Shown here: in pieces, positions 1-64,000 of the stretch
Numbering within the stretch: position 1 is the stretch's first letter
Layout of the letters: each line of letters starts with the position of its first letter
Origin: an uncultured Alphaproteobacteria bacterium
Lineage (GTDB): Bacteria > Pseudomonadota > Alphaproteobacteria > Rs-D84
Direction of reading: 5' to 3'
Assembly: GCA_949878575.1 (NCBI GenBank)
Contig: CATLAX010000001.1
Span: forward strand, 1 to 64,000
DNA: 64,000 nt
Notes under the pieces: generated by a model
Told to the model about the DNA's origin: nothing
The model's input: the letters and a program-made list of their open reading frames with translations, nothing else
The model's database searches: none
Position numbers and translations under genes: made by a program

Positions 1-70
1 ACCTAATTTAAAAAAGCGGCGGATTTCTTGTTGCATTTTGTTATAAAGTATTGCAAACTGTTGAACAGTC

Positions 71-142
71 GCCGGTGTTAGGCTGGTATGTAATCCCTTC
101 GTAATGAGGGGGTCGTAGGTTCAAGTCCTATAACCGGCACCA
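71..142 (+). tRNA. degenerate tRNA-Thr(CGU)-like gene
   Basis: The acceptor ends GCCGGT and ACCGGC pair, the T arm (GTAGG TTCAAGT CCTAT) is intact and CCA is encoded. TTCGTAA would be a normal loop for anticodon CGU. The D arm is about four bases short, position 7 faces a mismatch, and the anticodon stem only closes if the loop grows to eight bases (CCCT/AGGG). No good promoter lies upstream, unlike the other three tRNA genes here. It may be a worn-out tRNA-Thr or a tRNA-derived remnant. The identity rests on the anticodon loop and similarity of the T arm to Thr tRNAs. Confidence 0.5.
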
Positions 143-150
143 GAATAAAA

Positions 151-180
151 GCATCGGATTCTTATCCGATGCTTTTTATT
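151..180. terminator. bidirectional intrinsic terminator
   Basis: A perfect 9-bp stem GCATCGGAT/ATCCGATGC with loop TCTT has a T run on both strands. It can end the tRNA-like transcript from the left and the Stealth-family gene from the right. Confidence 0.85.
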
Positions 181-1168
181 TCTCAAACGATGACTTGTTC
201 GGAAATTTCTGCGCCAAAAAACGCTTGTTTGAACGCTTTACCCTGCACGACAAGCCAGGTTCGTCGTTTATACAGAAAACAGGCGGATTTATTCCCCGCA
301 ACACCTTTACCGCATCCGTGCAATAAACGGGGGAGTTGTTTATTGCACGTTTATGCAAAAAATTGCGAAGTTTTGCCGTTATCCCGCCCGATGGCTTTCT
401 GCTGCGGCAGCGGTACAAAACCGCACGCCCGGTGCATACGTCATACAGATTGAAATACCAGCGTTGCAGTTCTGACACGGTGCGAAATTTGTTACGAATA
501 TCGCCTTGTATTTTGTCGCGTACGTGCGGATGGGATGCAGCCTCCAGAAAACTGGACTTAAAACACGGGTCTATGCCGTGAGACGGGTAAATATTAAACA
601 AAGACCTGCCGAATATTTCCTTTATTACATCGGCGCTGTGAATTATTGTGCGGGCCCATTCGGACGGATTTTTACTTTTAAATCCGCGGCGCGAAACATG
701 CCCGCTGTAACGGACAATCGCGCGACCGCGCCTGTCGTAAAAAAATTCCGGCGAAACGGGGCGGCCAAACATAACATCGTCGTTCAACAGCAAAAAACGT
801 TCCGCAAGACCCGGAATATTTGCCACGCATTTTTCTATTGCATTGGAATTAAACGTCGGGATTGCGTCGCGCGGCATTATTTTTTCATGCGGAACAATCG
901 TTATTTTTGGATGCTTTGTCCGCAGAAAACGCGGAACCTGTCCAAATCCGGTGACAATGTAAATATGATTTACCCACGGGGCGAATCTTTCAACACTGCG
1001 CAAAGAATAAAGCAATTCGTCATTGTCGGCCCAGCGCGCCGCTGACAGGGCGTCTTTGTAAACACCGCCTGACGATTTGTTTATTTTTCTTTGCCATTGC
1101 TGTTTCGCCACGCGCCACAGGGGATCCGCGCCGTCAACCCACAAATATACGACGTCTATTTTTTGCAT
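176..1168 (-). CDS. Stealth-family sugar-phosphate transferase
   Basis: The N-terminus IDVVYLWVDGADPLW matches Stealth conserved region 1. It is followed by a CR2-like block (RWADNDELLYSLRSVERFAPWV, then IYIVTGFGQVP) and the LLLNDDVMFGRP segment typical of this family. Stealth proteins transfer hexose-1-phosphate or similar groups during capsule or exopolysaccharide synthesis. At 330 aa the length fits. The gene stands alone, with no other capsule gene beside it, so the polysaccharide it serves is not visible here. It starts at ATG and ends against the bidirectional terminator. A basic C-terminal tail follows the last recognisable block. Family assignment is secure; the donor and acceptor are unknown. 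Confidence 0.85.
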   Translation of the reverse strand: MQKIDVVYLWVDGADPLWRVAKQQWQRKINKSSGGVYKDALSAARWADNDELLYSLRSVERFAPWVNHIYIVTGFGQVPRFLRTKHPKITIVPHEKIMPRDAIPTFNSNAIEKCVANIPGLAERFLLLNDDVMFGRPVSPEFFYDRRGRAIVRYSGHVSRRGFKSKNPSEWARTIIHSADVIKEIFGRSLFNIYPSHGIDPCFKSSFLEAASHPHVRDKIQGDIRNKFRTVSELQRWYFNLYDVCTGRAVLYRCRSRKPSGGITAKLRNFLHKRAINNSPVYCTDAVKVLRGINPPVFCINDEPGLSCRVKRSNKRFLAQKFPNKSSFEK

Positions 1169-1248
1169 TTTTTACCGCGTTTATTAAGGAAAAATTTCCT
1201 TTTCCACATATATACCAACACACGGGCCCGCAAACAAGGAATATTTAT

Positions 1249-1275
1249 TTGCATTCAATATAAATTCATTATAAA
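1249..1275 (+). promoter_or_regulatory. putative ileS promoter
   Basis: TTGCAT is followed after 15 bases by TATAAA, and a second TATAAA lies at 1259-1264. Either -10 places transcription start only a few bases before the leader peptide ATG at 1288. Confidence 0.45.
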
Positions 1276-1287
1276 ATCAGCATTGAT

Positions 1288-1317
1288 ATGAATAAAAACA
1301 CCATAATTATTAAATAA
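1288..1317 (+). CDS. putative ileS leader peptide MNKNTIIIK
   Basis: This nine-codon reading frame holds three consecutive isoleucine codons (ATA ATT ATT) and then stops. It lies between a promoter-like sequence and an intrinsic terminator that ends just before isoleucyl-tRNA synthetase. That is the classic layout of ribosome-mediated attenuation: scarce Ile-tRNA would stall the ribosome on the Ile codons and favour read-through into ileS. No clear Shine-Dalgarno is visible, so translation may be leaderless. I did not resolve a convincing antiterminator helix. Function is inferred from position and codon content. Confidence 0.6.
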   Translation: MNKNTIIIK

Positions 1318-1345
1318 ATTCGGCACCGCGCTTTGGCACGTTGTC

Positions 1346-1371
1346 CGGGCGCATACGGCGCCCGTTTTTAT
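1346..1371 (+). terminator. terminator hairpin in the ileS leader (attenuator)
   Basis: CGGGCGC and GCGCCCG pair around ATACG and are followed by TTTTTA. The hairpin lies about 24 bases before the ileS ATG. The upstream gene is on the other strand, so this terminator can only act on the ileS transcript itself. Confidence 0.7.
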
Positions 1372-1393
1372 AAAAAACAAAAAGGCAGAACAA

Positions 1394-4300
1394 ATGGCAT
1401 ACCCAAAGACAGACCCGCGGGCGAACTTTCCGGCACTGGAACAGGAAATACTGGAATTTTGGCGCAAAGACGACACATTCCACAAATCACTGACCAAAAC
1501 AAAGCAGGGCCATCCTTTTTCATTTTACGACGGGCCGCCGTTCGGAAACGGTTTGCCGCACTGGGGCCATCTGGGCGTGTCCGCGGTAAAGGACATGGTA
1601 TGCCGGTATCAGACGATGAAAGGACGCTTTGTCCGGCGTGAACTGGGGTGGGACTGTCACGGCTTGCCGGCGGAAAACTCTGTTGAGAAAAAGCAGCAGC
1701 GCAGCGCCAAGGACATTGTCGCAAACGACGGCATAGCCGCATTCTGCGACATGTGCCGCACGGATGTAATGCGCTATACCACGGAATGGGAAAAATTTAT
1801 CGCGCGCATCGGGCGCTGGGTTGATGTCGGCGACGGATACGGATACAAGACTATGGATAAAAACTATATGGAATCCATGCTGTGGACGTTAAAGTCGCTG
1901 TATGACAAGGGCCTGTTGTACAAGGATTACAGCGTCAATCCGTTTGACTGGGTAAACGGGACGGTCGTATCAAATTCCGAGGCGTCACAGGATTACCGCG
2001 ACGTAGTGGACGACGCCGTTACCGTCTGGTTTGAACTGGAAAATGGCGACAGGGTCATGGCATGGACGACAACACCGTGGACACTGCCGGCGAACAGCGC
2101 ACTGGCGGTGAATCCGGCAATGAAATACGTCCGCATGCGCGACGCTGACGGCATGGTTTACATAATTGCCGAAACGCGGATAAAGGCGTATGAAAAACAG
2201 CTGGCCGCGGCGGAAAAAATAGGCGAGGTTATGGGTTCCGACCTGGTCGGGAAAAAGTACAAGCCGCTGTTTGACTATTATGCGAACACGTCCGATTTGC
2301 TCTACCAGGTAATCGGGGCGGAATACGTATCAGACGGCGACGGCACAGGCATTGTGCATATCGCACCCGCATTCGGTGCGGACGACTTTTGGGCGGCCAA
2401 AGCCGTTGATCCGAAATTTCCGGTTCTGCTAAACGTGGACAATTACGGAAACTTTGACGAAACCGTGCGCGATTTCGCAGGCGAAAACATATTCGCTGCA
2501 AACGGCCGGGTAATTGATTTGCTGAAATCACGCGGCCATGTCGTAAAAAAAGAACAGTACAAGCACAGCTATCCCTATGGCGACCGGTCAAAGGAAAAGT
2601 TAATCTACCGCGCGACGGATTCATGGTACATAGACGTGCCAAAGATAAAGGAAAAACTGCTGGCGAACAATGCAAAGGTTCATTGGACGTCGGCCGGCGA
2701 AAGATTCCGCAGCTGGATTGAAAACGCGCGGCCGTGGTCAATATCGCGCAACCGTTTCTGGGGAACGCCGCTGCCGATATGGCAGCGCGGGGACGAATAC
2801 AAAATATTCGGTTCAATCGCGGAACTGGAAGAATTCTTTGGAACAAAAATAAACGATCTGCACCGGCCGACGCTGGATGCGCTAAAGAAAGACGGATGGG
2901 AACGCATACCTGATGTTCTGGACTGCTGGGTGGAATCCGGATCCATGCCGTGGGCGTCACTGCATTACCCGTTTGAAAACAAGGAACGTTTTGACGCGAC
3001 ATTCCCGGCGGATTACATCATAGAAGGCCAGGACCAGACCCGCGGATGGTTTTATGCGCTGATGGTGCTGGCGACCGCAATGTTTGACGCGCCGGCGTTC
3101 CGCACCGTTTCCGCAAACGGAATGGTGGTGGATGAAAACAAGAAAAAGTTTTCAAAGTCACTGCAAAACTTTGTCAATCCTGAGGCCCAGATAGAACAAT
3201 TCGGCGCGGACGCAATCCGGCTGTTCATACTGGGGTCAAACTTTATGAAGGCGGAACCAGTTCCCGTGGACAAAGAGGGGAAAGTATTTGCAGAAACATC
3301 TAAAAACATTTTAACCCCGCTGTGGAACGCGTATCATTTCTTTACGCTGTATGCGAACGCCGGCAACATCACCGCCACAGACGACGTACACGGCGACAAC
3401 CCGCTGGACAAATACATACTGGCGGAATTAAACGAACTGATTGTTGTTGTTGACGCGGCGCTGGCGGAATACAAGCCGGACGCGGCCATTTCCGCATTCG
3501 TGCGTTTCCTGGACGTTTTAAACAACTGGTACATACGCCGCGGGCGCGCCCGTTTCTGGGACGAAGAACAGACGGCGTTTAACGTTCTGCACCACGTGCT
3601 GGTGACGGTGTGCCGCGCAATGGCGCCGTTTGCACCGTTTATAACGGACTATATATACCGCAATTTGACAGGCGGCGCATCCGTACACTTGACGGATTTT
3701 CCGACGGCGGAAAAATACGACGACGAAATCGTTACGGACATGCGACGTGTTCAGACAATAGTATCCGTTGGAAAACAGCTGCGCGAAAATTACCGTCTGC
3801 GCAACCGTCTGCCGTTGAACAAGATAACTGTGGCGGGCGTGAATATTCCGGAATACGCGGATATTATAAAGGACGAACTAAACGTCAAATCGGTGCTGTT
3901 TGCAGACGGCATTGACGCCGTTGCAGACAGTTTTGTGTATCTGATTACGCCGCGCATCGGGGCGCGCCTGGGTGGGGCGCTGCGCGAAATCATTCCGGCG
4001 GTAAAGCAGGGCAGATATGAAATCAGCGGCGACAAACTAACCGCGGCGGGCCACACGTTAAACGCGGATGAATTTGAAACACGTTTAACCGTAAAACCGG
4101 GTGTGACGGGCGCCGCGCTGCCGGACAATAGGGCGGTTGTCGTTTTGGATACCGAGGTTAACTCTGAACTGGTTGCAGAGGGTCTGGCGAACGACGCCCT
4201 GCGCTTTATACAGGACACGCGCAAGGCGGCGGGTCTGGATGTATCGGACCGCATACGCCTGACCTACAGTGCCGACCCGGCAATCGCCATGGCGATAGAG

Positions 4301-4420
4301 GCGCACAAAAAACGCATTATGCGCGATGCGCTGATAACGGAAATGACGGCCGGCGCCGGCGAATACGATACGGAGATAGAGGGCTATTCCCTGTCCGTGT
4401 CCGTGGAAAAGGTAAAATAA
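1394..4420 (+). CDS. ileS: isoleucine--tRNA ligase
   Basis: IleRS charges tRNA-Ile with isoleucine in the cytoplasm. The 1008-aa protein has the HIGH-type signature in the form PHWGHLG, the preceding FYDGPPFGNG block, the CP1 editing motif WTTTPWTLPAN, and the KMSKS-type signature as KKFSKS. The second KMSKS position is therefore phenylalanine in place of methionine. The anticodon-binding domain follows (NWYIRRGRARFW). The sequence style is that of the larger eukaryote-like IleRS type, known in some bacteria and often linked to mupirocin tolerance; that link is family knowledge and was not tested. It is preceded by a candidate leader peptide and attenuator. The small gene at 4432 and nth follow closely and are probably co-transcribed. 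Confidence 0.97.
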   Translation: MAYPKTDPRANFPALEQEILEFWRKDDTFHKSLTKTKQGHPFSFYDGPPFGNGLPHWGHLGVSAVKDMVCRYQTMKGRFVRRELGWDCHGLPAENSVEKKQQRSAKDIVANDGIAAFCDMCRTDVMRYTTEWEKFIARIGRWVDVGDGYGYKTMDKNYMESMLWTLKSLYDKGLLYKDYSVNPFDWVNGTVVSNSEASQDYRDVVDDAVTVWFELENGDRVMAWTTTPWTLPANSALAVNPAMKYVRMRDADGMVYIIAETRIKAYEKQLAAAEKIGEVMGSDLVGKKYKPLFDYYANTSDLLYQVIGAEYVSDGDGTGIVHIAPAFGADDFWAAKAVDPKFPVLLNVDNYGNFDETVRDFAGENIFAANGRVIDLLKSRGHVVKKEQYKHSYPYGDRSKEKLIYRATDSWYIDVPKIKEKLLANNAKVHWTSAGERFRSWIENARPWSISRNRFWGTPLPIWQRGDEYKIFGSIAELEEFFGTKINDLHRPTLDALKKDGWERIPDVLDCWVESGSMPWASLHYPFENKERFDATFPADYIIEGQDQTRGWFYALMVLATAMFDAPAFRTVSANGMVVDENKKKFSKSLQNFVNPEAQIEQFGADAIRLFILGSNFMKAEPVPVDKEGKVFAETSKNILTPLWNAYHFFTLYANAGNITATDDVHGDNPLDKYILAELNELIVVVDAALAEYKPDAAISAFVRFLDVLNNWYIRRGRARFWDEEQTAFNVLHHVLVTVCRAMAPFAPFITDYIYRNLTGGASVHLTDFPTAEKYDDEIVTDMRRVQTIVSVGKQLRENYRLRNRLPLNKITVAGVNIPEYADIIKDELNVKSVLFADGIDAVADSFVYLITPRIGARLGGALREIIPAVKQGRYEISGDKLTAAGHTLNADEFETRLTVKPGVTGAALPDNRAVVVLDTEVNSELVAEGLANDALRFIQDTRKAAGLDVSDRIRLTYSADPAIAMAIEAHKKRIMRDALITEMTAGAGEYDTEIEGYSLSVSVEKVK

Positions 4421-4431
4421 AAGGAATAAAA

Positions 4432-4662
4432 ATGAGTTTTTGCGGAAAAGCAGCTACAAACTGTGAATATTATTTCGAGGGCACATGTAGAAAAGACCGA
4501 TTCAAATGTTCCGAACAAATACGATACGCCTATGTATCACGATATTCAATCCCAGCACTGGACTCAGTGTTGCTCTATAACGGGAAAATTCTGGCAAACC
4601 AGGAAAAAATTCTGGAAAACCAGGAAAAAATTTTGCACAAATTAAACGAACTGCAGAAATAA
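4432..4662 (+). CDS. small cysteine-containing coiled-coil protein, unknown
   Basis: A 76-aa protein between ileS and nth, with AAAAGGAATAAAA as a good ribosome binding site and 2 bases before the nth start. The N-terminal third has four cysteines (C4, C11, C19, C26) that could bind a metal or form disulfides. The C-terminus is a short coiled coil with a visible internal duplication (NQEKILE then NQEKILH), mirrored at DNA level by a repeated CAGGAAAAAATT. I do not recognise the family. Position suggests co-transcription with ileS and nth. That it is a real gene rests on spacing, its ribosome binding site and the operon context. Confidence 0.6.
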   Translation: MSFCGKAATNCEYYFEGTCRKDRFKCSEQIRYAYVSRYSIPALDSVLLYNGKILANQEKILENQEKILHKLNELQK

Positions 4663-4664
4663 CA

Positions 4665-5321
4665 ATGACACCGACCGAATATTTTGAATGTGTGCCGAAA
4701 TCCGTGGATATGAACATCCGCAGTGAACTGTATTCCACCAACGAGTTTACGTTCGCTGTGGCGGTAATCCTGTCGGCCCAGGCAACGGACAAAAAAGTGA
4801 ACGAGGTCACGCCGGCGTTATTCCGTGCGGCCCCGTCGCCGGCGGCGATGACGGCGCTGGGCGAAGATGGGTTAAAAAAACACATAAAGGTGTTGTCCTT
4901 TTTCAACAACAAGGCAAAAAGCATCATGGGGCTGGCCGCGCGTTTAATGGACGATGCGGGCGCGGCGGATGCGGACTATAAGTTTCCGGCAAAATATCAC
5001 GACCGGGATGCGCTGATGAAACTGCCGGGTATCGGACAGAAAACGGCAAACGTTATTATGAACGTTTTGTGGGGCGCGCCAAACATTGGCGTGGACACTC
5101 ATGTTTTCCGCAATGCGCACCGTTACGGATGGGTCGGGGCGGACGCAAACACCCCGGAAAAGGTAGAGGCGGCGCTGATTGCCGTCATCCCGGCCAAATA
5201 TCACGGGATTGTAAATCACGTCATGGTTCTGCACGGGCGGTACGTGTGCCGTGCGCTGCGGCCCGCATGCGAAAAATGCCCGGTTGCGCACATATGCACC
5301 GCGGCGTGTAAAACCGTATAA
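4665..5321 (+). CDS. nth: endonuclease III
   Basis: Nth is a base-excision repair enzyme that removes oxidised pyrimidines and cuts the abasic site. The 218-aa protein carries the helix-hairpin-helix LPGIGQKTA with the catalytic lysine, the catalytic aspartate in VDTHVFR, and a C-terminal [4Fe-4S] loop with the exact C-x6-C-x2-C-x5-C spacing (CRALRPACEKCPVAHIC). Length is normal. It begins two bases after the small upstream gene and ends at a strong bidirectional terminator shared with pheT. It is one of four base-excision or repair enzymes in the window, along with the HhH-GPD protein, ung and xthA. Confidence 0.97.
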   Translation: MTPTEYFECVPKSVDMNIRSELYSTNEFTFAVAVILSAQATDKKVNEVTPALFRAAPSPAAMTALGEDGLKKHIKVLSFFNNKAKSIMGLAARLMDDAGAADADYKFPAKYHDRDALMKLPGIGQKTANVIMNVLWGAPNIGVDTHVFRNAHRYGWVGADANTPEKVEAALIAVIPAKYHGIVNHVMVLHGRYVCRALRPACEKCPVAHICTAACKTV

Positions 5322-5350
5322 AAAAAGGGGGCACGCCCCCTCTTTTATTT
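5321..5350. terminator. bidirectional terminator between nth and pheT
   Basis: GGGGG and CCCCC pair around CACG, with an A run on the left and a T-rich run on the right, between convergent genes. Confidence 0.85.
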
Positions 5351-7651
5351 GTCGCGAATCTTGCCGCCACACTTTTTTTCAACGGCGCCTATCACCGCGT
5401 TTTGTATTTCCATCAAATCGCCGTCCGTCATGTTTTTATCCGGTTGTATCGTGATGGTAAACGCAATAGATTTTTCACCGCCGGACATATCAAACGCATC
5501 AAATACAATCGCATCCGTTATGCGGCGGTCGGCGGACATTGCCGCGGCAATGATGTTTGCCGCCGGTGTCGCATCATCCACTATAAAGGCAAAGTCACGC
5601 TTAATCGGCGGGAATTCCGGTGCCGGCACATATTTTGCCATGTGACGGGCGGGTATGGCGTCAATATCGTGCACAACCGCCGCGCACACGCGCGTCTTTA
5701 TGCGCAGTTGCCGCGCAACAACGGGCGACAGTTCGCCAAATTCCGCAATTACCTTTTTACCCTGCATAATGCGGCCGAAACGGTACGGATGCGCCCAGCG
5801 TGGCGGATTATCCGTCGCAACGGTGTATTTCTGGCCCGCCATTAATGATGCTATGTCCGCCTTTACATCATAAATGTCAACCGCACGGCCGCGGCCGGCC
5901 CAGTGGCGCGGCGACGCGTCACCCGTCCGGACAATAGAGAGGGCCGTTCGCTGCATTCCCGGCATGTCGCCGTCAAACACCGTTCCGACCTCAAACAAAG
6001 ACAGATCCGGATAGCCGCGCTTTTCATTTGCGCCGACCGCGGCCAGCAGCCCCCCCAACAGACCGCCGCGCGCCGTATTAAAATCGGCTACAATCGGGTT
6101 TGCAACCATAACAGGCGCATGATCCGACAACAACTGTTCCGTCGCGGCGCATCCGAACCCGTAAGAGCGGCATTCATTTAAGCCGCGCGCAGCCAGCGCA
6201 CGCTTGATTTCCAGCGCATGATCCGCATGCGGCGCAACCGGGTTGCACGGCCGATGCACGGCCGCCGTCGCCATCCGGTCATAACCGTAAATGCGCGCAA
6301 TATCGGCAATTATCGTATCAGCTATCTCCACATCCACGCGGGCGGCGGGCGGCGTCACATCCCACACGGCACCATTTTCCGTCACGCAATAGCCCAGCGC
6401 ACGCAAAATATCACGCTGCACGTCCGCAGGCGCCTCAATACCCATCTTTTTACGGAACATGTCCGGCGAATACTTTATGCAGATATTGCGCACCGGGTCC
6501 GCACCGGATGATACGACGGACACAATTTCACCACCACAGGCGGCCGTTATGATTTCCGCCGCCGCACTCAGTGCGGGACCCGTCATGGTCGGATTTATCC
6601 CGCGTTCATAACGGTATGACGCATCTGTTGACATCCCCGCGCGCTTTGCTGTTTTGCGCACGCAAACAGGGTCAAAATAAGCGCTTTCCAGCAATATGTT
6701 GCGCGTTTTATCCGTTGTCATGCCACGCGCGCCACCCACGACCCCGGCCAGTGCCAGAATGCCGTCCGCATCGCACACAACCATGTCATCGGCGGTTAAT
6801 TCGTGCCGGGTGCCAAACAAATCCGTAAACTCTTCGTGTGGCGCGGCCATGCGCACAATAATATCGCCGTGAATTTCATCCGCGTCAAAGCAATGCATCG
6901 GCTGGGCCATGTCATAACAGACATAGTTTGTCGCGTCAATCGGCGCATTTTTCGGGTTTATACCGATTGCACGCAGACGCCGGGCGATTTTTTCATCGCT
7001 GTCCCCCATTGTTATGCCGCGGATTTCCGCCATGCGGTAAACGGAACATTTATCGGTGTCCAAACGCACGCGGCGCGCACCCGCCTTTTCCGCCAGCGGC
7101 CGTATTTCCGCCGCCACGTATTCGCCCGCACCCGCCGCGGCCAGGTCGCGTGCAATACCACGCACCGCCAGATAATCCGGCCTGTTCGGCGTTATGCCGG
7201 CATCAAACACAACAGGGGCCGGTATGACAGGCGCGCCTATTTCCGTATCCGCGGGCAGTTCAATTATTCCGTCGTGATTGTCCGACAGCCCCAGTTCACG
7301 TTCACTGCACATCATGCCGTCAGAGATAACCCCGCGCAGCTTTCCGCTTTGTATTTCATGTCCCGCAACGACGCATCCCGGCACAGCCAGTGCGGATACA
7401 ATCCCCGCACGAGCGTTCGGCGCGCCGCACACAACCTGGCGCTGATTGCCGGTTCCGTCATCCACCTTTAAAACGTGCAGGTGGTCGCTGTTTTCATGCG
7501 GGCGGCATTCCAGGATGCGCGCCGCAATCGGTGCAACGGGTGCGGATACATCGTCCACCTCCAGCCCGGTGCGCGTCAATATATCCGCAATTTCATCCGG
7601 CGATGCGGATGTTTTTAAATATTCAGTCAGCCAGTCGTACGTCCATTTCAT
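5345..7651 (-). CDS. pheT: phenylalanine--tRNA ligase beta subunit
   Basis: This is the large subunit of the alpha2-beta2 PheRS. At 768 aa it has, in order, the N-terminal tRNA-binding OB domain (about 40-150, HENSDHLHVLKVD), the B3/B4 editing region, the B5 domain, the catalytic-like core and a C-terminal ferredoxin-fold anticodon-binding domain (FPPIKRDFAFIVDD onward). The start ATG follows GGGGGA. It lies 17 bases downstream of pheS in the usual pheS-pheT order. Its 3' end runs into the hairpin shared with nth. Confidence 0.97.
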   Translation of the reverse strand: MKWTYDWLTEYLKTSASPDEIADILTRTGLEVDDVSAPVAPIAARILECRPHENSDHLHVLKVDDGTGNQRQVVCGAPNARAGIVSALAVPGCVVAGHEIQSGKLRGVISDGMMCSERELGLSDNHDGIIELPADTEIGAPVIPAPVVFDAGITPNRPDYLAVRGIARDLAAAGAGEYVAAEIRPLAEKAGARRVRLDTDKCSVYRMAEIRGITMGDSDEKIARRLRAIGINPKNAPIDATNYVCYDMAQPMHCFDADEIHGDIIVRMAAPHEEFTDLFGTRHELTADDMVVCDADGILALAGVVGGARGMTTDKTRNILLESAYFDPVCVRKTAKRAGMSTDASYRYERGINPTMTGPALSAAAEIITAACGGEIVSVVSSGADPVRNICIKYSPDMFRKKMGIEAPADVQRDILRALGYCVTENGAVWDVTPPAARVDVEIADTIIADIARIYGYDRMATAAVHRPCNPVAPHADHALEIKRALAARGLNECRSYGFGCAATEQLLSDHAPVMVANPIVADFNTARGGLLGGLLAAVGANEKRGYPDLSLFEVGTVFDGDMPGMQRTALSIVRTGDASPRHWAGRGRAVDIYDVKADIASLMAGQKYTVATDNPPRWAHPYRFGRIMQGKKVIAEFGELSPVVARQLRIKTRVCAAVVHDIDAIPARHMAKYVPAPEFPPIKRDFAFIVDDATPAANIIAAAMSADRRITDAIVFDAFDMSGGEKSIAFTITIQPDKNMTDGDLMEIQNAVIGAVEKKCGGKIRDK

Positions 7652-7668
7652 AATTATTTCCCCCGCAT

Positions 7669-8616
7669 TTAAAATCCATACCGGCGCAGCCAGCGCACAT
7701 CGTTTCCATACAGTTCACGCAAATCTGGCAGACCGTATTTCAGCATGGCCAGCCTGTCCCAGCCGAATCCGAACGCAAACCCCTGGTACTGTTCCGGGTC
7801 CACGCCGCAGTTGCGCAAAACATTCGGGTGCACCATTCCGGCCCCCATTATTTCCAGCCAGCGGCCGCCGCGAAATTTCATGTCTATTTCAATACTGGGG
7901 TCGGTAAACGGGAAATACGACGGGCGTATGCGCAGTTCTATGTCGTCGCGTTCAAAAAAGCGTTCCAAAAACGCGCGGACATCGCCGATTAAATCCGCCA
8001 TTGTGACATCACGGTCAATATACAATCCCTCTATCTGACCGAACATGGGCCCGTGGGTGGCGTCCATTTCCTTGCGATAGGTGGCGCCGACGCCAAATAT
8101 TTTAACAGGGGCGCCGGCGGTTTCCATCGTGCGAATCTGTATTGCGGACGTCTGGGTGCGCAACACGTTTCCGTTCGGCAGAAAGAAAGTATCCTGCATG
8201 TCGCGGGCCGGGTGGTGTGCGGGTGTGTTTAACGCCGTAAAGTTATGCCAGTCATCCTCAACCTCTGGCCCGGTGTGCATGGTGTATCCAAAAGACTCCA
8301 AAATTGTTGCCACCTCTGCCAGGGCCTGCGTCAACGGATGCAGTGTTCCGCGGTTTTCCGGCGCCGCATCCAGCGTCGCATCCTGTTTTTCATCCGCCAG
8401 TTTTGACATCAGCGCCGCATATTCCAGCGCCGTCTGGCGCGTTTTGAACGCAGTGCGCAGCGCGGCGTTCTGTTCGTTTAATTCCGCGCGCGCGGCGGCA
8501 TCCAAATTTTTCATGTCACGCAGGCGCGCGGTCATCGTTCCGTTTTTGCCGAATGTCGCGGCATACAACGCCTGCAGTTCTTCCAACGAATTTATTTTTT
8601 CTATTTTTCCCAGCAT
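7669..8616 (-). CDS. pheS: phenylalanine--tRNA ligase alpha subunit
   Basis: This is the catalytic subunit of PheRS. The 315-aa protein shows the N-terminal coiled-coil arm, the HPLTQ motif, class II motif 2 around FGVGATYRKEMDATH, and motif 3 near FGFGWDRLAMLKYG. It is slightly short for the family because the N-terminal arm is compact. The start follows TTAAGGAAAAATT, a clear ribosome binding site. Upstream lies a hairpin with a short T stretch that ends rplT, so pheST probably depends partly on read-through or on its own promoter, which I could not pinpoint. Confidence 0.97.
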   Translation of the reverse strand: MLGKIEKINSLEELQALYAATFGKNGTMTARLRDMKNLDAAARAELNEQNAALRTAFKTRQTALEYAALMSKLADEKQDATLDAAPENRGTLHPLTQALAEVATILESFGYTMHTGPEVEDDWHNFTALNTPAHHPARDMQDTFFLPNGNVLRTQTSAIQIRTMETAGAPVKIFGVGATYRKEMDATHGPMFGQIEGLYIDRDVTMADLIGDVRAFLERFFERDDIELRIRPSYFPFTDPSIEIDMKFRGGRWLEIMGAGMVHPNVLRNCGVDPEQYQGFAFGFGWDRLAMLKYGLPDLRELYGNDVRWLRRYGF

Positions 8617-8637
8617 AATTTTTCCTTAAACATAAAC

Positions 8638-8664
8638 AAAGACCGTCGTGTGACGGTCTTTATT
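8638..8664 (-). terminator. hairpin between rplT and pheS
   Basis: GACCGTC and GACGGTC pair around ACAC and are followed on the minus strand by TTTGTTT. The T run is short, so termination may be partial and leave some read-through into pheST. Confidence 0.65.
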
Positions 8665-8693
8665 ATTACAAAACAATACACCGCCGCCTAGCG

Positions 8694-9062
8694 TTATTTG
8701 GATTCGGCGCTGTTAAATCGTTTTGCAGTTTCTATCAGACGCGCAAAATTCGCATCGGAATTATACGCCATTTCCGCCAAAACCTTGCGGTCCAGGGCGA
8801 CGCCGGCCTTTTTCAGACCGTTCATAAACTGGCTGTATGTCAGACCGTTCATGCGGCATGCCGCATTGATGCGGACAATCCACAAACCACGGAATTCGCG
8901 CTTTTTAACGCGACGGTCGCGATATGCATACTGACCCGCCTTTTCCGTTTTTTCACGCGCGGCGCGATATGTTGAATGATGACGGCCCAGGTAACCCTTG
9001 GCACGCGCCAGTATCTTGTTGTGTTTCTGTTTAACGGTTGTTCCGCGTTTAACTCTTGCCAT
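8694..9062 (-). CDS. rplT: 50S ribosomal protein L20
   Basis: L20 is a 23S rRNA-binding protein that acts early in 50S assembly. The 122-aa sequence is typical: a basic N-terminal extension ([18 protein letters not shown]), then the globular part with [10 protein letters not shown] and [15 protein letters not shown]. It follows rpmI by 17 bases with a good GGGGG-type ribosome binding site. infC, which often heads this operon, is not present upstream. Confidence 0.98.
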
Positions 9063-9079
9063 TTTTTGTCACCCCCAAA

Positions 9080-9283
9080 TTATTTCAAACCATACGGGGC
9101 CAAGATTTTCGCCTGACCGACCATGTTGTCATTTAAATACTGCGGTTTAGAGCCGGCGTTGTTTGCACGTGCAGACTTTTTACGCAGCAGTTTTTTGTGG
9201 GCGTTTCTGGCAACGCGAATTTTTCCCGTCGCAGTCATTGATGCGCGCTTTTTCAAGTACGACTTTGTTTTTAATTTTGGCAT
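9080..9283 (-). CDS. rpmI: 50S ribosomal protein L35
   Basis: A 67-aa basic protein beginning MPKLKTKSYLKKRASMTATGK, typical of L35, followed directly by rplT as in most bacteria. Its start has the ribosome binding site AAAAGGATAGAAA. It heads the operon here, with a leader hairpin upstream and mreC diverging on the other strand. Confidence 0.97.
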   Translation of the reverse strand: MPKLKTKSYLKKRASMTATGKIRVARNAHKKLLRKKSARANNAGSKPQYLNDNMVGQAKILAPYGLK

Positions 9284-9310
9284 TTTCTATCCTTTTTGCT
9301 TTGTTCCCTG

Positions 9311-9329
9311 ATGGCAATGCCTTTGCCAT
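9311..9329 (-). promoter_or_regulatory. hairpin in the rpmI-rplT leader
   Basis: ATGGCAA and TTGCCAT form a perfect 7-bp stem with a 5-base loop about 28 bases before the rpmI ATG. L20 is known to repress its own operon through leader structures in other bacteria, and this hairpin is a candidate site. The link is inferred from position only. Confidence 0.35.
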
Positions 9330-9420
9330 TTCGGTACAGCCGGATGTATTTTTACACAATTAAACGAAAAATCAAGTTTTTATTGAATATCGGTGTTTTA
9401 AAGTCTAAACTGGTGCCGAA

Positions 9421-10254
9421 ATGAATCAAAAAAAGCTGACTTCGCGCATATATTCCATTGCAAAGGCGGCGGCGGCCGGGGCCGCGCTGCCGGTGTTTTT
9501 CATATACATAATGGTTGCAAAACCGGACTATAGAATAATGAATGCCGCCGCACATGTCGTGCTGCCGGTTGCAAATGTCGCAGGCGACATCATCACATGG
9601 CCCGTGCGCGGGGTCGGCGCAATGATAAAAAATATACGCGAACTGTCCGGGTTGCGGGAAGAAAACGCGGAACTGCGCGCGGAACTGGCGGCGCTGCGCT
9701 GGCGCGGGGACCAGTGTGACACGGCAATTTTGGAAAATCAAAAACTGGCCCGGGAACTGGATTTGGTCCAAAGAACACCGCTGTCCGTCGCGGCCGATGT
9801 CGTTCATGACACGCGGGCGCTGCACCACAACACATATTTTATAAACAAGGGCGCGCGCGACGGCATAGAACCCGGCCAGGTTGTGGTTACGTTTGACGGA
9901 ATGCTGGCCGGCGTGGTGATTGACGCGGCGCCGGGGTTTGCGCGCGTGCGCGCACTGACCGACGGCGACACGAACATCGCGGTGCGTGTCGTCGGCTCAG
10001 AGGTGTACGGTTTCATGCGCGGCGCCGCGCCGCGGCCGTCAGTCGGATTTTTCAGCGATCCGGAATTTCAGGCCGCCGCCGGCATCAAACTGGTCACCAG
10101 CGGTATCAGCGGCGTTTTGCCGAACGGCGTCATGGTCGGCACACTGGCAAACGAAACAGATGTGGAGATAAAATCCCCGGACGCACTGTCACGGGTAATG
10201 GTTTTAAAATTCAACAGCGACGGCAAATACGATGAAGAACGGCAGACTAATTAA
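9421..10254 (+). CDS. mreC: rod shape-determining protein MreC
   Basis: MreC is a periplasmic scaffold of the elongasome that binds PBP2. The 277-aa protein has an N-terminal cytoplasmic tail, one membrane segment at about residues 15-33, a coiled coil (RELSGLREENAELRAELAALR), and the beta-barrel region with RGARDGIEPGQVVV and VRALTDGDTNIAVRV. It opens a run of overlapping genes, mreC-mreD-mrdA-rodA. No mreB is visible in front of it. Confidence 0.95.
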   Translation: MNQKKLTSRIYSIAKAAAAGAALPVFFIYIMVAKPDYRIMNAAAHVVLPVANVAGDIITWPVRGVGAMIKNIRELSGLREENAELRAELAALRWRGDQCDTAILENQKLARELDLVQRTPLSVAADVVHDTRALHHNTYFINKGARDGIEPGQVVVTFDGMLAGVVIDAAPGFARVRALTDGDTNIAVRVVGSEVYGFMRGAAPRPSVGFFSDPEFQAAAGIKLVTSGISGVLPNGVMVGTLANETDVEIKSPDALSRVMVLKFNSDGKYDEERQTN

Positions 10255-10693
10255 ATTTCTGCGCGGCGCCGCACCGTTTGCAATAACCTTATTTTTATGG
10301 CGCCTGGGCGCGGCATGGTTGAATCCGGGCGGAATGCTGGCGCTGATTCCGATTTTTTTCTGCACGTTTATCAGGCCTGTTCCGTGGTTTGCACCGTTCG
10401 GGGCGGTAATGTGCTTTCTGGTGGATTACAACTGCAACACCATTCTGTACTGGACATCCGTGTTTTGCGCGTGTTATGCGGCAAACGGCATTCAGTCCGT
10501 CGTTGATTTGACCCAGGCGCGCGCACGCGGCGCGGTATCGTTTGCGGTTCTGTTCGGGTTAAGCGTTATTATACTGGGCGCAGGCCACATAAACAGCATT
10601 ACGGGCGCGCTGACAGGACTGTGGACAATTACGTGGGTATGCGCAATGTACATACCAATAACGGCGATAATAGAAAGGACGCGGCATGATTGA
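10232..10693 (+). CDS. mreD: MreD-like inner membrane protein
   Basis: A 153-aa hydrophobic protein with about four to five membrane segments, overlapping mreC by 23 bases and mrdA by 8. Its place between mreC and mrdA, its size and its topology fit MreD, a membrane subunit of the elongasome. The sequence itself is weakly conserved, as is usual for MreD. Naming therefore relies mainly on context. Confidence 0.75.
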   Translation: MKNGRLIKFLRGAAPFAITLFLWRLGAAWLNPGGMLALIPIFFCTFIRPVPWFAPFGAVMCFLVDYNCNTILYWTSVFCACYAANGIQSVVDLTQARARGAVSFAVLFGLSVIILGAGHINSITGALTGLWTITWVCAMYIPITAIIERTRHD

Positions 10694-12461
10694 TACAGAG
10701 GTTTCACGTCTTTTTGACCGCAGGTCGGCATTGTTTTTTTCCGCAGGCGCCGTGCTGACGTCCGTTCTGGTTCTGCGCATGTTACAGATGCAGGTGTTCG
10801 GTTACCGCGAGTACAAAAGAAAAAGCGCAAACAATTCGTTCCGCATTCAGATAAACATGCCGGAACGCGGCAAAATTCTGGCAGCGGGCGGCACCCCCAT
10901 ATCACGCGACGCCCCGATTTACAGAATATACATCGTGCCAGAGGAAACAGACGACATATCGGGCCTGTTGGACATTGTGGCGGCGGATTTAAACCTGGGC
11001 CCAAAAAAAATTGACCGTATACGCGCAAAAATAAAAAAACAGCCAAAGTTTCAACCGGTGCTGGTTAGTGAAAACACCGACTGGGCGATGCTGGCCGCGC
11101 TGCAGGCCAAGAATCTGCCCGGTCTGCACGTGCAAAACGGTTTTGCGCGCGTGTATGAAATGGGGCCGGCGGGCGCCCAGATTTTCGGATATGTCGGGGC
11201 GCCGGCACAAACCGTTCCCGGGGCGCCGTTTTTTACAGAGGGCGTAACCGGTCTTGAAAAACGTTTCAACGCCCAGCTGGCCGGGACGCCGGGCAGAACC
11301 GTCATGATTACAAACGCCGTCGGCCGCATCACCGGCGAGGATAAATCGCAATACAAGGCGCCGGTGCTCGGCGACAATGTGCCGACAACGATAAACGACG
11401 CGGCCCAGCGCGTAATGTACGACGCACTGGCCGCGCACACGGCCGGATGCGGCGTTGCGCTGGACATAGAAACGGGCGACATACTGGCCATGGTTTCCAC
11501 CCCCAGTTTTGATCCGAACAATTTTGATCAGGATGATGCGGACGAATATCTGGCCACGTTGCGCAGCGACCCGGCGAAACCGTTTATGAACAAACCGCTG
11601 GAGGGACTGTATCCGCCGGGTTCCACGTTCAAGATAATTGTTGCGCTGGCCGCGCTGGAGGCGGGCGCGATTTCACCAAAGGACAAAGTGTTTTGTCCGG
11701 GCCACTGGGATTACGGCGACCGGCGCTATCACTGCTGGGAGGACAAGGGTCACGGACACGTTGACCTGGCGGGCGCACTGAAGCATTCCTGTGACATTTA
11801 TTTTTATCAGCTGGCGTTGAAAATCGGAATTGACGCGATAAAGTCAATGGCGGTAAAACTGGGCTTTACCCAGGAATATTTGACGGATATTTTCACGCGC
11901 CAGATGACGGGCGTCGTTCCCGACCGCCGGTGGAAGGAAAAAAATGTCGGCGTGCGATGGGTGCACGGCGACACAGTCATTTCCGGCATAGGCCAGGGAT
12001 TCATTCTGGCCAATGCGATGCAGCTGGCCGTGATGATGGCGCGAGTCGCATCAAACCGGGAGGTTACGCCCCGCCTGATAAAGGTCGCGGCAAAGCCCAG
12101 TTTTGCGCCACTGGGGCTGCAGGAACAAAACAGGCAGTTTGTGTTCCGCGGCCTGGAAGAGGTTACAAAACCGGGCGGCACCGCCGCCGGCAGCGCAATC
12201 AATGTTGACGGGAAAAAAATGGGCGGAAAAACCGGAACGTCACAGGTTCGCAGCATTTCAAAGGCGGAACGACTGTCCGGGGTTTTGACAAACGACCAAC
12301 TGGAATGGCGCATGCGAAACCACGGGCTGTTTGTGGGATACGCGCCGACGGACAATCCGAAATACGCGGTATGCATCGTAACAGAGCACAGCGGCGGCAG
12401 CGGGCCCGCCGCCCGCACGGCGGCGGCCGTAATGCGAACATTGTTAAAAGAGGCGAAATAA
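10686..12461 (+). CDS. mrdA: penicillin-binding protein 2
   Basis: PBP2 is the peptidoglycan transpeptidase of lateral wall growth. The 591-aa protein has a short cytoplasmic tail, one membrane segment (about 15-35), the pedestal domain, and a transpeptidase domain. The catalytic serine sits in GSTFK, the second motif is SCD where many enzymes have SxN, and the third is KTGTS. It overlaps mreD and is followed one base later by rodA, its SEDS partner. Cysteine inside the SxN-equivalent motif is unremarkable for PBP2 proteins. Confidence 0.96.
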   Translation: MIDTEVSRLFDRRSALFFSAGAVLTSVLVLRMLQMQVFGYREYKRKSANNSFRIQINMPERGKILAAGGTPISRDAPIYRIYIVPEETDDISGLLDIVAADLNLGPKKIDRIRAKIKKQPKFQPVLVSENTDWAMLAALQAKNLPGLHVQNGFARVYEMGPAGAQIFGYVGAPAQTVPGAPFFTEGVTGLEKRFNAQLAGTPGRTVMITNAVGRITGEDKSQYKAPVLGDNVPTTINDAAQRVMYDALAAHTAGCGVALDIETGDILAMVSTPSFDPNNFDQDDADEYLATLRSDPAKPFMNKPLEGLYPPGSTFKIIVALAALEAGAISPKDKVFCPGHWDYGDRRYHCWEDKGHGHVDLAGALKHSCDIYFYQLALKIGIDAIKSMAVKLGFTQEYLTDIFTRQMTGVVPDRRWKEKNVGVRWVHGDTVISGIGQGFILANAMQLAVMMARVASNREVTPRLIKVAAKPSFAPLGLQEQNRQFVFRGLEEVTKPGGTAAGSAINVDGKKMGGKTGTSQVRSISKAERLSGVLTNDQLEWRMRNHGLFVGYAPTDNPKYAVCIVTEHSGGSGPAARTAAAVMRTLLKEAK

Positions 12462-12462
12462 A

Positions 12463-13608
12463 ATGGCGCGCCAGACACGTGTATCAAATGCAAACATGAT
12501 GACTTTTTCCGAGAAAATGGCCCGTTTCTCGTGGGGGCTGTTCGTGCCTATGTGCATTATACTGGCGATTTCAATTGTTGTTCTGTATTCGGCTGGCGGC
12601 GGCAACTGGCGCCCGTTCGCACTGTCCCAGGCGGCAAAAATAGCGGCCGGATTCGGCATATTTTTCATCGCCGCGTTTTCAAACATAAAAACATGGATAA
12701 AATCGGCGTATGTAATTTATGCCGTTGCGCTAATCATGATAATACTGGTCACGTTTGTGGGGCATACTGGCATGGGCGCGCAAAGATGGCTGAATCTGGG
12801 CTTTATCCACATTCAACCCTCAGAACTTATAAAAATTGCGCTGGTGCTGGCGCTGGCGCGGTATTTTGCATGGATGAATTCCGTGGAACTGTCACAGTTT
12901 AAAAACTATGTCATTCCGGCGGTGATGCTGCTGGTGCCGTTCGGTTTAATTGTGGCACAGCCGGATTTGGGAACGGCACTGTCGCTGGCGATGATTACGG
13001 CGGGAATGTTTTACATTGTCGGCGCGAACAAGAAATGGTTCATAATCGGCGCTGTTCTGGCCGTGTGCGCGGCGCCGGTCGTATGGTTTGGCGGCCTGCA
13101 CGATTACCAGCGCCAGCGCATCATAACATTCGTAAACCCCGACCACGACGCACGCGGCGCCGGATACCAGATAAACCAGGCAAAAATCGCTTTCGGTTCC
13201 GGCGGAATAATAGGCAAGGGTTACATGAAGGGCTCCCAGTCCCAGCAGTCATTTCTGCCGGAAAAACAGACGGACTTTATTTTCACAATGCTGGGCGAAG
13301 AATTCGGATTCATCGGCGCGTTTGCCCTGATTGCGCTCTATAGCATGATTATCATCGTGCTGTTCTGGTGCGCGAAAATGTGCAGGAACAGATTCGGCCA
13401 GTTAATATGCTTTGGTTTTATGTTGAACTTTTTCATTTATTATTTTATAAATATTTCCATGGTTCTGGGATTAATGCCGACGGTCGGCGTGCCGTTGCCA
13501 CTGATGTCTTTTGGCGGCAGCAGCTTGATTGCGCTGATGTTTGGATTCGGACTGGCACAGAACGCGCATATTCACAAGGACCAGCAATTATCTGCCAAGG
13601 GGAGCTGA
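12463..13608 (+). CDS. rodA: peptidoglycan glycosyltransferase RodA
   Basis: RodA is the SEDS-family glycosyltransferase that polymerises lipid II together with PBP2. The 381-aa protein has about ten membrane segments, the conserved WLNLGFIHIQPSELIKI block in which the SEDS-typical QPSE is visible, KQTDFIFTMLGEEFG, and the C-terminal GVPLPLMSFGGSSL. It is translated straight after mrdA and followed by topA. Confidence 0.97.
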   Translation: MARQTRVSNANMMTFSEKMARFSWGLFVPMCIILAISIVVLYSAGGGNWRPFALSQAAKIAAGFGIFFIAAFSNIKTWIKSAYVIYAVALIMIILVTFVGHTGMGAQRWLNLGFIHIQPSELIKIALVLALARYFAWMNSVELSQFKNYVIPAVMLLVPFGLIVAQPDLGTALSLAMITAGMFYIVGANKKWFIIGAVLAVCAAPVVWFGGLHDYQRQRIITFVNPDHDARGAGYQINQAKIAFGSGGIIGKGYMKGSQSQQSFLPEKQTDFIFTMLGEEFGFIGAFALIALYSMIIIVLFWCAKMCRNRFGQLICFGFMLNFFIYYFINISMVLGLMPTVGVPLPLMSFGGSSLIALMFGFGLAQNAHIHKDQQLSAKGS

Positions 13609-13612
13609 AAAA

Positions 13613-15874
13613 ATGAACCTGCTTATCGTTGAATCTCCGTCAAAGGCCAAAACAATCGGAAAATATCTCGGGGCCGGGTGGCGCGTTATAGCGTCTGTCG
13701 GACATGTGCGCGACCTGGTTCCGGAAAACGGCAGTGTTGACACGGACAAAGATTTTGCAATGCGCTGGCAGATTATGCCGGGCAAGGAAAAGCAGATAAA
13801 ACTTATCACGGATGAGGTTAAAAAGGCCGATGCGGTATACCTGGCGTCCGACCCCGACCGCGAGGGAGAGGCCATCGCCTGGCACATTCTGGACATATTA
13901 AAGGCAAAAAAACTGCTGGCTGGGAAAAAGGTTTACCGCGTCGCATTTCATGAAATTACAAAAAAGGCCGTGCTGGAGGCCATAAAATCCCCGCGCGAGA
14001 TTGATGCGAACCTGGTTGACGCATACCTGGTGCGCCGGGCACTGGACTATTTAATCGGATTTGGAATTTCACCGCTGTTGTGGCGGCGCAACCTGGGCAA
14101 ATCCGCCGGCCGGGTACAGTCTGTTGCGGTAAAGCTGGTTGTGGACCGCGAACGCGAGATAGAGGCTTTCCGACCGGTTGAATACTGGTCGCTGACCGCG
14201 CAGTGCGTGCGCGGGGATGACGCTTTTTCGGCCGCACTGTCCGCGTTTATGGGCGAAAAACTGGATAAAATGTCCATCGGCGGCAAAGATGAAATGGACA
14301 AAATAACCGCCCGCATAGGAAACCCAACGATAAAAGCGCATGTTGCCAGTATTGACAGGAAAAAAATATCGCGACGGGCCGCGGCACCATTTACCACATC
14401 CACACTGCAGCAAGAGGCGGCGCGCAAACTTTATTTTTCATCAAAACGCACAATGGGCGCGGCGCAAAAACTTTATGAACAGGGTTTGATAACATACATG
14501 CGAACGGATGCGACAAACCTGGCGGCGGACGCGGTTGCGGCCATACGCGAATATATCGCGAACACATACGGCGCGCGGTTTGTTCCGAAATCGCCCAACG
14601 TGTATGTTACAAAATCCAAAAACGCCCAGGAAGCGCACGAGGCCATACGCCCCACGCATTTTGACGGCGCGTCGCCGGATCTGGCCGGGGACGAGGCGAA
14701 ACTGTATGATTTGATATGGAAACGCACAATCGCATGCCAGATGACGAACGCAGAATTTGACAGTGTCGCCGCAGACATTGAAACCGCGGACAAATCTGCC
14801 GTGTTTCACGCCGTCGGCACAACGCGAACGTTTGACGGATTTATGAAAATTTACACAGAGGGCCGCGACGACGCGGACGCGGCAACGGAATCCAAACTGC
14901 CGGCGCTGAACATCGGGGATGCGGTGGATATAACGGCACTTGCCCCGGAACAGCATTTTACGCAGCCGCCCGCCCGTTATACGGAGGCGTCGCTGGTCAA
15001 AAAACTGGAAGAGCTGGGTATCGGCCGACCGTCCACATACGCCGCCATCATGTCCACAATCGTTGACAGAAAATATGTTGAACAGGACAAACAGCGCCGT
15101 TTCCACCCGACGCCCGGCGGATGGGTTATAGCCGCGTATCTGGGGAAATATTTCACGGATCTGGTGGATGTAAACTTTACCGCCAAAACAGAGGACACAC
15201 TGGACGACGTGTCAAACGGACGCGCTGAAAAAATCGCGGCACTGCGCAATTTCTGGACGCCGACAGACAAAATGATAGAGGCGGCCCGCGGCGTCAAAAC
15301 AACGGAAATAATAGATTCCATAAACGACGTGATGCATTCGCACCTGTTTGGCGACGGTGACGGTTTGTGTCCGAAATGCGGCGGAAAACTGGGAATAAAA
15401 CTGTCCAAATACGGGGCCTTCGTCGGATGCGCAAATTATCCGGAATGCGATTATACACGGCGCCTGGGCGATGCGGCACAATCAGGGGACGACGGCGCCG
15501 GCACTGCCGCGGCACCCGCAGCGGTTGATCTGGGCGACGGAATATCGTTTAAGGTCGGACGTTTCGGCCCGTATGTTACGGACGGGAAAAAGAATGCGGC
15601 GGCAAAGCGGTACACGGCGGAAACAATCACGCTGGACGCGGCGCGCGAACTGCTGGCGGGCGGCGCAAAAAAAGCGGAACCGGTTGAAATAGGCGAAAAC
15701 CCGGCAACCGGCCAGATGATTTATTATTACCCGACGGGCCGGTACGGCGCGTACATTTCATCAAACAAAATTAACGTCAGCGTTAAAGAGCAGCCGGATC
15801 TGGCGACCGCGGCGGAATTGATTAACAACAAAAAGCCGTCTACGCGCCGCGGGGTGTTCAAGAAAAAGAAATAA
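13613..15874 (+). CDS. topA: DNA topoisomerase I
   Basis: TopA relaxes negative supercoils. I moved the start from the ORF-track position to ATG 13613, where the family N-terminus MNLLIVESPSKAKTIGKYLG begins and AAGGGGAGC sits at the right distance. The protein (753 aa) has the TOPRIM domain (acidic DPDREGEAIAWH), the type IA core, the active-site tyrosine in GLITYMRTDATNL, and one C-terminal zinc ribbon (CPKCGG ... CANYPEC). Two further C-terminal repeats lack the cysteines. Its stop codon overlaps the dnaG start by one base. Confidence 0.97.
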   Translation: MNLLIVESPSKAKTIGKYLGAGWRVIASVGHVRDLVPENGSVDTDKDFAMRWQIMPGKEKQIKLITDEVKKADAVYLASDPDREGEAIAWHILDILKAKKLLAGKKVYRVAFHEITKKAVLEAIKSPREIDANLVDAYLVRRALDYLIGFGISPLLWRRNLGKSAGRVQSVAVKLVVDREREIEAFRPVEYWSLTAQCVRGDDAFSAALSAFMGEKLDKMSIGGKDEMDKITARIGNPTIKAHVASIDRKKISRRAAAPFTTSTLQQEAARKLYFSSKRTMGAAQKLYEQGLITYMRTDATNLAADAVAAIREYIANTYGARFVPKSPNVYVTKSKNAQEAHEAIRPTHFDGASPDLAGDEAKLYDLIWKRTIACQMTNAEFDSVAADIETADKSAVFHAVGTTRTFDGFMKIYTEGRDDADAATESKLPALNIGDAVDITALAPEQHFTQPPARYTEASLVKKLEELGIGRPSTYAAIMSTIVDRKYVEQDKQRRFHPTPGGWVIAAYLGKYFTDLVDVNFTAKTEDTLDDVSNGRAEKIAALRNFWTPTDKMIEAARGVKTTEIIDSINDVMHSHLFGDGDGLCPKCGGKLGIKLSKYGAFVGCANYPECDYTRRLGDAAQSGDDGAGTAAAPAAVDLGDGISFKVGRFGPYVTDGKKNAAAKRYTAETITLDAARELLAGGAKKAEPVEIGENPATGQMIYYYPTGRYGAYISSNKINVSVKEQPDLATAAELINNKKPSTRRGVFKKKK

Positions 15875-17490
15875 TGGCGTCATACGACAGAAATTTTACA
15901 GACGAACTGCGGGCACGGCTGTCAATCGTGGATGTGGTGGGCCGGCGCGTGCCGCTGGTGCGCAAGGGTCAGAATTACTGGGGTTGCTGTCCTTTTCACA
16001 ATGAAAAGACCCCCAGTTTTTCCGTAAACGAGGAAAAGGGCTTTTATCACTGTTTCGGATGCGGCGAACACGGCGACATCATATCGTTTCAAATGAAAAC
16101 GAACAATATGGAATTCCGCGACGCGCTGCGTGAACTGGCGGATATGGCCGGCTTGAAAATGCCGGAATACAAACCACGCGACCCGCGTGTTGTCGCGGCG
16201 GAAGAATCTTATCTGCAGATTACGGAAAAGGCGACCGCGCTGTACCAGGGCAAACTGTTTGAACCGGCGGGCGCGGCGGCATTGGAATACGTGCGCGGGC
16301 GCGGATTCACGGATGAAATGATAAAAAAGTACCGTATCGGATACGCGCCGAAAAACAACTTAATTGCGAATACTTTTTCAAACATGCGCCAGGAAAAACT
16401 GATTGCAACCGGCCTGTGCCGGCGCGGCGATTACGGAATGTACGATTTTTTCCGGGACAAGTTAATGTTTCCAATTTTCAATGCGCGCGGACAGATTGTC
16501 GCGTTTTCCGGGCGCAGTCTGGACGGGTCTGAACCGAAATACATAAACACGACGGATACGGAAATGTTTCACAAGCGCGCGACGGTGTTCGGATTAAATT
16601 TTGCGCGCGATGCAATATACCGCGCCGGACGCAGCATCGTGGTGGAAGGCCAGATAGACGCCATCCGCATGCAGTGCAACGGTTTCGGTGAAACGGTGGC
16701 GCCACTGGGCACCGCCCTGACCGAGGATCATATAACACTGCTGTGCAAATCAAACCGCAACATCACGTTTTGTTTTGACGGCGACGCGGCCGGGCAAAAG
16801 GCCGCCGCACGCGCGTGCGCGATTGTGATGCCGTTTCTGCGCGACACGTCCGATGTCCGGTTTGCCTTTGTCACCGGCGGCAAGGACCCGGACGAGGTTA
16901 TAAAAACAGGCGGGGCGGACGCAATGCGGAAAATTATCAATGACGCCGTCGGCATCACTGATTTTCTGTGGGATTTGGCAAACAAAAATTATATAACGTC
17001 CACACCGGGGGGACGGGCCGGGGCGGAAAAATTTTTATCGGCAGAGGTTGCAAAAATAAAGGATGAAACACTGCGCCGTGAATTTGAAAACGAATACAAT
17101 TCGCGAAAATTCAATCAGTGGCATAAATGGAAAAAGTCCGGAAATAATGCACATAGCGTTGATTTGCCCGCGGCGGATGACATAACGCGGGCAACGCTTT
17201 GCCACATTGTGAACACTTTTCCGGAACTGGTTGAAAGATACGGCGATTTTCTGGCAACACTGAATATTGATTTTGACGCGCCGCGCCCCGGAATGCAGAT
17301 GGACGAAAAAACCGCCGAACGTTACATTGTATCCTTAAAACTGCAAAAATATATGACGCAGTTGATTGCGGAAAAAAAAGAGTGCATGACACAGATGCTG
17401 GCCGGGGCGGATCTTGGGGGGCGATTGGCCCAAATTAATGCGGATATTGAAAAAGTGCGTGAAAAACAGGAAATGCTGGTTCTTATTTAA
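15874..17490 (+). CDS. dnaG: DNA primase
   Basis: DnaG makes RNA primers for replication. The 538-aa protein has the CHC2 zinc finger (CPFHNEKTPSFSV ... CFGCG), the RNA polymerase basic core, a TOPRIM segment with VEGQIDAIRM and FCFDGDAAGQKAA, and a shorter C-terminal helicase-interaction part than E. coli DnaG. It starts on the last base of the topA stop codon. rpoD, its common neighbour, is absent, and a terminator array follows. Confidence 0.96.
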   Translation: MASYDRNFTDELRARLSIVDVVGRRVPLVRKGQNYWGCCPFHNEKTPSFSVNEEKGFYHCFGCGEHGDIISFQMKTNNMEFRDALRELADMAGLKMPEYKPRDPRVVAAEESYLQITEKATALYQGKLFEPAGAAALEYVRGRGFTDEMIKKYRIGYAPKNNLIANTFSNMRQEKLIATGLCRRGDYGMYDFFRDKLMFPIFNARGQIVAFSGRSLDGSEPKYINTTDTEMFHKRATVFGLNFARDAIYRAGRSIVVEGQIDAIRMQCNGFGETVAPLGTALTEDHITLLCKSNRNITFCFDGDAAGQKAAARACAIVMPFLRDTSDVRFAFVTGGKDPDEVIKTGGADAMRKIINDAVGITDFLWDLANKNYITSTPGGRAGAEKFLSAEVAKIKDETLRREFENEYNSRKFNQWHKWKKSGNNAHSVDLPAADDITRATLCHIVNTFPELVERYGDFLATLNIDFDAPRPGMQMDEKTAERYIVSLKLQKYMTQLIAEKKECMTQMLAGADLGGRLAQINADIEKVREKQEMLVLI

Positions 17491-17513
17491 TCAGTTTCAT
17501 TAATAAAAAACAT

Positions 17514-17543
17514 CAAAAACACCGGCAAATGCCGGTGTTTTTT
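17514..17543 (+). terminator. terminator after dnaG
   Basis: AACACCGGC and GCCGGTGTT pair around AAAT and are followed by a T run. Confidence 0.85.
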
Positions 17544-17765
17544 TAACATTTTATACAAGTAATTGTTACATAAAACACACACAAACATGTTTCTGGCAAA
17601 AATATATTTTCATTAAGTATATAATATTATTAAACAGCCGGCAAATACCGGCATTTTTTATACATTTTAACCCATGTAAAAAAACATGCAAATACCTTAA
17701 TACAAACAAGACAATTAAATAATTACGCTAAAAAAGCTGTTTTAACGATATGTATAAACATATAA

Positions 17766-17792
17766 AAAGGCCGGCATTCGCCGGCTTTTTTA
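17766..17792 (-). terminator. terminator after ychF
   Basis: GCCGGCG and the facing CGCCGGC-type arm form a stem, with a T run on the minus strand just beyond the ychF stop. It is probably usable on both strands. Confidence 0.8.
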
Positions 17793-17805
17793 CACATTTT
17801 TTATA

Positions 17806-18885
17806 TTAATTGTTAAACAGAAAATGACATATGTCCCCGTCATTCATTATATAATCGCGGCCGACAAGACGCATGCGGCCGGCCTCTTTGACCGCAACCT
17901 CACCCCCCAGTTCTATGTAATCGGCGGGTGATATTACCTCTGCCCTGATAAATCCTTTTTCAAAATCGGTGTGGATTTTGCCGGCCGCCTGGGGCGCGGT
18001 GCATCCCTTTGTTATTGTCCAGGCATGCGCCTCTTTGGGGCCAACGGTATAAAACGTCTGCAACCCCAGCGTCGCGTACCCGGTCTTTATAACCTGATCC
18101 AGGCCTGATTCGGACAGCCCCAAATCATCCAAAAACATTTTTCTTTCCGCCGGGTCAATAATCTGGGATATTTCCATTTCTATCTTTGACGATATTACCA
18201 GCACGGGTGCTGACCCGCCGAATTTTTCACGAACGCGGTTGGAAAACTCGTTCCCGGTGGCGGCGGAATCTTCATCAACATTGCAGACATATATCACGGG
18301 CTTTGCCGTAAGCAAATTAAACGGCGACGCATCCGTACCGGCGGCGCGCGCCGGCGTGCCGGCCGCAAGCGCGGCGCGCAGTGCGGTCGCATCGGACAGC
18401 AGTTTTGACGCATCCTTGTCCAGGCCGCGCGCCTTTTTTTCCAGGTTCTTTATCTGTTTGTCCAGACTTTCCATGTCCGCCAGCATTAATTCCGTTTCAA
18501 TCGTATCAATATCGGCCAACGGGTCAATCCGGCCCGCAACATGGACAATATCGTCGTTTTCAAAACAGCGCACAACATGAATTATCGCATCTGTTGACAG
18601 TATGTTGCCCAAAAATTTGTTACCCAACCCTTCGCCCGCGGACGCACCCTTTACCAGGCCGGCAATATCAAATATCTCCAGCTGGGTCGGTATAATGCGA
18701 GCCGCACCGGATGTCGCTGCCAAATTATGCAACGTTGCGTCAGGCACAACCACGCGCCCCGTGTTCGGTTCTATTGTACAGAACGGATAGTTCTGAGCGT
18801 CCGCCGCCGCACTTTGCGTCAGCGCATTGAACAATGTTGACTTGCCCACGTTCGGCAGGCCCACAATTCCGCAATTGAATCCCAT
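17806..18885 (-). CDS. ychF: redox-regulated ATPase YchF
   Basis: YchF is a ribosome-associated P-loop ATPase of the Obg family with a role in translation and oxidative stress response. I chose ATG 18885 over the TTG two codons earlier because AAAGGA lies seven bases before it. The protein (359 aa) has the P-loop GLPNVGKST, an FDIAGLVKGAS switch region, the NVDE segment in place of the GTPase NKxD, a helical insertion and the C-terminal TGS-like domain (KGFIRAEVISPADYIELGG). It stands alone, with a divergent gene starting 27 bases away. Confidence 0.97.
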   Translation of the reverse strand: MGFNCGIVGLPNVGKSTLFNALTQSAAADAQNYPFCTIEPNTGRVVVPDATLHNLAATSGAARIIPTQLEIFDIAGLVKGASAGEGLGNKFLGNILSTDAIIHVVRCFENDDIVHVAGRIDPLADIDTIETELMLADMESLDKQIKNLEKKARGLDKDASKLLSDATALRAALAAGTPARAAGTDASPFNLLTAKPVIYVCNVDEDSAATGNEFSNRVREKFGGSAPVLVISSKIEMEISQIIDPAERKMFLDDLGLSESGLDQVIKTGYATLGLQTFYTVGPKEAHAWTITKGCTAPQAAGKIHTDFEKGFIRAEVISPADYIELGGEVAVKEAGRMRLVGRDYIMNDGDICHFLFNN

Positions 18886-18912
18886 ATACAAATCCTTTAT
18901 AATGGTGACAAT

Positions 18913-19593
18913 ATGTCATACATGTGGGACGAATTCAATATAAAAACCTTTGCGGCGGAAACCATCGTTTACCGCAACGGCGTGTTTTGTCCGGAATTGT
19001 CAACACTGCCGAACGGTGATGTTGACACACGTTACGAATTGCCCGTCCACATTATATATATCGGCGAAATTGCCGGTAATTGCCGGCTGGATATAAACAT
19101 ATCGGCAGAAAACCAGCCGGTGTTTTTGGATGTTCGTGCAAAAAATAAAAAGCCGGCCTTTTTGAACATTTTTATCAAAAACACCGGGAAAAATTCCGAA
19201 TTACGCGGTCATGTTTTGTTGGAAAACGCCGCTGATTTGACATATGACTGCAGGACGGAACATATGGCGCCGAACACAACAATTCTGGTTCAAAACAATA
19301 TTTTGGCCGGGGAAAAAACCGTGTCAAAAATATCAGGCGCCGCAAAAATAGATACAGGCTGCAATGAATGCGAATCAGATATTTCGTTTAGCGCGCTGTG
19401 CGACAAATCGGCGCGGGTGGAATTTACGCCAGCACAATATATATCCGCCGTGCCGAAATCGGCCGGGCACAGTGCGGCGTTATACCGACCGGGCGCGTTT
19501 CAGATTGAATATTTGCGCCAATCCGGTCTGACCGTGGCAGAGGCGAATGATGCCATGTGCGACGCGTTCCGCAACAACTTTACCTTGTTTTAG
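18913..19593 (+). CDS. orphan SufBD-domain protein
   Basis: A 226-aa protein whose C-terminal half follows the SufB/SufD core: a beta-helix region, then PKSAGHSAALYRPGAFQIEYLRQSGLTVAEAND, close to the SufD ending in which a KSHGA-type stretch precedes a loop and the YLxSRGI helix. The usual histidine-containing KCSHGAT is altered here. SufB, SufC and SufS are not neighbours, and the N-terminal helical domain of SufD is missing. It may be a shortened SufD of a Suf iron-sulphur assembly complex encoded elsewhere, or a diverged relative. It overlaps the convergent membrane protein gene by 14 bases. Confidence 0.6.
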   Translation: MSYMWDEFNIKTFAAETIVYRNGVFCPELSTLPNGDVDTRYELPVHIIYIGEIAGNCRLDINISAENQPVFLDVRAKNKKPAFLNIFIKNTGKNSELRGHVLLENAADLTYDCRTEHMAPNTTILVQNNILAGEKTVSKISGAAKIDTGCNECESDISFSALCDKSARVEFTPAQYISAVPKSAGHSAALYRPGAFQIEYLRQSGLTVAEANDAMCDAFRNNFTLF

Positions 19594-20248
19594 AAATTCT
19601 TGACATTTTTATCCGGCCGGCCAGCACAACCGCCCCGATCACGCCAGCAATTACCAGCAACGTGACAAATACGGACGACAGGCATGCAACAAGCATGTGC
19701 CGGCGCGTGTACGCCAGACGGTTTCCGTCGTCATCCATTCTGGTCACGCGCGATATTCCCTTAAAGGATCCGCGGACACGAATATTGTCGCCGGGGCGGT
19801 GGTGAACAACCTTTAACACTATCTTGTCACCGGGATTTAGCCATTTGAAATTTATTCGCACGCCGCCGCGGCGCTTTACCAGTTTTACCTTTGAATTCGC
19901 GGTCGTGTTAATCTTGTCAACGAAAACGCTTTCCATACGGCGGCCTTCTATGCGCAGTGGATCGCTTTCCTCTTTGAAATCGGGGCGGGTCAAAGCGGAA
20001 TTGCCGTTGTTTATCAGCGATATTGTCGTTATGTACAATTCATTTACATTTTTACCGTTGATTGTGATTTTTAATTTTTTGCGCAGCTGGCTATCCTTGT
20101 ACGCCATGCGGAATGTTTCCTGGGCGTATGCCAGGCTGGTCTTTTCAAAGTATTCGTAATATGCGCGGTTGCCCAGCACCCCGACCAGGAAACCGCATAT
20201 CACCACAGAGAAAAACCACACCAAAATCTTTTTTAACACGTCTTTCAT
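19580..20248 (-). CDS. two-pass membrane protein, unknown
   Basis: The 222-aa protein has an N-terminal membrane segment (about 8-27), a region of about 150 residues rich in beta strands and basic residues, and a second membrane segment near residues 190-213. It has no motif that I recognise. It lies downstream of the virB3-virB4 group and the HEDEH protein on the same strand with an 84-base gap, so it may be the last gene of that cluster. A role in the envelope is all that can be inferred. Confidence 0.6.
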   Translation of the reverse strand: MKDVLKKILVWFFSVVICGFLVGVLGNRAYYEYFEKTSLAYAQETFRMAYKDSQLRKKLKITINGKNVNELYITTISLINNGNSALTRPDFKEESDPLRIEGRRMESVFVDKINTTANSKVKLVKRRGGVRINFKWLNPGDKIVLKVVHHRPGDNIRVRGSFKGISRVTRMDDDGNRLAYTRRHMLVACLSSVFVTLLVIAGVIGAVVLAGRIKMSRISKTR

Positions 20249-20332
20249 TTTTTTGTTCCGGATTCCCGCGGTATGGGAATCTTTTCATATGCAAAGTGCA
20301 AATAAAAACGCCCGCACAAAAAACGGACGCGG

Positions 20333-20950
20333 TTACATGCACTGATTTAAGCGCGTACCGTCGTCATTGTCATCAATACGCTTGTTTCTTATCTCTTCGG
20401 CCGCCCTTATCTTTTGTTTGACCAAAACAAGATCCGGATGCGACTGCAGATTTTCGTTCAACCGGTCCATGGCGCCGTCTATTTCCGCCTCTGTCCGGAC
20501 AAATACAGGCATAACTGCATCGGCCGCGGAATATACGGCGTCGTGCAGTTCCGTTTGAAAGTCGTCTATTATTGACAGGTATGCGCGGATGTGTTCATCC
20601 TCGTGCGCAAGAATGGCGTCATACCGGCATGTATCCGGGGCGTTGCGAATGTCAATCTGAACTAAAAAATCGCTGTATCCGACAGTTGCGGCAACAGATT
20701 TCAACGATACGCAAAAACCGTCCTCTATGCCGGTAACATCGCCTGTTATGTCGTAATTGTCGCTTAGCGTTGCTATTACGTCGCCGTGCAGCAGATCCAT
20801 TTGCCGCAGGGGCTGAACCACCTGTTTCGTCCACGCGGGCGCGGCCACCGTTATGCGCGGGCGGGTCTTGTACGCCAGGCAATCGTCATCGCCGCGCGCC
20901 GCGAACGGCGCAATTATAGCTAACAAACAAAGGCACGCACACCTATACAT
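20333..20950 (-). CDS. exported protein with an HEDEH motif
   Basis: The 205-aa protein has a signal peptide (MYRCACLCLLAIIAPFAARG) and several cysteines that could form periplasmic disulfides. A HExxH-type motif, AHEDEHIRAY, is followed by a helix, as in zinc metallopeptidases. The rest of the sequence does not recall a named peptidase family to me; some small uncharacterised periplasmic families share such a motif. It overlaps the virB4 stop by eight bases, so it is translated with the type IV secretion genes and may act in the periplasm beside them. Confidence 0.6.
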   Translation of the reverse strand: MYRCACLCLLAIIAPFAARGDDDCLAYKTRPRITVAAPAWTKQVVQPLRQMDLLHGDVIATLSDNYDITGDVTGIEDGFCVSLKSVAATVGYSDFLVQIDIRNAPDTCRYDAILAHEDEHIRAYLSIIDDFQTELHDAVYSAADAVMPVFVRTEAEIDGAMDRLNENLQSHPDLVLVKQKIRAAEEIRNKRIDDNDDGTRLNQCM

Positions 20951-23360
20951 CGCCGCCCTGACGCTTTAAATATTCCGAGACAAAGTTTGTGCCGTACATC
21001 TTGTACAATTCTTCGGCCAGCAATACAGACGAACGCCCCGATTCAAACAGACGCAGCATGTTGCCCAGACCGCCCAGTTCCGTGTTCAATATCACGGATT
21101 CCCCGGTTACGGGCCGCGACAGCAAAACCGCGCGTTTTAGGTTGGGATACGCCTTGCCCTGAATAAACGCCATTTCCAGCGGATTTAAATTCCAGTGCGC
21201 GTAATCGTTGGCATCCGCCGCCGGATTGCGGAAAAACAGAACCGTCTGGGCCTGGCCGCGGACAACGTCGCCGATGCCTAGCTTGTCCAGAACATTTGCA
21301 CGCTGAAACGCGGCCATGTATGCCTGGCGGTTTTTACGACCCTCTTGCAGGCCGGCGATAAAATTATCGCGGAACATCTTGTTTTCAAGCATGGGCGCCG
21401 TTTCGTCTATCATAATCAGCGACGGATTTCCGCCGGCAACGGTCGTTGTGTTTATTCTGTGCAAAATGTAAGATATAACGGCCGGGGCCAAGACCTCGTC
21501 CTGCAGTATTTCTGTAAAGTCAAACGTTGTTAAGCGCGCCTGCAGATCCAGAGTATCCGATTCCTCGTTAAACATGTGACCGTACTGCAATGGGTCCACC
21601 CATTTCTTTAAAGCGGGACGCATGTTGCCGGCGGATGAAAAACAGCTTTCCCACAAATTTTTTAACAGTCTGTCGCGCGGCGCCAAATAATCAAAATTAA
21701 CGGATACCGCGCGTGCTATTTCATCGGCGGCCATGGCGTCGTTCTGCCCGGATATAATCGCAAACCAGCGGCGCAAAAATGCACGGTTGGCCGCACTGTC
21801 CGGCATCTTCAACGGATTCAAATGTGTCTGGAACGTCTGTTCCATGGGGTCGGTGTTGCGTTCCTTGCCCTGCATCGTTATGTATTTTCCGCCGACCGCC
21901 AGTGTGAATATTTCCGCACCCTTGTTGCGGTCAAAGAAAAACGCCTTTAGTTTCGGATAACGCAAAGACTGGGCTATCAAAAAACTAAACAGTGTCGTTT
22001 TACCGCCGCCGGTCGGCCCGATGGTCAGCGTATGCGCCACCGCCGCCGGTTTGTCCGATACATGAAATTGAAACATGTACGGCGTTCCCTGGGCCGTCGG
22101 AAACACCACCAGCGGCCCCGGGCCCCAGTCTGAATTTGCCACGCCGCGCGGCGTGGATGACATCGGAATGCTGATTGCCGCCGTTTTTGACAGCATCTTG
22201 AAGCTGCGCGGAAAAACGTCAAAACCTGGAATCTGGGCGAACCATGAAACCTGGGCAGCAAAGTCTTCAACAACCGGCGAAATTCCAAACTGGGCTGCAA
22301 TCTTTTTAAATTCATCAACCTTTGCCTCCAGCTCTTCGCGGGACGCGCCGAACAATATGAACAGGGGATAATAATTTACAAGACTCTGATTGCCGGAAAT
22401 GTTTTCATCCATGGCAATGGTCGCCTCTGCAATCTGTTCGTGCGCGGAATCATCCTCTTCGCGGGCGGTGCTGCGGCGCTGGCGCATGACCATTTCAACA
22501 TCGGCTGCACCCATTGTTGTTATGGCGTTCATGCATATCATTTCCGTCTGAATGGTGGAAACGGTGTCAAAAAATTCCTCGTCCAAATAATCGGGCGACG
22601 CCTTGAACGACAGCATTGCCGCAAACATCTGGCTGTCGCCGCTGATATAGCGAACCAGGCCGCCGGGCATGAATTCCACATCGTCAACCGTCGCAACGGA
22701 TGCAATGTCGCCGTCGCACGTCAATGGCTGCGGCTTTGAAATAGGGGACAGTATGCGGCCGAAAAACCGGGCCATGTTTTCACGCGACGCATTTCGCATG
22801 ACCGCCGGCCGGTACGGCGCCAGAATTGATTCCAGCAGATTTCCGTACTGATTCAATTTGTCGCGCGCGCCGGCACCGCGCACGGTCATTACTATATAGT
22901 AATTGTTTTCATAAATGCGCAGACCCTGGCCGCGCCACTTGTCGTATATCTTTTGCAGAACAGGCTGTGAAAATTCGTAATTTGTACGTTCCGGATTGGC
23001 GTCGCGGACGGTAAAAAAGCGCAGAACGACACCGGGTTCGCGTATCTGGTTGAACAGGGACGCCCGCAAATCCAAAAATTTTTCCCGCGTAGCCTCGTCC
23101 TGAATACCGGTCTGAATGCCGGCGACACGCCACACGCGCAACAGCGCCCCGTCCGCCAATTCCAAAGAATCATCGCTGAACACCGTTTTAAACGGCAGAT
23201 ACTGGGCATAATGAACATAGCCGAATTTCGGAAACACGCGCCGCGCCAGCGCAGGCATGTACATCATCAGTATTATAAACAAGAAAATGGCAATCATGAC
23301 CAAAATCATTATGGTCATAGGAAACTGGCCGCCGGCAAAATATTCAAAAAACTTGTTCAT
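20943..23360 (-). CDS. virB4: VirB4-family type IV secretion ATPase
   Basis: VirB4/TrbE proteins power type IV secretion from the cytoplasmic side of the inner membrane. The 805-aa protein carries an N-terminal hydrophobic segment (about 14-38), the VirB4 N-domain (ADGALLRVWRVAGIQT), Walker A GPTGGGKTT in mid-protein, Walker B LIMIDETAP and the following GLQEGRKNRQAYMAAFQ helix. The N-terminal membrane segment is unusual for VirB4 of the Agrobacterium type but seen in other subfamilies. It starts directly after virB3. No virB6, B8-B11 or virD4 gene is in the window. Confidence 0.9.
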   Translation of the reverse strand: MNKFFEYFAGGQFPMTIMILVMIAIFLFIILMMYMPALARRVFPKFGYVHYAQYLPFKTVFSDDSLELADGALLRVWRVAGIQTGIQDEATREKFLDLRASLFNQIREPGVVLRFFTVRDANPERTNYEFSQPVLQKIYDKWRGQGLRIYENNYYIVMTVRGAGARDKLNQYGNLLESILAPYRPAVMRNASRENMARFFGRILSPISKPQPLTCDGDIASVATVDDVEFMPGGLVRYISGDSQMFAAMLSFKASPDYLDEEFFDTVSTIQTEMICMNAITTMGAADVEMVMRQRRSTAREEDDSAHEQIAEATIAMDENISGNQSLVNYYPLFILFGASREELEAKVDEFKKIAAQFGISPVVEDFAAQVSWFAQIPGFDVFPRSFKMLSKTAAISIPMSSTPRGVANSDWGPGPLVVFPTAQGTPYMFQFHVSDKPAAVAHTLTIGPTGGGKTTLFSFLIAQSLRYPKLKAFFFDRNKGAEIFTLAVGGKYITMQGKERNTDPMEQTFQTHLNPLKMPDSAANRAFLRRWFAIISGQNDAMAADEIARAVSVNFDYLAPRDRLLKNLWESCFSSAGNMRPALKKWVDPLQYGHMFNEESDTLDLQARLTTFDFTEILQDEVLAPAVISYILHRINTTTVAGGNPSLIMIDETAPMLENKMFRDNFIAGLQEGRKNRQAYMAAFQRANVLDKLGIGDVVRGQAQTVLFFRNPAADANDYAHWNLNPLEMAFIQGKAYPNLKRAVLLSRPVTGESVILNTELGGLGNMLRLFESGRSSVLLAEELYKMYGTNFVSEYLKRQGGDV

Positions 23361-23654
23361 TTATGAAACCAGCCTCCGTGGAATTTTTTCTTTAAACAAT
23401 CTGATCTTTGCCGATATTATCTGCGCCAGTTGAGGTTCGCGTTTTGAATAAACGGCCAGAATTGAATGAGTGCCGATTAAAACCAGCAAAAACCACATCG
23501 GATTTATTGGATTTTTCGGATTCAATATCAGGGATGCCACAAACACGACAACAAACAGTATAAACAGGACTGCAAAGTTCATGACGGCCAAAGAATACGG
23601 TACATAAAATATACGCGCCGGATTTGCCAAAGCCTTTAAAACCTGCTGTTTCAT
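23361..23654 (-). CDS. virB3: VirB3-like inner membrane protein
   Basis: A 97-aa protein with two closely spaced membrane segments (about 24-45 and 52-68) and a C-terminal cytoplasmic tail, as in VirB3/TrbD. Its position immediately before virB4, with adjacent stop and start codons, is the usual arrangement. The start follows GAGGAATGTAGGCA. Assignment depends on topology and context as much as sequence. Confidence 0.75.
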   Translation of the reverse strand: MKQQVLKALANPARIFYVPYSLAVMNFAVLFILFVVVFVASLILNPKNPINPMWFLLVLIGTHSILAVYSKREPQLAQIISAKIRLFKEKIPRRLVS

Positions 23655-23679
23655 TGCCTACATTCCTCTATATAAACGA

Positions 23680-23708
23680 ATTATAACAATTTCAACAATT
23701 TTCAACAA
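23680..23708 (-). promoter_or_regulatory. putative virB3-virB4 promoter
   Basis: On the minus strand TTGTTG and TATAAT are separated by 17 bases, about 25 bases before the virB3 start. Confidence 0.6.
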
Positions 23709-23719
23709 GTACAAAAAGC

Positions 23720-23885
23720 CGACCGTTTTTATTGTTAATATTGTTAAAAACATGTGTTTTTTTAACTGTTAATTTAACACGCACGTTTTTCAACAATTTT
23801 ACAAAAACACCGGCAAATACCGGGATTTTTTTGTTGAAAACCTGTTAAAAAAATAACAATAACTTTTATTAACAATTTTAACAGG
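23720..23885. repeat. GTTAA-rich intergenic region with a long inverted repeat
   Basis: The stretch between virB3 and rpmJ contains about eight GTTAA/TTAAC words. It also has a perfect 10-bp inverted repeat CCTGTTAAAA (23841-23850) and TTTTAACAGG (23876-23885) and, at 23808-23833, a hairpin with a T run (CCGG/CCGG around CAAATA). No protein gene is seen. It may be a binding region for a regulator, but AT-rich background could produce part of this. Confidence 0.4.
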
Positions 23886-23918
23886 CCCAACAAAAACAAC
23901 AAAAAATATAATAATCAT

Positions 23919-23946
23919 TTGATTTTTTACAAAAAGCGTTTATAAT
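23919..23946 (+). promoter_or_regulatory. rpmJ promoter
   Basis: TTGATT and TATAAT are separated by 16 bases. The -10 ends 22 bases before the ATG. Confidence 0.75.
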
Positions 23947-23968
23947 CGGGTCACAAAAAGGATTAGAT

Positions 23969-24103
23969 ATGAAATTTTTAAGCTCTTTAAAGGCTTGGAA
24001 AAAACGCGGCAACATTAAACAAATTCGCCGTGGCAAGCAAGTCATTCTGATTGACCCTGATAATCCGAAGTTCAAGGCAAAGCAGGGCTTTAAGAAAAAA
24101 TAA
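23969..24103 (+). CDS. rpmJ: 50S ribosomal protein L36
   Basis: This 44-aa gene is too short for the ORF track. The product MKFLSSLKAWKKRGNIKQIR... ending NPKFKAKQG plus a lysine-rich tail follows the zinc-free L36 pattern common in Alphaproteobacteria, with the conserved NPxFKAxQG end. The middle is unusual, because the common CQVVRR stretch is replaced by IKQIRRGKQ. The start follows AAAAGGATTAGAT, with a strong promoter upstream and a terminator downstream, so it is a single-gene unit. Confidence 0.92.
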   Translation: MKFLSSLKAWKKRGNIKQIRRGKQVILIDPDNPKFKAKQGFKKK

Positions 24104-24129
24104 TTCGTTTTTGCACGGTTTTATTTCAT

Positions 24130-24161
24130 CCGGCCTGATATTACAGGCCGGGTGTTTTTTA
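24130..24161 (+). terminator. rpmJ terminator
   Basis: CCGGCCTG and CAGGCCGG pair around ATATTA and are followed by GTGTTTTTT. Confidence 0.85.
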
Positions 24162-24650
24162 TTTGTTTGATTTATACACCAGATGCATGTATTCCGTGTC
24201 CTCGCAAAAACCGTTTGTTTTATATAATTGTGGCGATGCCGGATTTGACATGCGGGCCTTTACCCGTATTTCACAATTCCCGGCAGTGTTCTGAACGTGT
24301 TGTATCAATTTTTTTGCAATTCCGCGCTTTCTGTATTCCGCGTCAACAAACATTGCCTTTAAAACAAGCCTGTATGCCGGACGCAGGGTGGAATATTCTT
24401 TTTCATAATGCAGAAATCCGATTATATGCGATCCGTTTGCCGCCGCAATAATATAGTCTTTATCGCCGGCAAATTCTGATTTAAGATATTTTTTTACGTC
24501 GTTTACCGTGGATTCCACGTTTGCACTTTGCCTGTAACGAATATAAATCGGGCATATTTGTTTAATTTTGCGTTTTGAAATCACAATTATTTCAATATCG
24601 TCTTTTTCGGAATCTGAAAAATATTTGCACAAAGGTTTAATCATCATCAT
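24159..24650 (-). CDS. GNAT-family N-acetyltransferase
   Basis: The 163-aa protein has the GNAT core: a strand ending in VLKAMFVDAEYRKRGIAKKLI, where the acetyl-CoA-binding loop R-x-x-G-I-A is visible, and a C-terminal PQLYKTNGFCE block. The substrate cannot be told. It overlaps the 3' end of the ABC-F gene by 14 bases and is probably translated from the same mRNA, a pairing that would suit a resistance or ribosome-related role. That pairing is only suggestive. Confidence 0.85.
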   Translation of the reverse strand: MMMIKPLCKYFSDSEKDDIEIIVISKRKIKQICPIYIRYRQSANVESTVNDVKKYLKSEFAGDKDYIIAAANGSHIIGFLHYEKEYSTLRPAYRLVLKAMFVDAEYRKRGIAKKLIQHVQNTAGNCEIRVKARMSNPASPQLYKTNGFCEDTEYMHLVYKSNK

Positions 24651-26259
24651 TTTCTTTATTTATTGAATAATAATATTCCAGTTTTTCATGGTCATAGTCT
24701 TCTATCCGGCCGGCCGGCAGAACCAGCATCCGTGTTATTCCGATTTGTTCCACAAAATCAGGATTGTGGCTGACCACTATTATGGTGCCTGCAAAGTCAC
24801 GGAAATTGTCGCCGATTATCGCCTGGGTGTCCGGGTCCAGGTGATTTGTGGGCTCGTCCAAAATTAACATGTTCGCACGCCGCAATATTATTTTACACAG
24901 CGCAACGCGCGCGCGTTCACCCGGCGACAAAACAGATATTTTTTTTAACACATCCGTTCCTGAAAACAGAAAATTGCCCAAAACAGCGCGCAGCTGCATA
25001 TCCGTATATTCGTCTGATGCAACGGATTCAAGAACGGTTTCGTTCGGATTTAACTGTCCCAGTTCCTGGGCGTAATATGCGATGTCTGTTTTTGGGTTTA
25101 TTTCAACGTATCCGCGTTCCGGCGCCAGTTCGCCCATGATAATTTTAAGCAGGGTTGACTTCCCCGCGCCGTTTTCACCGACAATCAAAAACCTTTCACC
25201 GCCCGTGATTATAAAGGACAGTTTTCTGTACAACAGTCGTGCGCCCGGATACCTGAACCATAAATCGTCTATCCGTATGGGGTGCCGCGCACCGGGGCGC
25301 AATGGCGACAGTTCCATTTTTATTTTTTTGTACGTCTGTTCGCGCTGTGTGCGGTTGTTTAATATCTTTTGCAAAATTGCTGCGCGCACGTGTCCCGCGC
25401 GCTTCATGGCGTGCCGTGTTGGGCTGGCAGCGGCGGCGCGCGCCACAAAATCCGACAGGTGTTCAATACGGCGTTCCTCGGCCGCGATTTTTGTCGCGCG
25501 GGCGCGCTTTAATGCGGCCGCCTTTGTTTTATACGTGTCGTAATTTCCGTCAAAAACGGATATTTTATGCGTTGTTTTGTCTATCAGCATAATTTTGTTG
25601 GCCACAGAATTTAAAAAATTGTTGTCATGGCTGATTATCATGACGCAACCGCGATATTTCTGCAGAAATTTTATAACAAAATCGCGCGTGGCCACATCCA
25701 GATGGTTTGTCGGCTCGTCCAGCAGCATTATGTCCGGCATGGAATAAAGCATTCTGGTAAACGCGACTTTGGATTTTTGGCCGCCGGACAATTCCGAGAG
25801 TTTTTTATCAAGCCACGACGCGTCTATGTTCATGTTTTCAATCAGCGCCAGCAGGGCGTCTTCGGCGCCGTATGCGTCGTAATATTCCAGTTCCTGTTGT
25901 ATGTTGCCTATTTCTTCCGCCGTTTGTTCGTTATCCGGATTTTCGGCCAGTTCCGTGTAAAGGCGCGCCAGCCGCGCGTTAAGTTTGTCTATGGGCCGGC
26001 CTGTTAATAAAAAATCAAAAACACTGATGTCCTGGGACGGAATCTCTATTGTCTGGGGCAGAAATCCCATACGCCGGCCACCGGTGTCTATTTTTCCCGC
26101 ATCTGGTTTGATTTGCCCGGTCAATATTTTAAAAAGGGTTGATTTCCCGGCGCCGTTTACACCGACAACACCGCATTTGTCGCGTGGGCCTATGTTAAAT
26201 TCCGCCGCGTCATAAACGGTTTGCGTGCCAAACGACAAAGACAGGTTGCGTACGTTCAT
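24637..26259 (-). CDS. ABC-F family ATP-binding protein
   Basis: ABC-F proteins act on the ribosome in translation or antibiotic protection. Two nucleotide-binding domains are present: Walker A GVNGAGKST with signature LSGGQKSK, and GENGAGKST with LSPGERAR. They are joined by a linker of about 80 residues rich in Arg and Ala, and no transmembrane part is seen. I set the start at ATG 26259 (540 aa). The TTG used in the ORF track is the first base of a TTGCCA -35 box, with TAAAAT 17 bases on, so the mRNA begins only a few bases before this ATG. No Shine-Dalgarno is present. The exact subfamily is not resolved. Confidence 0.92.
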   Translation of the reverse strand: MNVRNLSLSFGTQTVYDAAEFNIGPRDKCGVVGVNGAGKSTLFKILTGQIKPDAGKIDTGGRRMGFLPQTIEIPSQDISVFDFLLTGRPIDKLNARLARLYTELAENPDNEQTAEEIGNIQQELEYYDAYGAEDALLALIENMNIDASWLDKKLSELSGGQKSKVAFTRMLYSMPDIMLLDEPTNHLDVATRDFVIKFLQKYRGCVMIISHDNNFLNSVANKIMLIDKTTHKISVFDGNYDTYKTKAAALKRARATKIAAEERRIEHLSDFVARAAAASPTRHAMKRAGHVRAAILQKILNNRTQREQTYKKIKMELSPLRPGARHPIRIDDLWFRYPGARLLYRKLSFIITGGERFLIVGENGAGKSTLLKIIMGELAPERGYVEINPKTDIAYYAQELGQLNPNETVLESVASDEYTDMQLRAVLGNFLFSGTDVLKKISVLSPGERARVALCKIILRRANMLILDEPTNHLDPDTQAIIGDNFRDFAGTIIVVSHNPDFVEQIGITRMLVLPAGRIEDYDHEKLEYYYSINKENDDD

Positions 26260-26269
26260 AATGTTGCAT

Positions 26270-26298
26270 ATTTTATGGATTTTGAGCAATGTTGGCAA
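26270..26298 (-). promoter_or_regulatory. ABC-F gene promoter
   Basis: TTGCCA, 17 bases, TAAAAT on the minus strand. The -10 ends 10 bases before the ATG, which predicts a nearly leaderless mRNA. Confidence 0.65.
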
Positions 26299-26357
26299 CA
26301 GCGAATAAAACGTTTGACTTTTATTTTTTTATTGTTTCTAATGCCGCCGCTTTTGGC

Positions 26358-26387
26358 CACCGATTAAGATTTTCATCTTATGCGGTG
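26358..26387. other. hairpin with GAAA tetraloop on the minus strand
   Basis: Read on the minus strand, CACCG-CA-TAAGAT pairs with ATCTTA-AT-CGGTG around GAAA, giving an 11-bp stem with a small internal loop. No T run follows. It lies between tRNA-fMet and the ABC-F promoter, outside the predicted ABC-F mRNA, and its role is unknown. Confidence 0.45.
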
Positions 26388-26476
26388 CGTGTTTATATTA
26401 AATAAAAAATAGAATAATTACAATTATTCAACTAATACGAGAATTTTTTTTAAATAGCTTTTTTGTAAAAATATAA

Positions 26477-26503
26477 ATAAAAAATCCCGGCGGGCCGGGG
26501 AAA
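26477..26503 (-). terminator. terminator after tRNA-fMet
   Basis: CCCGGC and GCCGGG pair around CC, followed on the minus strand by ATTTTTT, directly beyond the tRNA 3' end. Confidence 0.85.
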
Positions 26504-26505
26504 AC

Positions 26506-26582
<77 letters not shown>

Positions 26583-26595
26583 TTAGGTACGGATT

Positions 26596-26623
26596 ATTAT
26601 ATACCTATATATACAACTGTCAA
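26596..26623 (-). promoter_or_regulatory. tRNA-fMet promoter
   Basis: A perfect TTGACA and TATAAT with 16-bp spacing on the minus strand, the best sigma-70 promoter in the window. Confidence 0.9.
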
Positions 26624-26679
26624 ATAAAAAATATTTGTCTGCAAATATGCCGGAAATATGATTATATCCCTATACTTTC

Positions 26680-26708
26680 TTGAATTGTTGATTTTTTGTT
26701 GTTAAAAT
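26680..26708 (+). promoter_or_regulatory. promoter of the lipid A operon
   Basis: TTGAAT, 17 bases, TAAAAT, ending 31 bases before the acyltransferase ATG. Confidence 0.65.
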
Positions 26709-26739
26709 CCTTGTCGTTTAATTATAAGGCTTGTTTGTT

Positions 26740-27537
26740 ATGGATATTACTTTTAGAAAATTATGGAAAGGTTTTTGGGAACCCATTCTGCGTTTGCCCA
26801 TATTTCAATGGATTGTTGCCGCAATGATGGCCGTGTCCATCTGGGGTGTTTATTTTACATCGCGCCTGCGTATAAAAAATATAGAAGTGTTTAAAAAATA
26901 TCGCAGAAAACCGGCAATTTTTGTGTTCTGGCACGGGCGCAGCATGATGTTGTCGCCGATTGTGTGCATACGCGGAATGCGTTCTTATGCGGTGGCGTCA
27001 AAGCACAAGGACGGGCGCATGATGGCAAAACTGCAGCGATTGTTCGGCCTGCGCACAATATACGGCAGCACGTCAGACGGCGGCATTTCCGTTCTGCGCC
27101 AGGGGGTGCGGGTATTGCGTGACGGCGGGTATTCCATATGCATTTCCCCGGATGGGCCGGGGGGGCCGTCACTGCGGGTTCAGGACGGGGCGCTGTATTT
27201 TGCAAAGATGAGCGGGGCGCCCATAATTCCGGTATGTTTTTCCGCGTCAAATGCGCGGCTGCAAAAAAGATGGGACAGGTATTTGGTCGCGTTGCCTTTT
27301 GGCAAGATTACCTGTAATGTTGGAGAGCCGGTATTCATAGACAGGCGCGCCACGGACAAGGATTTTGAAATCGCGCGCAAAAATCTGGAGGATTTTATGG
27401 TTGCCCAGATGCGCGAAATGGATGCGGAGTTTGGTTTGCCACCGGTGGAGCAGGATCAGACCGCGCGGCGTTTCAAGGAAAAGATGCGTGCGGAAAAGGC
27501 GGCCAGAAAGAACGCCAAACGGCGGGGAAAAAAATGA
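26740..27537 (+). CDS. DUF374-type lysophospholipid acyltransferase-like protein
   Basis: The 265-aa protein has one N-terminal membrane segment (about 24-43) and a glycerolipid acyltransferase fold signature: FVFWHGRSMMLSP, then GSTSDGGISVLRQ and SPDGPGGPSLRVQDGALYFAKMSGAPIIPV. This fits the DUF374/LPLAT group rather than LpxL. I used ATG 26740, which has AAGG ten bases upstream, over TTG 26731. It overlaps lpxK by four bases (ATGA) and heads the lipid A operon, so it probably modifies lipid A or a related lipid at the inner membrane. The C-terminus is very basic. Confidence 0.85.
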   Translation: MDITFRKLWKGFWEPILRLPIFQWIVAAMMAVSIWGVYFTSRLRIKNIEVFKKYRRKPAIFVFWHGRSMMLSPIVCIRGMRSYAVASKHKDGRMMAKLQRLFGLRTIYGSTSDGGISVLRQGVRVLRDGGYSICISPDGPGGPSLRVQDGALYFAKMSGAPIIPVCFSASNARLQKRWDRYLVALPFGKITCNVGEPVFIDRRATDKDFEIARKNLEDFMVAQMREMDAEFGLPPVEQDQTARRFKEKMRAEKAARKNAKRRGKK

Positions 27538-28460
27538 AAACACCATGGTGGTTTTTAAGAAAGACACCGGTTGCATTTTTACTGTGGCCGGTGTCTGTAT
27601 TGTATTACGGGATAACGCGCATCGTATACAATGTGCGCAGAATAGGGGCGTATAAATCGCGCCGGCCTATTGTATGCATCGGGAACATATTTGCCGGCGG
27701 CGTTGGAAAAACGCCGATTGTCCGTGCGGTTGCGGGGCAGCTAAACGCACCGGTCGTAATGCGCGGGTATAAAAAGGCGGCGGGTACCTGCAACGTCGGA
27801 GACGAGGCGTTAATGCTTAACCGGGACGGAATTTTGGTGCATACCGGAAACCGGAAAAGTAACATTCGTTTGTTAAACGCCCAGAATTCCGATGCACCTA
27901 TTGTTATGGATGACGGATTTCAAAATCCGGGCATAGTCAAAAACATATCCGTTCTGGTGTTTGATGAGGCGATGGGCCGCGGGAACGGATTTATGTTGCC
28001 GGCCGGGCCGCTGCGCGAACCGTTCCGGGCGGTGCGCCGCGCGGATGCGGTGATTGTTATAAAAAGCGGAAGGCCTGCGCGGCGCGCTTTGAAATTTCCA
28101 AGTGGTATGCCGGTGTTTTACGCGCACAACAAAACCGTGTCGCCGTATGCGGATAAAACACCACTGTTTGCGTTTGCGGGCATCGGTTATCCGAAAAAGT
28201 TTTTTTCCGCGCTGGACAACGTTGTTGCAAAGAAAAGTTTTGCCGACCATTACCAGTATACGGACGGGGATATTGAAAAACTGCGTGCGGCGGCGGCGCG
28301 CCGCGGTGCAAAATTAATTACAACGGAAAAAGACTGGGTTCGTCTGCCGGCGGCGGCGCAGAAAGAAATAAAGTTTGCGCGTCTGGACACTGTCATAGAT
28401 GATGATTTTTACGCCTGGTTAAAGGAGAAAATACATGCCGACGCTAAAAAAAGAGGTTAG
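27534..28460 (+). CDS. lpxK: tetraacyldisaccharide 4'-kinase
   Basis: LpxK phosphorylates the lipid A disaccharide at position 4'. The 308-aa protein has the N-terminal membrane anchor (about 12-31), the P-loop GGVGKTP preceded by IVCIGNIFAGG, and the VMDDGFQNPG motif that is highly typical of LpxK. TTEKDWVRLP near the C-terminus is also conserved. It overlaps the acyltransferase by four bases and lpxC by 26, so the three are translationally coupled. Confidence 0.96.
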   Translation: MKTPWWFLRKTPVAFLLWPVSVLYYGITRIVYNVRRIGAYKSRRPIVCIGNIFAGGVGKTPIVRAVAGQLNAPVVMRGYKKAAGTCNVGDEALMLNRDGILVHTGNRKSNIRLLNAQNSDAPIVMDDGFQNPGIVKNISVLVFDEAMGRGNGFMLPAGPLREPFRAVRRADAVIVIKSGRPARRALKFPSGMPVFYAHNKTVSPYADKTPLFAFAGIGYPKKFFSALDNVVAKKSFADHYQYTDGDIEKLRAAAARRGAKLITTEKDWVRLPAAAQKEIKFARLDTVIDDDFYAWLKEKIHADAKKRG

Positions 28461-29370
28461 ACTGTCCGGTCGCGGAATACATTCCGGATGCCCGGTGGAT
28501 ATTGTTGTAAAACCGCGGGATGGGCGCGGCGTTTATTTCGTGCGCACAGACATGCCGGACGCCGCCCCGATAGAGGCGCGGTTTGACAACGTGGGCGATA
28601 CAAAAATGCGCAACACAACCGTCGGTGATGCGCGCGGGGCGCACGTTCAGACGGTGGAACATTTGATGGCGGCGCTGTTTATATGCGGCGTGGACAGTGC
28701 GATAATAGAAATAAACGGGGGCGAAACGCCCATTCTGGACGGCAGTGCGGCTATGTTCATAGACGCCTTTGCAAAGGCCGGCGTGACAAAGGGCGCAATG
28801 AAAAAGATAATCGTCCGGCGCGAGGTAACGGCGACCGTTCGCGATGTCCGCCGCACGCTGCCATTTGGACTGCGGGTGCGTCTGTGGATTATGGACATGG
28901 TGTCCGGCCGTCGGGCGGACGGGTTTGTCAAACTGTCGCCGAACGGCGGGGATGCGCTGGAAATATCGGCGACACTGGTTTATCCGGAAAAAATAATAGG
29001 ACGCCAGAGTTACTGTTACACCTTTGACGGGACAAAAAAGACCGCGGACGTGTTTGTAAAAGACGTGGCGCGCGCCCGCACGTTCGGCAAGTATTCCGAG
29101 TGGGAATATCTAAAGGCGCACGGCATGGGCCGCGGTGCGGATGAAACGAACGTTATCGCGTTAAACGACGCCGGTGACGGAACGTTGAACCCGTTGATGT
29201 GGCCGGATGAATTCGTTCGTCATAAAATCATAGACGCGGTCGGCGACATGGCGACGTCCGGCGGATTTGTCGCGGGGCGCCTGGAATCGTACAAGGGCAG
29301 TCATGCGATGAACAACATTGTGTTGAAAAAACTGTTCAGCGATGAGCGCAATTATGATATAGTTGAATAA
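28435..29370 (+). CDS. lpxC: UDP-3-O-acyl-N-acetylglucosamine deacetylase
   Basis: LpxC is the zinc deacetylase that commits the cell to lipid A synthesis. The zinc ligands are visible: the histidine in VEHLMAAL, and the histidine and aspartate in FVRHKIIDAVGD. The catalytic histidine is in GSHAMNN. At 311 aa it has the normal length. A clear AAAGGAGAAAATAC ribosome binding site lies inside the end of lpxK. In many bacteria lpxC sits in the division cluster; here it is joined to lpxK. Confidence 0.97.
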   Translation: MPTLKKEVRLSGRGIHSGCPVDIVVKPRDGRGVYFVRTDMPDAAPIEARFDNVGDTKMRNTTVGDARGAHVQTVEHLMAALFICGVDSAIIEINGGETPILDGSAAMFIDAFAKAGVTKGAMKKIIVRREVTATVRDVRRTLPFGLRVRLWIMDMVSGRRADGFVKLSPNGGDALEISATLVYPEKIIGRQSYCYTFDGTKKTADVFVKDVARARTFGKYSEWEYLKAHGMGRGADETNVIALNDAGDGTLNPLMWPDEFVRHKIIDAVGDMATSGGFVAGRLESYKGSHAMNNIVLKKLFSDERNYDIVE

Positions 29371-29391
29371 AATATGAAAAAGGATTACGTG

Positions 29392-29826
29392 ATGAAAAAA
29401 TTTTTATCCGTTTTGGCGATTGCCGCCCTGGCCGGGTGCGGCGGAATGATAAAAAATGAAAACGGCAGCGAGTATTTGACTCAGCTGGATGCAGAACCTA
29501 TCGGATGCACTTTCCTTTACAAGCTGGAATCGGAGGTTTCTGTTTATGACGCCGATGACGCGCGCCGTTATTTGGAAAACCGCATAGCGGACCAGGCGCG
29601 GCCGGGAAACGCGTATTGGATAACCAGTTCGCGCACCAAGCCGAACGAATGGGTGATTTTCGGGCCGGAACGCAGTTTTGTTCTGGTGGCGAACGTTTAT
29701 GACTGTCCGCATCCGCGCAGTGTCAGAACAGCACGTGACGGCGGTTCGGCTACTGTCGCGTATCCGGTGGACGTTGTGACGACAACATGCGAAGCGGCCG
29801 GGTACGGCACCGCTCAGTGCATGTAA
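29392..29826 (+). CDS. small lipoprotein, DUF4156/RcsF-like
   Basis: I chose ATG 29392, seven bases after AAAGGA, over ATG 29374. The 144-aa product has a lipoprotein signal with lipobox ALAGC. The mature part has an alpha/beta pattern (CTFLYKLESEVSVYDADDARRYLENRIADQA ... GNAYWITSSR ... VANVYDC) reminiscent of the DUF4156/RcsF group, with a cysteine pair that could form disulfides. It follows lpxC by 21 bases and ends at a terminator, so it belongs to the lipid A operon. An envelope stress sensing role is possible but unproven. Confidence 0.7.
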   Translation: MKKFLSVLAIAALAGCGGMIKNENGSEYLTQLDAEPIGCTFLYKLESEVSVYDADDARRYLENRIADQARPGNAYWITSSRTKPNEWVIFGPERSFVLVANVYDCPHPRSVRTARDGGSATVAYPVDVVTTTCEAAGYGTAQCM

Positions 29827-29847
29827 GCCGGTGGATATGCTGTTGTT

Positions 29848-29877
29848 GCCCGCCTGTATTTTGGCGGGCTTTTTTTG
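29848..29877 (+). terminator. terminator of the lipid A operon
   Basis: GCCCGCC and GGCGGGC pair around TGTATTTT and are followed by seven T. Confidence 0.9.
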
Positions 29878-29888
29878 ATAATCTGTGT

Positions 29889-29918
29889 TTGCCATGCGCC
29901 CGCATTTTATGTTATAAT
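29889..29918 (+). promoter_or_regulatory. promoter of the pil genes
   Basis: TTGCCA, 18 bases, TATAAT, ending 26 bases before the pilO start. Confidence 0.7.
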
Positions 29919-29944
29919 TAAATTCAGCATATGCGGGAGAGAGT

Positions 29945-31207
29945 TTGACAAATCAAGTAATAACCGTTGAAAGAAAAAAATACGCCGCGGGTTTGTTTTG
30001 GCAGCCCGTCGCCAGTGGGTTTGTCGCGCGCAATTACGCGCGCAGTCTGGCGCGTTCCGTTGGGGGCAAGCTAAATTTATATGTTGATTACCGGGCGATG
30101 GTCGGACTGGGGTCGCGCCGCATGGGGCATCGCCGCGGCATGCACAGCGCGGCGGCGGAAATAATGGATTCAATGACGGAATATTCGTCTTTTCTGGGCG
30201 TGTTCCAGGCGGGTCGGATGTTTTATCTGGTCGCGGTCAGAAACGGAATAATTCTGCAGGACAGGCTGTTTGATTTGGAAAGCGCGGCGCGTGCGGAATA
30301 CATGCGCCTGGTTCAGATTCCGGACTGGGCCGCGCTGTTCGCGCCCGCTGCATGGGGCGCGCCGCGTGCGGTGGAACGCGCACTGGACGATGTGATAACG
30401 GGACGCGCGCCGACGGCGTTGCGCTATATCAGCAGGTTTCGCGTGGGCCTGGTTCAGGTTGCGCTGGTGTCTTTGTTCGTGCTGGGGATGCTGTATCTGT
30501 TCCGTGCGCCTATTGCCCAGATAATGACGCCGCGGCCCCAGATTTCAAAAATCAATCCGGAACTGGCCGCAGAATACAAGCGCAGAATAGAGGAAAAAAA
30601 CAAGGAACTGGACGAGGTGTTTGACATTAAAAAGGCCACCCCGCCGGAACCTTTGCGAATGCCGTACGACTATCTGCCGGATGCGGCGGCGCGCGCCGAC
30701 ATATGTTACCGCGCCATCGGATTCTTGATGCAGCCGGTGCCGGGATGGAACCAGACATCCGCGGAATGCGGCGAAGAATACGCCACCGCCAATTTCCGGC
30801 GAGGCTTCGGAACATTAACGGATTTTTACGACGTTGCGAACACTTTGATGCCGGGCGGTTTCGTGACAGAGGAATCGGAAAACGCGTTGTCTGTGCGGGC
30901 GCGCCTGCCACAGGTGGAAACGCACGCATCGCGCGATGAACGCGACGCGTCCACGATTATGCGCGATGTGTACAGCCTGTTTCAGGCAACCGACAGCGAT
31001 GTTGAAATAGGTGTTGTCGCGGACACGGTTAGCAACGATGTTGAATCGGCCACCGTTGACGTGGTTGAAATAGCGACGTCTTCAAAATTAACCCCGCCGC
31101 AGTTTATGAAAATATTCGCCGATTTCGGCGGTGTTTACATGACGCGGTGTGCATGGGATGCGACGCGGCGCATCTGGAACTATGAGGTGATAATATATGC
31201 GAAATAA
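29945..31207 (+). CDS. pilO: type IVb pilus accessory protein PilO-like
   Basis: The 420-aa protein has a cytoplasmic N-terminal domain of about 165 residues, one membrane segment (about 178-196), a short coiled coil and a periplasmic C-terminal domain. This layout and the gene order pilO-pilP-pilQ-pilR match the R64 thin-pilus system, where PilO is an inner membrane accessory protein. The start is TTG, supported by GGGAGAG four bases upstream and the promoter before that; no ATG fits. It overlaps pilP by 11 bases. The family call leans on neighbours because PilO sequences diverge strongly. Confidence 0.75.
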   Translation: MTNQVITVERKKYAAGLFWQPVASGFVARNYARSLARSVGGKLNLYVDYRAMVGLGSRRMGHRRGMHSAAAEIMDSMTEYSSFLGVFQAGRMFYLVAVRNGIILQDRLFDLESAARAEYMRLVQIPDWAALFAPAAWGAPRAVERALDDVITGRAPTALRYISRFRVGLVQVALVSLFVLGMLYLFRAPIAQIMTPRPQISKINPELAAEYKRRIEEKNKELDEVFDIKKATPPEPLRMPYDYLPDAAARADICYRAIGFLMQPVPGWNQTSAECGEEYATANFRRGFGTLTDFYDVANTLMPGGFVTEESENALSVRARLPQVETHASRDERDASTIMRDVYSLFQATDSDVEIGVVADTVSNDVESATVDVVEIATSSKLTPPQFMKIFADFGGVYMTRCAWDATRRIWNYEVIIYAK

Positions 31208-31850
31208 GAAATTATTGACCATTGCGGCATTTGCCGGCGCGTTGTTCTTTGGCGCGGCGCACGCGGATGTGATTACGGATGCGGCGGACATGGACAGTGT
31301 GTCCGCGGACGCCGTTTCGGAATATGAAATGGAAGGGTCGCTGTTTGAACAGATTACGGAACTGGAACAGGAAAAAGTATTGATGCAGCTGGAAAAAGAG
31401 CGTGCGCAGCTGGATTTGGAACTGGACCGGCTGGCGGCGGAAAAGATAAAGCTGCATATGGAAATTGACACGCTGTCCGGCCGGGCCGAGGCCCAGCAGC
31501 AGGAACTGGATGCGGAAAAGGCAAAACTGGAGGCCGAGGCCGAGCGTCTGGCGCGTGAAAAGGAAGCGTTGCAGGCGGCCGAGGTTCGGCCGGCGGAAAC
31601 ATCCGCCGTTCGCGCACCAGCCCAGCCGGCGCCAGGTGCCATCGCGGACAGTTTCCGTTTAATTAATGTTATCGGGGCCGGGTCGCAGTTGCAGGCGACG
31701 GTGGAAGATTTGACCACCGGCCAGACAAAAAGAATCCGCACGGGCGGAACACTGGACGGGTATTCAATCAAATCCATATCTTTGGATGACGGTGTTGTTT
31801 TCGTCAAAGACGGAAAAACGGAAACTTTGAACATAGGGACTTCGCGTTAA
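31197..31850 (+). CDS. pilP: type IVb pilus protein PilP-like
   Basis: The 217-aa exported protein has a signal peptide cut near AHADV and a long charged coiled coil (about 50-125, runs such as LEKERAQLDLELDRLAAEKIKL). Its compact C-terminal domain (VIGAGSQLQATVEDL ... GGTLDGYSIKSI ... VVFVKDGK) resembles the small periplasmic domain of PilP proteins. R64 PilP is shorter; the coiled coil accounts for the extra length. It probably links PilO at the inner membrane to the outer part of the pilus machine. It overlaps pilO and is 25 bases from pilQ. Confidence 0.7.
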   Translation: MRNKKLLTIAAFAGALFFGAAHADVITDAADMDSVSADAVSEYEMEGSLFEQITELEQEKVLMQLEKERAQLDLELDRLAAEKIKLHMEIDTLSGRAEAQQQELDAEKAKLEAEAERLAREKEALQAAEVRPAETSAVRAPAQPAPGAIADSFRLINVIGAGSQLQATVEDLTTGQTKRIRTGGTLDGYSIKSISLDDGVVFVKDGKTETLNIGTSR

Positions 31851-31875
31851 TTTTAACGCTGATGGAATATTGCAT

Positions 31876-33504
31876 ATGGCGACCACGGACAAAACGCTTT
31901 TAAATCCTTTTCAGGCGACGTCTTCTGTGCCGGTTGCGATGGAAAACGCAACGGCGCGCGACATTGCGGATTATCTGTTTGAAAACGGAAACAGACTGTT
32001 GACGGCGGCGGGCGGGGAATTTGAACTGTCCAAGGACACGCAGAGCTTGATTGCGTATTTTTCCGGCGGTGAACTAATCATATCGCGCACGCACCGTTAC
32101 GACGGGCGTGTTTTGGCCTTTATTGACCTGTTGGCGCGGCGCGGCCGCCAGGCGCGCACCCCGTTTTATTCCGATTTGGGCCTGTTGTCCACGATTTACA
32201 AAACGTACGAGGGGCGCAGCGGCCTTACCCGCGGCCGCAACGATTACGACAACCAGATGCAAAAGGATTTTGTGGACATTGTTGCGCGCGCCGCCGCCCA
32301 GCGCGTGTCCGACATCCATATAGAGGTTGCCGACCAGACGACGATATATTTCCGCATAGACGGCAGCATGCAGCCTGTTTTGGAATACAACACCCAGTGG
32401 GGGGAATCATTTGTACGCGCGGCGTTCGCATCCGCGGACATATCCAACGCCAACTATGCCCAGAACGAGTATCAGACGGCCCAGAAAGACGGCCGCACGC
32501 CCCTGCGCGGGACAAAGGATTTATATCTGCCGGCGGGCGTTCTGGCGATACGTATGCAGTTTAACCCGATTGCGTTCGGCAGCCGGTATGTCGTCATGCG
32601 ACTGTTGTACGACAATCCGTCAGAGGGTATAAAATCAGGCCAGGAATTCGGCCCGTACGAGCAGAAGTTAATGATGCAGTTGCGCTCGTTCCCGACAGGA
32701 CTGGTGGTGGTGGCCGGGCCGACCAGTTCCGGAAAATCCACGACACTGGTGCGGAACATGTCGCTGATGTTGAAAGAGCGCCGCTATGAAATAAATTTAA
32801 TTACGGTTGAAGACCCGGCGGAACAAAAGATTTTCGGCGCGCACCAGATGCCGGTTGTCAACACCATGAACGAGGAACAGCGCGAGGAAAAGTTTACAGA
32901 GGCATTGGCCGCCGCACTGCGCAGTGACCCGGACACGCTGATGGTGGGGGAAATACGAACCCTGTCCGCGGCCCAGTTGACGGTAAAGGGCGCGTTGTCG
33001 GGGCACAACGTGTGGACGACGCTGCACGCGAATTCCGCGATGGCGGCGCTGACCCGTCTGCTGGACATGGGGGTTGAAGGGTTTAAGTTAAAAGAAGAAA
33101 CGATGATGCGGGGGTTAATTTCAATGCGGCTGTTTAAAAAGCTGTGCCCGGATTGTCGCGAACCGTTGTCACGGCATCCGGAACATCCCGCATACCGCCG
33201 CGTGCTGGACGCGTTCGGCGAAATCGGCCTGGCCCAGGTGTTTGTCCGCGGGCCGGGGTGCGAAAAGTGCGGGCGCACGGGAACGCTGGGGCGGATAAAG
33301 GCGGGCGAGATTATTATTACCAACAGTGAATTTTTGCGTCTGGCGCTGTCGGGCGACACGGACGGCGCGGTGCGGTACTGGCTGGAAGAAATGGACGGCC
33401 GCACGTTGAAAGAGGCGGCCGAGGCATTAATGCTGCAGGGGATTATCGGGGTGGATGAACTGGAACGCTGGGTCGGACTTCTTGACAGGCCGGGGGTGTA
33501 TTGA
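31876..33504 (+). CDS. pilQ: type IVb pilus assembly ATPase PilQ-like
   Basis: This GspE/PilB-superfamily ATPase drives pilus assembly in the cytoplasm. The 542-aa protein has Walker A GPTSSGKSTTL, the Asp box with LITVEDPAE, Walker B around LMVGEIR, and the His box GHNVWTTLHAN. A cysteine pair in KLCPDC and another in GCEKCGRTG suggest the zinc module of PilB-type enzymes. I used ATG 31876, with GATGGA upstream, over TTG 31870. R64 calls this ATPase PilQ; it is not the secretin called PilQ in type IVa systems. Confidence 0.9.
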   Translation: MATTDKTLLNPFQATSSVPVAMENATARDIADYLFENGNRLLTAAGGEFELSKDTQSLIAYFSGGELIISRTHRYDGRVLAFIDLLARRGRQARTPFYSDLGLLSTIYKTYEGRSGLTRGRNDYDNQMQKDFVDIVARAAAQRVSDIHIEVADQTTIYFRIDGSMQPVLEYNTQWGESFVRAAFASADISNANYAQNEYQTAQKDGRTPLRGTKDLYLPAGVLAIRMQFNPIAFGSRYVVMRLLYDNPSEGIKSGQEFGPYEQKLMMQLRSFPTGLVVVAGPTSSGKSTTLVRNMSLMLKERRYEINLITVEDPAEQKIFGAHQMPVVNTMNEEQREEKFTEALAAALRSDPDTLMVGEIRTLSAAQLTVKGALSGHNVWTTLHANSAMAALTRLLDMGVEGFKLKEETMMRGLISMRLFKKLCPDCREPLSRHPEHPAYRRVLDAFGEIGLAQVFVRGPGCEKCGRTGTLGRIKAGEIIITNSEFLRLALSGDTDGAVRYWLEEMDGRTLKEAAEALMLQGIIGVDELERWVGLLDRPGVY

Positions 33505-34574
33505 TGAACCGTCTGGAACTGCTTTACGCCAAGATTGTTTTCAGATTAAGCACGTCAAAACGAATGGCCACGTGCCGGAAACTGGCGTCACTGTTGCGCA
33601 ATGATTTCACGTTGATGAACGCGCTGGGCCGGATAGAGATGATTGAATCGCACGGCAGCCGAAATCCGGGCGAACCGTTTGCAATCGTCATGCGCCAGTG
33701 GCAGAAAAGCCTGGAACGCGGAATGAGCTTTTCAGAGGCCACGCGCGGATGGGTTCCGCCGGAAGAAACAATGCTGGTAACGTCCGGGAACATTTCCGAT
33801 TTGGCGGTTGCGCTGGAAAACGTTGGCCGCGTGGTTGAAGGAACGCGCCGCATCCGTCGTGCGATGATGTCCGCGATTGCGTATCCGCTGTTTCTGATGG
33901 CGCTGACGTTTGGGATAATAATAATGGTGGGGATATATCTGGTTCCGCCACTGGCCGATGCGGCCGGCACGGACGTGATATGGCGCGGCGCGGCGGCGTC
34001 ACTGATATGGGTTAGTGACATGGCGCACAAATACTGGTTTTTGATCGCGGCGCTGTTTGCGGCGGCGGTTGCCGTGATATGGGTGTCTTTGCCGAACTGG
34101 TCGGGGCGGGTGCGCGCGGCGTTTGACAAAATACCCCCGTGGAGTGTTTATAAAATACGCATATCCGTTTCATGGCTGATGGCGCTGTCCGCATTAACGG
34201 CGGCGGGGATGACCGTGCCGGATGCGATGCGCATGCTGGCCGACGGGGGGAACAGGTATCTGCGCGGGAATCTGGAGGCGGCGCTGCGCTTTATAGCGAA
34301 CGGCGACAATCTGGGGGTGGCGCTGGCCAATACCGGGCGCGATTTCCCAAATGACGAGATTATAGGCGATTTGGCCATATATGCGGAAATGCGCGATTTT
34401 GACCAGAACCTGTCGCGGGTTGCGAACGATTATCTGGACGAATCCGTGCGGCGCATGGAATCCATTTCCAGCACGATGAACAGTGTGGGGATAATACTGG
34501 TGTCGCTGGTCATTGCGTGGGTTGTTCTGGGCACGTTTCAGATGCAGGACCAGATTACGGCGGCGCTGTCTTAA
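33504..34574 (+). CDS. pilR: type IVb pilus inner membrane platform protein PilR-like
   Basis: A GspF/PilC-family platform protein. The 356-aa sequence has three membrane segments (about 125-150, 168-195 and 325-350) and two cytoplasmic four-helix domains (for example LMNALGRIEMI and LMALSALTAAGMTVPDAMRMLADGG). The start ATG overlaps the pilQ stop codon (TGATG). In R64 the major pilin gene pilS follows pilR; here no pilin gene follows, only RNA-like intergenic sequence. Confidence 0.88.
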   Translation: MNRLELLYAKIVFRLSTSKRMATCRKLASLLRNDFTLMNALGRIEMIESHGSRNPGEPFAIVMRQWQKSLERGMSFSEATRGWVPPEETMLVTSGNISDLAVALENVGRVVEGTRRIRRAMMSAIAYPLFLMALTFGIIIMVGIYLVPPLADAAGTDVIWRGAAASLIWVSDMAHKYWFLIAALFAAAVAVIWVSLPNWSGRVRAAFDKIPPWSVYKIRISVSWLMALSALTAAGMTVPDAMRMLADGGNRYLRGNLEAALRFIANGDNLGVALANTGRDFPNDEIIGDLAIYAEMRDFDQNLSRVANDYLDESVRRMESISSTMNSVGIILVSLVIAWVVLGTFQMQDQITAALS

Positions 34575-34613
34575 AATGCTGGCAAATTTAATATAAATAA
34601 GATATAATTCCTG

Positions 34614-34795
34614 TTGTAATAGGGCATCTATTATGCGAGTGTGGAAATCTCGCGGCAAAAGTCGCCTGCGCGGGCGTTAAATGCTCCTGCCCGGTGGGGT
34701 TGGAGGCCGGCGAATATATTGAATAAACCGGACATGAACTTTTGCATGATTTCTACCCTCCAACCGCCTTATATGTATGGCGGTACTTTTTTTGG
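34614..34795 (+). ncRNA. candidate structured RNA 1 (unassigned)
   Basis: A TATAAT at 34603-34608 with CTGGCA 18 bases before it predicts a transcript ending at the terminator ACCGCC/GGCGGT plus seven T (34763-34793). Between them lie hairpins TAATAG/CTATTA, GCGAG/CTCGC and GGGC/GCCC, and a 9-bp helix GGTTGGAGG/CCTCCAACC. The last helix shares its final ACC with the terminator stem, so the two compete. I could not match it to 6S, tmRNA, SRP, RNase P or a known riboswitch. It may be a small RNA or the 3' leader of the pil operon. Confidence 0.5.
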
Positions 34796-34865
34796 GTGCC
34801 GGCATGCGTGCTAAAATGCCCCGGTCTTGCGCCTTCTCAAAGAAAAAATAGCCGGGGCGCCGTTC

Positions 34866-34894
34866 TTGATTTTTTGCATAATTTGTTATATAAT
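34866..34894 (+). promoter_or_regulatory. promoter of structured RNA 2 and nuclease gene
   Basis: TTGATT, 17 bases, TATAAT. Confidence 0.65.
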
Positions 34895-34900
34895 TCCCAA

Positions 34901-35087
34901 TGTGCGGGCAACCGTACAAGACATTAAAGGTTAAAAATCGGGCTTGATCGCCCACAAACAAAAAACTTTTTAATGTCCCGACTTGGTCGGGATGCCGTTG
35001 CTATATAACAGGGCTTGCCCAAAAGCGCGGGGTTCTAGTTTGTGAATCGATCAACATCCCGACCGCATATTTTTGCGGTCTTTTGTT
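34901..35087 (+). ncRNA. candidate riboswitch-like leader with competing helices
   Basis: Three mutually exclusive structures are visible. Hairpin CCCGAC/GTCGGG (34977-34991) competes with a perfect 10-bp helix GGTCGGGATG/CATCCCGACC (34985-34994 with 35055-35064). That helix in turn shares GACC with the terminator GACCGCA/TGCGGTC-TTTTGTTT (35061-35087). A further 9-bp helix, GACATTAAA/TTTAATGTC, encloses GGGC/GCCC upstream. The terminator ends ten bases before the ATG of the PLD nuclease gene. This layout is typical of transcription-attenuating leaders, but the ligand or trigger is unknown and an independent small RNA is possible. Confidence 0.5.
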
Positions 35088-35096
35088 TGGTGTTGA

Positions 35097-35615
35097 ATGA
35101 AAGACAGAATTGGGATTTTATTGATTTCCGCATCCGTTGTTGTCGCATTTATTGCGTGCAGATATGCAACCGCACATGCGAAAGTGGTTTCTGGCGGGGT
35201 GTATTTTACACCGGGGCCGGAATGTGAAAATCATATTGTTAATGAAATAAACCGCGCACGGAAAATTGATATTGCCGTTTATTCCATTACAAATAAAAAA
35301 ATTGCAGATTCTATTTTTTCCGCGCACAAACGTGGCGCCCGCATCAGGATTATAACAGACCGCACGATGTCCGGCGGTAAATATTCCCTGGCAACGGATT
35401 TAAGCACAGCCGGCATTCCGTTGCGTCGGAACCGGAAACACAAGATAGAGCATAACAAGTTCGCCGTGTTTGACGGTATGCGCATTGTCACGGGTTCCTA
35501 TAACTGGACCCGCAATGCCACGCAATATAACAGTGAAAACTGTATATTTTTAAATATGTTTGGCCCGGAATATTCCATGCGTTTTGAATATCTGTGGAAC
35601 TTGTACGGGGATTGA
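35097..35615 (+). CDS. secreted phospholipase D-family nuclease
   Basis: The 172-aa protein has an N-terminal signal or anchor segment (about 5-22) and a single PLD catalytic motif HNKFAVFDG followed by GSYNWT. That is the arrangement of the small dimeric endonuclease Nuc of plasmids and enterics. It should act as a dimer in the periplasm on nucleic acid. The ribosome binding site is weak (GGTG), and a terminator hairpin sits just upstream, which suggests conditional expression. The gene follows the type IVb pilus block, and Nuc relatives are often plasmid-borne, so block and nuclease may have come in together. Confidence 0.87.
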   Translation: MKDRIGILLISASVVVAFIACRYATAHAKVVSGGVYFTPGPECENHIVNEINRARKIDIAVYSITNKKIADSIFSAHKRGARIRIITDRTMSGGKYSLATDLSTAGIPLRRNRKHKIEHNKFAVFDGMRIVTGSYNWTRNATQYNSENCIFLNMFGPEYSMRFEYLWNLYGD

Positions 35616-35626
35616 TTGGTTATTGA

Positions 35627-35690
35627 CTGGATTGCTTCGCCCTGCGGGCTCGCAATGACAGTGGGGGGGCCGATTGCGTTCGCAATGACA
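35627..35690. repeat. TGGATTGCTTCG...CGCAATGAC palindromic repeat, copy 1
   Basis: CTGGATTGCTTCG, a short GC-rich tip and CTCGCAATGACA form the widespread palindromic repeat of this type, followed by a second GTTCGCAATGACAATG. A more complete copy is at 43857. Confidence 0.65.
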
Positions 35691-35707
35691 ATGGGGCCAG
35701 TCCGTTT

Positions 35708-36277
35708 TTACACCATAAACGGCAGGTTTTCCAAATTACCTTCCACCACGCGGACGTTTACGTCAATCATCATGAATATCGTGTCCGGTGTTCTGGTGAT
35801 GTTTGGGTCAAACATGTCCGTCCCCAGCAAATGGCTGGTGTTGACGGACAGTTTTGTTATCAGGTGGTCGTCATCCAACAGCGTGTATATCGGCCCGATG
35901 TCGCGCGGGGTGTTCGCGCCTATTTCATGTTCGTTCTGGGGGGCGCGCAGACCGTCCAGCAGCGTTTTTATGCGGTTGTCAATATCACTGCGCGCCATGC
36001 CCACGATTTCCGGGTGCAGCATCTGGATATCCAGTTCCGCAATCAACTTTAAATTCGGCGTGATTATCGGGTTCCAGTCTATGCCGCCGATATGGCGCGT
36101 GGTCACCGGGCTTTTTGTGGCGCCGGGCTGCATAAACTTGGTCATGTTGGTCCACGGCTGGTGTTGAACCAGCTTTTTTAACTGTGGGTGAAACTGCATC
36201 CGGATGTCCGATATGTGCTGGGCCCGTTTCTTGGGATTTATTAAGATTTCGCCAAAATACAACAGCTTGAACTTCAT
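35708..36277 (-). CDS. RusA-like endodeoxyribonuclease
   Basis: The 189-aa protein holds SDIDNRIKTLLDGL followed about 20 residues later by LLDDDHLI. This is the RusA pattern D-x-D-N-x-x-K-x-x-x-D-x-L followed by D-D-x-x-I, where the acidic residues bind metal for Holliday junction cutting. RusA proteins are usually phage-derived. Here it stands beside gyrB with no phage gene in sight, in a genome that also has ruvA and ruvC. The C-terminal part is longer than in E. coli RusA (120 aa). The fold call is fairly good; the substrate is not tested. Confidence 0.65.
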   Translation of the reverse strand: MKFKLLYFGEILINPKKRAQHISDIRMQFHPQLKKLVQHQPWTNMTKFMQPGATKSPVTTRHIGGIDWNPIITPNLKLIAELDIQMLHPEIVGMARSDIDNRIKTLLDGLRAPQNEHEIGANTPRDIGPIYTLLDDDHLITKLSVNTSHLLGTDMFDPNITRTPDTIFMMIDVNVRVVEGNLENLPFMV

Positions 36278-36298
36278 GGTGACCTGTCCCCTTTTTTC

Positions 36299-36327
36299 TT
36301 GATAATTATAGCATAAATTGCTATGGT
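36299..36327 (+). promoter_or_regulatory. gyrB promoter with inverted repeat
   Basis: TTGATA, 17 bases, TATGGT. The perfect inverted repeat ATAGCA-TAAAT-TGCTAT (36308-36324) fills the spacer and could be an operator. Confidence 0.45.
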
Positions 36328-36355
36328 TTTCATAGAAAAAAGAAAGGAATTTTAA

Positions 36356-38755
<2,400 letters not shown>

Positions 38756-38768
38756 CAGGGGGTGCAAA

Positions 38769-39002
38769 ATGGTGGCAAGCAACGACAGCATGAAAAAGAC
38801 GTCCGTAAAGGACTCGGATGAAATAATTGTTATAAACGGCCGTGAAATGCAGGTTAACGTGGACGGAACGCTGAAACCGCTGAACAAAAAAAAGAGCGCG
38901 TTTAAAAGTGCGACGAACAATCTGCGGTCACATATGCCGGAAAACGATAAAAACAACATGTCCCTGGCCGAAATGATGGCGATGCAGAAACAGAACGATT
39001 AA
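38769..39002 (+). CDS. small charged protein, unknown
   Basis: The ORF-track start lies inside gyrB; ATG 38769, after AGGGGTGCAAA, is better and gives 77 aa. The product is hydrophilic, with a strand-like DEIIVINGREMQVNVDGTLKPL and a C-terminal LAEMMAMQKQ helix. It has no signal peptide or known domain. It sits between gyrB and the HhH-GPD gene with 5-base spacing to the latter, so it is likely co-transcribed. Confidence 0.6.
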   Translation: MVASNDSMKKTSVKDSDEIIVINGREMQVNVDGTLKPLNKKKSAFKSATNNLRSHMPENDKNNMSLAEMMAMQKQND

Positions 39003-39007
39003 CACGG

Positions 39008-39655
39008 ATGTTTACGGCGGATTGGTTTTTTGCGCTGGACAGGCGGCTGCGCGACATGGGAATGGACAGCGATGCGCAAAGTTTTGACGAGATAAAGGCG
39101 AACCTGTCGCGGCGCCATGTGTGCGGCCCGGATGAATTTGCCGTGCATTGCACTTATGTGATTTTGGCCGGCGGCTTTTCGCAAAAGACCGCAAAAAAGA
39201 TTCATGCCAAAATAATGGATGAAATTTTTGCACACGGTGCGGATTTTGACTCTTTGATGGCGTTGTTTGCAAACAGGAACAAGATAAACGCCATTTGCAA
39301 AATATGGCAGCGTCGCGCGGAATATTGCGCCGAGTATTACGGGCTGGCCGATACGGGCGCGCGCGTGGCGTTTTTGTCGCGTCTGCCGCATATTGGAAAA
39401 ATTACCGCAAACCATCTGGCGCGAAACCTGGGCGAGGATGTGGTGAAATACGACATATGGATTCAACGCCTGGGCGTCCTGTATTCGGGCGACGCGGCGT
39501 TGCGTGGCAAAATAGACAACGGAAAATTAGACCCGGCGGTGCGCGCCGCGTGTGATGAAATGTTCGGGCATCTGTGCGCGGAAACCGGATTGCCGCGCGG
39601 GTATATAGACGTTGTTTTATGGAAATCTTTGCAAACAGGGTTGGTAAAAGTATGA
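39008..39655 (+). CDS. HhH-GPD superfamily DNA glycosylase-like protein
   Basis: The 215-aa protein has the base-excision fold signature LPHIGKITANHLARNLGEDVVKYDIWIQRLG: a helix-hairpin-helix with a lysine at the catalytic position and the conserved aspartate 17 residues on. No iron-sulphur cysteine loop is present, unlike Nth. The damaged base recognised cannot be told; the KYDIW variant differs from AlkA and MutY. It overlaps ung by four bases (ATGA), giving a two-gene base-excision unit. Confidence 0.75.
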   Translation: MFTADWFFALDRRLRDMGMDSDAQSFDEIKANLSRRHVCGPDEFAVHCTYVILAGGFSQKTAKKIHAKIMDEIFAHGADFDSLMALFANRNKINAICKIWQRRAEYCAEYYGLADTGARVAFLSRLPHIGKITANHLARNLGEDVVKYDIWIQRLGVLYSGDAALRGKIDNGKLDPAVRAACDEMFGHLCAETGLPRGYIDVVLWKSLQTGLVKV

Positions 39656-40314
39656 ATGTGAAAATAGAAGAGTCTTGGAAAAGTGCGCTGGCCCCGGAAT
39701 TTGATAAAGATTATTTTGTGCGGTTAACCGATTTTGTGCGCGCGGAATACCTGTCCGGGAAACAAATTTATCCAGCGCCCGCAAACATATTCAATGCGTT
39801 TAACCTGTGCCCGCTGGACCGGGTCAAGGTCGTTATGATAGGCCAGGATCCGTATCACGAACCGGGCCAGGCGCACGGTCTGTGCTTTTCCGTTCTGCCG
39901 CCGACGCCGGTGCCGCCGTCGCTGGTCAACATTTACAAGGAAATTGAAAATGATTTGGGCCGCCCGTCCGTGACGCACGGCGATTTGACCCACTGGGCAG
40001 AGCAGGGGGTCCTGATGCTGAACGCGACGCTGACGGTGCGGGCGCACGCGGCCGCATCGCACGTGGGGCGCGGATGGGAACAGTTTACGGACGCCGTTAT
40101 CCGCACGGTGGCGACGCGCGAAAACGTCGTTTACATGCTGTGGGGCAGTTACGCTCAGCGCAAGGCGGAATTTGTTGACGCGCAAAAAAATCTGATTTTG
40201 AAATCCGTGCACCCGTCGCCGCTGTCGGCGCATCGCGGATTTTTCGGCAACCATCATTTTTCACGTGCGAACGAATATCTGGCCGCGCACGGCCGCGCGC
40301 CTATTGAATGGTAA
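39652..40314 (+). CDS. ung: uracil-DNA glycosylase, family 1
   Basis: Ung removes uracil from DNA. The true start is ATG 39652 (220 aa), overlapping the upstream stop; the ORF-track start lies within the previous gene. The water-activating motif GQDPYHEPGQAHGLCFSV, the phenylalanine of LCFSV, the NATLTV segment and HPSPLSAHRGFFG are all present. It is translationally coupled to the HhH-GPD protein. The downstream 400 bases hold a structured RNA candidate rather than a gene. Confidence 0.97.
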   Translation: MNVKIEESWKSALAPEFDKDYFVRLTDFVRAEYLSGKQIYPAPANIFNAFNLCPLDRVKVVMIGQDPYHEPGQAHGLCFSVLPPTPVPPSLVNIYKEIENDLGRPSVTHGDLTHWAEQGVLMLNATLTVRAHAAASHVGRGWEQFTDAVIRTVATRENVVYMLWGSYAQRKAEFVDAQKNLILKSVHPSPLSAHRGFFGNHHFSRANEYLAAHGRAPIEW

Positions 40315-40316
40315 AA

Positions 40317-40690
40317 ATTGTCCGGCGGCGCAAAATAAACATTTCCTGAAGGCATGGCCCATGTGCGATTTACGCATACCGCGCGGAATATCGTTTGGCA
40401 CATGGTGCGTGCCCTACGCAGACATATATCCGTTCCGCCGTCGCCGGACAATATGGAAAAGGCCGCCAAAATTTGGTGGCCGGGGTGTTAGTAAATCATC
40501 GTAAGCATGACCTCGTGTGTCTTTCGGCGAACCGTATTTTATACACACACGACACCCCGGCAATACAGCACGAGGCATAACGGTGCGTTGCACCGTACAT
40601 ATCAAACAGATTCCGATGCGTTAACGCACCGCCTACGATGAGGCTTACTAAGGCCCCAAACCAATATCCCTATTGGTTTATTTTTATTGT
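40317..40690 (+). ncRNA. candidate large structured RNA with pseudoknot (unassigned)
   Basis: Helices seen: ATTGTCCGGC/GCCGGACAAT plus GGCG/CGCC closing a 136-base domain; inside it GGCATG/CGTGCC and CCATGTGC/GCACATGG. Then GGCCGCCA/TGGTGGCC, GCCGGGGTGT/ACACCCCGGC, TCGTGTGT/ACACACGA, and CGGTGC/GCACCG. A further helix TTAGTAA/TTACTAA with ATCGTA/TACGAT crosses the GCCGGGGTGT helix, making a pseudoknot. The end is a good terminator, AAACCAATA/TATTGGTTT with a T run. Length is near that of tmRNA or RNase P RNA, but their conserved sequences are absent. No clear promoter is seen, so it may be processed from the ung mRNA. Confidence 0.5.
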
Positions 40691-40715
40691 GGCATGTTTT
40701 GTGATAAAAATCAAT

Positions 40716-42005
40716 TTATTTCCCCAGGCACAGCTGCCCGAACGTTGCGTCCATTACGTCCGTGGCGGTGATGGTGCCCAGAATGCGTCCGATGTCGTCC
40801 GCCGCGCGGCGCGTGTATTCCGCAAATATGTCCCAGTTATCGCCCGTGGTCAGCGCCGCGCTTAAATTTTCCGCCGCGTCTGCCAACAGCGTTTTTGTGC
40901 GTGCGTTTAACACAACGTCAGCGTCCGCGCCGTCTGTAATCGCGTGCATGCGCCGCGCGATTTGCGCGGTCAGCGCGTCAATGCCGTCGCCTGTTTTGGC
41001 GGACACGCATATTGCGCCGCGCGGTGCGGCGCCGTGCAGATCCGATTTGTTTATGACAACGATTTCATTCTGTGCCGGCGTGATGTCCGCCGGCGCGTCA
41101 AACACGCGAAGTATTATGTCCGCATCCGTCATGACGTCGCGCGTGCGCATTATTCCCTGTTGTTCTATTTCATCCGCCGCCGCGTCGCGCAGGCCGGCCG
41201 TATCCATCAAATGCACCAGGTATCCGTCAATATCCACGTCCGCGGACACCACGTCGCGCGTCGTGCCGGGAATGTCTGACACGATTGCGCGGTTCGCGCC
41301 GATGATTGCGTTGAACAGTGATGATTTGCCAACGTTCGGCGTGCCCGCCAGAACAACGTTGACGCCGCTGCGCACGGCGCGTGCGGCCGCGGCCCGCGAC
41401 AGGGCGCGCGTGATTTCATCATACAGTTTTGACGTGCGCGCGCGCAGCACGCCGCCTATGTCCGCCGGCAGGTCGTCCGCATCATAATCCAAAATAGCGG
41501 CGGCGTATGCGGAAATTTCAATCATGTCGCGGCGCCATGTGTCGTATATGCGGCCATCCCCGCCGGTCATGCTGCGCAACGCCCATCGGCGCTGCATTTC
41601 CGTGCGCGCGTCCAGCAACGCGGCCAGACCGTCAACATCGCTTAAATCCATTTTCCCGCCCATAAACGCGCGGCGTGAAAATTCGCCGGGCATCGCCATA
41701 CGCGCGCCGGCGGACGACAAATGTGCGAATATTTTCTGTATCACCGCATCAGCGCCGTGGCACTGAATCTCTATCACGTCCGTGCCGGTAAAAGAATTTG
41801 GCGCGGCGAAATATATTACCAGACACTGGTCAATGACGTCGCCGGACGCATCCTTTAAATTTGTGAAGTACGCCCGGCGCGGTGTCGCGTCACGGCCAAT
41901 AAATTGTGCGGCCATGCCGGATAAATCGTCCCCCGATATGCGGATAACCGCAACGCCCGCCTTGCCCCGGCCGGATGACAGTGCGAAAATAGTGTCGTTG
42001 TTCAT
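40716..42005 (-). CDS. mnmE: tRNA modification GTPase MnmE
   Basis: MnmE, with MnmG, adds the carboxymethylaminomethyl group to the wobble uridine of certain tRNAs. The 429-aa protein has the N-terminal folate-binding domain, a G domain with GTPNVGKSSLFN, DIPGTTRD, DTAGLRD and NKSD, and the C-terminal CLGK ending that holds the essential cysteine. Its start overlaps the ruvA stop (ATGA), so ruvA and mnmE are coupled. Confidence 0.97.
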   Translation of the reverse strand: MNNDTIFALSSGRGKAGVAVIRISGDDLSGMAAQFIGRDATPRRAYFTNLKDASGDVIDQCLVIYFAAPNSFTGTDVIEIQCHGADAVIQKIFAHLSSAGARMAMPGEFSRRAFMGGKMDLSDVDGLAALLDARTEMQRRWALRSMTGGDGRIYDTWRRDMIEISAYAAAILDYDADDLPADIGGVLRARTSKLYDEITRALSRAAAARAVRSGVNVVLAGTPNVGKSSLFNAIIGANRAIVSDIPGTTRDVVSADVDIDGYLVHLMDTAGLRDAAADEIEQQGIMRTRDVMTDADIILRVFDAPADITPAQNEIVVINKSDLHGAAPRGAICVSAKTGDGIDALTAQIARRMHAITDGADADVVLNARTKTLLADAAENLSAALTTGDNWDIFAEYTRRAADDIGRILGTITATDVMDATFGQLCLGK

Positions 42006-42583
42006 TGTTTATTCCCGCTTATGTTTTTCAACGCCATCGGCACCAGGCGCGCCACATCCGCCGACGGATTGTCCGCGACCAGGCGCTGCGCCATTTCCAC
42101 GACATCCATGCGCCGGTATCCCAAAGCCTCCAGCGCGGCCAGCAGGTCGCCCAGCGCGCCGGCGGACGTGGCCGCCCCGCCGCAATCAAACGCCCCGCCG
42201 CCAACACGTGACTTTAATTCCACGATGATTTTTTCCGCCATCTTTTTACCGACGCCCGGCGCCGTTGCAATCGTTTTGGCGTCGCCGGTTGCAATCGCCG
42301 TCATCAATGTGTCCGTGTTTATGGTGGACTGTATGGCCATTGCAACCTTTGGTCCGACGCCGGATACGGCCGTTAACATGTTGAACAGGTTTTGTGCCGC
42401 CTGGCTGGTAAATCCGAAAAGACGGATGGAATCTTCGCGCACGACCGTTTCTATCCATAGCGTCGCGGTGGATTTCGGGGTTAAATATTCCGGGGTGTAC
42501 ACCTTGTATCCGACGGGGCCGGCCATGATTATTACGAAGCCGTCGCCGATGTAATCAACAACTCCTTGCAATTTGCCAATCAT
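42002..42583 (-). CDS. ruvA: Holliday junction helicase subunit RuvA
   Basis: RuvA binds four-way junctions and guides RuvB. The 193-aa protein has the N-terminal OB fold (MIGKLQGVVDYIGDGFVIIM), the two helix-hairpin-helix motifs (LTAVSGVGPKVAMAI and ATAPGVGKKMAEKII) and the mobile C-terminal domain (LGDLLAALEALGY). ruvB is not in the window. ruvC lies on the opposite strand behind yebC, a split of the usual yebC-ruvC-ruvA order by inversion. Confidence 0.96.
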   Translation of the reverse strand: MIGKLQGVVDYIGDGFVIIMAGPVGYKVYTPEYLTPKSTATLWIETVVREDSIRLFGFTSQAAQNLFNMLTAVSGVGPKVAMAIQSTINTDTLMTAIATGDAKTIATAPGVGKKMAEKIIVELKSRVGGGAFDCGGAATSAGALGDLLAALEALGYRRMDVVEMAQRLVADNPSADVARLVPMALKNISGNKQ

Positions 42584-42634
42584 TTGCTATCCTTTTGGGG
42601 TAATTTTAATCCAATATAATTAAAAGGTCAAATT

Positions 42635-43351
42635 ATGAGTGGACACAGCAAATGGCACAACATTCAGCATAAAAAGGGTGCGGTTGACGCCGCCCGCAGC
42701 GGTTTGTTTACTAAACTGGCACGTGAAATCACAATGGCGGCAAAGCTGGGGGATAAAAATCCGGACAACAACCCGCGTCTGCGCCTGGCGATTTTGCAGG
42801 CACGCAAGGCGTCAATGCCAAACGATAATATCAAGCGCGCGATTGACAAGGCATCCGGTTCAAATACGGAAAACTATGTCGCCGTTCGTTACGAGGGGTA
42901 CGGTCCCGGCGCGGTTCCGGTGATTGTAGAGGCGCTGACGGACAATCCGCGCCGCACCGTGCCAGAGGTTCGCAATATCTTTGCCAAAAACGGCGGCAAC
43001 ATGGGCGAAGAAGGGTCTGTTGTTTTCATGTTCACGCGCGCCGGCCAGATTATGTATCCGGCCAGTATTGGCAAGACAGAAGATGAAATGATGGAAATCA
43101 TCATGGATGCGAATGCGGACAATCTGGAAACGTCAGACGAAGGCTTTATCATCACGACCAAGCCCGATGACTTTATGACGGTTCAAAAAGCGCTGGCGGA
43201 TGTGCTGGGCGAACCGGAACAGGCGGAATTAACCTGGATACCGAATATGCCGATGGATTTGGACGACGAGGCATGGGCAAAAATTGAAAAACTGGTTGAT
43301 GCGCTGGACGCGAACGACGATGTGCAAAAGGTGTTCACCGCGGCGGCGTAA
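42635..43351 (+). CDS. yebC: YebC/PmpR family regulatory protein
   Basis: The 238-aa protein begins MSGHSKWHNIQHKKG, the family hallmark, and keeps the three-domain pattern with AKNGGNMGEEGSVVFMF in the middle. YebC proteins act as transcription regulators or, as more recently shown for some members, in relieving ribosome stalling. Its stop codon overlaps the ruvC start. Confidence 0.97.
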   Translation: MSGHSKWHNIQHKKGAVDAARSGLFTKLAREITMAAKLGDKNPDNNPRLRLAILQARKASMPNDNIKRAIDKASGSNTENYVAVRYEGYGPGAVPVIVEALTDNPRRTVPEVRNIFAKNGGNMGEEGSVVFMFTRAGQIMYPASIGKTEDEMMEIIMDANADNLETSDEGFIITTKPDDFMTVQKALADVLGEPEQAELTWIPNMPMDLDDEAWAKIEKLVDALDANDDVQKVFTAAA

Positions 43352-43824
43352 TGAGAATACTTGGAATTGACCCCGGTTTGCTGCATACGGGATGGGCCGT
43401 GATTGATTCAAACGGTTCGTCCCGTAAATATATTGCCAGCGGTGTTATACTGCCGCCGGCGGGTCTGCCGTTTCCGCAGCGTCTGGCGATAATATTCCGC
43501 GGTGTTTCAGAACTGTGCGAAACGTTCCAACCGGACCAGTGCAGCATAGAAATCATATTTGTAAACGTTAATCCAAAGACGACACTAATACTGGGCCAGG
43601 CGCGCGCCGCCGCCATTGTCGCGGTGGCAAACCGCGACATACCCGTGTTTGAATACGAGCCGAACAAGATAAAAAAGGCGCTGACGTCCGCGGGGCATGC
43701 GACCAAGGACCAGATTGACAAAATGGTGCGGATTTTATTGCCGGCCGCCAATCCAAAAACCCCGGACGAGGCGGATGCAATCGCAATCGCCTTGGCGCAC
43801 AGCAATATGGCCCGGTTTGTGTGA
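43351..43824 (+). CDS. ruvC: Holliday junction resolvase RuvC
   Basis: RuvC cuts Holliday junctions bound by RuvAB. The 157-aa protein has the RNase H-like fold with the first catalytic aspartate in LGIDPG, a glutamate in CSIEIIF, and the C-terminal DEADAIAIALAH pair of acidic residues. The TAATG overlap couples it to yebC. Confidence 0.97.
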   Translation: MRILGIDPGLLHTGWAVIDSNGSSRKYIASGVILPPAGLPFPQRLAIIFRGVSELCETFQPDQCSIEIIFVNVNPKTTLILGQARAAAIVAVANRDIPVFEYEPNKIKKALTSAGHATKDQIDKMVRILLPAANPKTPDEADAIAIALAHSNMARFV

Positions 43825-43856
43825 GTGGTTCAATTATACCTGTTGGGTCATAGTTC

Positions 43857-43950
43857 ATTATTGACTGGATTGCTTCGGCATTCGCCTCGCAATGACAATG
43901 AGTCTAGCCTGTCTGTCATTGCGAACGCAAGTGAAGCAATCCAGTAATTA
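43857..43950. repeat. palindromic repeat, copy 2, complete inverted form
   Basis: CTGGATTGCTTCG ... CTCGCAATGAC faces the inverted arm GTCATTGCGA ... GAAGCAATCCAG across a short centre. The whole can fold into one long hairpin. Copy 1 lies 8 kb to the left. Confidence 0.75.
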
Positions 43951-44018
43951 TTAGCAAACACGAAAATAATCCGGGCCATATTGTTGGGCGCCGGAATTGT
44001 TACGGTACTGGAAATAAA

Positions 44019-44046
44019 AAAAATCCCCCGAACTGGGGATTTTTAT
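44019..44046. terminator. bidirectional terminator beside dciA
   Basis: AAAAATCCCC and GGGGATTTTT pair around CGAACT; T runs occur on both strands. Confidence 0.8.
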
Positions 44047-44372
44047 TTACGAAAGCTGATTTTTGCGACCGCGTCGCGGCCGAAATATTTGTTTATGCGC
44101 GCCGTTATTTCCGGCGCCATGTATGACAGTTGCAGTGTAAACGCCGGATTTGCGGGACGCACCACGATGTTGTATTTCCCGTCGCGCGTTTTTTTAACCG
44201 CGGCCAGCCGCGCAATCGCGGCGATTTCCGCGCCCATTATCGCATCCCATCGCGCCGCCAAATCTGCATCAGACGCCCGCACCCCCAGCATTTCCATGAG
44301 CCCCCCCAGGGCGCCCGCCAGCGTGCCGGGGCGTGCGTCGCGCCGCGTCCATTTATCGGCCTGGTTTGACAT
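44043..44372 (-). CDS. dciA: DciA-like helicase loader (DUF721)
   Basis: DciA is the ancestral loader of the replicative helicase DnaB in bacteria without DnaC. The 109-aa protein has the DUF721 pattern: an N-terminal helical part, WDAIMGAEIAAI corresponding to the W-x-x-I-V-G region, then KYNIVVRPANPAFTLQLSYMAPEITARINKYFG. It overlaps the end of mltA by 20 bases and ends at the terminator. No recF or other DciA neighbour is present. Confidence 0.85.
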   Translation of the reverse strand: MSNQADKWTRRDARPGTLAGALGGLMEMLGVRASDADLAARWDAIMGAEIAAIARLAAVKKTRDGKYNIVVRPANPAFTLQLSYMAPEITARINKYFGRDAVAKISFRK

Positions 44373-45468
44373 AGCTGTACACCTTTGGCATTAAGATATA
44401 CATTTCACCCTGGGCATGCTGGCCGTGGGCGTATTTGTATGCATCGTCACCCTTGCCAAAGAATATGTCCGCACGTATCCAGCCCTTTATCGCGCTGCCC
44501 GTATCCTGGGCAATCATTAGTCTGCGGAACGCTCGGCCGTCCGACAGGTTCGTGCTTACATACACCGGCAGCCCCAGTGTGTATATGTCCGTATCCATTG
44601 CGATACTGCGTATTTTTGACAGCGGCGTGCCCAGTTTGCCGATTACATCCGGCGGGACGGATTCATAGAAATAAACATAACGCGGATTCTTGTAAATAAC
44701 GTCGCGCGCCAACGCCGGGTTCGCCTTTAAATGCGTCCAGACCGCGTCCGCGGAATAGCCGCCCGCCGGGCGTATGCCGCGGCTGCGCAGTTCTTCGCCG
44801 ATTGACTTAAACGGCATGTCGTTTACGGCCGCAAAGTTCAATTTTACATCCGTGCCGTCTTCCAGTTTTAAATTGCCGCTGCCCTGAATCTGGATGTTTT
44901 GAACGTCCACTATGTTCGCCCAGTACAGCGGACGGCCGATTTGCTTTTCAACAATCGTCTTTTTCGGCACGCCCTTGTAATTGCGGCCGTCGGTCGGAAC
45001 ACCCATCAACGGTTCGTTGCAGGCGGCCGTTTTGGTGCGGCACGCCGGTATCACGGGCGAATAGTACCCGGTGTATGTTCCGCGCGTGGCGCCGGTGTCC
45101 GTATGAATCTGGTACGGCTGGAAATTTGATTCAAACCATGCGCGCACGGTCGCCGTGTCCGCGGATGCCGCCGGCAGGTTCTTGCATTTTTCTTCAAACA
45201 GCGCGCGGTCCGGGACGACGCGGCCGGAATACTGTATCTTTGCCTTGCATGAATTACGGAACGCCTGCAGGGCGTATCTGACATCATCGTCACGCCATCC
45301 CGGCAGGGCGGAAAAAGAAACCTTTTTTAAATTTGACGGAATGACGGACTTGTCGCCCGTGTGACCGTAATTGCCGCCCGTCGGCGACAAATCGCGGCAT
45401 GACGTCAAAGACAATGCGACAACAGTCATAATCAGGCCGCGGGCCAGTAATCTTTTCCCAAAAACCAT
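44353..45468 (-). CDS. mltA: membrane-bound lytic transglycosylase A
   Basis: MltA cuts peptidoglycan between MurNAc and GlcNAc at the outer membrane. I used ATG 45468 (371 aa), which has GGGGGAG at good distance, over the GTG upstream. It has a lipoprotein signal with lipobox SLTSC, the MltA barrel domain (TYTGYYSPVI), and the 3D domain MIAQDTGSAIKGWIRADIFFG with the catalytic aspartate. It is the first gene of an mltA-dciA unit and diverges from secB. Confidence 0.95.
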   Translation of the reverse strand: MVFGKRLLARGLIMTVVALSLTSCRDLSPTGGNYGHTGDKSVIPSNLKKVSFSALPGWRDDDVRYALQAFRNSCKAKIQYSGRVVPDRALFEEKCKNLPAASADTATVRAWFESNFQPYQIHTDTGATRGTYTGYYSPVIPACRTKTAACNEPLMGVPTDGRNYKGVPKKTIVEKQIGRPLYWANIVDVQNIQIQGSGNLKLEDGTDVKLNFAAVNDMPFKSIGEELRSRGIRPAGGYSADAVWTHLKANPALARDVIYKNPRYVYFYESVPPDVIGKLGTPLSKIRSIAMDTDIYTLGLPVYVSTNLSDGRAFRRLMIAQDTGSAIKGWIRADIFFGKGDDAYKYAHGQHAQGEMYILMPKVYSYVKPGR

Positions 45469-45500
45469 TTTTTGTAACTCCCCCACTTGTAAAAGATTTA

Positions 45501-45522
45501 TTATGATGCTATATTATCATAA
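45501..45522. promoter_or_regulatory. inverted repeat between mltA and secB
   Basis: TTATGAT and ATCATAA flank GCTATATT in the divergent promoter region. It could be an operator or merely overlap an AT-rich -10 box. Confidence 0.35.
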
Positions 45523-45551
45523 AACGATGGATAAAAAAAGGAGCAATCGTA

Positions 45552-45992
45552 ATGGCAAAATTCAACATCATTTCCCAGTTTTTAAAAGACATTTCTTTTG
45601 AAAGCCCGAATGTGCCGGAATTGTTTTTCAAACAGGACAACGGCCAGGCCAAACTGGAAATCAATATTGATATTCAGATAAAGGGCGCCGAAAACAATCT
45701 GTTCATGGTGGACCTGATTACAAAGGTTCATTCAAAGCTGGATGCGAACGACAAATCCATATTCTTGATTGAATCTACTTATTCCGGCCTGGTCCAGATG
45801 GAGGAGGAAAAGGACGAGGAAAAGAAAAAACGCACGCTGTTGATTGATGTTCCGACATTGCTGTTCCCGTCCGTGCGCGCGCTGATTACGCGTTTGACAT
45901 CGGAATCCGGTTTTCCGGCCTTTGCGATGCAGCCGGTGGATTTCGCCCAGCTGTACGAGCAGAAGCAGGCGTCCGCCGCAAATGCAAAATAA
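45552..45992 (+). CDS. secB: protein-export chaperone SecB
   Basis: SecB holds preproteins unfolded for SecA. The 146-aa protein shows FLKDISFESPN near the N-terminus, and PTLLFPSVRALITRLTSESGFPAFAMQPVDFAQLY, the most conserved SecB block. The start follows AAAAGGAGCAATCGTA. It is a single-gene unit with a terminator after it. Confidence 0.97.
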   Translation: MAKFNIISQFLKDISFESPNVPELFFKQDNGQAKLEINIDIQIKGAENNLFMVDLITKVHSKLDANDKSIFLIESTYSGLVQMEEEKDEEKKKRTLLIDVPTLLFPSVRALITRLTSESGFPAFAMQPVDFAQLYEQKQASAANAK

Positions 45993-46007
45993 TAAAATTC
46001 TGCATAA

Positions 46008-46034
46008 AAACGCCGGCGCATGCCGGTGTTTTTA
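46008..46034 (+). terminator. secB terminator
   Basis: The stem is formed by AACGCCGGC and GCCGGTGTT-type arms, followed by TTTTTAG. Confidence 0.75.
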
Positions 46035-46041
46035 GTTTAAA

Positions 46042-46062
46042 AAACGCCCCATATGGGGCGTT
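46042..46062. terminator. hairpin beside the tRNA-Met remnant
   Basis: AAACGCCCC and GGGGCGTTT pair around a two-base ATAT centre. On the minus strand a T run follows, matching a terminator after the partial tRNA 3' end. Confidence 0.6.
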
Positions 46063-46064
46063 TG

Positions 46065-46265
46065 AATTTTGGTAGCGGGAGAGGGAATTCGTCGGCGATG
46101 ATGTTGGGCACATCACCGCACGACGGAACTTCGCAAATTTGCGCATTCGCGCGACCGGCATACTGCCCGTCTGCCTATTTGCTTGTTTGAACCCCTTTTT
46201 TCGGGGCTTCAAGTCTTCACATCACATTTACCAAAATTAAAATGCCCGCAAGGGGCATTCAAATT
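46065..46265 (-). repeat. duplicated tRNA-Met 3' end and spacer
   Basis: The 22 bases 46065-46086 are identical to 46262-46283, the 3' end of tRNA-Met with CCA and flank. Each copy is followed on the minus strand by its own terminator-like hairpin. The rest of the tRNA is not repeated; instead about 180 bases of non-coding sequence lie between, including a GCCCCGAAAAAAGGGG hairpin and a GCGACCGGCATACTGCCCGT stretch reminiscent of dispersed repeats. This fits a remnant of integration into, or duplication at, the tRNA 3' end. No integrase gene is present. Confidence 0.55.
46240..46260 (-). terminator. tRNA-Met terminator
   Basis: AATGCCC and GGGCATT pair around CTTG/CGCAAG, with a T-rich tail on the minus strand. 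Confidence 0.65.
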
Positions 46266-46266
46266 T

Positions 46267-46343
46267 TGGTAGCGGGAGAGGGACTTGAACCCCCGACACG
46301 CGGATTATGATTCCGCTGCTCTAACCAGCTGAGCTATCCCGCC
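46267..46343 (-). tRNA. elongator tRNA-Met(CAU)
   Basis: A 77-base cloverleaf with CCA and anticodon CAU. The stem GCGGA/TCCGC and the GGCGGGA acceptor are typical for the alphaproteobacterial elongator. G1 pairs with C72, so it is not an initiator. A tRNA-Ile with modified CAU is less likely from the stem sequences. Confidence 0.9.
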
Positions 46344-46353
46344 GACGACCCCG

Positions 46354-46381
46354 ATTATAACAAAGTTTTTTTTGATTGCAA
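46354..46381 (-). promoter_or_regulatory. tRNA-Met promoter
   Basis: TTGCAA, 16 bases, TATAAT on the minus strand. Confidence 0.8.
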
Positions 46382-46454
46382 GGCAAAAGCGCACCCGGGG
46401 CGGCATGTGAATTCATTCATATATCAAATTATTATTTTTTTTAATAAAATTCTG

Positions 46455-46483
46455 TTGCGGCCATTTTTAAAATAGTATATATT
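46455..46483 (+). promoter_or_regulatory. promoter of the pagL-like gene
   Basis: TTGCGG, 17 bases, TATATT. The -10 ends seven bases before the ATG, so the mRNA is predicted to be leaderless. Confidence 0.6.
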
Positions 46484-46490
46484 TCCGCTT

Positions 46491-47057
46491 ATGAAAAAAT
46501 TAGAGAGAATTGTTTTTTTATGCATAATCACCGCCGTAACACCGGCGTGTGCGGGTTGGAATCCTTTCTTTGGCACGGCGGAAAATCAGATCGCCGTGAA
46601 CATAGGCCAGGGTGTGAACAGCGGTTTTCTTATCCCGCCGCCGTCGCAGTTCGTGCCGTTTTACATGCTGCCAAACATTCAGTATTCACAGCCGACGACA
46701 TTTTTCACACTGCCCGCGCGCCAGTCGTTGAATTTCGGGGAAACTGTCGGCATGGGGCGTGCATACGGATGGGACTGGACGGATTTTTCAATTCCGATTT
46801 TGTGGGCGTCCGGCGACGTGGCGCTGTTGCATGGTGAAAACTGGTACTATGCAACCGGGGTAGGTGTCGGGTTTCAGGCCAAAGAAAACGACCGCCTGGG
46901 GGCGAAACTGTTGTTTCAGTTCAAAATTTCCGGCGGATACAGATTTAACGAGCGCTGGGGCGGCGAGCTGTTTGTGCAGCATTTTTCCAACGGCAACACG
47001 GCGGAGGAAAACCATTCATACGCTTTTTACGGTCTGGGTGTGACGTATAATTTTTAG
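46491..47057 (+). CDS. pagL: PagL-like lipid A 3-O-deacylase
   Basis: The 188-aa protein has a signal peptide (cut near TPACAGW), a beta-barrel-like pattern and a C-terminal aromatic residue typical of outer membrane proteins (GLGVTYNF). The motif FVQHFSNGNTAEENHSYAFYGLGV resembles the PagL active site, where H and S of HxSN and a following glutamate form the catalytic set. PagL trims the 3-position acyl chain of lipid A, which can lower recognition by host TLR4. The gene stands alone after tRNA-Met. Confidence 0.8.
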   Translation: MKKLERIVFLCIITAVTPACAGWNPFFGTAENQIAVNIGQGVNSGFLIPPPSQFVPFYMLPNIQYSQPTTFFTLPARQSLNFGETVGMGRAYGWDWTDFSIPILWASGDVALLHGENWYYATGVGVGFQAKENDRLGAKLLFQFKISGGYRFNERWGGELFVQHFSNGNTAEENHSYAFYGLGVTYNF

Positions 47058-47131
47058 TGGGACAAGATTCCGTTTTTTTACCTTTGTTTTTTATGATATA
47101 ATCAATGTCGTGTACAAAAAAGAGTAAAAAA

Positions 47132-47413
47132 ATGAGAAAAGATTTCATTGCGGAACAGGACATGAAAATGCGTATAAAACAGCGGACGCTGTTTCGCGCG
47201 TTTTTCATTAATTTGATTTTGGGGCTGGTGGCATTGGTGCTGACATACATACCGGTGCTGTTGTATGTGGCGGTTGTTGCAACCGGCATTTCACCCATGG
47301 TCATGTATTTTTCAATTATTGCGGCGATTGCACTGTGGCAGATGCTGGGGGTTATATACTTTCTGGTGCCGGCGGTGGCGCTGTGGTGGGAAAGACGCAC
47401 ATTGGAAAAATAA
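47132..47413 (+). CDS. small two-pass membrane protein, unknown
   Basis: A TATAAT at 47097-47102 places transcription start after the ORF-track ATG at 47105, so I chose ATG 47132 (93 aa). The protein has two strong membrane segments (about 25-48 and 52-80) with a charged N-terminus and a short basic C-terminus. I see no known family. It is a single-gene unit ending at a bidirectional terminator. Confidence 0.65.
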   Translation: MRKDFIAEQDMKMRIKQRTLFRAFFINLILGLVALVLTYIPVLLYVAVVATGISPMVMYFSIIAAIALWQMLGVIYFLVPAVALWWERRTLEK

Positions 47414-47442
47414 AAACACCGGGGTTTCCCGGTGTTTTTTTT
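47412..47442. terminator. bidirectional terminator
   Basis: AAACACCGGG and CCCGGTGTTT pair around GTTT between convergent genes. Confidence 0.88.
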
Positions 47443-47449
47443 GCCGTTT

Positions 47450-49030
47450 TTATTCGCGGCGCATGGGGTATTTGCCGTCAATCAAATTCTGGCGGACGAC
47501 GTGATGCTTTATCTTTTGCGTGCTGGTCATGGGCAGTTCGTCCGTCGTCATCGCAAAGTGGGTCACCCATTTATAGCTGGCCACTTTTTTGTTGGCGTTC
47601 GCAACGGCCGCCGCCAGGCGTTCCATCGTCATGTCTTTGTCAACGCTGAACACGCCGTATGCAACGGTCTTGTCCTTTATCTTGTGTTCAAAGACCGCAA
47701 CATTGTTGACACCCGGGATTTTCATAAACAGCGCCTCCAATTCATCCGGGTAAACGTTTTTGCCGGAATCAAGAACGATGACCTGTTTTTTACGGCCGGC
47801 AAAGTGCAGTTCGCCGTTTTTATCCATTGAAACCATGTCGCCAGTGTTAAAGAAGCCGCGTTCGTCAAACACAACCTCGTTCGCGTCGGGGTTGTTCAAA
47901 TAGCCGCCAAACACCTGGTGGCCGCGTATCCACAACACGCCGATGCCGTCGGCGTCCTTGTCGCGGATTTCGCATTCGTTGTTTGTGGTCGGTGCGCCGA
48001 ATGCAAACGGTTCGCGCTTTTTTAACGGCTTTGATATGCATACCGGGCCGACTGTTTCCGTTAAGCCGTAGCCCTGGATGAATTTCATGCCCAGGCGCTC
48101 ATAGAATGTTTCCACCTCAGGCTTTGTTGCGGCGCCGCCTGCAATCAGCAACGACACGCGGCCGCCGAATATTGCGCGTATCTCGTTTTGAACCTTGTTC
48201 ACGACAAAGCCCAGACCTATCATGCGCAAAAATCTGCCGTATTTTAGCACGGCGTTTACCAGCCACCATTTGTGCTGTGATTTCGCGGTGTCTATGATGC
48301 GGTTTCTGATTACCTCAAACAAACGCGGCACGGCCGGAATGGCGTGCGGCCGGTATTTTTTGAAATCCGCCATTATTTCCTTTGGATTGACGGTCGGCTG
48401 CAGCAGAACGCCCGCGCCGTAATGCAGTGTCGCCAGAATTTCCACCGCAAAGCCGAATATGTGGTACATCGGCAGAAATCCGTACATAATCTGGCCCGCG
48501 CCGAAATAATCGCGCATGTCGTCCAAGGATATGGAGCATTCAATCAAGTTAAAGTGCGTTAACGGCACAACCTTTGGATTGCCGGTGGAACCCGATGTAA
48601 ACGACAGCGTCGCCACGTCCAAAGATTCCAACGGGGCGGGTTTCAAGCGGCCGTTCGCCTTGCCGTCCGGCTGTGTGATGTCAAAGAACTTGAATTTTTT
48701 GGTTTTGTAGAAAAACGATTTTTCTGCACACACCATGTGACAGTCCGTTGTGGATGTCATGTTGTCGTATTCAAACGGTGTCAGATTCGTATCCAGCAGC
48801 AATACAGTGCCGCCCAGATACCATATGGCGAACATTGTCGTCGGCATCTGCGGGATATTGTGAGACAGCACGCCCACAATGTCGCCGCGGCGAACGCCCG
48901 CCGCATGCAGTTCGGCCGCACGCCGTTTCACCAGTTCAACAAATCCGGAAAACGTCACCCCTTCGCGGACCAGAAACAGATTTTCCGGCCATGTGGCGGC
49001 GGCTTTTTCCAGTAATTGATACATGTTCAT
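47450..49030 (-). CDS. AMP-binding acyl-CoA synthetase
   Basis: The 526-aa protein is an ANL-superfamily enzyme: P-loop LSFTSGSTGNPKVVPLTH, YGLTETVGP, the NTGDMV aspartate motif and a C-terminal domain with the catalytic lysine in TSTQKIKH. It activates a carboxylic acid, probably a medium- or long-chain fatty acid, to its CoA or ACP thioester. The start follows AAGGAATTTTTGTT. It stands alone, so the exact substrate is unclear. No beta-oxidation genes are near, which makes fatty acid recycling into phospholipid a reasonable alternative to degradation. Confidence 0.9.
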   Translation of the reverse strand: MNMYQLLEKAAATWPENLFLVREGVTFSGFVELVKRRAAELHAAGVRRGDIVGVLSHNIPQMPTTMFAIWYLGGTVLLLDTNLTPFEYDNMTSTTDCHMVCAEKSFFYKTKKFKFFDITQPDGKANGRLKPAPLESLDVATLSFTSGSTGNPKVVPLTHFNLIECSISLDDMRDYFGAGQIMYGFLPMYHIFGFAVEILATLHYGAGVLLQPTVNPKEIMADFKKYRPHAIPAVPRLFEVIRNRIIDTAKSQHKWWLVNAVLKYGRFLRMIGLGFVVNKVQNEIRAIFGGRVSLLIAGGAATKPEVETFYERLGMKFIQGYGLTETVGPVCISKPLKKREPFAFGAPTTNNECEIRDKDADGIGVLWIRGHQVFGGYLNNPDANEVVFDERGFFNTGDMVSMDKNGELHFAGRKKQVIVLDSGKNVYPDELEALFMKIPGVNNVAVFEHKIKDKTVAYGVFSVDKDMTMERLAAAVANANKKVASYKWVTHFAMTTDELPMTSTQKIKHHVVRQNLIDGKYPMRRE

Positions 49031-49099
49031 AACAAAAATTCCTTGTTGTTTTTATATTGGACAGGAATTATTATAATCCTGTAAAGGAATATTGCAAAT

Positions 49100-49870
49100 A
49101 TGAAAATTTTAACACTTAACATCAATTCCATCCGCGCGCATGCGCAAAGTTTTATAGATATTCTGCGCGGCGGCGAATACGACGTGATAATGGTTCAGGA
49201 GTTAAAGGTGGAAACAAATGCGTTTCCGCACAACCTGTTTGACGATTACGGGTATAACATAAAGGTGTTCGGCCAGAAAAGCTGGAACGGGGTCGCGGTG
49301 TTTTCCAAATATTCCATAGAAGACGTAACGCGCGGCATGCCGGGGTTTGCGGATGTGAACGCGCGTTTTATTGAATGCGTGATTGACGGGCGCGTGCGTG
49401 TTATAAACGTTTACATGCCAAACGGCGATACGGTGGCGTCGCCAAAGTTTCCGTATAAGCTGGAATGGATGCGGGCCTTTACGGATTATATCGCGCAATA
49501 TGCGGCGTCGCCGGAACCGGTCGTCATCGGCGGTGATTACAATGTCGCACTGGAAGACAGGGATGTGTGGAGGCCAGCGAATTATGTCGGCATAGCCATT
49601 GCCGCGCCAGAGGCGCGCGCAATCATGCGCGAATGGCTGGCGGCGGGGTGGTGCGACGCGTGGCGGACGCTGCATCCGGATGATGTCGGATTTACGTGGT
49701 ACGGTTACCGCGGCGGCGACACGGTCGGCAAGGGCCAGGGACTGCGTCTGGATTATTTTCTGTGCAACCGGGCGGCGGCGGAAATGGTGACATCGTGCGA
49801 GATTGACATGGCACCGCGCACCGCGGACAAGCCGACCGACCACTGTGGTCTGGCGCTGGTATTAAAATAA
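49100..49870 (+). CDS. xthA: exodeoxyribonuclease III
   Basis: This AP endonuclease and 3'-5' exonuclease acts in base-excision repair. The 256-aa protein has the metal glutamate in VQELKVE, SWNGVAVFSK, the GGDYNVA aspartate and asparagine, and the C-terminal LRLDYFLCN ... PTDHCGLALVL with the catalytic histidine. AAAGGAATATTGCAAAT precedes the ATG. An imperfect palindrome (ACAGGA ... TCCTGT, 49060-49081) sits over the promoter region. Confidence 0.97.
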   Translation: MKILTLNINSIRAHAQSFIDILRGGEYDVIMVQELKVETNAFPHNLFDDYGYNIKVFGQKSWNGVAVFSKYSIEDVTRGMPGFADVNARFIECVIDGRVRVINVYMPNGDTVASPKFPYKLEWMRAFTDYIAQYAASPEPVVIGGDYNVALEDRDVWRPANYVGIAIAAPEARAIMREWLAAGWCDAWRTLHPDDVGFTWYGYRGGDTVGKGQGLRLDYFLCNRAAAEMVTSCEIDMAPRTADKPTDHCGLALVLK

Positions 49871-49880
49871 GGGGGTTGCA

Positions 49881-50756
49881 ATGGCACATGCAAAGGTTGG
49901 AATTTTATACATCGCCCTGGGGCGATATACGGTGTTTTGGGACGAATTTTACGAGTCCTGTGAAAAGCATCTGCTGCATGCGGACAAGCATTATTTTGTC
50001 TGGACGGACAACCCGACGGACGCCATGCGCAGAAAAAACGTCACGATTATTCCGGCGCAGAAACGCGGATGGCCGTATGATTCTTTGATGCGGTTTGAAA
50101 TGTTTTTCGCAATGCGTGAAAAACTGGCGGCGTATGATTATCTGTTCTTTTTTAATGCGAATTTCAAGTTTGTAAACGATACCGATTTAACGGAAATCGC
50201 ACCGCGTGAATGGAACGGCGGCCTGGCGGCCAGTCTGCATCCGGGCCGCGAAGGGGACCTGTGGCGCGACACGCCGGACCGTTTCCCGTACGAGCGCCGT
50301 CCGGCCTCAACCGCGTACGTGCCGTTCGGTGCGGGGCGGTATTATGTGTGCGGCGCGTTTAACGGCGGCACGTCCGCGGCGTTTTTGAAAATGTGCGGCG
50401 TGCTTGCAAAAAATGTGCGGACGGATTTGAAAAACGGAATCAATGCGGTTTTTGACGACGAAAGCCATTTGAACGCGTATCTGGCAAATCGCGACTTTCT
50501 GTTGCTGGGGCGCGCGTACGGGTATCCGGAACGGATGCTGAAACACTTAAACGCCGCAAACGCCGTTATGGTAAAGATTATTAGCCGTGAAAAAAACACG
50601 CCCAAATACGGCGGAACAAAATGGCTGCGCGGGGCGACGGATAAAAAAATTCCGGACAGTAAAATTTCTTATGTCATGCGAACAATCGTACGCGGGGCCG
50701 CGTCTGTTGTGCCGGTGCGCGCATGGCGGCGGAAACTGCGCTTAATGTACTGGTAA
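49881..50756 (+). CDS. glycosyltransferase family 6 protein (ABO/alpha-Gal type)
   Basis: The 291-aa protein has GT6 signatures: LFFFNANFKFVND (residues 89-100), where the vertebrate DxD is replaced by the NxN form typical of bacterial GT6; CGAFNGGTSAAFLKMC (157-172); and FDDESHLNAY (191-200), which contains the catalytic glutamate. GT6 enzymes transfer GalNAc or Gal in alpha-1,3 linkage, as in blood group A/B and related antigens. Bacterial members are sporadic, mostly in host-associated species. It begins 10 bases after xthA with the site AAGGGGG. No fucosyl- or galactosyltransferase gene is near, so the acceptor is unknown. Confidence 0.85.
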   Translation: MAHAKVGILYIALGRYTVFWDEFYESCEKHLLHADKHYFVWTDNPTDAMRRKNVTIIPAQKRGWPYDSLMRFEMFFAMREKLAAYDYLFFFNANFKFVNDTDLTEIAPREWNGGLAASLHPGREGDLWRDTPDRFPYERRPASTAYVPFGAGRYYVCGAFNGGTSAAFLKMCGVLAKNVRTDLKNGINAVFDDESHLNAYLANRDFLLLGRAYGYPERMLKHLNAANAVMVKIISREKNTPKYGGTKWLRGATDKKIPDSKISYVMRTIVRGAASVVPVRAWRRKLRLMYW

Positions 50757-50776
50757 ATAAAAACGGGGGCCGGCGT

Positions 50777-51445
50777 TTAAAATTTGTCGCCGATGGCGGC
50801 AAAACGCCGGTGTATGCATCCGATTGCGGTCTGGTGCACGCCGGGCTTTATTGTATAATACACAAAGCGCCCGGCGCGGCGCGACGACACGAAATCATCA
50901 TCTGACAGTTTCTTTAAATGCTGCGACACCTTTAACTGGGGCAGGGCGACGCCCGCCGCGATTTCACACACGCATGATTCGCCGCGCCACATTAAATATT
51001 CCAGTATCCGCATCTTTTCCACGTGCGCAAACAGCTTTATCCGGTTTGCAGCCATGGTCGTGTAATCCGCCGGCAGTATTTCACGGCACCCGTCGCGCAG
51101 AAAACGCAGCTGGTCCGTCATTATTCCGAACAGCCGGCGCAGGCATACAAAAATACTGGCCGGGTATTCCGCGTTTATTTCATAAAAAATAAATATGCCG
51201 CGCCGCGTTGTTTTTACCAGGCCCGCATCGCGCATTTTTCGCAGATGCTGGGATATTATCATTTGTTCCGTATTCAGCGCATGCGCAATCGCCGATACAG
51301 ACGATGCGCCCGCAACATCCAAATATTCCAGTATTCGCAGGCGCGTCGGATGCGATATGTATCCGATGCCGCGCGCCGCGCGGGCCATTATTTTGTCCGG
51401 CAGTGGGCGCGTTACCTGGGCCGATGGCAAATCATGTTTTTTCAT
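50777..51445 (-). CDS. tandem ArsR-like winged-helix regulator
   Basis: I moved the start to ATG 51445 (222 aa) from the TTG of the ORF track. The protein carries two ArsR/SmtB-like winged-helix domains in one chain. The first is about residues 20-100 (HPTRLRILEYLDVAG ... NTEQMIISQHLRKMRDAGLVKTTRRGIFIFYEI). The second is about 140-215 (EKMRILEYLMWRGESCVCEIAAGVALPQLKVSQHLKKLSDDDFVSSRRAGRFVYYTI) and contains a CVC pair like the metal-binding ELCVCDL of ArsR. Normal ArsR proteins have one domain and dimerise; here both may sit in one chain. It diverges from the CPVC membrane protein gene and probably controls it. Confidence 0.85.
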   Translation of the reverse strand: MKKHDLPSAQVTRPLPDKIMARAARGIGYISHPTRLRILEYLDVAGASSVSAIAHALNTEQMIISQHLRKMRDAGLVKTTRRGIFIFYEINAEYPASIFVCLRRLFGIMTDQLRFLRDGCREILPADYTTMAANRIKLFAHVEKMRILEYLMWRGESCVCEIAAGVALPQLKVSQHLKKLSDDDFVSSRRAGRFVYYTIKPGVHQTAIGCIHRRFAAIGDKF

Positions 51446-51489
51446 GCTGTAACAATAGCATTTATTTGTGCGGGCGGCAAACAAATAAT

Positions 51490-51518
51490 TTGACTTTTTA
51501 ATATGTATGAATTATTAT
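51490..51518 (+). promoter_or_regulatory. promoter of the CPVC gene pair
   Basis: TTGACT, 17 bases, TATTAT. The AT-rich stretch around it (51496-51530) lies between the divergent regulator and target and is the likely operator region. Confidence 0.65.
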
Positions 51519-51554
51519 ATATATTGTTTTTGATATATGACAAAAGGAGACTTT

Positions 51555-52052
51555 ATGAAAAAGGTGTTTGCCGGTGCGCTGTGCATGATGCCGGCGGCGG
51601 TGTTTGCGAATCCGGCGTGTCCGGTATGCACAATCGCCATCGGTGCGGCGTTGCCGATTACGCGGCGCATGGGCGTGCCGGATGTTGTGGCCGGTCTGTG
51701 GGCCGGGGCCTTTCTGGCGATAATGGGGTATTGGATTATACGCTTTTTAGACCGGCGCGGCGTGCGGTTTTTGGGACGAAATGCGATTGTTCTGGCGCTG
51801 TCTGTAGCGACAATCGGGTTTGCGTATATGGGCACCGTGGCCTACAGTCCGTGCCGCTATTTCGGTTTTTTGAATATTGACCCGCTGCTGATGGGAACGA
51901 TTGTCGGTGCCGTGATATTCATTGCGGTTGAAAAAATTTATGACTGGATGAAGATAAAAAACAACGGTCACGCCCATTTTCCGTTTGAGAAGGTGGTTTT
52001 GCCTGTTGTTGCGCTGGCCGCGGCCAGTGCGCTGTTCATGGTTTGCAGATAA
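51555..52052 (+). CDS. CPVC-containing membrane protein, uncharacterised family
   Basis: ATG 51555 follows AAAGGAGACTTT, better than 51537. The 165-aa protein has a signal-like first segment, then a CPVC motif at the expected membrane surface, and about four further membrane segments, with a cytoplasmic KNNGHAHFPFEKVV loop near the end. The CxxC may bind metal or act in disulfide exchange. From memory, similar uncharacterised proteins occur in candidate phyla radiation genomes; this needs a search. It is probably controlled by the divergent tandem ArsR-like regulator. Confidence 0.7.
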   Translation: MKKVFAGALCMMPAAVFANPACPVCTIAIGAALPITRRMGVPDVVAGLWAGAFLAIMGYWIIRFLDRRGVRFLGRNAIVLALSVATIGFAYMGTVAYSPCRYFGFLNIDPLLMGTIVGAVIFIAVEKIYDWMKIKNNGHAHFPFEKVVLPVVALAAASALFMVCR

Positions 52053-52071
52053 AAGATAAGGGGAATGTGAA

Positions 52072-52632
52072 ATGCAAAAGATAAAAAACGTGCGCGAGTT
52101 TGTTGAAAAAATGGATGCTGCGAAAAAGGTTAACCCCAAAGATCTGTCGTCCGACCAGGATTTGTCCATTGGCATCATGAATTTAATTTCCATAGAAGAG
52201 CATCTGATGTTTTCCGGCGCGAAAACCGGCAAGAACGCTTTTTACGACCAGATTAACGAGGTTCGCGACATGCGCAAACGCATGATGCAGAAAATCATCC
52301 CATCGTACGAGGGCGAGGTATGGTGTATTTCAAAACATCTGCTGGCGGCGTCCATGCGTTTGTTTGAGGTCGGAACCAAGGCACTGGCCGCCGGCGACCG
52401 GACCCAGGCGTACGCACTGTTTGATGATTCATACGGCCTGTACTGCATGTTCTGGGGATTAAACATGGGCATGTTAAGCGATGACGGCGCGGATTTGAAA
52501 TATGTAAAAAAGTCCGCGCATTCCGCCGCGCCATCCGCCCGGGCGGCGGATGCGTCCGCCCCGGCGCCGGACGGAAAAATGGGAAAATTAAAAAACTGGG
52601 TTAAAAATGCGGTGAACTGCTGCATTGAATAA
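52072..52632 (+). CDS. uncharacterised helical protein paired with the CPVC protein
   Basis: The 186-aa soluble protein is mostly helical, with EHLMFSGAKTGKNAFYDQINEVRDMRKRMMQKII, then GEVWCISKHLLAASMRLFEVGTKAL and YGLYCMFWGLN. The last 40 residues are an Ala/Pro linker plus a short helix ending in NCCIE. Conserved-looking cysteines (WC, YC, CC) occur. I do not know a function. It starts 19 bases after the CPVC gene with AAGGGGAATGTGAA and ends at a terminator, so the two form an operon under the same promoter. Confidence 0.7.
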   Translation: MQKIKNVREFVEKMDAAKKVNPKDLSSDQDLSIGIMNLISIEEHLMFSGAKTGKNAFYDQINEVRDMRKRMMQKIIPSYEGEVWCISKHLLAASMRLFEVGTKALAAGDRTQAYALFDDSYGLYCMFWGLNMGMLSDDGADLKYVKKSAHSAAPSARAADASAPAPDGKMGKLKNWVKNAVNCCIE

Positions 52633-52659
52633 AAAAACGGGGATTTTCCCCGTTTTTTT
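52631..52659. terminator. bidirectional terminator
   Basis: AAAAACGGGG and CCCCGTTTTT pair around ATTTT between convergent genes. Confidence 0.9.
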
Positions 52660-52807
52660 ATGGCAGCGTTATGGTTATGCATGTGTCCACATTTCCTTTT
52701 ATATTGCAAACCTCTATATCGTCGCCGGGCCTGTATTCGCAAAACAGCGAACAGCATCCGGTACAGATTATGCCGGCCAGCATTATAAGAAAAATATGTG
52801 TTTTCAT
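52658..52807 (-). CDS. small lipoprotein, unknown
   Basis: Taking ATG 52807, which follows AGGGTCACACTG, gives 49 aa: a lipoprotein signal with GIICTGC as lipobox, then about 30 residues with two cysteines. Small lipoproteins of this size are common in Gram-negative envelopes. It faces the CPVC pair and has the structured element at 52839-53020 as its upstream region. Real translation is not certain. Confidence 0.5.
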   Translation of the reverse strand: MKTHIFLIMLAGIICTGCCSLFCEYRPGDDIEVCNIKGNVDTCITITLP

Positions 52808-52838
52808 CAGTGTGACCCTGTTGTACGATAAAAAATTA

Positions 52839-53020
52839 TGCCACACTAAAATTTAGGTGGCGACCGGAGTTAGCAACTGCGCTTTAAGGAACAGTGTGGT
52901 TATTCAACATATTAGCCACCATCCAGTCGCCAACAGCGACGGATTTTTACGGTCTTAAAAAGACCAACTTAAAGCAATGGGTTGCTATACCCAATCCGGG
53001 AACACCCCGGATGTTTTGAA
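52839..53020. ncRNA. candidate structured RNA with multi-way junction (unassigned)
   Basis: A nested set of perfect helices: CCGGA/TCCGG (52864, 52995), TAGCAAC/GTTGCTA (52871, 52981) and GCTTTAAG/CTTAAAGC (52881, 52968). These enclose three hairpins: GTGGTTA/TAGCCAC, GTCGC/GCGAC and GGTCTT/AAGACC. A hairpin GCCAC-CTAAA/TTTAG-GTGGC precedes it. The same fold works on either strand. Read as minus, it is the 5' leader of the small lipoprotein gene. Read as plus, it ends with ATCCGGG/CCCGGAT and a short T stretch before tRNA-Thr. The family is unknown to me. Confidence 0.55.
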
Positions 53021-53076
53021 ATTATACATCATATTTTTGCGTGATGCAACGTTAAAGGGGGCGGTGCATTTTATCC

Positions 53077-53104
53077 TTGCAATTTTAAGCGCCGCCCGTA
53101 TAAT
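53077..53104 (+). promoter_or_regulatory. tRNA-Thr promoter
   Basis: TTGCAA, 16 bases, TATAAT, 11 bases before the tRNA. Confidence 0.8.
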
Positions 53105-53115
53105 TAGCGGGCAAC

Positions 53116-53189
53116 GCCCTAATAGTCTAGTGGTAAAACACGTCCTTGGTAAGGACGAGTCGCAAGTCCGATTCTTGCTTAGGGCACCA
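53116..53189 (+). tRNA. tRNA-Thr(GGU)
   Basis: A 74-base cloverleaf with CCA. Anticodon stem CGTCC/GGACG encloses loop TTGGTAA with anticodon GGU; acceptor GCCCTAA pairs with TTAGGGC. It has its own promoter and terminator. Confidence 0.93.
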
Positions 53190-53201
53190 GAATAAATACA
53201 A

Positions 53202-53222
53202 GCCGGCGAACGCCGGTTTTTT
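53202..53222 (+). terminator. tRNA-Thr terminator
   Basis: CCGGCG and CGCCGG pair around AA and are followed by a T run. Confidence 0.8.
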
Positions 53223-53234
53223 GTTAAAATTTTA

Positions 53235-53262
53235 TTGAGGTTGGATTTTTTTTGATTATAAT
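53235..53262 (+). promoter_or_regulatory. aspS promoter
   Basis: TTGAGG, 16 bases, TATAAT; predicted start near 53269. Confidence 0.7.
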
Positions 53263-53268
53263 GCGGTG

Positions 53269-53404
53269 AAAGTTGTGGTTTGCGTGATGACGTGACTGAC
53301 ACCCACCGAGCGGGACCAAAACATTAAACGAAAGTTACAAGACGGGGTGGCACCGCGCATGGATTATTCCCAGCGCCCCCGGTATCACGAAAAAAGGGAC
53401 CGAA
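53269..53404 (+). promoter_or_regulatory. T-box-like leader of aspS
   Basis: GGGGTGGCACCGCG at 53344-53357 matches the T-box consensus AGGGTGGnACCGCG at 13 of 14 positions. Upstream, GTGG/CCAC encloses a small stem GCGT/ACGT and a loop with GAC (Asp) triplets, a possible short Stem I with specifier. Downstream, CGCCCCC can pair with the GGGG of the T-box, and CGGT/ACCG brackets the AAGGGA ribosome binding site. No T run occurs, so control would be at translation. T-boxes sense uncharged tRNA and are mainly Gram-positive elements. Stem I is much shorter than classical ones. Confidence 0.65.
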
Positions 53405-55159
53405 ATGTTATCACTTAAATCCAAATACAGAACGCATACATGCGGGGAACTGAACGCGTCAAATGTCGGGCAGACGGTAACGCTGGCCGGGTGGGTGCAC
53501 CGCAAGCGCGACCATGGTTCGCTGTTGTTTGTTGACCTGCGCGACAATTACGGAATAACCCAGGTTGTCTTTGACGGCGGCGACGAAAGACTGGAAAAGG
53601 TTCGTCCGGAATCCGTTGTTCAGATAACAGGCACTGTTGTCGCGCGCGCGGCGGACGCCGTAAACGACAAGATTCCGACCGGCGCCATAGAGGTGCAGGC
53701 CGATAAATTTGAAGTGCTGACGAATGCGGACGTGCTGCCGTTTCAGGTGTTCGGCGACGACGACACCGTGGCGGAAGACCTGCGTTTAAAGCATCGTTAT
53801 ATTGACCTGCGCCGCGAATCTTTGCACAGGAACATTCTGTTCCGCAACCGCGTCATGAAATTTCTGCGCGACAAAATGTGGGACATGGGGTTCTCGGAAT
53901 TTCAGACGCCCATTCTGACGGTGTCCAGTCCGGAAGGCGCGCGCGACTATATCGTGCCCAGCCGTCATCATCACGGAATGTTTTATGCGCTGCCCCAGGC
54001 GCCGCAGCAGTTTAAGCAGTTGCTGCAGATTGCGGGCTTTGACCGTTATTTTCAGATAGCCCCGTGTTTCCGCGACGAAGATTTGCGTGCGGACCGGCTG
54101 CTGGAATTTTACCAGCTGGATCTGGAAATGTCGTTCGTTGATTTAAAGGATATTCAGGCGGTCGGGAACGAGTTGATGCCGGCGCTGATACGCGAATTTG
54201 TGCCGGATGCCAAAATTTGTCCGGAAATTCCGCACATTCCGTATGACGTGGCGATGTTAAAGTACGGCTGTGACAAGCCTGATTTGCGCAATCCGATTGA
54301 AATATCCGATGTAACGGATATTTTCCGCGGTTCCGATTTCGGCATATTTGCGGATGCCGTTGAAAACGGTGCGGTTGTTCGTGCAATTCCGGCGCCGGCG
54401 TCAGCGAACAAACCGCGGTCATGGTTTGACAAGCTGGGCGATTATGCTGTCAAAGATCTGGGCCTGGGTGGTCTGGGATACATAGTGTTCGGGGACGAGG
54501 CAAAAGGTCCGGTTGCAAAGAAACTGGATGCGGGGCGCATTGCAAAACTGCGCGGCATCGCGGGCGACGGCGCGACGCTGTTCTTTGTCTGTGACGAAGA
54601 GGCGGCGGCCGCAAAGGCGGCCGGAAAGCTGCGCATCAAGCTGGGCCGTGACCTGGAACTGATTGACGACAAGGAATTCCGTTTCTGCTGGATAGAAGAA
54701 TTCCCGTTCTATGAATTGAACGAGGAAACGGGCAAGATTGACTTTGGACACAATCCGTTTTCTTTGCCGCGCGGCGAACTGGACGGGGATCCGTTAAAGA
54801 TAAAGGCAAATCAGTTTGACATGGTGTTGAACGGAAACGAGATTTGCAGCGGCGGACTGCGCAACTATAACCCGGAAACAATGGTGCGCGCGTTTGAAAT
54901 AGCGGGATATGGCGAAGAGGATGTAAAGGCCAAATTCGGCGGAATGTACGCCGCGTTTCAATACGGTGCCCCGCCGCACGGCGGATGCGCGTTTGGTGTT
55001 GACCGTTTGATTCAGATTATGCTGGGCGAAGACAACCTGCGCGAGGTTGTTGCGTTCCCGACAAATCAGCGCGGCCAGGATTTGATGCTGGGCGCCCCGC
55101 GTGAGGTGACGGAACAACAACTGCGCGAGGTGCATATCAGCGTGCGCAAGAAAGGATAA
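53405..55159 (+). CDS. aspS: aspartate--tRNA ligase
   Basis: This class II synthetase charges tRNA-Asp. The 584-aa protein has the N-terminal OB fold, motif 1, motif 2 (FRDEDLRADRLLEFYQLDLEMSF), the bacterial GAD insertion (about 280-420) and motif 3 (FGVDRLIQIMLG). In the OB fold the sequence KRDHG has histidine at the position where discriminating enzymes have leucine (RDLG). By the known rule this suggests a non-discriminating enzyme that also makes Asp-tRNA-Asn for GatCAB. AAGGGA precedes the ATG inside the T-box-like leader. Confidence 0.97.
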   Translation: MLSLKSKYRTHTCGELNASNVGQTVTLAGWVHRKRDHGSLLFVDLRDNYGITQVVFDGGDERLEKVRPESVVQITGTVVARAADAVNDKIPTGAIEVQADKFEVLTNADVLPFQVFGDDDTVAEDLRLKHRYIDLRRESLHRNILFRNRVMKFLRDKMWDMGFSEFQTPILTVSSPEGARDYIVPSRHHHGMFYALPQAPQQFKQLLQIAGFDRYFQIAPCFRDEDLRADRLLEFYQLDLEMSFVDLKDIQAVGNELMPALIREFVPDAKICPEIPHIPYDVAMLKYGCDKPDLRNPIEISDVTDIFRGSDFGIFADAVENGAVVRAIPAPASANKPRSWFDKLGDYAVKDLGLGGLGYIVFGDEAKGPVAKKLDAGRIAKLRGIAGDGATLFFVCDEEAAAAKAAGKLRIKLGRDLELIDDKEFRFCWIEEFPFYELNEETGKIDFGHNPFSLPRGELDGDPLKIKANQFDMVLNGNEICSGGLRNYNPETMVRAFEIAGYGEEDVKAKFGGMYAAFQYGAPPHGGCAFGVDRLIQIMLGEDNLREVVAFPTNQRGQDLMLGAPREVTEQQLREVHISVRKKG

Positions 55160-55184
55160 CGCGCATTGTTCGTGATGCAAAAAT

Positions 55185-55217
55185 ACGGGGGACGCTTGCC
55201 GTTCCCCGTTTGTTTTT
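55185..55217 (+). terminator. aspS terminator
   Basis: ACGGGG and CCCCGT close a stem with an inner CG/CCG part and are followed by TTGTTTTT. Confidence 0.75.
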
Positions 55218-55287
55218 AAGAAATCAAACCTATTGGCATACAATTTTTCCCATATATACTTTTTTTTATATTCGGGGGGCGAAAAAA

Positions 55288-55647
55288 ATGGACGCACGGT
55301 TTGAAAAATTATCCCATACAATGAATTTGACGCCGTATCAGGCGCAGGTTTTGGCGGCCGGCGCCGACAAATATGACATGTCGCGGCTGGTAAAGCGCGG
55401 GCCCGTCCTGTACGCCCCGCACGCGGTGCGCGGCATTTGGCAGAATGCGGTCAGACTGTTTGCAGGTCGGCGTGCGGATCTGATTGGAAAGACTAAAACA
55501 CTGCTGCGGGCCCAGCGGCGTATAAAATTTTTCCCCGGCGGATTTCACTGTGTGCGCATAGGGCGGTTTATGTATTACGCCGATGCCGGCGGCGCCGCAA
55601 TTTCGCGCGAGGCCTTTCGCCGCGCCACCGGCGGCGGCGCGCGTTAA
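55288..55647 (+). CDS. small basic protein, unknown
   Basis: ATG 55288 has GGGGGGCG upstream and gives 119 aa; the longer ORF-track version has no ribosome binding site. The sequence is basic with a helical N-terminus (LTPYQAQVLAAGADKYDMSRLVKRG) and a strand-rich C-terminus (FFPGGFHCVRIGRFMYYADAGG). No family comes to mind. It overlaps the convergent asmA-like gene by four bases. Confidence 0.6.
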   Translation: MDARFEKLSHTMNLTPYQAQVLAAGADKYDMSRLVKRGPVLYAPHAVRGIWQNAVRLFAGRRADLIGKTKTLLRAQRRIKFFPGGFHCVRIGRFMYYADAGGAAISREAFRRATGGGAR

Positions 55648-58118
55648 AAGCGCATGTGGGTCTTTATAAACTGGCGCATAAACCCGGGGTCAAAATTCAG
55701 CATTATCTCTGACAGGGAATAACGGCGCGCGCCGTCCGGCATTACCGTTAGCGATACAGGGGTCGGATCCGGCGATGTGGCGCGCATCAAAATCGTCAAA
55801 TCCGCAGTCATGCGCCCGTCGCGTATGGCAAGGCTGCCGCGGGCGGCGCTGTGCCGCATTTCAATGGTCAACGGCGCCGTCGTTTCAAAATCGCCGCCCG
55901 CAAAGTCACCGGCGACGTGCATTTCCTTGACATATGTTTCGCCGTCCGTCAGCGCGTCCGCAATCGCATATTCCGCGTTAAGCGTCGTTACATTTTCGGC
56001 CGATGCGTAAAAGTCGTCAATTCCGATTCCGACCAGGGTTGCATCGGCCAGGGTTATGTCCGCGCTGCCTGTTAAATTGTATTCAATGTCATGGGCGATG
56101 ACGCCGGATGTGCGCATTTCAATTTCCCCGGTAATGGTGGCGTCGCGCACGTTCAGCGGCATGTCCGCCGCCAGCAGGGCGCCCGATGTTTTAAACCGGC
56201 TGACCTGGACGGATATGTCGTAATCCTTGTTGTTTTTTGTAATAATGGCCAGCAGGTTTCCGCGTTCGCTGTCCGTTATGGAATATGTCTGGGTGTTGTT
56301 TTTCAGGCTGTATACAAAATTTTTGTACGTTTCGCCGTTGTATATCAGATTGTCCGCATGCAGAGATATGTTCACGCCCAAACCGAACGGCAGCATTATG
56401 GGGGCGTCCGTAAAGAATTCCATTTCCGCGTAGTTGTCTATGAAATCCTGGCTGACAAAGGCGTCAATGTTAAGTGTGTCCGTCTTTAACGTGATGTTTT
56501 TGCCGGTTGCGCTGCCGGTAAATTCATGGCCCATGGTGCGTATTGTCAGATTTGATATAGCATCGCCACGCTTCAGGCCGGATATGAAATATTCGTCGTC
56601 GTTGATTGCGCTTAAATCCATGTCCGGGAACCAGTCGTGCATGCTGCGCCCGGTTATTGCGAACGCCTCGTTTTCCGTTGTTATTTCCCAGCGGTTGTTG
56701 TGCGGGCGGAATGTGACGCGGCCGTCGTTTAATGCAAAATCGCCGATTTCATCGTGCATGAATTCCGGCAGAATTTCCGTACCGCCGCGCAGCCAGTCCA
56801 GACGCCGGTCGTGCGCGAACTTGAATTCCGGGCGAATTTTTTCACCGTCCATGTACAGTGTTCCGGCCGCGTCAGAGAATATAAATTTCACGGTGCCGCG
56901 CGGTGCAATCTGTTTTAACAGCGTGCGTATTTCGTCTTCTGGCGGCATGGGCGATTTTGATGAAACCGTTATTTCAAATGTCTTGTTGTCCACGCGCATG
57001 CTGCCGGTCATGCCGCGGTATGTGAATTTTTCACAACCCCACGCATCCGGCGTGCCTGACATCAGGCATGTTATCGGCCGCCCGGCCAGCCTGGTTGTTA
57101 TCATTAAATCTTTTGCGCCGTCCGCCGTTATTTCACCGCCGGTGATCACGATGTCGTCGGCGACTATTTTTTCAATCGTCAGCGCCGACGGCGTGCCGAC
57201 CGCGCGCACCATCAAATGCTTGAACTCGCGCCGGCCCAGTGTCAAACGGCCGCGCAGATCCAAATCAAACGATGTTTCGTTTATTAACCGTGACGGAAAC
57301 AACAGAAACGAAAAATCAAACGTTATGTCAGATGACGTTATTTGTATGCGGCGGCGTCCGTCCGGGGCGATGTCTATGTTGCCGGTGAAATTATCGCTGT
57401 GGATGTCGGAAAATTTAACACCGTATCCGCCGTCCCAGTCAAAGCGCATTTCAAGGTCAAACGTGCCGGGAATTTTCGGGTCGCTGAATTCAAACATCCT
57501 GTTCACGTTGTCCGTTTTAAGCGACATTGTCCCGCGTGCGCCGCCCGTGGCGGTTAGATTGCCCATCACGGTTAGCTCGTTGTTTCTGTTTGACACGACA
57601 AATTCATCACCGGTCAATGTCACGTCGTATTTATGCTGGTCCGTGCGGACGGTGGCCTGAAATTCCCCGTTGCCCAGATAGCCGCTGATAATCCGGTATT
57701 CCTTGCCCAGAAACATAACGCGGCAGTTGCGCATTTCTATGTCATGGTTTGCCGTGGCGGGTGTCAAGCGCGATATTTCCACGTCCGCGTCGTATACGCT
57801 GACGCGGCCCGCCAATGTCGCATGCGACAGGTCAAACAGCGCCGTCATGGGCACGCGCACCGCAACCGCGCCGATGCGGCCGCCGGGTACCGTTATGTCG
57901 CGCGCGACGATTGTGGCGCCGGCAATTAAGCTGAAATGAACGTCGCCGTTTATCACGGCATCTGTTCCGATCTGGGCCATGATGGCGGCCTGCATCTGGG
58001 GTTTTAGCCTGTTTAGCGTAAACATTGGCGGAATCAATACAACAGATGCGGCCAAAACCGCAAGCACGGTGGCCGTGAACAAAAATATCCTGCGCAGTTT
58101 TCTGGGTTTTAATGCCAT
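55644..58118 (-). CDS. AsmA-like outer membrane biogenesis protein
   Basis: The 824-aa protein has one N-terminal membrane segment (about 12-31) followed by the AsmA-type start (VVLIPPMFTLNRLKPQMQAAIMAQIG-TDAVINGDVHFSLIAGATIVARDITV). A very long periplasmic beta-rich region comes next. AsmA-like proteins are thought to form hydrophobic grooves that carry phospholipid towards the outer membrane. The C-terminal third (LADATLVGIGIDDFYA ... FETTAPLTIEMRHSAARGSLAIRDG) keeps the AsmA_2-like pattern. It diverges from uvrB, with which it shares a 43-base promoter region. Confidence 0.88.
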   Translation of the reverse strand: MALKPRKLRRIFLFTATVLAVLAASVVLIPPMFTLNRLKPQMQAAIMAQIGTDAVINGDVHFSLIAGATIVARDITVPGGRIGAVAVRVPMTALFDLSHATLAGRVSVYDADVEISRLTPATANHDIEMRNCRVMFLGKEYRIISGYLGNGEFQATVRTDQHKYDVTLTGDEFVVSNRNNELTVMGNLTATGGARGTMSLKTDNVNRMFEFSDPKIPGTFDLEMRFDWDGGYGVKFSDIHSDNFTGNIDIAPDGRRRIQITSSDITFDFSFLLFPSRLINETSFDLDLRGRLTLGRREFKHLMVRAVGTPSALTIEKIVADDIVITGGEITADGAKDLMITTRLAGRPITCLMSGTPDAWGCEKFTYRGMTGSMRVDNKTFEITVSSKSPMPPEDEIRTLLKQIAPRGTVKFIFSDAAGTLYMDGEKIRPEFKFAHDRRLDWLRGGTEILPEFMHDEIGDFALNDGRVTFRPHNNRWEITTENEAFAITGRSMHDWFPDMDLSAINDDEYFISGLKRGDAISNLTIRTMGHEFTGSATGKNITLKTDTLNIDAFVSQDFIDNYAEMEFFTDAPIMLPFGLGVNISLHADNLIYNGETYKNFVYSLKNNTQTYSITDSERGNLLAIITKNNKDYDISVQVSRFKTSGALLAADMPLNVRDATITGEIEMRTSGVIAHDIEYNLTGSADITLADATLVGIGIDDFYASAENVTTLNAEYAIADALTDGETYVKEMHVAGDFAGGDFETTAPLTIEMRHSAARGSLAIRDGRMTADLTILMRATSPDPTPVSLTVMPDGARRYSLSEIMLNFDPGFMRQFIKTHMRF

Positions 58119-58161
58119 TTTCTCTTTCCTTGTATTTTTATTATAATGAATTATATTAGCA

Positions 58162-60159
58162 ATGAAAATGAAAAAGAGCGTGTTTGATCTTCAAAGTGAT
58201 TACGCCCCCATGGGCGACCAGCCGGCGGCCATTGCGGAATTGACCGCCGGGGTGCGCGACGGCCGGCGCAGCCAGGTGCTGCTGGGGGTGACGGGGTCCG
58301 GCAAGACTTTCACCATGGCGAACGTTATCGCGCAGCTGGGGCGGCCCGCGCTGATTATGGCGCCGAACAAAATACTGGCGGCGCAGCTGTATACGGAAAT
58401 GAAATCCTTTTTCCCGAACAACCACGTGGAATATTTTGTGTCGTATTACGACTATTATCAGCCGGAGGCGTACATGCCGACGACGGACACGTACATAGAC
58501 AAGGACGCGTCCATAAACGAGCAGCTGGACCGGATGCGGCACAGTGCGACGCGCGCCATGCTGGAAGAGCGCGATGTCGTCGTGATTTCATCCGTGTCTT
58601 CAATTTACGGCATGGGCAGTCCGGAACAGTATTCCGGAATGAAACTGGTTCTGAATTCCGGCGACAAAATCGGAATGCGGGATGTTATGCGCGCGCTGGT
58701 TGACATTCAATACAAGCGCAATGATGTCGCGTTTGAGCGCGGTGATTTTCGCGTGCGCGGCGACACGCTGGACGTGTTCCCGTCGCACAGTCTGGACCGC
58801 GCATGGAAGGTGTCGTTCTTTGGCGACGAAATTGACGAGATATGGGAATTTGACACGCTGACGGGGGCAAAGCTGCACCGGCTGGACCGGATTGCGGTGT
58901 ATCCGAACACCCACTATGCGACACCCATGCCAAGTATTCTGCAGGCAATCGGGGAAATAAAATCCGATTTAAAGCAGCGCCTGGAATATTTTCATGAGAA
59001 CATGAAGTACATAGAGGAGCAGCGTCTGCGCGAACGCGTGAACTTTGACATTGAAATGATGGAGTCAACGGGAACGTGCCGCGGGATAGAAAATTATTCA
59101 CGCTACCTGTCCGGACGAGCGCCGGGGATGCCCCCGCCGACGCTGTTTGAATACCTGCCGCGGGATGCGGTGCTGTTCATTGATGAAAGCCACGTTACCG
59201 TACCCCAGATTTCGGCGATGTCGCGCGGCGACCGCGCGCGCAAGGAAACGCTGTCGCAGTACGGGTTCCGTCTGCCGGCGTGCATTGACAACAGACCCTT
59301 AACGTTTGAGGAATGGGATGCGCTGCGTCCGCAGACGATATTTGTGTCCGCAACGCCGGCGGAATGGGAAATGGGCCAGGCGGACGGCGTTGTGTCAGAG
59401 CAGGTTATACGTCCGACGGGTCTGCTGGATCCGGTCTGCGATGTGCGGCCGACCGCAAACCAGGTGGACGATTTGCTGGACCAGATAAAGAAAACCGGCG
59501 GGCGCGTGCTGGTAACGACGCTGACGAAAAAAATGGCCGAGCAGCTGACGGATTACTTAAACGAGAACGGTGTTCGTGCAAAGTATTTGCACAGTGATAT
59601 TGAAACACTGGAACGCATAGAGCTGCTGCGTGATCTGCGTCTGGGCAAATACGACGTGTTGGTCGGGATAAACCTGCTGCGCGAGGGGCTGGATGTTCCG
59701 GAATGCGAACTGGTCGCGATTATGGATGCCGACAAAGAGGGGTTCCTGCGTTCCACGCGCAGTCTTATCCAGACAATCGGCCGTGCGGCGCGAAACGCGA
59801 ACGGCCGTGTCATTCTGTATGCCGACCGCATGACGGATTCCATGAACGCGGCGCTGACGGAAACGGCGCGGCGGCGCGAAAAGCAAATGGCATATAACAA
59901 GGCGCATAACATCACGCCAAAGACTGTGACAAAGGCCGTCTTTGCCGAGGTGGGCGATGCGGCGGAAAAAACGGACAAAAAGCGCCGCTTTGTTTACGAC
60001 AAATCCGGCGGCGTGATGGATGCGGAATCAATCCGCAGGCAGATAAAGGACTTAACAAAAAAGATGCGCCGCGCGGCCGAAGATTTGGAATTTGAATCGG
60101 CCGGCGAATACCGCGACGCGATAAGAAAACTGGAAGACGACCTGTTACTGGTGGAATAA
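58162..60159 (+). CDS. uvrB: excinuclease ABC subunit B
   Basis: UvrB is the damage-verifying helicase of nucleotide excision repair. The 665-aa protein has Walker A GVTGSGKTFT, the beta-hairpin region YYDYYQPEAY, the DESH box (LFIDESHVT), helicase motifs V and VI (INLLREGLDVPE, QTIGRAARN) and a C-terminal UVR helix pair. No Shine-Dalgarno is seen; a TATAAT and a TATATT lie within 20 bases of the ATG, so the 5' leader is very short. tsaE follows four bases after its stop. Confidence 0.98.
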   Translation: MKMKKSVFDLQSDYAPMGDQPAAIAELTAGVRDGRRSQVLLGVTGSGKTFTMANVIAQLGRPALIMAPNKILAAQLYTEMKSFFPNNHVEYFVSYYDYYQPEAYMPTTDTYIDKDASINEQLDRMRHSATRAMLEERDVVVISSVSSIYGMGSPEQYSGMKLVLNSGDKIGMRDVMRALVDIQYKRNDVAFERGDFRVRGDTLDVFPSHSLDRAWKVSFFGDEIDEIWEFDTLTGAKLHRLDRIAVYPNTHYATPMPSILQAIGEIKSDLKQRLEYFHENMKYIEEQRLRERVNFDIEMMESTGTCRGIENYSRYLSGRAPGMPPPTLFEYLPRDAVLFIDESHVTVPQISAMSRGDRARKETLSQYGFRLPACIDNRPLTFEEWDALRPQTIFVSATPAEWEMGQADGVVSEQVIRPTGLLDPVCDVRPTANQVDDLLDQIKKTGGRVLVTTLTKKMAEQLTDYLNENGVRAKYLHSDIETLERIELLRDLRLGKYDVLVGINLLREGLDVPECELVAIMDADKEGFLRSTRSLIQTIGRAARNANGRVILYADRMTDSMNAALTETARRREKQMAYNKAHNITPKTVTKAVFAEVGDAAEKTDKKRRFVYDKSGGVMDAESIRRQIKDLTKKMRRAAEDLEFESAGEYRDAIRKLEDDLLLVE

Positions 60160-60163
60160 GATT

Positions 60164-60562
60164 ATGGAATACACACTGCAAAATGTTGATGAAATGCGCG
60201 CGTGGGCGGCGGATTTTGCGCGTTCACTGCGGGCGCCCGCAACCGTTGCGCTGCACGGGGATTTGGGAATGGGCAAATCGGAAATAGCGCGCGCCGTTAT
60301 CAAAACACTGCGCGGGGCGGACACCGTGGTTCCCAGCCCGACATTTACAATCGTTCAAAACTATGACGGAATATCGCATTTTGACCTATACCGGATAGAG
60401 GATGCGGACGAGCTGGCCGAAATCGGGCTGCAGCATGCGATTGACAATGACATAACATTAATTGAGTGGCCGGATATTGCGGCGGGCATGCTGCCTGCGG
60501 GGACGGTTCATGTGTACATAACGCCCGACGGTGACGGACGGCGTGTCGTCGTCAAACAATAA
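60164..60562 (+). CDS. tsaE: tRNA threonylcarbamoyladenosine biosynthesis protein TsaE
   Basis: TsaE is the ATPase of the TsaBDE complex that makes t6A at position 37 of ANN-decoding tRNAs. The 132-aa protein has Walker A HGDLGMGKSE, the PSPTFTIVQNY block, HFDLYRIEDADELAEIGL and IEWPD, all typical. It is probably co-transcribed with uvrB. tsaB and tsaD are not in the window. Confidence 0.96.
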   Translation: MEYTLQNVDEMRAWAADFARSLRAPATVALHGDLGMGKSEIARAVIKTLRGADTVVPSPTFTIVQNYDGISHFDLYRIEDADELAEIGLQHAIDNDITLIEWPDIAAGMLPAGTVHVYITPDGDGRRVVVKQ

Positions 60563-60564
60563 GT

Positions 60565-60742
60565 TTGTGCTTTGTGGGAAACGTTACCTGTTGCATAACC
60601 ATCCGTTGTGCGCAATAATTTTTATGCGGATGAAAATTCGCGATGCGAACACTGCTATGTGAAGGACTGAGACGGTCCCGAACCCATATCCCTGCGGATT
60701 CCCGGGCAATGCGCCCGGAACCAAAAAACAGCGCTGTTTGCC
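60565..60742 (+). other. gene-free region with hairpin series
   Basis: Between tsaE and the terminator lie hairpins CATCCG/CGGATG, TTCGC/GCGAA, GGAC/GTCC and CCCGGGC/GCCCGG. The words AACCCATATCCCT near 60682 resemble AACCAATATCCCT at 40660 in the candidate RNA. It may be an RNA, a processed 3' UTR or decayed sequence. No open reading frame of note is seen. Confidence 0.35.
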
Positions 60743-60745
60743 AAT

Positions 60746-60775
60746 AAAAAATCCCGGCGTATGCCGGGATTTTTA
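60746..60775. terminator. bidirectional terminator
   Basis: AAAATCCCGGC and GCCGGGATTTT pair around GTAT, ending both flanking transcripts. Confidence 0.88.
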
Positions 60776-60777
60776 TA

Positions 60778-61245
60778 TTAGCGTGTTTTAATTTTCATTA
60801 AAGAGTCACGTTTTGCAATTAATGCGCTTTGTTCTTTGTATAACGCATTGAATTCGTCCATGCGCATTTGTATAATCGCCTCTTTTACCTTGTTGGCGCG
60901 CATCATTGAATCCATTTTCAGCGAACTGATTTTTCTTGTGAATCTTTTGATTTTAACGCTGTCTTTTGGCGCCTTTAATTTGGCCATCGGTTTCTGATGC
61001 TTTTCAATATTTGCAACAATTTCCAAAGTCGGGGCGTCGCGCTTAACGGAATCCGCAACCAGTTCGTTTGTGTTTACCTGCATGCTGTCCAGTTTTGCTT
61101 CAACCGCAGAGATGCGGCTGTTTACATCCGCCAGCTGTCCGTCAATGTCGCCCTTGTCCTTGGTGCCGCATGCGGCCATCATTACCGGCAGCAATGCGTA
61201 CAGTGCGCCCGTTTTCAAATTTACCAGTATTTTGTTTGTATTCAT
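60778..61245 (-). CDS. coiled-coil lipoprotein, unknown
   Basis: The 155-aa protein has a lipoprotein signal with VMMAAC as lipobox. The mature part is nearly all helix, with a heptad-like VNSRISAVEAKLDSMQVNTNEL, a lysine-rich middle and a second coiled coil at the end (EFNALYKEQSALIAKRDSL). It recalls Lpp-like or other murein-contacting lipoproteins only in general design. It stands alone between terminators. AAGGGAGTTATA precedes the ATG. Confidence 0.75.
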   Translation of the reverse strand: MNTNKILVNLKTGALYALLPVMMAACGTKDKGDIDGQLADVNSRISAVEAKLDSMQVNTNELVADSVKRDAPTLEIVANIEKHQKPMAKLKAPKDSVKIKRFTRKISSLKMDSMMRANKVKEAIIQMRMDEFNALYKEQSALIAKRDSLMKIKTR

Positions 61246-61310
61246 TATAACTCCCTTTGGTTGAGTTACAATTTATCTTAGTACAAAAATACATATGTGT
61301 CAATGAGTAT

Positions 61311-63098
61311 TTATTTTGCCGTGTGATGCAGCAGGCTTTGCACCGCCAAAGGAAAATCAGACGCCCGCGCCAGGTATGAACCGGACACCAGCGCATCGGC
61401 GCCGGCCGCCCAGCATGCGGGGGCTGTTTTATCGTTGATGCCGCCGTCAACCGTGATTTTAAAGTGCAGGTCGTATTTTTTTCGCGTGGCGGCCAGTACG
61501 GCGATTTTCTTTAACGCGGCGGGGTCAAACGACTGGCCGGCGGCGCCCGGGGCGACGGACATTACCATAACCTCGTCCAGGTCGCGCAAAACAGGTTTTA
61601 AAATGGCGACAGATGAATCCGGATGCAGCGCCACGCCGGCCCGCCGGCCCGCGGCCTTTATTTCACGGATTGCGGCCCGCACGCCGGATGTGTTCGTTGA
61701 CACGATTACCGTGTCCGCCCCGGCCGCTATTGCATCCGCCGCCCAGACGGACGGGCTTTCCGTCATTAAATGCACATGCAGATGGGATTGCGTGTGCGCG
61801 CGGATTTGTTTTAATTCTTTTATCCCGCCCGCAATGCGGTCAACATAAAAACCGTCCATTATGTCCACGTGAATCATGGATATGCCGCCGGATTTGAACA
61901 GCTCGTACGTTTCGTCGCGGCGCATGTCAAAACACAGGGTGCTGGGCATTATCGGGATAAAGCGCGCGGCGCGGCGCCGCGGGCGTGCGCCTATGCGCAA
62001 TATGCGCCGCATCCATGCGCCGCGGCGCGCCCATTTTTCCTGGCGTGCGCGTGCGGCGGCGATACGCGGGGCCTCTGCGTTCCAGACGTGCGCGGCCAGT
62101 GCGCGCGCCGCCGCGTCATATGGCAGTTTTTTTACCGGAATTGAAAAAGCGTTTTCAAAAAATGTCGCCGCGCCGTCCATTTCCGCCCCGCCGCCGGACA
62201 GTATTATTTTTACAGGTCTGTATTTTGCAATCGCCGCGGCGGCCGCGTCCTTTATCAGGGCCGCCACCTCCACCATGCGCGGCAGAACGATTTCGTTTAT
62301 GTCCGCGCGCGAGAAATCGTATGCGGCCTCGGCCGGGGTGAAACGGTCCATTTCCTGGGGAATCAAAGATGCGACGGCGCGCTTTATCCGGTCGGCCGAA
62401 TCAAAGTCTATGCCCGTTTTGTTCGCGATGTCGCGGCTGATTTTAGCACCGCCAACAGGAAATTTTTTATACATTACCGGGCCGCGGTCCGTCCATATTG
62501 ACGCCGTGGTGAATTCCGCCCCCAAATCAATGAACATTGTGTTTTCGTGCGGCCGCCGGGTGCGGGCGTTTAACAAAAACTGCGGATCAAAAAAGCCGTT
62601 GGCCTGAATGTGCGCGCGCCGCATCGCCGCCGTGATTTTGTCCATTTCGTCGCTGCGGACAAATATCGCGCCGAACGCCGATGTTAATGCGCGGTCCGTC
62701 TGGCCTACGGGCGACAATATGTTGCGTGCGCCCGGGGTGTCGTATCGCAGTGGGATTATGTGAATGGGAAAAAAGCCGTCCGGCGGTGTTATCTGGCCTA
62801 TCTGGGTGCGCACATCCGTCGCCGTTATTTTGTGCTCGGCGCCCCACGTGGTGCTTTTCGCCGTCATCTCAAACATGGCCGGACCAAAATCGCCCGTTAC
62901 ATACGCCGTGTCAAAATGTGCACCTATCTGGCGTTCCAGTTCGTCTATGACGGATTTTAGCGCGTATACGGTATCGCGGCTGTCCATGGAAAATACGGCC
63001 GATTTGTCAATTCGCGCGCTGCGCACGCGGTGCGCGCATCCGCGCACGCCGGACGCGCCGATATCCAGACACAAAAAAGATGAATCAAACAGGTTCAT
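61311..63098 (-). CDS. ftsA-rpe: FtsA--ribulose-phosphate 3-epimerase fusion protein
   Basis: One uninterrupted 595-aa frame. Residues 1-370 are FtsA, the actin-like anchor of the Z-ring: CLDIGASGVRG (phosphate 1), FIDLGAEFTTASIW (phosphate 2), IILSGGGAEMDG (adenosine) and a basic amphipathic tail WARRGAWMRRILRIG. Residues 380-595 are a complete Rpe barrel of the pentose phosphate pathway: PSTLCFD, HVDIMDGF with metal ligands H410 and D412, HLHVHLM with H443, VMSVAPGAAGQSF, and TVDGG with D551. The only internal ATG near the joint (Met384) has no ribosome binding site and would trim the first strand of the barrel. It follows ftsQ by six bases. I know of no described FtsA-Rpe fusion. Confidence 0.9.
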   Translation of the reverse strand: MNLFDSSFLCLDIGASGVRGCAHRVRSARIDKSAVFSMDSRDTVYALKSVIDELERQIGAHFDTAYVTGDFGPAMFEMTAKSTTWGAEHKITATDVRTQIGQITPPDGFFPIHIIPLRYDTPGARNILSPVGQTDRALTSAFGAIFVRSDEMDKITAAMRRAHIQANGFFDPQFLLNARTRRPHENTMFIDLGAEFTTASIWTDRGPVMYKKFPVGGAKISRDIANKTGIDFDSADRIKRAVASLIPQEMDRFTPAEAAYDFSRADINEIVLPRMVEVAALIKDAAAAAIAKYRPVKIILSGGGAEMDGAATFFENAFSIPVKKLPYDAAARALAAHVWNAEAPRIAAARARQEKWARRGAWMRRILRIGARPRRRAARFIPIMPSTLCFDMRRDETYELFKSGGISMIHVDIMDGFYVDRIAGGIKELKQIRAHTQSHLHVHLMTESPSVWAADAIAAGADTVIVSTNTSGVRAAIREIKAAGRRAGVALHPDSSVAILKPVLRDLDEVMVMSVAPGAAGQSFDPAALKKIAVLAATRKKYDLHFKITVDGGINDKTAPACWAAGADALVSGSYLARASDFPLAVQSLLHHTAK

Positions 63099-63104
63099 TT
63101 GTAT

Positions 63105-63785
63105 TTATTTTACCAGCACACGGGCGTCGTCGCGCATGTCTATTATACGAATGTCACGCGACAGCAGATCGTGTTTTTCATCCAGAACACGCAATGCCGC
63201 GATTGCCGCCGCCGCCCCGTTTTCGGGCAGTAACACCGTAATTCCGTCCGCGGTGTGCATGTTCCAGCGCCGGCCCTCCACCCATTCCATATAGTCCAGG
63301 CGGTTGATTATAGTATGCGCGGCCTTTGTTATTTCCGTTATGTCGTCAGGCACGGGGCCGCGGAACAATACGGATGCGGCGTTGCGCGTGTCCGTCGGGC
63401 GCCGTACAATCGTGCCGTCGGCGGATAATGGAAAGAAAGCCTCGCCATCGGTCCACTGGGCCACCGCCTGGTACATTTTTACCTTTACCGCTATGTTGCC
63501 GTTCGGCAGTCTGCGCACGGCCACGTCGCGCACACCGGGGGTCGCCGCAATTCGCGCCGCCTGGGCGTCCAGGTCAACGGAATATGTGTGCGTGCCGGGC
63601 GCAATGGCCGCGGCCGCCGCCACAGATGTCAAATCTGGTGTGCGCGACGTGGCCGATATTGATATTGAATGCACGCGCGCCGCCGAACCGTGGCCCAGAA
63701 CGGTCATTATTATCCGCGTTGCGAAATATGTCGCCAGAATTATAGAGGCGCCAAAGCACAGCCAAAACCATATGGAACGTTTCAT
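63105..63785 (-). CDS. ftsQ: cell division protein FtsQ
   Basis: FtsQ is the bitopic divisome protein that links early and late division proteins. The 226-aa protein has one membrane segment (about 8-28), a POTRA-like domain (HTYSVDLDAQAARIAATPGVRDVAVRRLPNGNIAVKVKMYQAVAQW) and the FtsQ beta domain. It is short for the family. The position before ftsA is standard. murB and ddl, often upstream, are not visible. TATAAT on the minus strand ends eight bases before the ATG, so the mRNA may be nearly leaderless. Confidence 0.9.
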   Translation of the reverse strand: MKRSIWFWLCFGASIILATYFATRIIMTVLGHGSAARVHSISISATSRTPDLTSVAAAAAIAPGTHTYSVDLDAQAARIAATPGVRDVAVRRLPNGNIAVKVKMYQAVAQWTDGEAFFPLSADGTIVRRPTDTRNAASVLFRGPVPDDITEITKAAHTIINRLDYMEWVEGRRWNMHTADGITVLLPENGAAAAIAALRVLDEKHDLLSRDIRIIDMRDDARVLVK

Positions 63786-63837
63786 GGCCTAAATTATAGC
63801 ATATTTTTGTCACAGAAAAAAGGGGAAGGCGAAAAAA

Positions 63838-64000
63838 TTACATCGCCCGCAACAGGTAGCCGCGTCTGAACATGCATTTGCGGTAAGAACCGACGGATTT
63901 TGACGTTGTGTTGCGCGGAACGCTCATCAAACTGCGCTGGCCCACGTCCTTGTACTCGTTTGATTGAAACGTCACCCACAGGCCGTCCCAGTCGGGCATC
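63838..64000 (-). CDS. unknown protein, C-terminal part or short gene at the window edge
   Basis: A frame open to the window edge encodes about 53 residues ending RKCMFRRGYLLRAM before a TAA. An ATG sits one base inside the edge (MPDWDGLWVTFQ), so the gene may be short or continue outside. It was too short for the ORF track. Codon composition resembles the neighbours. It does not look like the end of Ddl or MurB. No function can be given. Confidence 0.4.
   Translation of the reverse strand, partial: MPDWDGLWVTFQSNEYKDVGQRSLMSVPRNTTSKSVGSYRKCMFRRGYLLRAM

Follow-up and report, generated by a model that had tools for sequence, protein, structure and literature searches.

The 64-kb window analysed here (64,000 nt, by which we mean the whole stretch of DNA) comes from a 945-kb genome in two contigs that belongs to a member of Candidatus Enterousia (Alphaproteobacteria). 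This genus of the order Rs-D84 is reported to have genomes near 1 Mb and to lack amino-acid biosynthesis pathways (PMC12306168). The first plus-strand gene of the window is ileS, and a 106-nt stretch running from a short leader ORF's ATG to the ileS start holds the ORF, the hairpins and the terminator listed in Table 1 with the promoter and ileS. Since the neighbouring gene lies on the opposite strand, the leader belongs to ileS itself. This minus-strand neighbour (176-1168) encodes a Stealth-family protein (PF11380, PF17101) and is situated between the remnant of a tRNA-Thr gene and the ileS leader.

Table 1. Coordinates of the ileS gene and of the elements upstream of it in the window.
Feature	Position	Strand	Basis
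ileS, isoleucyl-tRNA synthetase	1394..4420	+	TIGR00392, 767 bits
Predicted sigma-70 promoter TTGCAT-17-TAAAAT	1249..1277	+	promoter scan
Leader peptide ORF MNKNTIIIK and stop codon, without Shine-Dalgarno	1288..1317	+	126 homologous leaders
Regulatory Ile codons ATA ATT ATT	1303..1311	+	comparison of 126 leaders
Hairpin 1:2 (pause or protector hairpin)	1322..1345	+	folding of 126 leaders
Antiterminator 2:3, GCGCUUUGGCA (1328-1338) with UGUCCGGGCGC (1342-1352)	1328..1352	+	
Intrinsic terminator 3:4, CGGGCGC-ATACG-GCGCCCG then T5	1346..1369	+	

The codons of the ORF are ATG AAT AAA AAC ACC ATA ATT ATT AAA TAA. The promoter scan returned TTTGCA-18-TAAAAT (1248-1277), which can equally be read as TTGCAT (1249-1254) and TAAAAT (1272-1277) with a spacing of 17; the end of the -10 box lies 10 nt 5' of the leader ATG. 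The promoter is a prediction without 5'-end data, and a transcription start at about 1283-1287 is likewise inferred from sequence alone. The terminator stem has 7 bp, all GC (1346-1364), and is followed by T5 at 1365-1369, leaving a gap of 24 nt to the ileS ATG. An initial sequence-only reading had placed a peptide with three Ile codons between a promoter-like sequence and a terminator 24 bases before ileS, and this description held.

No other short ORF with at least three consecutive Ile codons and a terminator exists on either strand of the window, and the same pattern did not occur in any of 60 order-2 Markov sequences of equal length. No Rfam family matches the ileS leader. Taken alone, the leader of the window folds no better than shuffled sequences (MFE z -0.74), an uninformative result, and the case thus rests on the comparison with relatives.

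To this end 126 leaders were read directly, with three or more consecutive Ile codons as the search criterion; the same-genus and named-record sets overlap in part, and the 126 leaders do not represent 126 independent species. Of the same-genus ileS upstream regions, 32 were long enough to be assessed, and 31 of these contain the leader (L053 does not); Ile codons and terminator were found in 79 of 80 named records, partly from the same genomes, and most cases from the family's other genera have the leader as well. Same-genus records include the Candidatus Enterousia species L089 (which matches a contig of the same-genus genome G017), L123 and L133. The sequence-only reading had held that absence of the Ile codons or the terminator from close relatives would refute it; both are thus present in nearly all of them. 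A covariance model of the leader matched 164 of the 201 genomes of the order, all within this family of 183, and none of the 18 genomes in other families of the order. In a draw of 385 genomes from the class only four matches were obtained, all of them genus members. None of the Ile-rich short ORFs seen in the other families of the order has a terminator behind it, and a differently built leader is not excluded there.

The leader is truly absent, with readable upstream DNA, from six genomes of the family (G034, G110, G189, G195, G196, and G197), and is therefore dispensable in them. The remaining non-matches to the covariance model are contig ends or assemblies without ileS, while the leaders of G191 and G193 are divergent. 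In G185, G186, G194, and G206 (L190, L192, L191, and L195, respectively) the same leader precedes a divergent IleRS of a different clade, with 44-50% identity to that of the window, and it is likely that the ileS coding gene was exchanged and the leader retained. Additionally, in G180, G200, G202, and G204 (L215, L218, L214, and L213) one gene is inserted between leader and ileS; named by eye, it is GNAT acetyltransferase-like in three of the four genomes and P-loop kinase-like in G200.

The run of consecutive Ile codons in the 126 leaders is three to five codons long and mostly reads ATA-ATT-ATT-ATT. It has three codons in the window species and four in most relatives, a fourth Ile codon being found in 116 of the 126. 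The first codon of the run is ATA in 118/126, the second ATT in 108/126 and the third ATT in 123/126 leaders, while Ile usage within the ileS coding sequence is ATT 49%, ATC 32%, and ATA 20%. Codons 5' of the run vary, and the run is mostly followed by Lys, Arg, Glu or Gly and then the stop codon; apart from the Ile run there is almost no conservation of the peptide. ATA is read by a lysidine-modified tRNA-Ile and ATT by the GAU isoacceptor. From this general background, the fixed mix of ATA and ATT suggests, by inference, that both tRNA-Ile substrates of IleRS are monitored. According to one published model (PMC1183508), codon choice affects sensitivity.

Downstream of the stop codon, strand 1, strand 2 (UGCGCUUUGGC), strand 3 (GCUGGGGCGCA), and strand 4 (GCGCCC) follow one another and may form three mutually exclusive hairpins (pause, antiterminator, and terminator), each found in 123-124 of the 126 leaders. 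Hairpin 1:2 folds in 123/126 (mean -10.0 kcal/mol, median z -1.7), and the mean energies over the 126 leaders are -14.4 kcal/mol for the antiterminator 2:3 and -11.3 kcal/mol for the terminator 3:4, which share strand 3. The search for an antiterminator in relatives, suggested by the sequence-only reading, thus yielded one that competes with the terminator through a covarying shared strand. Column covariation on the 31 genus sequences was supplemented by triplet counts on the 126 leaders, and the latter revealed three-way changes from GCG to AUA (C to U in strand 3 and G to A in both partners), which affect one position in L052 and a second position in L071, L076, and L096. At least two separate three-way changes of the shared strand have therefore taken place. 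When the partners were slid by 1-3 columns, pairing of the antiterminator, 93.5% in register, did not exceed 63%, and that of the terminator, 97.3% in register, did not exceed 70%. The shuffle control on the 31 genus sequences was only marginal (covariation score, 25/500; paired cells, 98/500) because their columns hardly vary. The RNAalifold consensus contained the terminator and a fragment only, since a single fold cannot display alternatives.

In 115 of the 126 leaders, 7-9 nt separate the stop codon from the antiterminator's 5' arm. If the front edge of the ribosome is assumed to reach 17 nt beyond the P site, a ribosome positioned at the stop codon is predicted to block the antiterminator (mean P 0.16), and one at the Ile codons to leave it free (0.76-0.92). 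This masking depends on the assumed footprint, being intermediate at 15 nt and absent at 13 nt. With no ribosome on the RNA, the prediction favors the antiterminator for as long as strand 4 has not been synthesized (mean P 0.81), and basal termination in the absence of translation therefore depends on kinetics.

We consider it very likely that ileS is controlled by ribosome-mediated transcription attenuation sensing charged tRNA-Ile. The sequences establish the codons, the ORF, and the hairpins together with their conservation. Dynamics and response are inference, and no expression data are available. The attenuation form recognized by the sequence-only reading is thus supported by the relatives and by the competing antiterminator, while regulation itself remains unproved. 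In the proposed mechanism, transcription would start just 5' of the leader ATG, a ribosome would load on the 5' end devoid of a Shine-Dalgarno (SD) sequence, and RNA polymerase would pause at hairpin 1:2. When Ile-tRNA is ample, the ribosome would reach the stop codon and cover the 5' arm of the antiterminator, so that the terminator would form and ileS would not be transcribed. When tRNA-Ile is uncharged, the ribosome would wait at the Ile codons, leaving this arm free to pair with the shared strand as antiterminator, and ileS would be transcribed. If this is true, more IleRS would be made in these gut bacteria only when loaded isoleucine tRNA runs short.

The start of the leader deserves separate consideration. 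An SD-like motif precedes 15 of the 126 leader starts vs. 120 of the 126 ileS starts. Of the relatives, 92 have no tRNA next to the leader, and in most of these the distance from the end of the -10 box to the leader ATG is 6-10 nt; transcription would therefore start at this ATG or a few bases 5' of it, an inference made solely from the sequence. In the other 34 leaders the ATG is found 9-21 nt behind a tRNA-Thr sequence, which is an intact tRNA according to ARAGORN in 30, cut by a contig end in two and degenerate in two (L008 and L058, same contig). By inference, tRNA processing would likewise leave only a short stretch before the ATG. In alphaproteobacteria, Caulobacter for example, leaderless mRNAs are frequent (PMC4117421). 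A near-leaderless start, itself only inferred, is unusual for a leader peptide and counts against the attenuator reading. A start downstream of 1288 had also been named as a refutation; the start is unmapped, and the promoter with its -10 box 6-10 nt before the ATG recurs among relatives. The arrangement makes it testable whether a leaderless ORF can couple the ribosome to RNA polymerase.

The window also holds a degenerate tRNA-Thr(CGT) on the plus strand (74-142), with an intact 3' half and a decayed 5' half, which ARAGORN does not call. Its place matches that of the tRNA-Thr found directly before the ileS leader in many relatives, and this decayed copy is shared by the sister species L008.

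Among the alternatives, the hairpin and its U-tract could merely be the terminator of tRNA-Thr or of another upstream transcript, with an incidental Ile ORF and an ileS promoter further down. This is favored by the 34 of 126 leaders lying 9-21 nt behind a tRNA-Thr sequence, intact in 30. However, most leaders have no adjacent tRNA and show a promoter just upstream instead, and a plain terminator needs neither conserved Ile codons nor an antiterminator. Furthermore, in G110, where the leader has been lost, the same tRNA is followed by a simple hairpin of a different kind (L167, L217), and the tRNA remnant of the window has its own terminator and lies more than 1 kb away. We thus regard this explanation as very improbable.

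Also very improbable is control by nascent-peptide stalling at the Ile run, by coupling to mRNA decay, by Rho, or at the level of ileS translation. Lys, Arg or Glu after the Ile run in most leaders indicates that some of the peptide is kept beyond Ile, and in these bacteria the leaders of thrS, hisS, and serS have no long U-tract and may act by another route. On the other hand, the ileS hairpin has a proper U-tract, the antiterminator is found at a near-constant distance from the stop codon, and the SD-like motif of ileS is outside the hairpins. Finally, a T-box riboswitch binding uncharged tRNA-Ile directly, as on ileS of Actinobacteria and Firmicutes, is suggested by the T-box-like aspS leader in the same window and by the resemblance of GGCACCGCGC at 1322-1331 to part of the T-box core, but is practically ruled out by the lack of any RF00230 match at 1150-1450 (E up to 10), by a leader too short for stem I and by a conserved open frame with start and stop codon. 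GGCACCGCGC itself was rejected as a T-box core, GGCAC not being conserved in relatives.

Attenuation of ileS remains the preferred reading, and leaders of other synthetase genes, sampled by family searches, were considered alongside it. A Thr-rich leader precedes thrS in all 29 assessable genomes (L222-L227, L297-L320), that of the window's own genome being MKKYMFVFTATTTTPLGV followed by a stop codon. A leader with His codons precedes hisS in most of 24 genomes (L246-L250, L341-L360), and an S-rich leader precedes serS in about ten (L228-L233, L321-L340); none was seen before serS in the genome of the window. In these three cases a short GC hairpin within the ORF follows the regulatory codons without a gap, the stop codon comes directly after it, and there is no long U-tract. 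They may represent a second architecture, the mechanism of which possibly differs from that of ileS. Short ORFs with Trp codons were found before trpS (L282-L286), and before lysS (L205-L212) a short ORF with Lys-Lys or Lys-Arg is accompanied by the invariant GUGCG..CC / GGACGCAC / GCGUCC-U6, a strictly conserved antiterminator and terminator. In a codon count blind to the cognate amino acid, the cognate ranked first with a strong excess for Ile, Thr, and His, first but weakly for Trp, third for Ser and fifth for Lys. Over the sampled synthetases the enrichment of cognate codons was weak for Ser, Trp, and Lys, none was found for Pro, Gly, Val, Leu, Tyr, and Phe, and the score was uninformative for Met, Cys, and Asp. 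Cognate leader peptides on serS, trpS, and lysS are considered likely. For metG (L266, L274), MRMYN or MRMHN, each with a stop codon, occurs behind a tRNA whose anticodon GAC was read by eye, and a leader peptide there is no more than a tentative possibility.

The sequence-only reading had also proposed that synthetase genes of this organism are under unusual leader devices, citing an aspS leader; this was borne out by cognate leaders on thrS and hisS and probably on serS, trpS, and lysS, while the aspS leader looks T-box-like. In the latter (53283-53403, plus strand; relatives L197-L204), a T-box core sequence, GGGGUGGCACCGCGC..GCGCCCC, occurs together with a GAUGUGACUGAC block that is conserved and includes a GAC (Asp) triplet. 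The RF00230 matches are weak (E 0.003-0.05) and below the gathering score, and the assignment is only a possibility. If it is a true T-box, it would be an unusually small one in an alphaproteobacterium. A terminator-like hairpin, GACCGTC-ACAC-GACGGTC with a T-run, was also noted on the minus strand (8641-8658) in the gap between a ribosomal-protein-like gene and pheS; it is conserved in six genomes (L287-L292), which show no clear Phe-rich leader ORF.

A bolder joint reading is that a reduced-genome, amino-acid-dependent lineage controls many of its synthetase genes via their own cognate leaders (ileS, thrS, hisS, serS, trpS, lysS, and perhaps metG), as Gram-positives do with T-boxes, and that either a promoter or tRNA processing gives rise to the near-leaderless 5' end on which the ileS leader is translated. 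We lean toward this view, if only slightly. The ileS attenuator points to a synthetase regulon of unusual breadth, with leader peptides taking the part that T-boxes play in Gram-positive bacteria. It also suggests that amino acids are sensed at the synthetase in organisms for which a lack of amino-acid biosynthesis is reported (PMC12306168). The ileS leader is supported by comparative data from more than 100 uncultured gut bacteria and, with covariation across three strands, offers a clean case on which to test attenuation.

The sequence-only reading knew of no such control for ileS, and neither leader-peptide control of ileS nor such a set of synthetase leaders was found in the papers searched, which left most subscription papers uncovered. 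To judge by these papers, the leader seems to be the first attenuator of the leader-peptide type reported for ileS. The search did return T-boxes on ileS, and attenuators or leader CDSs on trpS, leuS, hisS*, and pheST. The translational T-boxes on ileS of Actinobacteria (PMC1262725) share the gene and the expected signal, uncharged tRNA-Ile, but bind the tRNA directly without a ribosome, have no leader ORF and sequester the Shine-Dalgarno sequence rather than forming a terminator. The ilvGMEDA, ilvBN, and ilvB1 leaders (PMC1183508, PMC13236596) resemble that of ileS in having Ile codons (with Val and Leu), a terminator and an antiterminator, but precede biosynthesis genes and sense three amino acids, while here there are only Ile codons before a synthetase gene.

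Predicted leader-peptide control of synthetase genes, as in the ileS leader, has been described for the trpS and leuS attenuators of Streptomyces (PMC1262725), a small CDS before trpS in Caulobacter (PMC4117421) and the hisS*/hisZ leader in bacilli (PMC2965389). These systems concern one or two genes per organism, none of them ileS, whereas here ileS and at least thrS and hisS are involved within a single lineage. Finally, pheST of E. coli and other gamma-proteobacteria, well known for its pheM leader (cited in PMC1262725), also has a cognate-codon leader peptide, an antiterminator and a terminator before a synthetase gene. It differs from the ileS leader in amino acid, gene and bacterial class, and the pheM leader has an ordinary ribosome-binding site, while the ileS leader described here is SD-less and close to its inferred 5' end.
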